DNA from: Frankia sp. R82
GTDB taxonomy: Bacteria > Actinomycetota > Actinomycetes > Frankiales > Frankiaceae
DNA: 37,236 bases
Direction: 5' to 3'
Assembly: GCF_023716925.1 (NCBI RefSeq)
Contig: NZ_JAMQQG010000289.1
Location: 1-37,236 of the forward strand
Below, piece after piece: positions 1 through 37,236 of this stretch (within the stretch, counting starts at the first letter, position 1; every line of letters starts with the position of its first letter). A program made the translations under genes and the position numbers. Below the pieces are notes generated by a model. The model was not told where the DNA came from, searched no databases, and was given only the letters and a program-made list of their open reading frames with translations.

Positions 1-269
1 GGGGCGGGGCGGCCGGCTTGGGGTCGAGGGGGACGGCGCCGGCGAGGCGCAGGCCGCCGAGGCTGTCGGGCAGTCGCCCGGGTCGTCCCGGGCCTCCCGC
101 GCCCCGCGGCACTCCGGATGGAACTGGTGGCCTACGTTGCATGCCTCCATCGTGACATCCGCCGCGCGTCCACGGAGGTGCCGGCGGCGGCCAGTTCGAG
201 CCCGATGCCCGGCCCGCCCCGGTCCGGGGCTGCGCAGGCGCTCACCCTGACCATCCGCGAGGGTGTGGT

Positions 270-572
270 CTACTCGTCCTCGGCGGTGAGGATGCGTTCG
301 ATGCTGGCCACCTTGCTGTGCAGCGCGTCGTCCACACCGGCCCGCAGGTCGGCCTTGAGCACGAGGCTCACCCGGCCCGCGTGGGCCGAGACGGCCTCGG
401 TCGCGCGGCGGACGACCTCCATGACCTCGTCCCACTCACCCTCGACGGTGGTGAACATCGCGTTCGTCTCGTGCGGCAGGCCGCTGGCGCGCACGACGCG
501 GACCGCCTCGGCGACCAGCTCGGCGACGCCCTCGCCGGCTCCGATGGGCGTGACACTGAAGGCAACCAGCAT
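270..572 (-). CDS. MTH1187/YkoF-family thiamine-binding protein
   Basis: This encodes a 100-residue protein of the MTH1187 (thiamine-binding, YkoF-like) family: small alpha/beta ferredoxin-like proteins that bind thiamine or similar ligands as oligomers. Family features visible are the opening strand [11 protein letters not shown], the [24 protein letters not shown] stretch in the middle and the closing [10 protein letters not shown] followed by a helix with KVASIERIL. Length matches the family (about 100 residues). I chose ATG at 572; a GTG nine bases upstream (581) would add only three residues. It is divergent from the histidine kinase, with a 281-base gap between them and no obvious partner gene. 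The family call is firm; the ligand is inferred from the family and the physiological role is unknown. Confidence 0.85.
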
Positions 573-853
573 GAAGCACACCTATCACGCCCGACCGTGG
601 ACGAGCCATGGCCACACCGCCGGCCCGACGGCGGCGGGCCTTGCCCACACACAGACCTACCGGCGTCTCCGGAGGCCCGACACCCGCCTGCTACCGTGAC
701 AAATCCGGGCGGCCGGTAAGCTGTCGACATGTCACCAGAAGTCACGGGTGGCACACCGAACGGGCGATTGCGCAAACCCGGGACAACAGGGCCTGGCGAC
801 ACGCCCTACCATTGCCCGCCGTGGGGTGGACGAAGACGGATAACGAGGCGTAG

Positions 854-2596
854 GTGGGGCCACGCACGCTGCTCGACGCGCTGACGGACCTTGCGGTGGT
901 CGTCGGCGCGGACGGCCATGTCACCGACATGGGTGCAGCCGCCCGCGCGTTCCTGGCCGACCGGGTACCGCGGGGCCCGCAGGTCACCGATCTGCTCGAG
1001 GTGGTGGACCCGGCGTTCCGGGTGGCCCTGGTCGAGGCGGTCACCGCCGGGCTCGCCCACAGCGATCAGTGGCGTGGTTCGGTCGGGCTGGTCACCAGCT
1101 CCGGGGCCACCGTTCCACACCACGTCACCGTGCGCCGTGATCCCGCGGACGGGCTGGTCATCATCGCCCGGGACACCAGCGACAGCCGGGCCCGGGAGGT
1201 CGCCGAGAACGAGTCGCGGGCCAAGGACGAGCTGATCGCCCGGCTCGGCCACGAGCTGCGCACCCCGCTGAACGCGATGCTCGGCTTCGCCCAGCTTCTC
1301 GAGCTGGAGCCGCTCGCTCCCGACCTGCACGACGACGTCGAGCGCATCATCACCGGCGGCCGGCACATGCAGGCACTCATCGACGATGTGCTCGACCTCG
1401 CCCGGTTGCGCGCCGGCCGCGGCGACATCAGCAAGGGGCCGGTGAACGTCCTCGACATCGTCAGGGGCGTGGTGGAGCTGGTCGAGCCGCTGGCCGCGCC
1501 GCGCAGCATCCGCCGGGTGATCCATCCGGCCGAGCCGCTCATCGCCGACGCGGACCGCCGCCGACTCTGGCAGGTCCTGCTGAACCTGGTCGGCAACGCG
1601 CTGAAGTACGGCCGGGAGGGTGGCTGTGTGCGGGTCGGCATCGTCCCGATCACCGGCTCGCGGATCCGCATCGAGGTCGAGGACGACGGGGTCGGCCTGT
1701 CCCCCCGCGCGATCGACCGCCTGTTCCGCCCGTTCGAACGCCTCGGTGCCGAACGCAGCGGCATCGAGGGCAGCGGGCTCGGCCTCGCCCTGTCCCACGC
1801 CCTGGTGACGGCGATGGGCGGCGTGCTGACCGTGGCCAGCCGCCACGGCGTCGGCAGCGTGTTCGCCGTCGTCCTGGACGCCGTCGACATGCGGTTCGAG
1901 GATCCCGACGCCGACGATGACGACGGTTTCGACCAGCCCTACGGCGGTCCCTCCAACGGCTACAGCGCCTCGAACGGCTATGGCGCCTCGCACGGCTATG
2001 GCGCCTCGAACGGCTACGGGGGTTCCGGCAGCTACGGCAGCGGTGAGGGCTATTCCGGCTACGGCGGCTACGGCGGCGATGCCTGGCCGGGCCGCACCGG
2101 GAACGGTTCGTCCGGCTCCGGCGCGAGCGGGCCGGGCGGGGCCACGAACGGGTACAGCGGTGCGGCGGCCGCACTCGCCCCCGGTGCCGGCGGGCGGCGG
2201 TCACCGTCCGACGATCTGCGGGTGGTGCACGTCAGCGGCGATCCCGCGGTACGCTCCGCGGTCGCGAAGGTCCTGGCCGACGTCCTCGGCGCCGACACGG
2301 TCACCGTGCCCCGGGCCGGGCTCGCGCTGGATGCGGTCCGGCGGGCCCGGCCGGCGTTCGTCCTGATGGATCGGGAGCTTCCCGACGCGTCCGCGCCGGA
2401 GCTGCTCGCCCAGCTGGCGGCGGACCCGACCGGCAGCGCCGTCCCCGCGTTCGTGCTCGCGGAGGACACCGACGCCCACGAGCGCACCCGGCTGCGCCGG
2501 GCCGGTGCCGTCGACGTCCTCGACCTTCCGTTTGTCCCCGCGAGCCTCACCGCCGCCACCACCGCGCTGAGCGCCACCGTCCCGGCCCACCGCTGA
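854..2596 (+). CDS. Soluble hybrid histidine kinase with degenerate receiver domain
   Basis: A 580-residue protein starting at GTG 854, with GAGG five bases upstream. Order of parts: PAS-like sensor (about 5–110), dimerisation/phosphoacceptor domain with His133 in GHELRTPLN, ATP-binding HATPase domain with N248 (N box), EDDGVGL at 276–282 (G1), FRPFERL at 291–297 and GSGLGLAL at 306–313 (G2), then a Tyr/Gly/Ser-rich linker (about 363–450) and a C-terminal receiver-like domain (454–575). No membrane segment is seen, so it should be cytoplasmic. The receiver keeps the acceptor Asp506 (VLMDRELPD) but lacks the usual acidic pair (SGD at 461–463) and the conserved Lys (LDLPF at 556–560), so phosphotransfer to it is doubtful. 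No response-regulator gene lies next to it, so the output is unknown. It converges with meaB. Confidence 0.9.
   Translation: MGPRTLLDALTDLAVVVGADGHVTDMGAAARAFLADRVPRGPQVTDLLEVVDPAFRVALVEAVTAGLAHSDQWRGSVGLVTSSGATVPHHVTVRRDPADGLVIIARDTSDSRAREVAENESRAKDELIARLGHELRTPLNAMLGFAQLLELEPLAPDLHDDVERIITGGRHMQALIDDVLDLARLRAGRGDISKGPVNVLDIVRGVVELVEPLAAPRSIRRVIHPAEPLIADADRRRLWQVLLNLVGNALKYGREGGCVRVGIVPITGSRIRIEVEDDGVGLSPRAIDRLFRPFERLGAERSGIEGSGLGLALSHALVTAMGGVLTVASRHGVGSVFAVVLDAVDMRFEDPDADDDDGFDQPYGGPSNGYSASNGYGASHGYGASNGYGGSGSYGSGEGYSGYGGYGGDAWPGRTGNGSSGSGASGPGGATNGYSGAAAALAPGAGGRRSPSDDLRVVHVSGDPAVRSAVAKVLADVLGADTVTVPRAGLALDAVRRARPAFVLMDRELPDASAPELLAQLAADPTGSAVPAFVLAEDTDAHERTRLRRAGAVDVLDLPFVPASLTAATTALSATVPAHR
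1952..2023 (+). repeat. 18-bp tandem repeat coding the kinase linker
   Basis: Four head-to-tail 18-base units at 1952–1969, 1970–1987, 1988–2005 and 2006–2023, each close to TCGAACGGCTATGGCGCC. They encode the six-residue repeat S-N-G-Y-G-A in the linker between kinase and receiver. Because the unit is a multiple of three, gain or loss of a copy keeps the frame. Confidence 0.9.
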
Positions 2597-2600
2597 CCCG

Positions 2601-2645
2601 GCCCCCCAGAGGGGGCTGGAGCGCCCCCAGGGGGCTGGAGCGCCC
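2601..2645. terminator. Bidirectional terminator region between convergent genes
   Basis: Between the stops of the kinase gene and meaB lies a GC hairpin, arms 2601–2606 and 2611–2616 with a four-base loop, followed by a 19-base-period duplication (GGGGGCTGGAGCGCCC at 2611–2626 and 2630–2645) that can form further G:C stems. There is no T-tract, as is common for actinobacterial terminators. The position between converging genes supports the call; it is a prediction. Confidence 0.55.
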
Positions 2646-3611
2646 TCAGGTGAGGGCAGCGAGCAGGCGATCGGCCGCGCTTGCGGGGTCGGCCGTGCCC
2701 GCGGCGACGGCCCGGGCCAGGGAGTCGAGGTCGACCTGCTGTTCGGCGGCGGCCAAGCGGGCGCGCAGGGCGGCCAGGGCGAGCGCTCGGATCTCGGCGG
2801 CGGCCCGGGCGACCCGACGGTGCTCGAGCTCACCGGTCGCGGCGAGCCCCCGGCGATGGGCGGCGATCCGCTCGACCAGGGTGTCGATCCCCTCGCCCTG
2901 CGCCGCGGCCAGCCGGACCACCCCCGGAGGGGCCGACGCACCGGCGTCCACCCGCAGTCGGAGCATGGCGGTCAGGTCGGCCACGGTGCGGCCGGCACCC
3001 GGCTGGTCGATCTTGTTGACGACGAGGATGTCCGCGACCTCGAGCAGGCCGGCCTTGACCGCCTGCACGCCGTCGCCCGCTCCGGGGGCGAGCAGCAGGC
3101 AGGTGGTGTCCGCGAGGGCGACGATGTCGGCCTCGGCCTGGCCGACGCCGACGGTCTCCACGAGCAGCGGGTCGAACCCGGCGGCATCGAGCACCCGCAG
3201 GGCCTGAGCGGTGGCCAGCGCCAGGCCACCGAGGTGGCCGCGGCTGGCCAGGGACCGCACGAAGATCCCCGGATCGCCGGCGAGCTCGGCCATCCGGATC
3301 CGGTCGCCGAGCAGCGCGCCGCCGGTGACCGGCGAGGACGGGTCCACCGCGACGACGCCCACCCGCCGCCCGGCCGCCCGGTAGGCCCGGGCGAGCGCGG
3401 CCGTGGCCGTCGACTTGCCGACGCCGGGCGGGCCGGTCAGACCGATGATCTCGGCCGAGCCGGTATGCGGGGCCAGCGCCGCGCCGAGGGCCGGCCAGCG
3501 GGACGGGGCGTTCTCCGCCCACGACAGCAGCCGCGCCACCGCCCGCCGGTCACCCCCGACCGCGGCCGCGACGAGTCCCGTCACCTCGACATCGAACTGC
3601 CGGCCGTCCAC
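2646..3611 (-). CDS. meaB: MeaB, GTPase chaperone of B12-dependent acyl-CoA mutase
   Basis: G3E-type P-loop GTPase of the MeaB/ArgK family, which guards methylmalonyl-CoA-type mutases, gating coenzyme B12 loading and removal of damaged cofactor. Visible motifs are the Walker A GPPGVGKS, VDPSSPVTGGALLGDRIRM, the acidic loop VETVGVGQAE, VNKID for guanine recognition, and a helical dimerisation arm at the C-terminus. The open frame continues upstream to 3710, but that part is Arg/Pro-rich and overlaps the thiolase end. GTG at 3611 gives 321 residues, the family's usual size, and lies 44 bases after the thiolase stop. The gene is downstream of thiolase on the same strand. Likely clients are the ethylmalonyl-CoA mutase at 14.1–16.2 kb and perhaps a methylmalonyl-CoA mutase outside the window. 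Function is firm, the exact start is not. Confidence 0.92.
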   Translation of the reverse strand: MDGRQFDVEVTGLVAAAVGGDRRAVARLLSWAENAPSRWPALGAALAPHTGSAEIIGLTGPPGVGKSTATAALARAYRAAGRRVGVVAVDPSSPVTGGALLGDRIRMAELAGDPGIFVRSLASRGHLGGLALATAQALRVLDAAGFDPLLVETVGVGQAEADIVALADTTCLLLAPGAGDGVQAVKAGLLEVADILVVNKIDQPGAGRTVADLTAMLRLRVDAGASAPPGVVRLAAAQGEGIDTLVERIAAHRRGLAATGELEHRRVARAAAEIRALALAALRARLAAAEQQVDLDSLARAVAAGTADPASAADRLLAALT

Positions 3612-3655
3612 CGGGTCGGGGGCGGCGGGACGGGCGGGGGCTGGACCGGACGCGG

Positions 3656-4843
3656 TCAGACCGCCGGGACGCGCAGGACGAGGGCGTCGCCCTGGCCGCC
3701 GCCGCCGCACAGGCCGACCGCGCCGAGACCGCCACCGCGGCGGGCCAGCTCCCTGATCAGGGTGAGGGCGATGCGCGCTCCGGAGGCGCCGAGCGGGTGA
3801 CCGATCGCGATCGCGCCGCCGTTGACGTTGACGATGTCGGGGTTGAGGCCGAGTTCGCGCACCGACTGGACCGACACGGCGGCGAACGCCTCGTTGATCT
3901 CGACGAGGTCGAGGTCGGCCGGGGTGAGGCCCTCCTTGGCCAGCGCCGCGGCGATCGCGTTCGACGGCTGCGAGTGCAGGGTGGCGTCGGGGCCGGCGAC
4001 GAAGCCGTGCTGGCCGACCTCGGCGAGGATCGGCAGGCCGAGCTCCTCGGCCTTGGCCCGGCTGGCCACGATGACCGCGGCGGCGCCGTCGGACAGCTGG
4101 GAGGCGGAGCCGGCGGTGATCGTGCCGTCCTTGCCGAAGGCCGGGCGCAGCCGGGCGAGCGACTCGGCGGTGGTGTCGGCACGCACCCCCTCGTCCGCGC
4201 TGATCACAAGAGGTTCGCCGCGCCGCTGGGGCACGGTCACCGGGACGATCTCGTCATCGAACAGGCCGTTCTTGGCGGCCGCGGCGGCCCGCTGGTGCGA
4301 GCGGGCGGCGACCTCGTCCTGCTCGGCGCGGCTGATGGACAGCCGCCCGTTGTGCCGGTCGGTGCTGGCGCCCATCGAGACCTGGTCGAACGCGCAGAGC
4401 AGCGCGTCAGCGTCGATCGAGTCGGTCAGCGCCGAGTCCCCGTACTTCACCCCGGCGCGCAGGGAGCGGACCAGATGCGGTGCCGCGGTCATCGACTCCA
4501 TTCCGCCGGCGACGACCAGGTCGAACTCGCCCGCGGCGATGTAGGTGTCGGCCAGGGCGATCGCGTCCAGCCCGGACAGGCACAGCTTGTTGATCGTGAT
4601 GGCAGGTACCTGCATCGGGATGCCCGCCTCGACGGCCGCCTGCCGGGAGGCCATCGGGCCCGCGCCGGCCTGGATGGCGTGCCCCAGGATCACGTAGTCG
4701 ATCTGGTCGCCCGTGAGCCCGGCCCGTTCCAGCGCACCGCGGATGGCGATCCCACCGAGCTGCGCCGCGGTGAAGCCCTTCAGCGCCCCCGAGAGCTTTC
4801 CGATCGGTGTCCGCGCACCGCCCACGATCACGGAACCCGGCAT
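3656..4843 (-). CDS. Acetyl-CoA C-acetyltransferase (acetoacetyl-CoA thiolase)
   Basis: A 395-residue thiolase that condenses two acetyl-CoA to acetoacetyl-CoA, or runs in reverse. Catalytic residues are visible: nucleophile Cys88 in [11 protein letters not shown], His349 in [11 protein letters not shown] and Cys379 in [10 protein letters not shown]. The start [15 protein letters not shown] is normal for the family, and a strong AGGAGG lies five bases before the ATG. Length is typical (about 390–400). Together with the downstream meaB and the nearby 3-hydroxybutyryl-CoA dehydrogenase, carboxylase/reductase and ethylmalonyl-CoA mutase, it would supply the first step of the ethylmalonyl-CoA route; it could also serve fatty-acid or storage-polymer metabolism. 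The upstream region holds a 21-bp-spaced direct repeat that may be an operator. Confidence 0.95.
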
Positions 4844-4898
4844 GCCCGCCTCCTCATCGTCCCACTGGTCCGAGCCGCCCTGGACCCGTCATGTCCCG

Positions 4899-4928
4899 GG
4901 ACACCACGGTCGTTCCCGTGGACACCAC
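4899..4928 (-). promoter_or_regulatory. Candidate operator: direct repeat 21 bp apart upstream of thiolase
   Basis: GGACACCAC occurs at 4899–4907 and again at 4920–4928, 21 bases apart (two helical turns), 56–85 bases before the thiolase start. Between the copies CACGG and CCGTG form a small inverted repeat. The spacing suits a dimeric regulator binding one face of the helix. No regulator gene is adjacent; this is only a candidate. Confidence 0.35.
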
Positions 4929-4980
4929 GATAACGTGATCTTGCTTGCGGTGCCCGGGTCGCGCCGTCCGGACAGCACCG

Positions 4981-5037
4981 GTCAGACCGGGCCCGTCAGG
5001 ACCGAGCCGGTCAGGACCGGGCCCGTCAGGACAGGGA
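4981..5037. repeat. 15-bp tandem repeats over the anti-sigma-like gene's stop
   Basis: About four copies of a unit close to GTCAGGACCGGGCCC (4981–4994, 4995–5009, 5010–5024, 5025–5037, the first one base short). The stop codon of the anti-sigma-like gene (5026–5028) lies in the last copy. GGGCCC cores make each unit partly self-complementary, so the array might also act in transcription termination. Confidence 0.8.
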
Positions 5038-6039
5038 ACCGCAGGCCGGGGTGAAGGGGGAGGGGTCCGACGGCAGACGCACGGTGCTCGAGGCCGGGGT
5101 ACCGGTGGCGGTCAGGCCGTCCCTGCTTAGGGTCAGTGCCGTGGTGGTGACGGAGAAAGCACTGCCGTCACTGGAGGTCCCGGCGCTGATCTCGAGGTCG
5201 TGACCGCCGCAGCGGAAACCGTTGGCGGCGTTGCCGCGCACGCCCGACGTCAGGGTGAGCCCGGTCGGCAGGGCGACCGGGACGAGGGTGTCCAGGCCGA
5301 TGTAGTGCAGCAGTGCGTAGCTCTTCGTGCCGCCGGAGTCGGCGGTCTGCACCAGCAGCTCGCCGAAGCCGTCACCGTCGATGTCGACGACGGTGGTGGT
5401 CAGCGGCACGGAGATCTCCGCCAGCGCCACCCGCGCGACCGTCGAGTCCCGGGAGAACGCCACCTTGACCGTGCTGCCGTCCGCCGAGATGTCGTCGGCC
5501 CGGCCGTCACCGTCGATGTCGCCCGACCCCGCGGGCCTGGCGACCGGGGTGGGCAGCGGCGGGCTGTTCACCCCGGGATTCGCCGAGGACGACGGCGAGG
5601 GGGGCGTGGTCGTCACCGTCGGCGATTCGGTCACCGGCGAGGACGGCCGCAGGGTCGACGGACTGGACGGTGTGGTGGTGCCCGAACCGGTACCCGCGCC
5701 CGTGCCGCGCGTGGACGAGTGGCCACCGCCGCCCGACGAACCGGAGCCGGTATGGCTGGGCCCGGCACCGGCCTGGGTCGGATCGGAGTAGGTGCTGGGC
5801 ATCACCGGGGGCGCCGCGGGCTCGACGACCTGGTTGGACGGACTTGGCCGGATCGCGACCACGGCCAGCGCGATCAGTGCCGCCATCACCATCCCGCCGA
5901 GGGTGAGCGCCGGCAGCCGCCACCGACGGCGGCGGTCGATACCGGCCCGGATCTGCCGATAGGCCTCCGCCGAGGGCCGGATCGGCTCGACCGCCTCGCT
6001 GAGCAGCCGGGTGAGCTCGTCCGGTTCCAGCGCGCTCAC
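5026..6039 (-). CDS. Membrane-anchored anti-sigma candidate with FG-GAP-like extracytoplasmic domain
   Basis: The start is GTG at 6039, overlapping the sigma gene's TGA as GTGA, which points to coupled translation; the frame continues far upstream inside the sigma gene but that part is not used. The product has 337 residues: a short cytoplasmic part (1–40) ending in RRRRWR, one membrane helix (about 42–63), a Ser/Thr/Pro/Gly linker (about 65–170) and an outer domain with two Asp-rich loops (DIDGDG at 174–179 and 219–224) like those of FG-GAP/VCBS repeats, plus two cysteines (277, 333) that could form a disulfide. No zinc anti-sigma motif (HxxxCxxC) is present. The role of holding back the sigma factor is inferred from operon position and topology. 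The outer domain could sense calcium or an envelope polymer; that is a guess. Confidence 0.75.
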   Translation of the reverse strand: MSALEPDELTRLLSEAVEPIRPSAEAYRQIRAGIDRRRRWRLPALTLGGMVMAALIALAVVAIRPSPSNQVVEPAAPPVMPSTYSDPTQAGAGPSHTGSGSSGGGGHSSTRGTGAGTGSGTTTPSSPSTLRPSSPVTESPTVTTTPPSPSSSANPGVNSPPLPTPVARPAGSGDIDGDGRADDISADGSTVKVAFSRDSTVARVALAEISVPLTTTVVDIDGDGFGELLVQTADSGGTKSYALLHYIGLDTLVPVALPTGLTLTSGVRGNAANGFRCGGHDLEISAGTSSDGSAFSVTTTALTLSRDGLTATGTPASSTVRLPSDPSPFTPACGSLS

Positions 6040-6593
6040 CGCAGACCCTCCAGCTTCCCGCTCAGGGCGGACAGTCCCCGAGAGGTGTAGGCCTTCACCG
6101 AGCCGACGCTGCAGCCCATCACCGCCGCCGCGTCCGCCTCGGACATGTCGGCGTAGTAACGCAGGACGACCGCCTCTCGCTGCCGCCGCGGCAGCTCGCG
6201 CAGTGCCTGGATGACGGCGGCCCGCTCCACCAGAGAGTAGGCCCCCTCCTCCGCGCTGGCGGCATCGGGCATCGGCTTCGGGGCATGCTTGAGAGCGACG
6301 AGTCGACGACGCAGCGTGGAACGTGCGAGATTGACGACCGTCTGCCGGAGGTAGGCCAAGGCCTTGTCCCGGTCCTGCAGGCGCCCCCAGGCCGCGTGAA
6401 CGCGGATGTAGGCGTCCTGGACGACCTCCTCGCACAGGCCGATGTCGTCCAGCAGCAGCGCGGCGAGGCGCACGAGTGACCGGTAGTGCTCGGAGTACAG
6501 GGCGGTCAGGGCGGCGTCCGCGTCCCGCGCGACCTCGCTACGGGCGGCGTCGCTCCGCGCAGGCACGGGCCGCCACCCTTCTACGACAGTCAT
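6036..6593 (-). CDS. ECF RNA polymerase sigma factor, SigE family
   Basis: A 185-residue sigma-70-type factor with region 2 (LYSEHYRSLVRLAALLLDD through LAYLRQTVVNLARS) and region 4 (LRELPRRQREAVVLRYYADMSEADAAAVMGCSVGSVKAYTSRGLSAL), separated by a linker of about 25 residues; regions 3 and 1.1 are absent, as in extracytoplasmic-function factors. The sequence resembles the actinobacterial SigE subfamily. ATG at 6593 is taken as start; GTG at 6605 in the same frame would add four residues. It overlaps the downstream membrane protein by four bases, the usual arrangement for a sigma factor and its regulator. It is divergent from the crotonyl-CoA carboxylase/reductase gene with a gap of about 200 bases. 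Target promoters cannot be read from the window. Confidence 0.92.
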   Translation of the reverse strand: MTVVEGWRPVPARSDAARSEVARDADAALTALYSEHYRSLVRLAALLLDDIGLCEEVVQDAYIRVHAAWGRLQDRDKALAYLRQTVVNLARSTLRRRLVALKHAPKPMPDAASAEEGAYSLVERAAVIQALRELPRRQREAVVLRYYADMSEADAAAVMGCSVGSVKAYTSRGLSALSGKLEGLR

Positions 6594-6778
6594 GGGCGCG
6601 GTCACGCCACGTTGGACGCCGGCCAGGCCCTGGAAGTTGCCCCGAAGTCTGCTCGGGTTGTCCGAATCGTTCTATCGCGTCGCGTGCCAAACAGACACCC
6701 CCAACCTCCTGCCACCGCCCGTCGTACCGCCACCGGACCCCGCCACCGCGGGGCCCCCAGGACCGCCCACCCGCCGCT

Positions 6779-6783
6779 GGAGG
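6779..6783 (+). promoter_or_regulatory. Ribosome binding site that sets the ccr start
   Basis: GGAGG six bases before GTG 6790. It decides between this GTG and an upstream in-frame ATG (6592); the longer version would add 66 Pro/Arg-rich residues with no counterpart in the family. Confidence 0.8.
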
Positions 6784-6789
6784 CCGACC

Positions 6790-8139
6790 GTGAAGGACAT
6801 CGTCGAAGCGATCATCGCCGCACTCCCGCCATCGGCTGCCCGCCATGCCGAGTTCGCCCAGTTCACAGTGCCCGAGTCGTACCGCGCGGTGGTGGTACGA
6901 CGGGACGAGACGGCGATGTTCGACGGGCTGCCCACGCGGGAGAAGGACCCGCGCCGTTCGCTGCACATCGACGAGGTGCCCACGCCCGAACTCGGCCCCG
7001 GCGAGGCACTCGTCGCGGTCATGGCCTCCTCCGTGAACTACAACACTGTCTGGACATCGATCTTCGAACCCGTACCGACCTTCGGCTTCCTGTCCCGCTA
7101 TGGGCGGACGTCCGCGCTTGCGGCCCGCCATGACCAGCCTTACCACGTGGTGGGGTCCGATCTGGCCGGAGTCGTGCTGCGGACAGGACCCGGGGTGCAC
7201 GTCTGGTCCCCGGGGGACGAGGTGGTGGCGCACTGCCTGTCGGTCGAGCTCGAACACGCGGATGGGCACAACGACACGATGCTGGATCCGGAGCAGCGGA
7301 TCTGGGGTTTCGAGACGAACTTCGGTGGCCTGGCCGAGCTGGCCCTCGTCAAGGCCAACCAACTCATGCCCAAACCCACCCATCTCACCTGGGAGGAGGC
7401 CGCGGCCCCCGGGCTGGTCAACTCGACCGCCTACCGGCAGCTGGTCTCCACCAACGGCGCGGCGATGAAGCAGGGTGACGTCGTGCTGATCTGGGGCGCC
7501 TCGGGCGGCCTCGGGTCGTACGCCACCCAGCTCGCGCTGCATGGCGGCGCGATTCCGGTCTGTGTGGTCTCCTCACCGGGGAAGGCACGGCTGTGCCGAT
7601 CGCTCGGCGCGGAGCTGGTCATCGACCGCGCCGCCGAGGGCTACCGGTTCTGGCGCGACGAGCACACCCAGGATCCGTCCGAGTGGCAGCGGTTCGGCCG
7701 CCGCATCCGCGAGCTCACCGGCGGCGAGGATCCGGACATCGTCTTCGAGCACCCCGGCCGGGAGACCTTCGGCGCCTCCGTCTATGTCGCCCGACGCGGC
7801 GGGACGATCGTCACCTGCGCGTCAACAAGCGGATTTCAACATGAGTTCGACAATCGTTACCTGTGGATGCATCTCAAGCGGGTCGTCGGTACACATTTCG
7901 CGAACTACCGGGAGGCCTGGGAGGCCAATCGGCTGGTCTGCCGGGGGATGATCCATCCGACCCTCTCCCGGGTGTACCCGCTGACCGAAACCGGCCAGGC
8001 CACCCGGGACGTGCACCGCAACACCCATCAGGGCAAGGTCGGCGTGCTGTGCCTGGCGCCGGCGGAAGGCCTTGGCGTCCGGGACGAACAGCTGCGCGCC
8101 CGCCACCTGAGGGCAATCAACCGGTTCCGCGGCGTGTAG
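6790..8139 (+). CDS. ccr: Crotonyl-CoA carboxylase/reductase
   Basis: A 449-residue medium-chain dehydrogenase/reductase that adds CO2 to crotonyl-CoA with NADPH to give (2S)-ethylmalonyl-CoA, the key step of the ethylmalonyl-CoA route and also a source of extender units for polyketides. Nearly the whole length follows the Streptomyces enzymes as I recall them. The nucleotide-binding loop WGASGGLGSYATQ is at 235–247. The residues known to hold CO2 in the Kitasatospora enzyme (Asn81, Phe170, Glu171, His365) are all present, as Asn85 in VNYN, Phe174-Glu175 in GFETNF and His369 in THFANYREAW. The start is GTG with a strong ribosome site. It lies divergent from the sigma operon, whose control over it is possible but unproven. 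A patch of unusual, AT-richer codons lies near 7818–7870. Confidence 0.97.
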   Translation: MKDIVEAIIAALPPSAARHAEFAQFTVPESYRAVVVRRDETAMFDGLPTREKDPRRSLHIDEVPTPELGPGEALVAVMASSVNYNTVWTSIFEPVPTFGFLSRYGRTSALAARHDQPYHVVGSDLAGVVLRTGPGVHVWSPGDEVVAHCLSVELEHADGHNDTMLDPEQRIWGFETNFGGLAELALVKANQLMPKPTHLTWEEAAAPGLVNSTAYRQLVSTNGAAMKQGDVVLIWGASGGLGSYATQLALHGGAIPVCVVSSPGKARLCRSLGAELVIDRAAEGYRFWRDEHTQDPSEWQRFGRRIRELTGGEDPDIVFEHPGRETFGASVYVARRGGTIVTCASTSGFQHEFDNRYLWMHLKRVVGTHFANYREAWEANRLVCRGMIHPTLSRVYPLTETGQATRDVHRNTHQGKVGVLCLAPAEGLGVRDEQLRARHLRAINRFRGV

Positions 8140-8213
8140 CCGTGGAATTCGCGACGGTCCCAAACACCGGCTGGCCTCACGCTCCGCCGAACGGTCTGAG
8201 ATGCTGAGGTCCT

Positions 8214-8936
8214 ATGACCGAACACACCGATCTCATCCCGATGGCCGGCGAGTCCGGCGGGACCCCCGCGTTCGACCTGGTGCGTCGTGGCTACGACCCC
8301 AACCAGGTCACCCACCATGTGAACTGGCTGACCGAGCAGCTCCACGAGGCCGAGGCGCACCGGGCGGCAGCCGAGGCCGCGGCGTCGGAGGCAGCGAGCG
8401 AGGCAGCCCGGGTGCGTGACGACCTGGCCGCCAACCGTCCCGCCTGGGAGGAGTTCGGCGGCCGGGTCACCCAGATCCTCCAGCTCGCCGAGGAGGAGGC
8501 CGCCACCGTCCGCGCCGAGCGAACCCGGGAGGCCGAGGCCCGGCTCGAGGAGGCCCGGCGGATCGTCACCGAGGCCGAGGCCGCGCGGGAGAAGACCCTG
8601 CGCGACGCCGACGAGCAGGCCGCCTCGATCGTCTCGACGGCCCGCGCCGAAGCCGAGCGGATCGTGGACATCGCCCGCTCGACCGCCGCCGCGGCCGAGG
8701 ACGAGTCCAAGCGTCGCCTCGGTGACCTCGAGCGCCAGCGCGAGCAGGTCACCACCCAGCTCGCCGCCCTGCGCGACCAGGTGACGACCCAGCTCGGTGC
8801 GCTGCGCGACAAGCTGACCGCCGCCAGCGCCTCGATCGCCTCGATCGAGGCCGCCCCGATGGACGACCGCAAGGCGCTGCCTGCCGAGCCGGCTGCCCTG
8901 CCGGCCCCCGCCGGCGTCAGCGGTCGCGGAGTCTGA
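8214..8936 (+). CDS. DivIVA-domain coiled-coil protein
   Basis: A 240-residue protein with a DivIVA-type membrane-targeting start (FDLVRRGYDPNQVTHHVNWL, residues 20–39) followed by a long, Ala/Glu/Arg-rich coiled coil (about 40–205) and a loose tail. Such proteins in actinobacteria mark curved or polar membrane and organise polar growth or septation; cytoskeletal relatives exist in Streptomyces. GAGG lies five bases before the ATG. It is 74 bases downstream of ccr on the same strand, so could be cotranscribed, though no shared function is evident. It is shorter than the essential DivIVA/Wag31 and lacks a second DivIVA block, so it is probably an accessory polarity protein and not the main one. 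The precise role is inferred. Confidence 0.82.
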   Translation: MTEHTDLIPMAGESGGTPAFDLVRRGYDPNQVTHHVNWLTEQLHEAEAHRAAAEAAASEAASEAARVRDDLAANRPAWEEFGGRVTQILQLAEEEAATVRAERTREAEARLEEARRIVTEAEAAREKTLRDADEQAASIVSTARAEAERIVDIARSTAAAAEDESKRRLGDLERQREQVTTQLAALRDQVTTQLGALRDKLTAASASIASIEAAPMDDRKALPAEPAALPAPAGVSGRGV

Positions 8937-9063
8937 CCGCGCCCGCTGCACCGCCGGCCGCGTTGCCTTCGCTCGGATGCTGCGCGGTCGGGCCATACGG
9001 ACGTGAGCGCTGTTCGGGTTCGGTCAGCCCCGCGGCCGGGCGTCAGCCTGCCTGAGGTGGCCG

Positions 9064-9474
9064 TCAGCCTGCCTGGTCCGGCCGTGGTCGGGACGCGCGG
9101 CAACGGCGCTCCCAGCAGCCGCGGTGCCAGTGTCGGCGGTCGTCGACCCGCTCGGACTGCCACACGACCACATGCGGTGTGCCGGGCCGGATCTCGTGAT
9201 CACAGCCAGGACACCGGTAGACCTTCACCGACGCCGCCCCGCTGAGCGCGCGGACGGTCCATTCCCCGTCGCGCAACCGCACCACCGGATCCGAGAACCA
9301 CCACACGCCCGCCCGCGGCCCGGCGCCGTGCCTACCGTCCGTGTCGTGCTTGCCGCCAGCCCTGTGCTCGCCGCCAGCCCTGTGCTCGCCGCCAGCCCTG
9401 TGCCCGCCGCTGCGCTGCCCGCGCCCGGATCGCCGCCGCTGTGCGCCCCCGCCACGCCGCGCCCCGCGGGTCAC
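9064..9474 (-). CDS. Small zinc-ribbon protein, conserved in actinobacteria (often named ATP/GTP-binding)
   Basis: A 136-residue protein. The C-terminal half holds VYRCPGCDHEI, TPHVVVWQ, DDRRHWHRGCW: a C-x2-C pair with a later H-x-H-x2-C that could bind one zinc ion. This pattern matches a small Streptomyces family commonly labelled ATP/GTP-binding protein, although no nucleotide-binding motif is seen here. The N-terminal half is Arg/Gly/His-rich and contains a six-residue repeat (H-R-A-G-G-E). GTG at 9474 is chosen as start because it overlaps the TGA of the upstream DUF1232 gene as GTGA. The open frame extends further, but that would run well into the neighbour. Function unknown; the zinc site is inferred. 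Confidence 0.72.
   Translation of the reverse strand: MTRGARRGGGAQRRRSGRGQRSGGHRAGGEHRAGGEHRAGGKHDTDGRHGAGPRAGVWWFSDPVVRLRDGEWTVRALSGAASVKVYRCPGCDHEIRPGTPHVVVWQSERVDDRRHWHRGCWERRCRASRPRPDQAG
9346..9417. repeat. 18-bp tandem repeat inside the zinc-ribbon gene
   Basis: Four units of 18 bases (9346–9363, 9364–9381, 9382–9399 and a diverged 9400–9417), consensus GTGCTCGCCGCCAGCCCT on the plus strand. On the coding strand they give the repeat H-R-A-G-G-E. Length changes would stay in frame. Confidence 0.88.
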
Positions 9475-10085
9475 GAGCGTGTGGTTCCACCTGACGGACC
9501 CGACCGGTCGTGGCCGCGGTCCCGCCACGGCCGCCGGGAGCCGGACCCCGAGCCGCCGCTTCCACCGGCCACGGTGGGTTCACTGGAGTCGGCCACCCAG
9601 TCCGCTCGGCTCACGACCTCACCGTCGACGATGCGCGGCTGGTCTCCCGCCGCCGCGCCCTGCCGGGAGCCACCCGGACGGACCCGGTCGATGCCGGCGA
9701 CGACCAGGGAACGGGCCACCTTCGCCTTGCGTACCGCTCCCGCGGGGCTCGCCAGCGCCGCGGAGGCACCGATGAGCACCTGGAAACCGCGTTCGCTCCC
9801 GCGCCAGTGCTCCCGCAGAATCGGCTCTCCGGCGCCGACCACCAGCCGGCGGAACGCGAACGCCACGATCGCCACGTCATCGAGCTGACCGACCACGGGA
9901 ATCATGTTCGTCAGCCGGTTCTTCGGGGACGCGAGATAGGCCAGCGCCGCCGCGGCCTCCACCTTCGCCGAGTGCGGCACCCGCGGATCGGCGACCACCC
10001 GACGCAACATGATGACCAGGTCGGGCAGGAACGTCACGACCTCCCGACCAAAGGTTCGCAGGGCATCCCTGTCTAGCGTGGCCAT
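9471..10085 (-). CDS. DUF1232 (YkvA-like) protein
   Basis: A 204-residue protein whose first half matches DUF1232: a helix-rich block with AALAYLASPKNRLTNMIPVVGQLDDVAIVAFAFRRLV at about 47–83, including the typical proline-glycine turn and the paired Asp. The C-terminal third is Gly/Ser/Arg-rich and probably disordered. ATG at 10085 is preceded by GGAGGTGA ten bases upstream, which settles the start against a longer open frame to 10241. Its stop overlaps the start of the zinc-ribbon gene (GTGA), so the two should be made together. DUF1232 proteins are often membrane-associated, and their role is unknown. Hydrophobic stretches here are short and not clear transmembrane helices. Confidence 0.8.
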   Translation of the reverse strand: MATLDRDALRTFGREVVTFLPDLVIMLRRVVADPRVPHSAKVEAAAALAYLASPKNRLTNMIPVVGQLDDVAIVAFAFRRLVVGAGEPILREHWRGSERGFQVLIGASAALASPAGAVRKAKVARSLVVAGIDRVRPGGSRQGAAAGDQPRIVDGEVVSRADWVADSSEPTVAGGSGGSGSGSRRPWRDRGHDRSGPSGGTTRS

Positions 10086-10389
10086 CGCCGCCGCGTCACC
10101 TCCATCTGCGAGCCGAGCTGTCTGCGAGCCGGGCTGTCCGCCGGTCCGAGGCACCCGCCAACGGGTCACCTGCAGATCGGTTACCCACCTGCCGGGCCGC
10201 AACGCACACCGGGCCACAACGCACACCGGGCCACAGTGCACACCGAGGCACAGTGCACGCCGGGCCGCGGCCCCAACCGGGGCATCCGGTCAACCGGCCA
10301 CATTCTAGTGCGCGCTGCCGGATCTCCTCGGCTTTCCACCCACCGGTCGGGGGCCTTCCGGTGGCCTCGGAGGGCGTGGTGCGCAGCGC
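10086..10389. other. Intergenic region of 304 bases with short tandem repeats
   Basis: Lies upstream of the DUF1232 gene and downstream of the dehydrogenase fusion, both on the minus strand. It contains the ribosome site for DUF1232 (10096–10103), a 16-base duplication (10105–10120 and 10121–10136, one mismatch) and the 17-base tandem array described separately. No convincing gene or promoter boxes were seen. Confidence 0.7.
10201..10268. repeat. 17-bp tandem repeat array, intergenic
   Basis: Four contiguous 17-base units: 10201–10217 and 10218–10234 are identical (AACGCACACCGGGCCAC), 10235–10251 and 10252–10268 differ at a few bases, and part of another unit precedes them at 10191–10200. 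The later units contain the palindrome GTGCAC. The array is about 115–180 bases upstream of the DUF1232 start, so it could carry binding sites; it could equally be a neutral minisatellite. Confidence 0.88.
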
Positions 10390-12336
10390 TCAGTGCCGAC
10401 GGTGCTCGCGGAAGCCGCGTCCTGCCTTGCGACCGAGAAAGCCCGCCCGGACCAGCTGCTCGAGCAGCGGCGCGGGCGCGAGGCCCGGCTCGTGGAACTG
10501 CTCGTACAGCGACCGGGTGATGGCCAGGGTGACGTCCAGCCCGACCACGTCGGCGAGGGCAAACGGGCCCATCGGATGGGCACACCCGAGGGTCATCGCC
10601 GTGTCGATGTCCTCGATCGTGGCGTAGTGCGCGGCCACCATCCGGATCGCGTCACCCAGATACGGGAACAGTAGGGCGTTGACGATGAAACCCGCCCGGT
10701 CGCCGCAGCGCACCGGGTGCTGACCGGCGGCCCGGGCCAGCGCCAGCACGGTGTCGGTCGCCGCAGTCCCGGTCAGCACGGTCGGCACCACCTCGACCAG
10801 GCGCATCGCGGGCGCCGGGTTGAACCAGTGCATGCCCACGACGTCCTCGGGACGGCCGGTTGCCGTGGCACACTCGATGACCGGTAGCGACGAGGTGGTC
10901 GTCGCCAGCACCGCCCCGGGTCGGGCCACCTTGTCCAGATCGGTGAACAGGGCTCGCTTGACCGCCAGGTCCTCGACCACTGCCTCGAGCAGCACGTCGC
11001 AGTCGCCGAGCTCCCCCAGATCGGTCGTCGTGCGCAGCCGGCCGAGCGCGGCCACCCGGTCGGCCTCCGAGCATCGTCCGCGGGCGACGGCGGCGGACAG
11101 CGCCGCGTCCAGGCGTCCCCGCACCCCACCGGCCGAGCCGGGATCGGCCGGTTCGCAGCGCCGCGCCCGCACCACCACCTCATGTCCGCTCCGCAGCAGG
11201 ACCTGCGTGATCCCCAACGCCATCGTGCCGCTGCCGACCACCCCGCACACCCGCACCGGCCCGGCCGGCGTCGAGTCTGATTCCTCGACCGTGGACGGCC
11301 CCGAGCCCGGCGTGGACGATCCCGGCGTGGACGATCCCGGCGTGGACTGCCCGCGGCCGGCGGAGTGTGGGTAGGTGTGGAAGCCCCGACCGGACTTGCG
11401 TCCCAGCAGGCCGGCGGCGACGAGCTGGCCGAGCAGCGGCGCCGGCGCGTGGCGGTGGTCGCCGGTCCGGGCGTACATCGAGGCGAGGATCTCGCGCGCC
11501 GTGTCCAGCCCGATCAGGTCGAGCAGGGCGAGCGGTCCCATCGGATGCCCACAGCCCAGGCGCATCGCGGCATCGATGTCGGCCGCGGTGGCGAAGCGGG
11601 CCTCGGCCATCCGCACCGCGTCGTTGAGGTAGCCGAACAGCAGGGCGTTCGCGATGAACCCGGCCCGGTCCGCGGCGACGACCGGCGTCTTGCCGGCCGC
11701 CCGGGCCACCCCGACCACCAGGTCCAGCGCGTCGGGATCGGTCACGACCGTGCGCACCACCTCGACCAGCCGCATCACCGGCGCCGGGTTGAACCAGTGC
11801 ATCCCGAGGACGCGCTGCGGCCGGCCCGTTCCGGCGGCGAGCTCCAGCACCGACAGCGAGCTGGTGTTGGTGGCCAGCACCGTGTCCGGCGGACAGATCC
11901 CGTCCAGCCGGGCGAGCAGCGCCGCCTTGACGTCCATCCGTTCCTCGACCGCCTCGATGACCAGCCCGCAGCCGGCCGGCACCTCGCACCCGCTGGACGG
12001 CCCGGTCACCCTCGCGGAGGCGATCGCCGCGGGATCGGTGCCAAGCTGCAGCCGAGCGACCACGGCATCGTGGCCGGCGGCCACACGTCCGGCGGCGTCG
12101 TGCCCGGCCGAGGTGTGTTCGGCCGAGGTGTGTTCGGCGGTGCCAGGGCGACCCTGCGCCGCGGCCCGCTCGCGTGAGCGCGCCAGTCGCTCGCGGCCGC
12201 GGCGCAGGGCGTCCTCGTCCCGCTCGATGCCGATCACCGTGAAGCCCGCCCGGGCGAGCGCCTCGGCGATCCCCGCGCCCATCGTGCCCAGCCCCACGAC
12301 GGCGATCGGCCGTCCCGTCAACGACATCTCGGCCAT
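10390..12336 (-). CDS. Fused double 3-hydroxybutyryl-CoA dehydrogenase
   Basis: A 648-residue protein made of two complete 3-hydroxyacyl-CoA dehydrogenases in tandem. Each half has a Rossmann domain and a helical C-terminal domain: half 1 has VVGLGTMGAGI (13–23), His180 and Glu192 in HWFNPAPVMRLVEVV, and FIANALLF; half 2 has VVGSGTMALGI (366–376) and the same HWFNPAPAMRLVEVV and FIVNALLF. They are joined by a linker with the repeat STPGS (331–345). Half 1 ends its second strand with IERDE, typical for NAD; half 2 has VRARRC there, suggesting NADP. Half 1 also has a His/Thr/Ala repeat insertion (about 68–90). Similar fusions are known in Streptomyces. It would reduce acetoacetyl-CoA to 3-hydroxybutyryl-CoA for the ethylmalonyl-CoA route. 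ATG 12336 has GGGGGA upstream; the frame runs on to 12393 but lacks family sequence there. Confidence 0.93.
   Translation of the reverse strand: MAEMSLTGRPIAVVGLGTMGAGIAEALARAGFTVIGIERDEDALRRGRERLARSRERAAAQGRPGTAEHTSAEHTSAGHDAAGRVAAGHDAVVARLQLGTDPAAIASARVTGPSSGCEVPAGCGLVIEAVEERMDVKAALLARLDGICPPDTVLATNTSSLSVLELAAGTGRPQRVLGMHWFNPAPVMRLVEVVRTVVTDPDALDLVVGVARAAGKTPVVAADRAGFIANALLFGYLNDAVRMAEARFATAADIDAAMRLGCGHPMGPLALLDLIGLDTAREILASMYARTGDHRHAPAPLLGQLVAAGLLGRKSGRGFHTYPHSAGRGQSTPGSSTPGSSTPGSGPSTVEESDSTPAGPVRVCGVVGSGTMALGITQVLLRSGHEVVVRARRCEPADPGSAGGVRGRLDAALSAAVARGRCSEADRVAALGRLRTTTDLGELGDCDVLLEAVVEDLAVKRALFTDLDKVARPGAVLATTTSSLPVIECATATGRPEDVVGMHWFNPAPAMRLVEVVPTVLTGTAATDTVLALARAAGQHPVRCGDRAGFIVNALLFPYLGDAIRMVAAHYATIEDIDTAMTLGCAHPMGPFALADVVGLDVTLAITRSLYEQFHEPGLAPAPLLEQLVRAGFLGRKAGRGFREHRRH
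11306..11350. repeat. 15-bp tandem repeat coding the dehydrogenase linker
   Basis: Three 15-base units (11306–11320, 11321–11335, 11336–11350), CCCGGCGTGGACGAT on the plus strand, coding the S-T-P-G-S repeats between the two halves of the fusion. A second, two-copy 15-base repeat (12105–12119, 12120–12134) codes the His-Thr-Ser-Ala insertion in half 1. Confidence 0.88.
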
Positions 12337-12584
12337 GCCACGTCCCCCGTTACCGAAGGTGATACCGCGGACCCGCCGATCCTCCCAGCCCACCCCCGAC
12401 CCGGCCCGACGATCACCCGCGCGGGGGCGGGGGCGGCACCGCCGCCGTCCCCGCGCGGTTCCGCGGAACCGCCCTGTCTGCCCGCTGAAGACTTCACCGG
12501 CCTGTTGGTCGGCAACGCAGGCTCACCCACCAACCAGGATCACGTTCTGTAACGGCGCGACCGGAACAGCGGACTCGGGGGGCG

Positions 12585-12603
12585 GACTGCGGTGTGCGCA
12601 GTC
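12585..12603. promoter_or_regulatory. Perfect inverted repeat upstream of the dehydrogenase fusion
   Basis: GACTGCG, five bases (GTGTG), CGCAGTC. It is about 250 bases before the dehydrogenase start and about 85 bases past the nucS stop, so it may be an operator or an additional terminator stem. A TTGACT motif on the minus strand overlaps its edge. Confidence 0.35.
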
Positions 12604-12630
12604 AACCCACAGACTCACCGTGAAAGAGAA

Positions 12631-12649
12631 GCGAAACGCCCCTTTCCGC
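12631..12649 (-). terminator. Weak terminator-like hairpin after nucS
   Basis: On the minus strand GCGGAAA and TTTCGC pair around a GGGGCG loop with one bulged G, followed by the T-rich tail TTCTCTTT. It starts 37 bases past the nucS stop. The stem is short, so efficiency is uncertain, but T-rich tails are rare in this window. Confidence 0.35.
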
Positions 12650-12685
12650 AACCATGACGGGGACCATGGGACGGTCAGCGGCGGG

Positions 12686-13348
12686 TCAGAACAGGGTGGG
12701 AATGGACGGCTCGAGGCCGCGCAGCTCGTCGTAGTCGACGACGGCGCAGCTCAGGCCGCGGTCGGCGGCCAGCAGACGGGCCTGGGGGGTGATCGACTGG
12801 GCGGCGAGGATGCCCCGCACCGGGCGCGGCAGGGCCGGGTCGTCGCGCAGACGGACGAGGTAGCGGGTGAGCTGCTCGACGCCGTCGATCTCGCCCTTGC
12901 GCTTGATCTCGACCGCGACCGTGGAGCCGTCGCTGTCCCGGCAGAGCAGGTCGACCGGGCCGATGCCGGTCTCGTACTCCCGACGCACCAGGGTCAGCCC
13001 GGGGGCGATCGCGTCCGGACGGTCGGCGAGCAGGACCTGTAGGTGCGCCTCGACGCCGTCCTTGCGCAGGCCCGGGTCGATACCCAGCTCGTGGGTGGAG
13101 TCGTGCAGTACTTCCTCGAGGTTGATGACGAGCTGCTCGGACGCCTTGTTGGTCACCCGCCACACGCCCGGCTCCTCGGCGATGACGCAGGGTGGGCTCA
13201 TCCAGTTCAACGGCTTGTAGGCCCGGCCGTCCGCATGGATGGACACCGAACCGTCCGCCTTGACCAGTACGAGCCGCACCGCGCTCGGCAGATGGGCGGT
13301 GAGCCGCCCGACATAGTCGACGCTGCACCGAGCGATCACCAACCGCAT
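12686..13348 (-). CDS. nucS: NucS/EndoMS mismatch endonuclease
   Basis: A 220-residue NucS. In actinobacteria lacking MutS/MutL this enzyme cuts both strands at mispaired bases (mainly G:T, G:G and T:T) and works with the sliding clamp. The N-terminal dimerisation domain (1–115) starts [16 protein letters not shown], and the C-terminal nuclease domain carries Asp133 (GPVDLLCRD), Glu147 and Lys149 ([17 protein letters not shown]), matching the catalytic D-E-K of the family. The C-terminus EPSIPTLF resembles the clamp-binding tail seen in other NucS proteins. Length is normal. The ATG start agrees with the family. It stands alone between the dehydrogenase fusion and the HD-domain gene, a neighbourhood like that in Streptomyces. 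Confidence 0.96.
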
Positions 13349-13555
13349 GCGGTCACGCTATCGCGCCCGGTCCGTCCCCTTGCCTCGACCCCGGCAGCGG
13401 ACCACGGTCACCGGATGCGACTGTCCACGTCCGCAGCCGCGCTCCCGTCCAGACCCCTGTCCGGCCCCCGGCCCGGCCCAGGTGCGGTTCAGCCGCTGGT
13501 GGCCGGAACTCGGCGGACTCCCCCGCCGGGCGGTCGCCGCTGCCGTCCGGCCTGC

Positions 13556-14128
13556 TCACGGTGACCGGCGCCGGTCGGATGCCTGCTGCTGTTCGGCGAC
13601 CAGGTCGTCCAGCAGGGCCCGTCGGCCGGCGTAACGTGCGGCCAGGTCCAGGGACCTCCGCGCGTCCAGGCGGGCCAGCCGGACGGGATCGGAGTTGTCC
13701 TGTATGTCGGCATGTTTCACGACGACGGCCAGTGGGTCGGCGGCGACCCGGGCCAGGTAGTCGCGGATCGACTCGTCCGGACGGTGCGAGAGCGCGTCGA
13801 CCGCGGCGACGACCGGGGCGGGATACCCGGCCGCGGTCAGCTGCTCCAGCGTGATCTCGCTGTCCTCGACGACGTCGTGCAGGATCGCGGCGAACTGGGC
13901 GGTGAGCGGGTCGACCCCGGCGGGTCCGGCAGTGCGCGACACGGTTTCCATGACGCGCCGGGGATGGCCGATGTACTCCTCGCCCGCCTTGTCGCGCTGG
14001 CCGGCATGCATCCGGGTCGCCAGCGCCACCGCATCCGCGAGCGTGGGGGCGGCCGGTGCGGCGGGTATGGCGGGTATGGCGGTGGCCCCGTCAGGAGCGG
14101 TGGCACCGTCAGGAGGAGTCGAGCCCAT
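13556..14128 (-). CDS. HD-domain protein resembling the SpoT/MESH1 alarmone hydrolase domain
   Basis: A 190-residue protein with an HD-type metal-dependent phosphohydrolase domain: His41 (MHAGQRDKAGEEYIGHPRRV), His84-Asp85 with Glu88-Asp89 (ILHDVVEDS), and Asp141 and Asn145 in VKHADIQDNSD. This order matches the (p)ppGpp hydrolase domain of Rel/SpoT and the small stand-alone hydrolases, although the usual KLADRxxN is replaced by KHADIQDN. No synthetase domain is present. The first 30 residues are Ala/Pro-rich. ATG 14128 lies inside the end of the mutase gene (20-base overlap); the open frame extends further into that gene but is not needed. Alarmone hydrolysis is an inference; other nucleotide substrates are possible. 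Confidence 0.78.
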   Translation of the reverse strand: MGSTPPDGATAPDGATAIPAIPAAPAAPTLADAVALATRMHAGQRDKAGEEYIGHPRRVMETVSRTAGPAGVDPLTAQFAAILHDVVEDSEITLEQLTAAGYPAPVVAAVDALSHRPDESIRDYLARVAADPLAVVVKHADIQDNSDPVRLARLDARRSLDLAARYAGRRALLDDLVAEQQQASDRRRSP

Positions 14129-16178
14129 GGGTTGACCGTACGACCTGCAGAATGTCCAGGATGATGGCGTCCAGCTCGTAGTCACGGGGAGTGAAGACGC
14201 CGGCCGCGCCGAGCCGAAGGAGACGCTGCGCGTCCGCGGGCGGGATGATACCGCCGACGATCACGGGCAGGTCGGCGGCGCCGGCGGCCTGCAGCCCACC
14301 GATCACCTCCGTCGCCAGATCCAGGTGTGCGCCGGACAGGATGGACAGCCCCACCACGTGGACGTCCTCCTCGATCGCCGCGGCCACGATCTGCGCCGGG
14401 GTCAGCCGGATACCCTGGTAGATCACCTCGAACCCGGCGTCGCGGGCCCGGACGGCGATCTGCTCGGCACCGTTGGAATGCCCGTCGAGGCCGGGCTTGC
14501 CAATCAGCAGCCGGACCGGCCGGCCGAGCTCGGCGCGGGTGCGCACGGCCAGGTCACGTAGCTCCTGCGCCCGCGCAGGACCACCAGCGCGCGTCTCCTC
14601 GGCCCTGGCTCCGGCCGCGCCGGTGGCACCGGCGACGCCGGTCGGGGCACGGTACTCGCCGAAGATCTCCCGCAGGGTGTCGGTCCACTCTCCGGTGGTC
14701 ACCCCGGCGCGGACGCAGGCGAGAGTGGCGGGCATCAGGTTCGCCGTGGTCGCGGCAGCGGCGCGCAGGCCGGTCAGGGCCGCGCGGACGGCACCTGCGT
14801 CCCGTCCGGCCCGCCAGGCGGCGAGCTCGCGCCGCGCCGTCTGCTCGGCCTCGGGCTCGACGGTCTGGATCGCCGCGTCCAGTTCGGCAAGCAGGGGGTT
14901 CGGCTCGGTCTCGGTGAACCGGTTCACGCCGACGACGATCTGCGTGCCGTCCTCGATCCGGGCCCGGCGTTCCGCCTGGGCGGACACCATCGCCGACTTG
15001 AGGTAGCCGCTCTCCACCGCGGCCACCGCCCCGCCCAGCTCCTGCACCCGGTCGATCTCCGCTCGGGCCTGCGCCACCAGCTCGTCGACCCGGGCCTGCA
15101 CCACCACCGAGCCCTCGAACAGGTCCTCGTACTCGAGCAGGTCGGTCTCGTGGGCCAGGATCTGCTGGATGCGCAGCGACCACTGCTGGTCCCACGGTCG
15201 GGGCAGGCCCAGCGCCTCGTTCCAGGCGGGCAACTGCAGAGCCCGGCAGCGGGCGTTCTTCGACAGGGTCACCCCGAGGGTCTCCAGCACGATCCGGATG
15301 ATGTTGTTCTCCGGCTGGGCCTCGGTCAGGCCGAGTGAGTTGACCTGCACGCCGTAGCGGAACCGGCGGGCGGCCGGGTCGGTCACCCCGTAGCGGGTGC
15401 GCAGCAGGTCGTCCCACAGGGCGACGAACGCCCGCATCTTGCACATCTCCTCGACGAACCGCTCGCCGGCGTTGACGAAGAACGACACCCGCCGGCAGAC
15501 CTCGCCCAGCTGCTCCGGCGGGACGGTCCCGGCGGTGGCCACCGCGTCCAGCACGGCGATCGCCGAGCAGATCGAGAAGGCGAGCTCCTGCACCGGCGTG
15601 GCCCCGGCCTCCTGCAGGTGGTAGCTGCAGATGTTGATCGGATTCCACCGCGGCAGTTCCGCGAGCGTGTAGGCGATGACATCGGTGACCAGCCGCAGCG
15701 ACGGTCCGGGCGGGAAGACGTAGGTCCCGCGGGACAGGTACTCCTTGATGATGTCGTTCTGCGTGGTGCCGACGAGCTGCGCGGGATCGGCCCCCTGCTC
15801 CTGCGCGACGACCTGGTAGAGCGCGAGCAGCCACATCGCCGTGGCATTGATCGTCATGGACGTGTTCATCCGCGCCAGCGGGATCCCGTCGAACAGCCGG
15901 CGCAGGTCACCCAGATGCGCGATCGGCACCCCGACCCGGCCGACCTCGCCGCGGGCCAGCGGATGGTCGGGGTCGTAGCCGGTCTGGGTCGGCAGGTCGA
16001 AGGCCACCGACAGGCCGGTCTGCCCCTTGTCCAGGTTGCGTCGGTAGAGCTCGTTGCTCTGCGCGGCGCTGGAGTGCCCCGCGTAGGTCCGGAAGATCCA
16101 TGGCCGGTCCGGCGCCGCTGGCGCCGCCTGGCCGGAGCGTGGCTCCAGGATGGTCGCCGGCGTGTGCACGTCCGTCAT
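14109..16178 (-). CDS. Ethylmalonyl-CoA mutase (MeaA type), coenzyme B12-dependent
   Basis: A 689-residue single-chain acyl-CoA mutase that converts (2R)-ethylmalonyl-CoA to (2S)-methylsuccinyl-CoA. The catalytic barrel starts with RTYAGHSSAAQSNELYRRNLDKGQTGLSVAFDLPTQTGYD, includes SMTINATAMWLLALY and TTQNDIIKEYLSRGTYVFPP, and ends near residue 515. An Ala/Gly-rich linker (about 517–545) leads to the B12 domain, with the base-off ligand His567 in GKPGLDGHSNGAEQI and GLSILSGAHL. The HSNGAEQI form and the overall sequence fit the MeaA/Ecm clade and not methylmalonyl-CoA mutase. ATG 16178 agrees with the family. Its substrate is made by ccr (plus an epimerase not in the window), its cofactor by the adenosyltransferase and its upkeep by MeaB. 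The HD-domain gene overlaps its end. Confidence 0.94.
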   Translation of the reverse strand: MTDVHTPATILEPRSGQAAPAAPDRPWIFRTYAGHSSAAQSNELYRRNLDKGQTGLSVAFDLPTQTGYDPDHPLARGEVGRVGVPIAHLGDLRRLFDGIPLARMNTSMTINATAMWLLALYQVVAQEQGADPAQLVGTTQNDIIKEYLSRGTYVFPPGPSLRLVTDVIAYTLAELPRWNPINICSYHLQEAGATPVQELAFSICSAIAVLDAVATAGTVPPEQLGEVCRRVSFFVNAGERFVEEMCKMRAFVALWDDLLRTRYGVTDPAARRFRYGVQVNSLGLTEAQPENNIIRIVLETLGVTLSKNARCRALQLPAWNEALGLPRPWDQQWSLRIQQILAHETDLLEYEDLFEGSVVVQARVDELVAQARAEIDRVQELGGAVAAVESGYLKSAMVSAQAERRARIEDGTQIVVGVNRFTETEPNPLLAELDAAIQTVEPEAEQTARRELAAWRAGRDAGAVRAALTGLRAAAATTANLMPATLACVRAGVTTGEWTDTLREIFGEYRAPTGVAGATGAAGARAEETRAGGPARAQELRDLAVRTRAELGRPVRLLIGKPGLDGHSNGAEQIAVRARDAGFEVIYQGIRLTPAQIVAAAIEEDVHVVGLSILSGAHLDLATEVIGGLQAAGAADLPVIVGGIIPPADAQRLLRLGAAGVFTPRDYELDAIILDILQVVRSTHGLDSS

Positions 16179-16259
16179 CGGCCGAGACTACGACCACACG
16201 CCCGCCGACGCCCACCGAACGTGCAACATTCATCACCCACAGCCGCAGGGCGGCGGTGA

Positions 16260-16889
16260 TCAGCCCAGGCAGGGGGGCGGCAACGAACCCTTCCACACGT
16301 TGATCAGGGCCCGGGGAATCCTGTCGCAGGCGTCGGCGCCGTGGCGCACGATCGTCCAGGGCCCCTTCCCCACCCGCTGCCACACGTACGGGTTGTCCGG
16401 CGCGGTGGTGATGCCGGTGGCGAACTCGATCCGGCCGATCGCCCAGTACTGGTCGTGTGCGGTGTCAGCCCCCTCGACCGCACCGAAGTACATGCCCTCG
16501 CGCACGGTCACCTGCGCCGCGGTGAGGGTGCTGGCCCTGTCGGCGGCTTTGGCCGCCGCGGCCACGGTGTACTGCAGGGCCAGGCGGAGCGCCACCGGAT
16601 TCGGTTCGGAGGTGAGCACCATCTGGTGCGCCGTACCGGGACTGCGGCTGTTGGCCCAGGACGGCGTCGCCTGGATCGGGGTGAGCTCGGGCGCGGGTGT
16701 CGCGGCGGTCGCGGTGGCACCGGAGGACGGACCACGATCCGCAGTGACGAACCCGATTCCCACCCCGAGCACGATCGCGACGACGAACGCCACGATTACC
16801 ACGACCGGCCGCAGCTCACGCGTGGCAAGCAGCCCCGCGGGCCGCGCACCGCGTTCGCCGGCGATATTCACCTGCGCGGGCACCTCCAC
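16260..16889 (-). CDS. Membrane-anchored protein of unknown function
   Basis: I do not recognise the family. The predicted product has about 209 residues: a short N-terminal cytoplasmic part, one membrane helix (LRPVVVIVAFVVAIVLGVGIGFV), an Ala/Thr/Pro linker and an outer domain with a long Ala-rich helix, then DQYWAIGRIEF, PYVWQRVGKGPWTIVRHGADACDRIP and a C-terminal PPPC. Two cysteines near the end could pair. GTG 16889 is ten bases after GGAGG and is chosen; GTG at 16898 or 16883 would also do, and the open frame goes on to 17030. It is 81 bases upstream of the mutase on the same strand, so the two may be cotranscribed. The Trp-rich outer domain hints at ligand or protein binding, which is a guess. 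Confidence 0.6.
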   Translation of the reverse strand: MEVPAQVNIAGERGARPAGLLATRELRPVVVIVAFVVAIVLGVGIGFVTADRGPSSGATATAATPAPELTPIQATPSWANSRSPGTAHQMVLTSEPNPVALRLALQYTVAAAAKAADRASTLTAAQVTVREGMYFGAVEGADTAHDQYWAIGRIEFATGITTAPDNPYVWQRVGKGPWTIVRHGADACDRIPRALINVWKGSLPPPCLG

Positions 16890-17362
16890 GTCCTGCACGC
16901 CTCCGTCCAACCTCCACCGTGCCGTGATCGGCGATCCGCCACCCGTAGGCCGAACCCGATCAGCACGTACCCGGCAAGCATGCCCCATCGAACAGGCGCG
17001 CGGCAGGCAGGCACACCCTGGATGACACACCGCTCTCCCTTGGGTTCGATCCGCTTACCATCCGCCCGGATCTCGCCTGTACCATCATCCTCCGCGCCCG
17101 GCACCGCACCACCTGATTGCGCAACCGACCCGTGCGGCTCCGCCCACCTGGATCATCATGTCGTCCAGGCCCGACCGACGGAACCGCCGAAGGTGGTCGA
17201 TCGCAGGGTCGCTCGGACGGTCGAAGAATGGCGGATCCGCCCGAATCGGACGGGAACCCGCCGACTCCACCGAACGTCTGGGACGATGGATGCCGGGCCG
17301 GACGAGCCGCCTGGGCGTCAGGCCGGTGACCCGGTCGGGGTGTCGGGAGGTGTCGTGCGGCC
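16890..17362. other. Divergent intergenic region of 473 bases
   Basis: Separates the unknown membrane protein (minus) from the small membrane protein (plus), so it should hold promoters for both. Apart from ribosome sites near both ends (16900–16904 and 17346–17351) and the 12-base palindrome listed separately, no gene, RNA or clear promoter was recognised. Small open frames here look like chance. Confidence 0.6.
17230..17241. promoter_or_regulatory. 12-bp perfect palindrome GGCGGATCCGCC
   Basis: Lies about 120 bases before the start of the plus-strand membrane protein in the divergent region. It could be an operator, but a palindrome of this size can occur by chance in such GC-rich DNA. Confidence 0.25.
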
Positions 17363-17740
17363 GTGACCACGGCGGAGTACCTCATCGGGCCGACGGTGGT
17401 AGTGGTGGTGCTGGGGTTGCTGCTCATCGCGGCGCGGTGGGCGAGCACCCCGCTTCGGGCCCTGCCGCGTGGCGTCCCGCTCGGTCATGACTTCGGGCTG
17501 CTCGTGCCCGTCGCCGTCGTCGACACCTCGGCCGAGGTGAGCCTTGCCCAGGCCGTCCTGTGCACCCAGGGCATCCGTTCCACCTGGGCGATGGCGATGA
17601 CCCCACTGCACATCGACGCGGCCGGCAACATCCTGTCCCGCCCGCGCCACCGCCGCCACGTCCTGGTCTTCGGCTCGGACGCGGCTCGCGCCGCCCGCAC
17701 CCTGCGACCGCCCCGCGGCGGGCAGCTCCCGCACGTCTGA
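17363..17740 (+). CDS. Small membrane protein with DUF2007-like soluble part
   Basis: A 125-residue protein starting at GTG 17363, with GGAGGT eleven bases upstream. One N-terminal membrane helix (about 7–25, IGPTVVVVVLGLLLIAARW) is followed by a soluble part: LLVPVAVVDTSAEVSLAQAVLCTQGIRST, then a short Arg/His-rich stretch and HVLVFGSDAARAARTL. This pattern (strand, helix of an Ala/Leu pair, then a strand and a helix starting DAxRA) resembles DUF2007, a small alpha/beta fold seen in putative signal-transducing proteins; the match is by eye and modest. It converges with murA. The stop codon lies in a 20-base tandem duplication. Function unknown. Confidence 0.65.
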   Translation: MTTAEYLIGPTVVVVVLGLLLIAARWASTPLRALPRGVPLGHDFGLLVPVAVVDTSAEVSLAQAVLCTQGIRSTWAMAMTPLHIDAAGNILSRPRHRRHVLVFGSDAARAARTLRPPRGGQLPHV

Positions 17741-17770
17741 GCTACCTACCGCGCGTCTGAGCTGCCTCCC
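17731..17770. repeat. 20-bp tandem duplication over a stop codon
   Basis: Two 20-base units (17731–17750 and 17751–17770; three mismatches), with the start of a third at 17771. The TGA stop of the small membrane protein lies in the first copy and is repeated in the second. It occupies nearly all of the short space to the murA stop. Confidence 0.85.
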
Positions 17771-17788
17771 GCACGCCCCATGGCGCCC

Positions 17789-19099
17789 TCAGACGACGGC
17801 GAGGCTCTGGACGCGGGTGATGTCGGCGCCGAGCCCGCGCAGGTCCTCGACGAAATGGGCGTAGCCGCGGTCGATGTGATGCACCTCGGTCACCTCGGTG
17901 ATCCCATCGGCGACCAGACCCGCGAGCACCAGGGCCGCCCCGGCCCGGACGTCGGAGGACATGACCCGGGTACCGGTCAGCCGCGTCCCGGGGCGCACGA
18001 CCACATGATGACCGTCGGTGCGCAGGTCGGCGCCCAGCTTGTGCAGCTCGCGGCAGAACACGAACCGGCTGTCGAACACGTTCTCGGTGATCAGCGAGGT
18101 CCCGGAACTGATCGCCTCCAGTGCGATCACCTGCGGCAGCAGATCCGTCGGGAACCCCGGATACGGCAGCGTCACGACGTCGATCGAGCGCGGCTGCTCC
18201 CGTCCCACCACCCGGAACCCGTCCGCCCGCACGTCGACCTGCGCACCGGCCTCGACCAGCTTCTCCAGCACGATCGCGAGATGGCCGGCCCGGCCGCCCC
18301 GGACCAGCACATCCCCGCCGGTCATCAACGCGCCGACTGCGTACGTCCCGGCGACGATCCGGTCGGGCACCGTCTCGTGCTCGACCGCGGCCAGCTCGTC
18401 CACACCGTCGACCACCAGGGTGGACGAGCCCGCCCCGTCGATGCGCGCCCCCATCGCCGTCAGCATCGCGCACAGGTCGGCGATCTCCGGTTCCCGGGCG
18501 GCGTTGTCGATGACGGTCGTGCCCTTGGCCAGCACCGCCGCCATCAGCAGGTTCTCGGTGGCCCCGACGCTGGGGAAGTCCAGCCAGATCGTGGCACCCT
18601 GCAACCGCCCGTCGCTGCGCGCGACCAACACCCCGTCCTCCATGTCGACGACCGCGCCCAGCCGGGTCAGCCCGTTGACATGGATGTCCAGCGCCCGCGA
18701 CCCGATCGCGTCGCCGCCGGGCAACGCCACCCGCGCCTCACCGCGGCGCGCGACCAGCGGCCCGAGCACCGCGACCGACGCCCGGATCCGCCGCACGAGA
18801 TCCCCGTCGGCCGCGCCCTGGGCCTCGTCCGGCATGTCGATCCACAGCCGGCCACCGGCCGTACCCGCTCCTCCCTGGCCTGGCACCCGCTCCTGCGGCG
18901 CGCGCGTGACCGTGGCACCGAGGCCGGTGAGCACGTCCGCCATCACCGTCACGTCGAGGATGTCGGGGACCGCGGTCAGGGTGGTGCGACCGGTGGCCAG
19001 CAGGCTCGCGGCCATCAGCTTCAACACAGAGTTCTTCGCACCCGGAACGGCGACCTCACCGATCAGCCGGGTGCCGCCAGTCACCACGAAGCGTTCCAC
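17789..19099 (-). CDS. murA: UDP-GlcNAc 1-carboxyvinyltransferase MurA (Asp-type active site)
   Basis: A 436-residue EPSP-synthase-like enzyme that adds enolpyruvate to UDP-N-acetylglucosamine, the first committed step of peptidoglycan synthesis, in the cytoplasm. The N-terminus has [17 protein letters not shown] with Lys22, and the family's inside-out barrel repeats follow. The mobile loop reads [13 protein letters not shown]: Asp130 replaces the Cys that fosfomycin attacks in most bacteria, as in mycobacterial MurA, so intrinsic fosfomycin resistance is expected. A Gly-rich insertion ([10 protein letters not shown], about 74–83) is unusual. The start is GTG 19099. It lies 79 bases downstream of the Nudix gene and converges with the small membrane protein. 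One murA this close to the ATPase operon matches mycobacterial order. Confidence 0.96.
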
Positions 19100-19121
19100 G
19101 GATCTCGATGCTAGGTCCTGA

Positions 19122-19139
19122 CCGGAAGATCTTCACCGG
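19122..19139 (-). promoter_or_regulatory. Palindrome in the murA leader
   Basis: GAAGATCTTC (19125–19134) is a perfect palindrome with CCGG at 19122–19125 (sharing its first G) and again at 19136–19139, 23–40 bases upstream of the murA start. Next to it, 19150–19185 is the most AT-rich stretch nearby and may be the promoter. Candidate only. Confidence 0.3.
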
Positions 19140-19178
19140 CCCCCACCACTTTGACTATCATCACACCTAGTAATCTAC

Positions 19179-19589
19179 TTATTCCGTTGCGCCCATGTTG
19201 AGCACGGACACCCCGTCATGCATCCGCACGAAGGCCTCACCCTGACCCGCCAGGGCGTCCCTCACCCGCACCGCGAACGCCGGAACGAACCGCGCCGCCA
19301 CCTCGTCCGACGAGAGCCAGGCGACCTCGGCCGACTCCTCGGTGCTGGCTGCGATCGTGTCGCCCACGAGCTCGCAGCGGAAGACCATGGCCACCACCGC
19401 TCGCGGCAGGTTCAGATACACGCCGGTGAGCCGAACGGGCTGGACGAGCGCGCCGGTCTCCTCGACAATTTCCCGCCGCACCCCGTCGTGGATCGACTCG
19501 TCCCGTTCGAGCACCCCACCCGGGATCTGCCACTCCCCGGTATCCCGCCGCCTGATCCCAAGAATTTTCCCGTCCGCGCGGACCACCAC
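19179..19589 (-). CDS. Nudix hydrolase with a shortened N-terminus
   Basis: A 136-residue Nudix protein that would cleave a nucleoside diphosphate linked to another group; the substrate cannot be told. The Nudix box is perfect: Gly25, five residues, Glu31, seven residues, then Arg39-Glu40-Ile-Val-Glu43-Glu44-Thr-Gly46. The body matches an actinobacterial family with VYLNLPRAVVAMVFRCEL and WLSSDEVAARFVPAFAVRV. Relatives usually have 10–15 residues before the first strand (pattern SVAGVVVR). Here GTG 19589 falls within that strand; the codons just upstream would still read PASVAG, but an in-frame TAG closes the frame a few codons further up and no start lies between. It stands head-to-head with a truncated phosphatase gene, so the N-terminus may have been lost in the same event. 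Confidence 0.82.
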   Translation of the reverse strand: MVVRADGKILGIRRRDTGEWQIPGGVLERDESIHDGVRREIVEETGALVQPVRLTGVYLNLPRAVVAMVFRCELVGDTIAASTEESAEVAWLSSDEVAARFVPAFAVRVRDALAGQGEAFVRMHDGVSVLNMGATE

Positions 19590-19614
19590 TCCCGCTACGC
19601 TCGCAGGTCCCGGG

Positions 19615-20007
19615 GTCGTCTATGCGCAGGCACAGGCCACCAACCGGGAGCGCCGGAGCCGGCGCAACACCCCGGCCGGACTGTGGGTACTCGCGGACGT
19701 CCCAGAAGCGGCCGAGCATGCGTTCGTCACCACGGTTCCGGTCACAGCAGGGATGGAGGTAGTGGTGATGTCCGATGGTTATGCCCGAGCACTGCATCCC
19801 TTCGGCCTGGTGACCGATGCCGACGCGCTGCTCGACGAGATCATCGCCGGGCGGGCCGAGACACTGCTTGACCGGCTGCGTGCCGCGGAGCGGGCCGATC
19901 CGGCTCGGGTGCGCTTTCCCCGGTTCAGCGTCAGCGACGACGCCACGATGCTCCATGCACGGCTGCGGACCGAGGCGGCCCGGGCGCCGGATGGGGTGGA
20001 TTCCTAG
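19615..20007 (+). pseudogene. C-terminal remnant of a PP2C-like phosphatase
   Basis: From about 19615 the frame reads AQATNRERRSRRNTPAGLW, DVPEAAEHAF, VVVMSDGYARALHPFGLVTDADALLDEI, LRAAERADP and ends SVSDDATMLHARL. This is the C-terminal half of an actinobacterial PP2C-like protein family (recalled pattern: RNTPGGFW, AAEHAL, LSDGxxRLVDRFGL, AERADP, DDAT). The N-terminal half with the first metal-binding Asp motifs is missing: upstream sequence is the Nudix gene on the other strand. No good start lies at the 5' end; ATG 19753 or 19768 (GGAGG eight bases before) could give an 85- or 80-residue fragment. Most likely a dead remnant; a small expressed protein cannot be excluded. It ends 10 bases before the adenosyltransferase start. 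Confidence 0.65.
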
Positions 20008-20017
20008 ACTGGGGGGC

Positions 20018-20590
20018 ATGGCGGTACACCTCACCCGGATCTACACCCGCACCGGTGACGACGGAACGACCGCGCTCGGGGACATGTCCCGGGTGGCGAA
20101 GACGGATCCGCGGCTGGCCGCCTACGCCGACGTCGACGAGACGAACGCGGCGATCGGCGTGGCGCTCGCGCTCGGCGGACTGGCCGACGAGGTGCGTGCC
20201 GTTCTGGGCCAGGTGCAGAACGACCTGTTCGACGTCGGCGCCGACCTGTGCACCCCGGTCGTGGCGGACCCGCAGTATCCGCCGTTGCGGATCACCGAGA
20301 GCTACGTCGAGCGGCTGGAGGAGGCGTGCGACCGGTTCAACGCCGACCTGCCGAAGCTTGCCTCGTTCATCCTGCCGGGCGGGACGGCGGGGGCGGCCCT
20401 GCTGCACACGGCCCGCACGGTCGCCCGGCGGGCCGAACGGTCGGTCTGGGTGCTGCTCGACGCCGACCCGGAGCACACCGGCCCCCTGCCGGCCCGCTAC
20501 CTCAACCGGCTCTCGGACCTGTTGTTCATCCTCGCCCGGGTGGCGAACCCCGGCGGCGACGTCCTGTGGCAGCCCGCCGCCCACGCCTGA
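20018..20590 (+). CDS. Cob(I)alamin adenosyltransferase, PduO type
   Basis: A 190-residue PduO-type adenosyltransferase, which transfers the adenosyl group of ATP to cob(I)alamin to make coenzyme B12 and can hand it to mutases. Visible are the ATP-binding start TRTGDDGTTALGDMSRVAK, AAYADVDETNAAIG, FILPGG, the ARTVARRAERSVW helix and LNRLSDLLFILAR near the end, all typical. ATG 20018 fits the family and follows a GGGGGG run. It would serve the ethylmalonyl-CoA mutase in this window. It is the last plus-strand gene before a hairpin that separates it from the convergent ATPase operon. Confidence 0.95.
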   Translation: MAVHLTRIYTRTGDDGTTALGDMSRVAKTDPRLAAYADVDETNAAIGVALALGGLADEVRAVLGQVQNDLFDVGADLCTPVVADPQYPPLRITESYVERLEEACDRFNADLPKLASFILPGGTAGAALLHTARTVARRAERSVWVLLDADPEHTGPLPARYLNRLSDLLFILARVANPGGDVLWQPAAHA

Positions 20591-20618
20591 CCGCCGACCG
20601 CCGACCGCCGACCGCCGA
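20591..20618. repeat. 7-bp tandem repeat after the adenosyltransferase stop
   Basis: Four exact copies of CCGCCGA immediately after the TGA stop. The period of seven is not in frame with anything; it lies in non-coding DNA. Confidence 0.9.
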
Positions 20619-20684
20619 GACCCTTACCGGAGAGTCGACAGGTCAGTCGACCCCGCTGTTGACGGGCGATCAGCGGAACGTGCA

Positions 20685-20720
20685 ACGGGCGCGTCCCCGT
20701 ACCTCGAGGAACGCGCCCGT
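20685..20720. terminator. Bidirectional terminator between adenosyltransferase and atpC
   Basis: A perfect ten-base inverted repeat, ACGGGCGCGT (20685–20694) and ACGCGCCCGT (20711–20720), with a 16-base loop. It lies between convergent genes and can serve both. No T-tract follows, as is usual for this group. Confidence 0.7.
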
Positions 20721-20774
20721 GAGAAACCCGGCCGACTGACGGCAGCCCGCTGGGCCGGCCCGTCGGCCAGGTGA

Positions 20775-21034
20775 TCAGCCGGTCAGCGTGGCGGTTTCGG
20801 CCAGGATGCTGACGCCCTGGCGGGTGACGGAGATGAAGCCACCGTCCACCGCGGCGGAGATCTCCCGGCCACCGGTCTTCACCCGGACCGTGCCCCCCGG
20901 GGCGAGCACCCCGAGCAGCGGCACGTGGCCGGGCAGGACACCAAGGTCACCGTCGGTGGTGCGGGCGACGACCATGTCGGCCTCGCCGGACCACACCTCC
21001 TGCTCCGGGGAGACGATCGCGACCCGGATGGGCA

Positions 21035-21035
<1 letters not shown>
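20775..21035 (-). CDS. atpC: ATP synthase F1 epsilon subunit, short form
   Basis: An 86-residue epsilon subunit consisting only of the N-terminal beta-sandwich (MPIRVAIVSPEQEVWSGEADMV, GDLGVLPGHVPLLGVL, GGFISVTRQGVSILAETA). The C-terminal two-helix domain, which in other bacteria gives a protein of about 120–140 residues and can inhibit ATP hydrolysis, is missing; the frame stops with TGA right after the sandwich, and I see no helix-coding sequence in the following bases. ATG 21035 overlaps the atpD stop as TGATG. It is the last gene of the operon, before the bidirectional hairpin. Confidence 0.93.
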
Positions 21036-22576
<1,541 letters not shown>

Positions 22577-22597
22577 CTACACCGGCGCCGTACCGTC

Positions 22598-22611
22598 TTA
22601 CAACGTTGCAA
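22598..22611. promoter_or_regulatory. Near-perfect palindrome in the atpG–atpD gap
   Basis: TTACAACGTTGCAA, with the perfect core CAACGTTG, in the AT-richest part of the 173-base gap inside the ATPase operon. It may mark an internal promoter or operator for atpD–atpC, or an RNA processing site. No clear -35/-10 pair was seen. Confidence 0.3.
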
Positions 22612-22647
22612 TCGTTCCGTTAGTGCCGGCCGCCGGCCCGGAAGTGA

Positions 22648-23553
22648 TCATCCGGCCGACGCCAGGGCGTTCGCCCCACCGACGATCTCGGAGATCTCCT
22701 GGGTGATGGCGTCCTGCCGGGCGCGGTTGGCCAGGCGGCTGTAGATCCGGGCGAGGTCCTCGGCGTTGTCCGTGGCCGACTTCATCGCCCGTTGCCGCGC
22801 GGCGGACTCCGACGCCGCCGACTCCAGCAGTGCCGCGTAGAGCCGGCTTTCGACATACCGGGGCAGCAGCGCGTCGAGCACCGCCTCCGCGGACGGCTCG
22901 AACTCGTACTGGGGCAGCGGCGTGCCGGCCGAGGTGGTGGACGCCCCGTCCGTCTCGCTGAGCACCATCGGCAGCAGCCGGTTCGCGACGGCCGTCTGGG
23001 TCAGCGCCGAGACGTACTCGGTGTGGACGAGGTGGATCTCGTCCACCCCGCCGTCCTCGCCACCGGCGACGAACGACGAGATCAGCGCGTCCGCGACCGA
23101 CTTGGCATCGGCGTAGGACGGCTGCTCGGAGAAGCCGGTGTACTCGCCGTCGATCGTCCGGCCGCGGAAGCGGTAGAAACCCACACCCTTGCGTCCGACG
23201 ACGTGCAGTTCGATGTCCTTGCCCGCCGCACGCAGCGTCTCGGTGAGCTCGCCCGCCCGCTTGAGCGCGTTCGAGCTGTACCCGCCGGCCAGGCCGCGGT
23301 CGCTGGTGACGACCACGACCGCCACCCGGGGGGCGTTCTCCCGGCCGGTGGTCAGCGGGTGGCTGGTCGTCGACTGCGACGCCACCGCCTCGATCACCCG
23401 AGTGATCTCCTCGGCGTACGGGCGGGCCGCCGCGACCCGGGCCCGCGCCTTGGCGATCCGGGAGGCGGCGATCAGCTCCATCGCCTTGGTGATCTTCTTC
23501 GTCGACTGCACCGAGCGGATGCGCCGCCGGTACTCACGAAGCTGCCCCGCCAC
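22648..23553 (-). CDS. atpG: ATP synthase F1 gamma subunit
   Basis: A 301-residue rotor shaft subunit. The N-terminal helix MAGQLREYRRRIRSVQSTKKITKAMELIAASRIAKA and the C-terminal helix RQRAMKSATDNAEDLARIYSRLANRARQDAITQEISEIVGGANAL form the coiled coil inside the alpha/beta ring; the middle SDRGLAGGYSSNALKR is typical. GTG 23553 starts three bases after the atpA stop. The product is a little longer than the E. coli subunit, as in other actinobacteria. Confidence 0.97.
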   Translation of the reverse strand: MAGQLREYRRRIRSVQSTKKITKAMELIAASRIAKARARVAAARPYAEEITRVIEAVASQSTTSHPLTTGRENAPRVAVVVVTSDRGLAGGYSSNALKRAGELTETLRAAGKDIELHVVGRKGVGFYRFRGRTIDGEYTGFSEQPSYADAKSVADALISSFVAGGEDGGVDEIHLVHTEYVSALTQTAVANRLLPMVLSETDGASTTSAGTPLPQYEFEPSAEAVLDALLPRYVESRLYAALLESAASESAARQRAMKSATDNAEDLARIYSRLANRARQDAITQEISEIVGGANALASAG

Positions 23554-23556
23554 GGA

Positions 23557-25134
23557 TCAGCCCTCGTTCCGGGCCAGCGGCTGCCCGTCGGCCAGCGTGA
23601 ACTGGTTCTTGAACGTGGCGATGGCCGTCTCGAGCGAGGCGATCGTGTCGTCGCCGAGCTTGCCGGTGGCGATGATCGAGTCGTAGATCGGGCCGTGCGA
23701 GCGGCCGACGTAGTCGAGGAACTCCCGCTCGAACCGGCGGATCTCGCTCACCGGCACGTCGTCGAGCTTGCCGGTGGTACCGGCCCAGATCGACACGACC
23801 TGCCGCTCGGTGGCATACGGCTGGTTCTGCGGCTGCTTGAGCAGCTCGACCAGCCGCGCACCGCGGGCCAGCTGGTCCCGGGAGGCCTTGTCCAGGTCGG
23901 AACCGAAGGCGGAGAACGCCTCCAGCTCGCGGTACTGGGCGAGGTCCAGGCGCAGGCGGCCGGCGACGGACTTCATCGCCTTGGTCTGCGCGGACCCGCC
24001 GACCCGCGACACCGAGGTGCCGACGTTGATGGCCGGACGGACACCCTGGTTGAACAGGTCCGATTCGAGGAAGATCTGGCCGTCGGTGATCGAGATGACG
24101 TTCGTCGGGATGTAGGCCGAGATGTCACTGGCCTTCGTCTCGATGATCGGCAGCCCGGTCAGCGATCCGCCACCCAGCTCGTCGGACAGCTTCGCGCAGC
24201 GCTCCAGCAGACGGGAGTGCAGGTAGAACACGTCACCGGGGTAGGCCTCACGGCCCGGCGGGCGGCGCAGCAGCAACGAGATCGCCCGGTACGCCTCGGC
24301 CTGCTTGGACAGGTCGTCGAACACGATCAGCGCGTGCTGGCCGTTGTACATCCAGTGCTGGGCGATCGCCGAACCCGCGTAGGGGGCGATGTACTTGAAG
24401 CCGGCCGGCTCGTCCGCGGGGGCGGCGACGATGGTGGTGTAGGCCAGCGCGCCGGCCTCCTCCAGGGTGTTCACCACCTCGCGGATGGTCGTCTTCTTCT
24501 GGCCGACCGCGACGTAGACACACTTGACCTGGCGCTTGGGGTCGCCGGATTCCCAGTTGTCGCGCTGGTTGATGATCGCGTCGATGGCCACCGTGGTCTT
24601 GCCGGTCTGCCGGTCACCGATGATCAGCTGGCGCTGGCCGCGGCCGATGGCGGTCATGGCGTCGATCGCCTTGATGCCGGTCTGCAGCGGCTCCTTGACC
24701 GGCTGACGCTGGACGACCGTCGGCGCCTGCAGTTCGAGGGCACGGGTGCCCTCGGTCTGGATCTCGCCGAGGCCGTCGATCGGCCGCCCGAGCGGGTCGA
24801 CGACCCGGCCGAGGAAACCGTCGCCGACCGGGACCGCGAGGATCTCGCCGGTGCGGCGGACCTCCTGGCCCTCCTGGATGTGCTCGGCGTCGCCGAGGAT
24901 GACGCTACCGATCTCGCCGACCTCGAGGTTCAGCGCGAGACCGAGCACGCCGCCGGAGAACTCCAGCAGCTCGTTGGTCATCGTGTGCGGGAGACCTTCG
25001 ACCCGGGCGATTCCGTCGCCGGTGACGACGACCCGGCCGACCTCCTCCCGGCCGGCGGAGGTGGCCTGGAAGGAGTCGACGTACTCCCGTAGGGCGTCGC
25101 GGATCTCCTCCGGCCGGATGGAGAGCTCAGTCAT
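23557..25134 (-). CDS. atpA: ATP synthase F1 alpha subunit
   Basis: A 525-residue non-catalytic nucleotide-binding subunit. The P-loop GDRQTGKT is at 173–180; other hallmarks are the N-terminal [28 protein letters not shown], the [17 protein letters not shown] segment and the C-terminal helical region. ATG 25134 fits the family. The 116-base gap to atpH contains degenerate short repeats, unlike the three-base gaps elsewhere in the operon. Confidence 0.98.
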
Positions 25135-25157
25135 CGCTTACGTCCTTCGTCGTTCAT

Positions 25158-25230
25158 CGCTGGCAGAGTTCGCCGCTGGCAGAGTCTCGTCGCTGGCCGA
25201 TCCGTCGCCGGCCGAACCGTCGCTGACACA
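25158..25230. repeat. Degenerate 15–17-bp repeats between atpH and atpA
   Basis: CGCTGGCAGAGT occurs at 25158–25169 and 25174–25185, followed by diverged copies (CGCTGGCCGA, CGCCGGCCGA, CGCTGACACAG) with a period of about 15–17 bases. They fill most of the 116-base gap. Their effect, if any, is unknown. Confidence 0.7.
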
Positions 25231-25250
25231 GTCGTGGTCGCCACCGGCGA

Positions 25251-26087
25251 CTACCGGAGCATCGCCCGGCGCGCGGCGACCAGACGGCGCAGCACGCTGC
25301 CGTCGACCACCTCGTCACCGACCTGTACCACGACCCCGCCCAGCAGGGTGGGATCGAGGTCGACCTGGAGTTGGATCTGGCGGCCGAAGTACCGGCTGAC
25401 GGCGCCGCCGAGACGGGTGACCACCTCGTCGGACAGTGGCACCGCCGAGCGGACGACCGCCACCACCCGGTTCCGACGGGCCGCGGCGATCCGGCTGAAG
25501 TCGGCGAGGCGTCGCTCGACGTCCCCGTGCACCCGGTCGGCCGCGGCCTGCTCGGCGAGCTTGAGGGTCACCGGGTGGGCCCGACCGGTGAGCAGGCGGG
25601 CCAGCAACCCGTTCTTCACCGACGCGGGCGCGGCCGGGTCGGTGAGGGCAAGCGCGAGCTGCGAGTTCTGCCCGAGAATCCGGCCGAACCGGAACAGCTC
25701 GTCCTCGACCTCCTCCAGCGCACCGTCCCGCTCGGCCTCGACCAGCAGTGCCTCGACGCTCAGTTCGAGCAGTGCGAAGCGCAGATCGGTCTGCCGCGAC
25801 CAGCGGGCGCTGACCGCGGACTGCACGATGGCCAGGCTCGCGGGGGCGAGCTGACCACCGAACAGCCGGGCGGCCAGATCGGTGCGCGCCGAGACCGGCG
25901 CACCCGGGTCGGTGAACGCCCGGCGCACGGTCGGCTCATGGTCGAGCAGCGCGGCGACGGATCGCAGGTCCGCGGCGACCCGCCCGGCATCGGCGGCGGT
26001 GGCCGCGACGATGCCGGTCGGAGTTGCCATCACCTGGTCGAGGGTTGCCCGGGCGGAGGCAAGGCCGTGCCTGCTGGCTCCCTCCAC
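25251..26087 (-). CDS. atpH: ATP synthase F1 delta subunit
   Basis: A 278-residue stator subunit, about 100 residues longer than the E. coli form, as in Streptomyces. The start GTG 26087 reads MEGASRHGLASAR, matching the Streptomyces start, and is three bases after the atpF stop. The middle ELFRFGRILGQNSQLALALTDP and the C-terminal VVAVVRSAVPLSDE, LDPTLLGGVVVQVGDEVVDGS are family hallmarks. It links the b subunit to the top of F1. Confidence 0.96.
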   Translation of the reverse strand: MEGASRHGLASARATLDQVMATPTGIVAATAADAGRVAADLRSVAALLDHEPTVRRAFTDPGAPVSARTDLAARLFGGQLAPASLAIVQSAVSARWSRQTDLRFALLELSVEALLVEAERDGALEEVEDELFRFGRILGQNSQLALALTDPAAPASVKNGLLARLLTGRAHPVTLKLAEQAAADRVHGDVERRLADFSRIAAARRNRVVAVVRSAVPLSDEVVTRLGGAVSRYFGRQIQLQVDLDPTLLGGVVVQVGDEVVDGSVLRRLVAARRAMLR

Positions 26088-26090
26088 CCG

Positions 26091-26678
26091 TCAGCCCCCC
26101 GGCCCGACCGGCGCAGCGGCGCTGCCCGCGGCCGAGTTGTCCAGCGCGGCGATGAAGTCGTCGATCAGCCGGCTCTGGGTGGCGGTGCTCTCCACCTGGT
26201 AGCCCACGATCTTCGACGCGAGTTCCACGGCGAGGTCCCCGACCTCCCGGCGAACCTGCGCCACGATCTGCGCCCGGTCGGCCGTGAGCTGGGCGTCGGC
26301 GCGCGTGCGCAGCTCGGCGATCTCCCGCTGGGCCTCGTCCCGGAGTTCAGCGGTGATCTGCAGGCCTTCGCTGCGCGCCTCGTCCCGGATGCGCGCGGCT
26401 TCGGCCCTGGCCTCGGCAAGCTGGGCGCGGTACTCCTCCAGCAGCGCCTGCGCTTCGCGCTGCGCCGCCTCCGCGCGGGCCAGCCCGCCCTCGATGCGGT
26501 CGGTGCGTTCCTGGTAGACCTTCGAGACCTGCGGGCGGATCTTCCAGAAGAAGAAGGCCACCAGCAGCCCGAACGCCACCGTGCCGATGATCAGTTCGCT
26601 CAGCGGCGGAATCAGGACGTTCTCGTCATGGCCACCACTTTCGGTGGCGGCATACACAAGGGCAGCTGTCACACTCAT
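26091..26678 (-). CDS. atpF: ATP synthase Fo b subunit
   Basis: A 195-residue peripheral stalk subunit: one membrane helix near residues 27–47 (ELIIGTVAFGLLVAFFFWKI) followed by a long charged helix (KVYQERTDRIEGGLARAEAAQREAQALLEEYRAQLAEAR) that dimerises. The short C-terminal tail is Ala/Gly/Pro-rich. ATG 26678 is 15 bases after atpE. It is a single b gene; no b' gene is seen. Confidence 0.96.
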   Translation of the reverse strand: MSVTAALVYAATESGGHDENVLIPPLSELIIGTVAFGLLVAFFFWKIRPQVSKVYQERTDRIEGGLARAEAAQREAQALLEEYRAQLAEARAEAARIRDEARSEGLQITAELRDEAQREIAELRTRADAQLTADRAQIVAQVRREVGDLAVELASKIVGYQVESTATQSRLIDDFIAALDNSAAGSAAAPVGPGG

Positions 26679-26693
26679 GATCGCTCCCCCGGT

Positions 26694-26954
<261 letters not shown>

Positions 26955-27006
26955 CTATTCAGTCAGGCACCGGTCACGCCGGTGCAGGTAGGAGGGAGGA
27001 GGGAAA

Positions 27007-27876
27007 TCAGGCGTGTGCCGCCGCGGGCACGCCCACCGGGGCGTGCTCGGCGAGATCCTCGGACGGAGCGACCTCGTGCTCTCCGTGCGCCATCGCGCCA
27101 CCGATGTAGGCGGCGGTGAGGATGGTGATGATGTAGGCCTGGAGAGCGTCGATGACAAGCTCGAACGCCGTAAGGATTATCGCCACGAGCAGCGACGCGA
27201 CACCGAAGACGAAAGGAGGCTTGGGCAGCAGATAGTCCGCGCCCAGGGAGAAGACCAGCAACAGGAGGTGACCCGCGAACATGTTCGCGAACAATCGGAT
27301 GGCCAGCGTGAACGGCCGCACGATCAGAGTCGACAGCACCTCGATCGGGGCCAGCAGCAGCCGGATCGCGAACGGCGCGGTCGGCGCCGGGTCGATCATC
27401 TCCTTGAAGTACGCACCCGCACCGTTGGCCTTGATGCCGGCGTAGTTGAACATCACGTAGGTGACGACCGCGAGGATCATCGGCACCGCCACCCGTGACG
27501 TTGCCGGGAACTGGGCCCCCGGGACCACCGCAAGCGAGTTCGCGACCAGGACGAAGCTGAACAGAACCAGCAGGTAGGGCGTGTACCGCGCGCCCTTCTC
27601 CCCGATGACGCCCCGGGCGATCTGGGTGTCGACGAAGTCGTAGGCGGACTCGCACAGGTTCTGGAGGCCGCGAGGTATGATCCTAGCTTGACGGAAACCC
27701 AACCAGAAGATCACGCCGACGAAGAGAGCGGCGAAGATCGTGAGCCCGGTGGCCTTGTTGAGGTACAGATGCGCGGAACCGACCTCGATGTCAAACCAGT
27801 GCGGGGTCTGAAAGACCTCCTTCGTGGGTCCTTCGAAGCCCTCATCAGCGAGGACCGGCACGACTGACACCTCCAT
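27007..27876 (-). CDS. atpB: ATP synthase Fo a subunit
   Basis: A 289-residue membrane subunit carrying the proton half-channels. The essential Arg194 lies in [16 protein letters not shown]; other helices include [17 protein letters not shown] and [20 protein letters not shown], and a late helix region contains the family pattern around [25 protein letters not shown]. The C-terminus is short and His/Ala-rich. ATG 27876 begins the operon; the upstream 856 bases hold no convincing gene. Confidence 0.97.
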
Positions 27877-28732
27877 GATCGATTAGGTAAGGCACCCACG
27901 GCTCAGCGAGCTTGCCGTGCCGGCGGCAGATTGCCCCCACCCTACCGGGTTCGCACGACACGCCCACACCGAAGAACGACTCGTAGTCAACCGGCGGTAG
28001 CGCATCGAAGGACGCCTCGGCGCACCCGAACCCTGACGGGTGTCGACCGCCCGACGTCCTGTTGACCGCGATACTATCCACACCCGCCCGCCGTAGGCAC
28101 GAACTCGCTTCGAGGTTCATCCTGGCCCAGGCGCGCGTTGTCCGCGGGTTTCGCTCCGTTGATAACGATTCCACATTGCGTGACCACCTTATGACGTGGC
28201 GTTCGGGTGGTCGCCCGACCGCAGGTCGCTGCTCGTCCTGGTGGCGGGCCGGACGCACGGTGCTGCCATCTCACCCTCGCCCCACCTCCCACCTGGCGCT
28301 GCCGCCTGTCCCCACTCTCTCCGATCGTGCCCCCGCCGTCGATGACCCATGAGGTCATGACGAAGCGGACAGACCGGTTCGCGCAGGTCGTTCGCCGCGG
28401 CATTCCTGGTGGCCGGTGGGACCGCGGCGAATCGGACCGGCAGCACCCATCGAACAGCCGAGAATGCCCGGCAACCAGGTCCCTCGGGCAGGAACGGTCG
28501 GGTCCATTTGGAACACCGCCGACGGGACCATCGGAACGCCGTAACAGGCCACGCGACCAGCCAATGTCTCATCTATGAACAAAAGGTGCACGGCACCCCT
28601 TGACGCTCCGAGTTCCGCACTCCTGCTGTTCCGCACCGTCAGGTTCCGCACCGCCGCGGCCCCGCACCGCCCGCCGACGACCGGCAGGCGGGGACGCCGC
28701 CGCGGGTCGAGCGAGTCGCGGCGCGGCGACCG
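27877..28732. other. 856-base gap between atpZ and atpB
   Basis: Open frames here (for example 28189–28572 and 28355–28651 on minus, 28062–28352 on plus) match no family, are rich in Arg/Pro/Cys and lack the codon bias of their neighbours, so I call the stretch non-coding. It is less GC-rich than the rest, with AT-richer pockets near 28065–28080 and 28140–28195, and should hold the promoter of the ATPase operon. Apart from one terminator-like hairpin, nothing definite was found; a long leader RNA is possible. Confidence 0.6.
28583..28601 (-). terminator. Terminator-like hairpin with T-tail downstream of atpZ
   Basis: On the minus strand GGTGC, three bases, GCACC, with outer AA:TT pairs after a two-base bulge, followed directly by TTGTT. 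It begins 132 bases past the atpZ stop and is one of very few hairpins in the window with a T-rich tail. It would separate the wecA–atpI–atpZ transcript from atpB onwards. The stem is short, so this needs support. Confidence 0.4.
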
Positions 28733-29191
28733 CTAACGTCTGGTCAGGCGGTAGATCACGAGATACATGGCCGCACCGATGCCGACCGCCAGCCCGATCG
28801 GCAGGAACAGGGCTCGGAACCCCAGCAGGCGATCGACGCCGAACCCGACCGCACCCCAGAACGCGAGGCCCGCGGCCAGCGTCCCGAAGATGTTCCAGGC
28901 CTCACTCGGATGCTGCGAACGCTGCGCCGGACCCGCCGCCCGCCCTGAGCCCGCCGGGCCTGCTGGCCGTCCTGGCCGTGCCGGCCGCCGCACCTGCCGG
29001 TCAGATCCGATCGAGCGGGAAGGCGTGCCGCCCTTTTCTGCGCCGGATTCGGAGCGTGGCTGGCCGGAGCTGGCACTTTCGGGCCGTTCACCAGCACCAC
29101 CACCGGGTTTCCGACCGGCGCCGACCTCGCGGTCGGAGCCGGAACCGCCGGTGCCACCCGTACCGGGTCCGGGCGTGGAGCCGGGTGTCAT
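28733..29191 (-). CDS. AtpZ/AtpI-family membrane protein with long disordered N-terminus
   Basis: A 152-residue protein. The last 60 residues, WNIFGTLAAGLAFWGAVGFGVDRLL and LFLPIGLAVGIGAAMYLVIYRL, form the two-helix core of the AtpZ (putative F1Fo ATPase subunit) family, linked to Fo assembly or magnesium handling. The first 90 residues are Gly/Ser/Pro/Arg-rich and probably disordered, unusual for a family of about 80 residues. ATG 29191 overlaps the stop of the upstream gene as ATGA. The open frame extends to 29740 but that is another gene's shadow. It sits before the ATPase operon but is separated by a long gap. Confidence 0.82.
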   Translation of the reverse strand: MTPGSTPGPGTGGTGGSGSDREVGAGRKPGGGAGERPESASSGQPRSESGAEKGGTPSRSIGSDRQVRRPARPGRPAGPAGSGRAAGPAQRSQHPSEAWNIFGTLAAGLAFWGAVGFGVDRLLGFRALFLPIGLAVGIGAAMYLVIYRLTRR

Positions 29192-29625
29192 CGGACGGGT
29201 GGGCGACGGCCGGCGTCCCAGGCACCGGGCCGCTGCGGGTCGTAGAACGGCACCCGGGTGTGGGTGGCGACCCACAGTTCGGCGCCCATCCAGACGAACA
29301 CCCCGACGAAGATCGTCCAGGCGAAGGCCGGCAGGTCGAGCGTGTCGGTGTCCTGGATTCCGAGCAGCAGGGCCCCAAGCAGGCCGATTTTCAGCGCATA
29401 GGTGCCAAGTGCGGCGGCCAGCAGATGGTGCGGGGCGCGGCGGGCGACCGCACCGACAGCGAGTTTCGAGATGCTGAAGAACGCCACCACGATGGCCAGT
29501 CCCACCACGACACTCACCACTGCGGTGCCCCCGCGCAGCACGGCGGCCAGGGCGATGGCGGGCAGCGCGAGCGCGCCGGTGAGCAGCAGGCCCAGCCGAA
29601 TCACCCGGGCGGCCGGCACAATCAT
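29188..29625 (-). CDS. atpI: AtpI-like integral membrane protein
   Basis: A 145-residue protein with four predicted membrane helices (LGLLLTGALALPAIALAAVL, AVVSVVVGLAIVVAFFSISKL, HLLAAALGTYALKIGLLGALLL, FAWTIFVGVFVWMGAELWVATH). Location and topology match the protein encoded just before atpB in Streptomyces and Mycobacterium, called AtpI, which in other bacteria helps assemble the c ring. Sequence conservation in this family is low, so the name rests partly on gene order. ATG 29625 and the stop both overlap their neighbours as ATGA. Confidence 0.78.
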   Translation of the reverse strand: MIVPAARVIRLGLLLTGALALPAIALAAVLRGGTAVVSVVVGLAIVVAFFSISKLAVGAVARRAPHHLLAAALGTYALKIGLLGALLLGIQDTDTLDLPAFAWTIFVGVFVWMGAELWVATHTRVPFYDPQRPGAWDAGRRPPVR

Positions 29626-30728
29626 GCCTTTGCCGATCTCTGCGTGCTGACCAGCAGGGCGAGCAGCGCCGCCAGCCCGACCCCGACGGTGGCGACGAGG
29701 ATCGGCAGCGGGGACGCGGAGAACGACGCCGCGACTCCACCGAATCCGACCAGAGCCGCCCAGAAGTACATGAACAGAACCGCCCTCACATGCGAGTTAC
29801 CGATTTCCAGCATTCGGTGGTGGAGGTGCATCTTGTCGGCCGCGAACGGCGACCGGCCCGCCCGCGTCCGACGGATCACCGCAAGCCCCAGGTCCAGAAA
29901 CGGGACCGCCAGGACGGCCAGCGGGATCGCCAGCGGGATCAGGGACGGATACGACCGGGAGGGTCCAGCGTATCCCCCGTACGCCACCTGGCCGGTCACG
30001 GAGATCATCGATGCGGCCGAGAGCAGGCCGATGAGCATGGAGCCCGAATCGCCCATGAACAGCCGGGCGGGATTGAAGTTGTGCGGCAGGAAACCGATAC
30101 ATACTCCCGCGGTGACCGCGGCGAGCAGCGCCGCCGGAGACGCCCGGTAGAACCCGTCGATCACCGCGATCTCGTAGGCGAAGTAGAAGGTCGCCAGCGA
30201 CGCGATCGCCGCGACCCCGGCGGCCAGTCCGTCCAGGCCGTCGATGAAGTTCATCGCGTTGATGAGCACCACCGTGGCCAGGATCGACAGCGGCACCGCC
30301 GTCTCCGGGCCCAGGCTGAGGGTGATCTCGCTGTCCCGGTTGATCGCGAACGACCACTGGACACCGAGCAGCACCATGATTCCCGCGGCGGTGAACTGAC
30401 CGGCGAGTTTGGTCAGCGAGTCGAGCTCCCACCGGTCGTCGGCGACACCCAGCAGGCAGATCAGCGTCCCGGCGACGAGGACCGCCCGCGTCTCGGACCA
30501 GTCCTGCGAGACGACGGACAGAAACGGCAGCCGGTCCGCCACCTCCAGGCCCGCGTACAGTCCCGCGAGCATCGCGAGCCCGCCCAGGCGCGGGGTCGGG
30601 GTGGCGTGCACGTCCCGGGCGCGGACTCCGGCGACGGCGCCGATCCGCAGGGCGAACGCCCGGGCCAGCGGGGTGGCCAGGAAGGTCACCGCTGCCGAGA
30701 CCACGAAGACGAGCAGGTACTCGCGCAC
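29622..30728 (-). CDS. wecA: Polyprenyl-phosphate GlcNAc-1-phosphate transferase (WecA/Rfe/TagO type)
   Basis: A 368-residue polytopic membrane enzyme (about eleven helices) that moves a sugar phosphate, usually GlcNAc-1-P, from UDP-sugar to the lipid carrier and so starts a cell-envelope polymer. Catalytic marks: Asp97-Asp98 in GVADDRWELD, NFIDGLDGLA (160–169), FMGDSGSM and the HLHHRML motif on a cytoplasmic loop. In mycobacteria the gene at this place starts arabinogalactan linker synthesis; here the polymer is unknown. Start GTG 30728. It overlaps atpI by four bases, so the three genes wecA–atpI–atpZ form a tight unit. Confidence 0.93.
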   Translation of the reverse strand: MREYLLVFVVSAAVTFLATPLARAFALRIGAVAGVRARDVHATPTPRLGGLAMLAGLYAGLEVADRLPFLSVVSQDWSETRAVLVAGTLICLLGVADDRWELDSLTKLAGQFTAAGIMVLLGVQWSFAINRDSEITLSLGPETAVPLSILATVVLINAMNFIDGLDGLAAGVAAIASLATFYFAYEIAVIDGFYRASPAALLAAVTAGVCIGFLPHNFNPARLFMGDSGSMLIGLLSAASMISVTGQVAYGGYAGPSRSYPSLIPLAIPLAVLAVPFLDLGLAVIRRTRAGRSPFAADKMHLHHRMLEIGNSHVRAVLFMYFWAALVGFGGVAASFSASPLPILVATVGVGLAALLALLVSTQRSAKA

Positions 30729-30812
30729 CGTTCGGAATCTCCCACCACTGTTCGTGGACCTGTCGACTGTTCGCGGAGCTGTCGGCGACCGCCGCTGCCC
30801 GCCGCGGCCGGA

Positions 30813-32072
30813 CTACGGTCGGGGGTAGACGGGATACCGGCTGACCAACGCGGACACCGCCGCCCGGACCTCCCCGGCGGCGCCCGGGTCACGGACCGCC
30901 CGGCCGATCAGCGTGGCGATGTCCTTCATCTCACCCTCGCCCATACCCTGGGTCGTCACCGCCGGAGTGCCGACCCGGATCCCCGAGGAGATCGCGGGTG
31001 GCTGCGGGTCGAACGGAATGGCGTTCTTGTTCAGCGTGATCCCCGCGGCGTCGCACCGGCTCTCCGCATCCCGCCCGCTGACCCCGAGTTCACGCAGGTC
31101 GAGCAGGGCGAGGTGGGTGTCGGTGCCGCCGCCGACCGGCCGGATGCCCTCGGCACGCAACGCCTCGGTCAACGTCTGCGCATTCGCGACGACCCCACGA
31201 GCGTACCGCCCGTATTCGGGCGTGGCGGCCTCGCGCAGAGCCACGGCCTTCGCCGCGACGGCGTGCATCAGCGGACCGCCCTGGCTGAACGGGAACACCG
31301 CCTTGTCGATCCGGCCGGCGAGCTCCGCACGGGCCAGGATCATGCCGCCCCGTGGGCCGCGCAGCACCTTGTGCGTGGTGAAGCTGACGACGTCCGCATA
31401 CGGCACGGGGCTCGGGATCGCACCGCCGGCCACCAGGCCGATGAAGTGGGCCGCGTCGACCATCAGCCAGGCACCGATCTCGTCGGCGATGGAGCGGAAC
31501 GCGGCAAAGTCGATCAGCCGCGGGTAGGCCGTCGCCCCACAGATGATCATCTTGGGTCGGTGCTGCCGGGCCAGGTCACGGACCTGGTCATAGTCGATGA
31601 GCTCGGTGTCCTCGCGCACGCCGTAGGCCACGACGTCGAACCACTTCCCCGAGAAGCTCACCTTGCTGCCATGGGTGAGGTGCCCCCCGTGCGGCAGCGA
31701 CATGGCCAGCACCGTGTCCCCGGGGGTGAGCAGCGCCGCGTAGACCGCGAAGTTCGCCGACGCACCGGAGTGCGGTTGCAGGTTCGCGTGCTCCGCGCCG
31801 AACAGCGCCTTCGCCCGGGCGATCCCGATCTCCTCGGCCCGGTCCACCACCTGGCATCCGCCGTAGTAGCGCCGGCCGGGATAGCCCTCGGCGTACTTGT
31901 TCGACAGCGTCGAGCCCAACGCGGCAAGCACCGCGGGCGAGGTGAAGTTCTCACTGGCGATCAGCTGCAGTCCGCTGCGCTGGCGGGCCAGCTCGTCCAG
32001 CACCACCTCGGCGATCTCCGGATCGGTGCCGGCCAGCTCGTCGAAGTCGGGACCCCAGAACGACGTGCTCAT
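30813..32072 (-). CDS. glyA: Serine hydroxymethyltransferase
   Basis: A 419-residue PLP enzyme that interconverts serine and glycine with tetrahydrofolate, supplying one-carbon units. Lys235 in [13 protein letters not shown] binds [13 protein letters not shown], the Tyr-rich [15 protein letters not shown] and [13 protein letters not shown] are all present. GGAGGT lies nine bases before the ATG. Length is normal. It sits between sua5 (73 bases upstream) and wecA (84 bases downstream). Confidence 0.97.
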
Positions 32073-32145
32073 GACGTGGCTACCTCCCTGTGCCCGGATG
32101 CTCGTGCCTGTCCTACCCCGTACCCGTCACCGCGTCGTACCCCCG

Positions 32146-32796
32146 TCAGGAGGTGGCTGGTTCCCGCACCAGCGGCAGGACCTCGCGCAGCGCGTCGAGG
32201 CTGATCGCGCCGGCACGCAGGACGACGGGGACCTCGCCGGTGCAGTCGACGATGGTGGACGGGGTGGCCGCGGCGCAGCGACCGCCGTCCAGGTAGACCT
32301 CGGCGGCCCCGCCGAGCTGGGCGACGGCGTTGTCAGCGGTGGCGGCGGGCGGCTGGCCGCTGATGTTCGCGCTGGACACGGCCATCGGGCCGGTGCGGCC
32401 CAGCAGCTCGATCGCCACGGGGTGCAGCGGCATCCGGATCGCAACGGTGCCGCGGGCGTCGCCGAGATCCCAGCGCAATGACGGGACGTGGCGGACGACC
32501 ACGGTGAGCCCACCCGGCCAGAAGGCCTGGATCAGGTCCCGGACCTGCGGCGTCACCCGGTCGATGAGGCCGTCCAGGGTGCGCCAGGCGCCGATCAGGA
32601 CGGGCACGGGCATGTCCCGGCCGCGACCCTTGGCGGCGAGCAGGGCGGCCACCGCCTCCGAGTCGAACGCGTCGGCGCCCAGTCCGTAGAGCGTGTCGGT
32701 GGGCAGCACGACCAGCTCACCCCGGCCGACGGCGGCGACGGCCGCGTCCAGGCCGGCGGCCCGCTCGGCCTCGTCGGAGCAGTCGAAACGCTGCAT
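32146..32796 (-). CDS. L-threonylcarbamoyladenylate synthase (Sua5/YrdC)
   Basis: A 216-residue YrdC-domain protein that makes threonylcarbamoyl-AMP from threonine, bicarbonate and ATP for the t6A37 modification of tRNAs. Recognised by LVVLPTDTLYGLGADAF, the Lys/Arg-rich AAKGRGRDMPVPVLIG, WPGGLTVVVRHV, VAIRMPLHPVAIELL and SSANISGQPPA. There is no Sua5 C-terminal domain, so it is the short form. ATG 32796 overlaps the prmC stop as TGATG; GTG 32799 is an alternative one codon earlier. Confidence 0.94.
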   Translation of the reverse strand: MQRFDCSDEAERAAGLDAAVAAVGRGELVVLPTDTLYGLGADAFDSEAVAALLAAKGRGRDMPVPVLIGAWRTLDGLIDRVTPQVRDLIQAFWPGGLTVVVRHVPSLRWDLGDARGTVAIRMPLHPVAIELLGRTGPMAVSSANISGQPPAATADNAVAQLGGAAEVYLDGGRCAAATPSTIVDCTGEVPVVLRAGAISLDALREVLPLVREPATS

Positions 32797-33719
32797 CACC
32801 CGTGCTCTCCCTCCCCCGGCCGGGCCATCCGGCCGGTGACGAACCGGTCCCGACCGCCCAGATCGGGGTGGTCGGCCACATCCTGCCAGCGCCCGTCGGC
32901 GCGCAGCAGCGCCGGTGCGCTTGCGCCGTGACCGTCGGCGTGTTCGACGACCAGCAGCCCACCGGGCCGCAGCAGCCGCGCCGCGAGCCGCACGACCGCC
33001 CGCACGATCTGCAGACCGTCAGGGCCGCCCCACAGCGCCGCCGCCGGATCGTGCACGCCGACCTCGGGCTCCACGGTCGCACGGTCCGCGTCGGGCAGGT
33101 ACGGCGGGTTGCTCACCACCAGGTCGACCGCTCCCTCGAGCCGGGCCAGCGACGACGGCGGTGCGGCGGTGACGTCCGCGGCATGCACCTCGACGGGCAG
33201 CCCGGTGGACCTCACGTTCCGGCGCAGCCAGCCGAGCGCCGCCGGGTCACCTTCGACGGCATGCACCTGTGCCCCCGGGATCTCCCCGGCCAGAGACAAC
33301 GCGATCGCCCCGCTGCCGGCGCACAGATCGACGCACACCGGCCCCGGCGCGGTGGTCGCGACGGTGGCGGCGCGCAGGGCGTCGATGGCCCAGCCGACCA
33401 CGGATTCCGTCTCCGGACGGGGGACGAACACCCCGGGGCCGACGGCGAGGTCCAGGTAGCGGAACCCGGCGACACCGGTGAGGTGCTGCAGGGGCTCCCG
33501 GTCGGCCCGCCGGCGCACCAGCGTGTCGAACCGGACCGCCGCGGGCCCGGGCAGCTCGTCCACGAGCAGCAGCCGGGCCCGCCCGAGGCCGAGCACGAAC
33601 GCCGCCAGCTGCTCGGCATCGGCCCGGGGGCTGGCGACCCCCGCCGCCGCAAGCTGCGCCGTGGCCGCCGCGATCCGCTCGGCGAGCGCCGTCCGGCTGC
33701 CTGCGACCGGGGGGTTCAC
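32796..33719 (-). CDS. prmC: Release factor glutamine N5-methyltransferase PrmC (HemK)
   Basis: A 307-residue SAM-dependent enzyme that methylates the Gln of the GGQ motif of release factors. The N-terminal helical domain (about 1–95) is followed by VFVPRPETE, the SAM loop [14 protein letters not shown] (131–144) and the catalytic NPPY at 204–207. Start GTG 33719 overlaps the prfA stop as GTGA, so enzyme and substrate are translationally coupled. Length is slightly above the E. coli form. Confidence 0.96.
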
Positions 33720-34786
33720 GAGGCCTGGGCGGACAGCCGGGCGTCGAGGTCGGCGGCGGCGAGGGCGTCGAGCACCTCGTCGAGTTCGCCGTCGAGCACC
33801 TGGTCGAGGTTGTGGGCCTTGTAGCCGACCCGGTGGTCGCTGATCCGGTTCTCGGCGAAGTTGTAGGTCCGGATCCGTTCGGACCGGTCGACGGTGCGCA
33901 CCTGGCTGGCCCGCGCCGCCGACGCCTCGGACTCGGCCTGCTCGCGGGCGGCGCTCAGCAGCCGGGCCCGCAGGATGCGCAGCGCCGACTCCTTGTTCTG
34001 CAGCTGGCTCTTCTCGTTCTGGCAGGACACCACGAGACCGGTGGGCAGATGGGTGATACGCACCGCCGAGTCGGTGGTGTTGACGCTCTGTCCACCCGGT
34101 CCGGACGAGCGGAACACGTCGATGCGCAGGTCGTTCTGGTCGATGTCGACGTCGACGTCCTCGGCTTCGGGCAGCACCAGCACCCCGGCCGCGGACGTGT
34201 GGATGCGGCCCGCCGACTCGGTCACCGGCACCCGCTGGACGCGGTGCACCCCGCCCTCGAACCGCAGCCGGCCGTACACGCCGGGGCCGGTGTCGCTGCC
34301 ACGGGCCTTCACCGCGACGCTGACGTCGCGGTAGCCACCGAGATCGGAGGCGTTGGCGTCGAGAATCTCCGCCTTCCAGCCGCGCCGCTCGGCGTAGCGC
34401 AGGTACATCCGCAGCAGGTCGCCGGCGAACAGAGCCGACTCCTCTCCGCCGGCACCGGCCTTGACCTCGAGGATCGCGTCCCGGGCGTCGTCCGGGTCGA
34501 CCGGGACGAGATAGGCCCGCACCCGGTCGTTCAGGCCGGCGAGTTCGGCGTCGAGTTCCACCACCTCGCCACGGAAGGACGCGTCCTGGGTGGCGAGCTC
34601 GCGGGCGGTCGCGAGGTCACCGGACACCCGCTCAAGCTCCCGGGCCAGGTCCACCACCGGAGCGAGCTGGGCGTAGCGACGGCTGAGGGCACGAGCCCGC
34701 GCGGGATCGTTGTGCACCGCCGGATCGGCGAGCTGCCCCTCGATCTCGGCGTGCTCCGCGACGAGGCCGTCGAGTGGGGACGTCAT
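33716..34786 (-). CDS. prfA: Peptide chain release factor 1
   Basis: A 356-residue class I release factor reading UAA and UAG. The GGQ motif is at 231–233 ([18 protein letters not shown]) and the stop-codon tripeptide P-V-T at 187–189 ([20 protein letters not shown]), a PxT motif that marks RF1 and not RF2. Start ATG 34786; length is normal. The gene lies downstream of rpmE, separated by a strong hairpin. Confidence 0.98.
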
Positions 34787-34885
34787 GCTTTGGTACCTCT
34801 TCGCACGTCACGGTCCCGACGCGCGGCATGGCGCCGGGGAACGGATGAGGCCGGGCTGGCACACCAACCCGACCGGGACGCAAAC

Positions 34886-34915
34886 GGCGCCCGCCCGGGA
34901 GTCCGGACGGGCGCC
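34886..34915 (-). terminator. Strong hairpin after rpmE
   Basis: GGCGCCCG (34886–34893) pairs with CGGGCGCC (34908–34915); after one C/A mismatch a CCGG:CCGG stem closes a GAGT loop. It begins ten bases past the rpmE stop and is followed on the minus strand by GTTTG. It should reduce read-through from rpmE into prfA. Confidence 0.65.
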
Positions 34916-34924
34916 GAGGCGTCA

Positions 34925-35161
34925 CTACTTCGCGCCGCCGACCTTTTCGCCGGGGCGACGCCGGCCGAAGCGGCGCTCGAACTTCTCGACCCGGCCACCG
35001 ACGTCGAGGATCTTCTGCTTGCCCGTGTAGAACGGGTGGCACTGCGAGCAGACCTCGGCGTTGACGACGCCGTTCTCCTTGGTGCTGCGGGTGGTGAAGA
35101 CACTCCCACAGGTGCAGGTCACGGTCGTCTCGTGGTAGGTCGGGTGAATGTCAGGCCTCAT
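34925..35161 (-). CDS. rpmE: 50S ribosomal protein L31, zinc-binding form
   Basis: A 78-residue L31 with four cysteines (Cys16, Cys18, Cys38, Cys41: CTC and CSQC), the zinc-binding type that is usually replaced by a cysteine-free paralog under zinc starvation. The start [16 protein letters not shown] and the C-terminal [12 protein letters not shown] are typical. ATG 35161. Located between rho and prfA, as in other actinobacteria. Confidence 0.97.
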
Positions 35162-35255
35162 GGTCCCTCATCTTCGAAAGGTGGCCGCCGGGTCGCCATC
35201 CTCGGTGTGGACGGCGTGAACCGGAGCCGGTCTGCTGCCAGTCTGCCAGAGCGGG

Positions 35256-35282
35256 GCGCCGGGGCCGTCACGACTCCGGCGC
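35256..35282 (-). terminator. Candidate terminator after rho
   Basis: GCGCCGG (35256–35262) and CCGGCGC (35276–35282) with a 13-base loop, in the 194-base gap between rho and rpmE, about 75 bases past the rho stop. No T-tract follows. The rest of the gap holds no recognisable gene. Confidence 0.4.
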
Positions 35283-35355
35283 GTCCCACCGCTGGCAACG
35301 CTCGCTCTCCCCCGCCTGTTCCCCGCTGACCCGCCACCTGGGGAGGGATGTCGGA

Positions 35356-37236
35356 TCAGTCCTGCGGCGGAGCGGTCTTGGCGATCTGCATCAGGAACTC
35401 GTAGTTCGTCCGGGTCTGCTTGAGCCGGTCGAGCAGGAGTTCCAGGGCCTGCTGGTTCTCCCGGGTGTGCAGGACCCGCCGCAACTTGTGCATGATCGCG
35501 AGCTCGTCGGGGGCAAGGAGGATGTCCTCCTTACGGGTGCTGGAGGCATCGACGTCGACCGCGGGGAAGATGCGCTTGTCGGCGATCTTGCGGTCGAGCT
35601 TGAGCTCGGCGTTACCGGTGCCCTTGAACTCCTCGAAGATGACCGTGTCCATCGTCGAGCCGGTCTCGACCAGAGCGGTCGCGATGATGGTCAGCGACCC
35701 GCCGTCCTCGATGTTGCGCGCCGCGCCGAGGAAACGCTTCGGCGGGTAGAGCGCGGTCGAGTCGACACCACCGGACAGGATACGACCGGACGCGGGCGCG
35801 GCCAGGTTGTAGGCCCGACCCAGCCGGGTGATGGAGTCGAGCAGCACGACCACGTCGTGGCCGAGTTCCACCAGGCGCTTGGCCCGTTCGATGGACAGCT
35901 CCGCGACGTTGGTGTGGTCGGCCGGCGGCCGGTCGAAGGTGGAGGCGATGACCTCACCCTTGACCGAGCGCTGCATGTCGGTGACCTCTTCCGGTCGCTC
36001 GTCGACGAGGACGACCATGAGGTGCACTTCCGGGTTGTTGGTCGCGATCGCGTTGGCGATCGACTGCAGCACCATCGTCTTGCCGGCCTTGGGCGGGCTG
36101 ACGATGAGCGCGCGCTGCCCCTTGCCGATCGGCATGACCAGGTCGATGACCCGGGTGGTCAGCAGGTGCGGCTCGGTCTCCAGGCGCAGCCGGTCCTGCG
36201 GGTAGAGCGGGGTGAGTTTGGTGAACTCCGGCCGCCCGCGGGCCTCCTCCGGCTCCATCCCGTTGATCGTGTCGAGCCGGACGAGCGCGTTGTACTTGTC
36301 GCGGCGCTGCTCGCCTTCCTGCGGGGCGCGCACCACGCCGGTGATGGCATCGCCGCGGCGCAGCCCGTTGCGGCGGACCTGGGCGAGGCTGACGTAGACG
36401 TCGGTCGGCCCGGTCAGGTACCCGCTGGTCCGCACGAAGGCGTAGTTGTCCAGCACGTCGAGAATGCCGGCGACGGGGACGAGGACGTCGTCCTCGCGCA
36501 CCACCGGCTCGTTCTCCGCCGGAGCCTGGCCGCCACGGCCGCGGTTACGGCCACGCTCGCGGAACCGACCCCGCCGGCTGCGGCCCAGATCGTCGTCGCT
36601 CTGCCCGCCCTGGCCCGAACGGTCGTTCTGGCCCGAACGGTCGTTCTGGCTTGCACGGTCGTTCTGGCTTGCACGGTCGTTCTGGCTTGCACGGTCGCCG
36701 CTCTGCGTGCGATCGGAGCGGCTTGCGCGCTCACCGGCCTGCCGGTCGGAGCGGTCTCCACGATCGGAGCGGTCTCCACGATCGGAGCGCTCACCACGAT
36801 CGGAGCGCTCACCACGATCGGAGCGGTCGGCCCGGTCCCCGCCGGAGCGGCGATCGGTGACCTGCCGGTCGTTGCCCGTACGCTCGCCGGCGTCGCCCGA
36901 ACGGCCCTCACCGGACCGGCCGTTGTCACCGGCGCGATCGCGGCGGTCCTCACGGGTACGCGGGCCGCCGTCGCTGTGGCGCCCGGCGGCGGGTGGGGTC
37001 TGGACCGGGGCGGTGACCGCGGCTGCGGCCGGCTGCGCCACGGCGCCCGCCCCGCTCGTCGCCGATCCGGTCGACTGCGCCGGGGTGGTCACGGCCGGGG
37101 TCGTGCGGGTCTCGACCGCCACGTCGCCGCCCGCGTCGGGCAGGGTCGGCTGCTCCGCGGCGGGGCTCGCCGCCGAGCGGGAGGCACCCCGACGGGTGCG
37201 GGTGCGGGTCGACGTGGCACCGGTGGCGGCCTCGCC
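35356..37236 (-). CDS. rho: Transcription termination factor Rho, N-terminus cut by window edge
   Basis: Rho, a hexameric RNA-dependent ATPase that ends transcription. The frame is open to the right edge (upstream of a GTG at 37122 it still reads T-R-T-R-T-R-R and further), so the true start lies outside. In order: a long Arg/Asp/Ser/Asn-rich low-complexity segment coded by about 36560–37000, the RNA-binding cold-shock-like domain (GILDVLDNYAFVRTSGYLTGPTDVYVSLAQVRRNGLRRGD), then the ATPase with the P-loop PPKAGKT, the Walker B strand VVVLLDSITR, the Q-loop region GRILSGGVDSTALYPPKR and the C-terminal helices. The extended N-terminal insert is known from high-GC actinobacteria and may bind RNA or promote condensate formation; here it carries two tandem-repeat arrays. 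Confidence 0.97.
   Translation of the reverse strand, partial: GEAATGATSTRTRTRRGASRSAASPAAEQPTLPDAGGDVAVETRTTPAVTTPAQSTGSATSGAGAVAQPAAAAVTAPVQTPPAAGRHSDGGPRTREDRRDRAGDNGRSGEGRSGDAGERTGNDRQVTDRRSGGDRADRSDRGERSDRGERSDRGDRSDRGDRSDRQAGERASRSDRTQSGDRASQNDRASQNDRASQNDRSGQNDRSGQGGQSDDDLGRSRRGRFRERGRNRGRGGQAPAENEPVVREDDVLVPVAGILDVLDNYAFVRTSGYLTGPTDVYVSLAQVRRNGLRRGDAITGVVRAPQEGEQRRDKYNALVRLDTINGMEPEEARGRPEFTKLTPLYPQDRLRLETEPHLLTTRVIDLVMPIGKGQRALIVSPPKAGKTMVLQSIANAIATNNPEVHLMVVLVDERPEEVTDMQRSVKGEVIASTFDRPPADHTNVAELSIERAKRLVELGHDVVVLLDSITRLGRAYNLAAPASGRILSGGVDSTALYPPKRFLGAARNIEDGGSLTIIATALVETGSTMDTVIFEEFKGTGNAELKLDRKIADKRIFPAVDVDASSTRKEDILLAPDELAIMHKLRRVLHTRENQQALELLLDRLKQTRTNYEFLMQIAKTAPPQD
36612..36701. 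repeat. 18-bp tandem repeat array in rho (Asn/Gln/Arg segment)
   Basis: Five 18-base units (36612–36629, 36630–36647, 36648–36665, 36666–36683, 36684–36701) of the form GGCTTGCACGGTCGTTCT or GGCCCGAACGGTCGTTCT on the plus strand. They code the Rho repeats A-S-Q-N-D-R and S-G-Q-N-D-R. The reading frame is kept whatever the copy number. Confidence 0.92.
36747..36836. repeat. 18-bp tandem repeat array in rho (Ser/Asp/Arg segment)
   Basis: Five 18-base units (36747–36764, 36765–36782, 36783–36800, 36801–36818 and a diverged 36819–36836) close to CGGAGCGCTCACCACGAT on the plus strand, coding the repeats S-D-R-G-D-R and S-D-R-G-E-R of the Rho N-terminal segment. Confidence 0.92.

What the first reader, a model, noticed from the sequence alone, without database searches (positions are those of the whole stretch)
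19179..20007. Deletion scar joining a clipped Nudix gene head-to-head with a decapitated phosphatase
The Nudix gene begins within its first strand and lacks the usual 10–15 lead residues, while 25 bases away on the other strand the reading frame enters a PP2C-like protein in its middle. Both are cut at the same point, so a single deletion or rearrangement likely removed the Nudix 5' end and promoter plus the phosphatase N-terminal half. The Nudix gene may now use a weak or leaderless start.
Basis: partly seen in the sequence, partly recalled or inferred. Interest (0 to 1): 0.55.

Follow-up and report, generated by a model that had tools for sequence, protein, structure and literature searches.

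The report
Deletion scar between clipped Frankia genes
In this Frankia genome a loss of about 1.5 kilobases removed the start of one gene, a whole second gene and half of a third; several related species have lost different pieces of the same small gene group, so the scar is ordinary but the repeated loss is worth noting.

Summary
The window is Frankia. In relatives the stretch between murA and the cobalamin adenosyltransferase gene holds Nudix (minus strand) and, facing away from it, a helical, TPR-like gene (tentative) overlapping a PP2C phosphatase gene (plus strand). Against the nearest relative (Ca. Frankia nodulisporulans AgTrS) the window lacks 1,502 bp with sharp ends: homology stops at 19602 and resumes at 19609. 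Lost are the Nudix start codon, its first four codons and a conserved promoter-like element, the whole middle gene, and about 152 codons of the phosphatase. The missing parts were not found elsewhere in the assembly. Corrections: Nudix lost about 4 residues, not 10-15; the back-to-back layout is ancestral; a whole gene went too. The remnants show no frameshift or early stop and no excess of replacement changes over the sister branch, so the event is probably recent. It is not isolated: 8 of 13 Frankia genomes carry large deletions here (8 mapped junctions in 7 genomes, all with different ends), while four neighbouring genes are open in 39 of 40 cases against 17 of 30 for the group. Ordinary decay of a repeatedly lost module. 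Misassembly is unlikely but not excluded.

The parts
17789..19099 (-). murA (UDP-GlcNAc 1-carboxyvinyltransferase), conserved left flank
   Evidence: Pfam EPSP_synthase 8e-95; present in relatives
19179..19619 (-). Nudix gene without its start codon; homologous to G006 Nudix codons 5-148; first usable start GTG 19589-19587
19449..19517 (-). Nudix box GX5EX7REUXEEXGU-like, present (A in the last place, as in orthologues G009 and G010)
   Evidence: pattern match; alignment; motif recalled
19602..19609 (.). deletion junction: 1,502 bp of the G006 arrangement missing, 6 bp between the two homologous ends
   Evidence: one copy in the genome
19609..20007 (+). 3' remnant of the PP2C-like phosphatase gene (from codon ~153); keeps SDG (19771) and DDAT (19936) motifs, lacks the upstream DGA and GDS motifs; no start of its own
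20018..20590 (+). PduO-type cob(I)alamin adenosyltransferase, conserved right flank
   Evidence: TIGR00636 4e-52, Pfam Cob_adeno_trans 2e-61

Best explanation
One deletion of about 1.5 kb joined the inside of a Nudix gene to the middle of a PP2C phosphatase gene. It removed the divergent promoter region, the whole TPR-like gene between them and the N-terminal half of the phosphatase (shown by comparison). The phosphatase remnant is a pseudogene (inferred from loss of N-terminal motifs and of any start). The Nudix coding region is nearly complete but has lost its start codon and promoter-like element, so it is probably silent or poorly expressed from an internal GTG (inferred). The event is probably recent (inferred from open frames and ordinary substitution ratios) and is one of several independent losses of this three-gene group in Frankia, which points to a dispensable or only conditionally useful function.
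For: Gap murA-pduO is 918 bp in the window against 2,419 (G006) and 2,421 (G010). Homology breaks sharply at 19602/19609. The lost gene and the phosphatase N-terminus have no significant match in the genome (best E 0.34 and 0.16). The junction query is found once in the assembly. G006 and G004, the nearest on the tree (95/94 and 97/100), each keep parts the window lost. Eight junctions mapped in 7 of 13 genomes (the window's included), all with different ends, plus G007, where the middle gene and most of pp2c are not found. Neighbouring genes open in 39 of 40 cases against 17 of 30 for the group in the same 10 relatives, one measure for both. Changes on the window branch in the phosphatase remnant: 17-23 silent, 6-7 replacement, by outgroup.
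Against: Draft assembly of 370 contigs, no reads, no second strain. The nearest relative is only 89% identical over murA+pduO, so the ends cannot be placed to the base and 6 bp are unassigned. The references are imperfect: G006's phosphatase has a segment in a shifted frame and G010's middle gene has a stop at codon 329 of 350 aligned; only G009 reads through all three genes in full without such a mark.
Confidence: 0.93

Rival explanations
1. Assembly artefact: two flanks were wrongly joined and the 1.5 kb was dropped.
For: Draft with 370 contigs at 95% completeness; no reads to check.
Against: Flanks are in the expected order and orientation, the junction query is found once, the missing genes match nothing else in the assembly, and no repeat is visible within 25 bases of the ends. 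Two genomes held as one contig (G002, G005) show the same kind of loss.
Confidence: 0.04
2. The short forms are remodelled working genes: a Nudix hydrolase started at the internal GTG and a short phosphatase-derived protein.
For: Both frames are open; the Nudix box is present; replacement changes are not raised over the sister branch.
Against: The phosphatase part has no start of its own and lacks the N-terminal motifs. The GTG start has only GGGA directly before it, badly spaced for a ribosome site (read), and would cut into the first strand. No sigma-70-like promoter was found in 19400-20100 (a weak test for actinobacteria). The other 12 Frankia genomes do not have this short form.
Confidence: 0.08
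3. The relatives gained DNA instead: the short form is ancestral and the middle gene plus phosphatase half were inserted.
For: Three genomes of other genera of the family have a nearly empty murA-pduO gap (158-423 bp in G014, G019, G027).
Against: The window holds the second half of a phosphatase that is full length in genomes of three genera; an insertion would have to complete two genes on opposite sides at once.
Confidence: 0.01

Closest known systems
Ordinary pseudogene-forming deletions (compare genome reduction in host-bound Frankia)
   Same: Short-junction deletion of non-core genes between conserved genes; genome reduction is proposed for spore-positive Alnus Frankia (PMC9956245, passages seen).
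   Different: Losses at this locus also occur in large Frankia genomes such as G005 (7,497,934 bp, the size listed there for F. alni ACN14a), so they do not follow genome reduction alone.
Nudix hydrolases of actinomycete integrative elements (Pif of pSAM2)
   Same: Same superfamily. Nudix relatives in Virgisporangium (57%) and Streptacidiphilus (49%) have a GntR/UTRA regulator gene and a DUF2637 gene within the 4 kb fetched, and an FtsK-type gene in the second. In Virgisporangium a PP2C-like gene overlaps the Nudix start by 4 bp.
   Different: The Frankia locus lies between core genes and no transfer or integrase gene was seen in the parts examined. Pif itself was not compared; its role in conjugal immunity is from passages of PMC3218068.
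Bacterial PP2C-type phosphatases
   Same: Full-length orthologues of G009, G010 and G011 pass the Pfam PP2C_2 cut-off narrowly (24.4-25.6 bits against 24).
   Different: The window remnant lacks the N-terminal half and the motifs found there; G006's own copy does not pass the cut-off (13.7 bits).

Membership tests
Deletion scar | Relatives keep a longer arrangement of which the window lacks one continuous block | tested here: met
Deletion scar | Missing block absent from the rest of the genome | tested here: met
   (95% complete draft)
Deletion scar | Junction present in sequencing reads | not testable with these tools
   no reads held
Nudix hydrolase | NUDIX domain and Nudix box | tested here: met
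   PF00293 6e-18; box at 19449-19517
Nudix hydrolase | Own start codon and complete first strand | tested here: not met
PP2C phosphatase (working) | N-terminal DGA and central GDS motifs | tested here: not met
   absent in the remnant; present in G009 and G010; their metal-site role is recalled
PP2C phosphatase (origin of the remnant) | Orthology to a full-length PP2C-type protein at the same place | tested here: met
Pif-like conjugal immunity protein | Lies in an integrative conjugative element | tested here: not met
   locus lies between murA and pduO, next to an ATP synthase gene
TPR protein (lost middle gene) | TPR fold or profile match | tested here: inconclusive
   no Pfam TPR match; all-helical single-sequence model, mean pLDDT 69; best folds include TPR proteins but at E 0.16 or worse

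The most novel reading that the evidence does not exclude
The Nudix / TPR-like / PP2C group is an undescribed three-part signalling or conflict module that works from one shared divergent promoter of about 35 bp, is worth having only under particular conditions, and is therefore removed again and again by independent deletions in Frankia; the window caught one removal shortly after it happened.
Probability: 0.3. Interest if true: 0.5.

Novelty: new member of a known kind. Interest (0 to 1): 0.27.

Why it matters
The scar itself is ordinary gene loss. Taken together, many different lesions in one small gene group beside stable neighbours, in 13 species of one genus, form a natural experiment on when a Nudix/phosphatase module becomes dispensable in a plant symbiont. 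It also warns that automatic annotation may report a working Nudix hydrolase here although the gene has lost its start and promoter-like element.

Tried and rejected
Translocation of the missing piece: no significant match elsewhere in the genome. Toxin-antitoxin-like dependence between Nudix and the other two genes: not supported, since G001 keeps Nudix without the others, and G003 and G012 keep the others with a broken Nudix. Known defence system: one weak Nudix match to a candidate model (PDC-S07, E 1e-9), none for the other two. Repeat-mediated deletion: no repeat visible near the window junction; overlaps at other junctions are short or imperfect. The conserved intergenic stretch as a genome-wide operator: the pattern used, with one mismatch, gave 1 hit in 13 genomes, not at this locus, against 3 hits of the backward control; it misses the known copies, so it was too strict and says nothing about a regulon. 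Nudix on plasmids: 91 records matched, the five best 49-56% identical; three neighbourhoods opened show no annotated phosphatase beside it, in a gene table that is incomplete. PP2C relatives in 296 phylum genomes: 13 with a match, the window's own included; none of the 14 other loci gave a Nudix or middle-gene match within the fetched flanks of up to about 1.5 kb. Structure of the middle protein: single-sequence model too weak to name its fold. Literature: Frankia+Nudix+pseudogene gave 0 papers and Frankia+Nudix+PP2C gave 1, which does not describe this locus in the passages seen.

Errors of mine on the way: one search read pduO one base out of frame (redone); one search printed the phosphatase remnant in a wrong frame (redone); one search did not test for stops, so the control was recounted. 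A first, cruder count (no stop anywhere in the match) gave 30 of 40 for the neighbours; the 9 matches with a stop have it within their first 21 codons, before the likely true start, and by longest open stretch of at least 80% of the query the count is 39 of 40.

Full report
What was checked. The window lies in contig C331 of a 370-contig, 6.9-Mb draft. Its nearest relative by murA+pduO is G006 (G000+G006 supported 95/94, with G004 97/100). G006 contig C16 has the same number and length (37,295) as NZ_CADCWS010000016.1, Candidatus Frankia nodulisporulans AgTrS, so the window is Frankia (inferred).

Observation. The Nudix frame is open from a TAG at 19622-19620 to 19179 on the minus strand; the first usable start is GTG 19589-19587. 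The phosphatase-like frame on the plus strand ends at 20007 and matches the G006 orthologue only from codon 153. The estimate of 10-15 missing Nudix residues is not: the orthologues of G001, G003, G006, G009 and G010 start MHSVSVAGV, so four codons are lost.

The fuller arrangement. In G006 and G010 the order is murA (minus), Nudix (minus), 35 bp, a gene of about 348 codons (plus) overlapping a PP2C-type gene of 274-275 codons (plus), then pduO (plus); G009 is the same up to the phosphatase, and its pduO was not among the sequence fetched. The PP2C orthologues of G009, G010 and G011 pass Pfam's PP2C_2 cut-off narrowly; that of G006 does not. G010's middle gene has a stop at codon 329 of 350 aligned. 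The middle protein has no Pfam match above cut-off; a single-sequence model is all helical with mean pLDDT 69 and its best folds include TPR proteins at non-significant E-values, so 'TPR-like' is tentative, and the membrane part is my reading of its hydrophobic C-terminal third.

The deletion. BLASTN of G006 against the window gives two blocks at this place: G006 2269 pairs with window 19602 and G006 3772 with window 19609, so 1,502 bp are missing with 6 bp between. The murA-pduO gap is 918 bp against 2,419 in G006 and 2,421 in G010. The middle protein and the phosphatase N-terminus have no significant match in the rest of the genome (best E 0.34 and 0.16), and a 141-base junction query is found once.

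Age. Window against G006, dN/dS is 0.42 for Nudix, 0.11 for the phosphatase remnant, 0.17 for murA and 0.11 for pduO; dS of the remnant (0.73) is higher than that of murA (0.39) or pduO (0.26), which I cannot explain. Changes assigned to the window branch, by outgroup, are 17-23 silent and 6-7 replacement in the remnant, and 7-14 silent and 9-16 replacement in Nudix; on the G006 branch they are 15-20 and 9-10, and 12-14 and 19-20. Neither window remnant has a frameshift or early stop. A recent deletion is the simplest reading; continued selection on a remnant cannot be excluded on one branch.

Not an isolated case. Across the 13 Frankia genomes that the genus search returned: large deletions in G000, G001, G002, G004, G005, G007, G011 and G012 (8 of 13); a Nudix frameshift in G003 and G008, which could be sequencing error in drafts; a shifted segment in the phosphatase of G006; an early stop near the end of the middle gene of G010; G009 alone without any such mark. 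Eight junctions could be mapped, all with different ends: G000, G001, G002, G004, G005, two in G011, and G012. G001 and G009 are sisters (100/100), 96% identical over the aligned stretch, yet only G001 lost the two plus-strand genes. G005 lost nearly everything and may hide earlier events.

Control. Four genes on the murA side (HD-domain, mutB-like, two unnamed) were looked for in 10 relatives (G001-G006, G009-G012; the two others, G007 and G008, were left out because the contig ends near murA or before it). Counting a gene as kept if one match has an open stretch of at least 80% of the query, the neighbours are kept in 39 of 40 cases (mutB not found in G010) and the three group genes in 17 of 30 (Nudix 4, middle gene 5, PP2C 8, of 10 each). 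Fisher p is 3e-5, which treats related genomes and genes as independent and so overstates the strength; by genome it is 7 of 10 against 1 of 10, p 0.02. The neighbours were not matched for function, and mutB at least may be under stronger selection.

The lost promoter region. In 12 of the 17 family rows the script could place both starts, 34-37 bp apart; in the other five the middle gene was missing or its start was misplaced by extrapolation. A stretch like GGAACGTACC-N-ATTTG sits 4 bp from the Nudix ATG in most of the 17 rows; G013 lacks it and G007 has it only weakly. On the minus strand it offers a TANNNT hexamer ending 6 bp before the ATG, as in leaderless actinobacterial genes (recalled). 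The window has lost it.

Wider links. A Virgisporangium relative of this Nudix (57%) follows a PP2C-like gene with a 4-bp overlap (PP2C by tblastn E 7e-11, but no Pfam match). In G020, of the same family, a weak PP2C-like piece (26% identical, E 2e-5) lies next to the Nudix. A Streptacidiphilus relative (49%) lies near GntR/UTRA, FtsK and DUF2637 genes; its PP2C match (E 0.004) falls on the other strand of the regulator gene and is probably chance. So the Nudix-PP2C pairing may exist outside Frankia, and the mobile-element setting suggests, no more, a link with Pif-type immunity proteins (PMC3218068, passages seen). Against a general pairing: 14 PP2C loci from other genomes of the phylum gave no such Nudix within the fetched flanks.

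Verdict. Its main added value is that it belongs to a locus that Frankia species have lost repeatedly.

Noticed in passing
L101:3324-6466 (G011): About 3.1 kb lies between the phosphatase gene and pduO, with a LysR-type regulator gene and a fragment matching DUF4158 (DUF4158 as a Tn3 transposase part is recalled).
   Followed up: partly
L066:3316-4143 (G006): The AgTrS phosphatase carries a segment (about residues 98-130) out of frame with its orthologues, the usual sequence being readable in another frame; sequencing error or early decay.
   Followed up: partly
L066:2281-2315 and the same place in relatives: Divergent start codons 34-37 bp apart with a conserved stretch next to the Nudix ATG, perhaps a shared or leaderless promoter.
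   Followed up: partly
L087:3099-4447: Virgisporangium: PP2C-like gene and Nudix gene overlap by 4 bp downstream of a GntR/UTRA regulator gene, with a DUF2637 gene nearby.
   Followed up: partly
window 19609-19965 against L066:3772-4128: Silent divergence in the phosphatase remnant (dS 0.73) is about twice that of murA and nearly three times that of pduO between the same two genomes.
   Followed up: no
window 9482-9578: ARAGORN reports a tRNA of unknown type with a four-base anticodon, most likely a false call.
   Followed up: no
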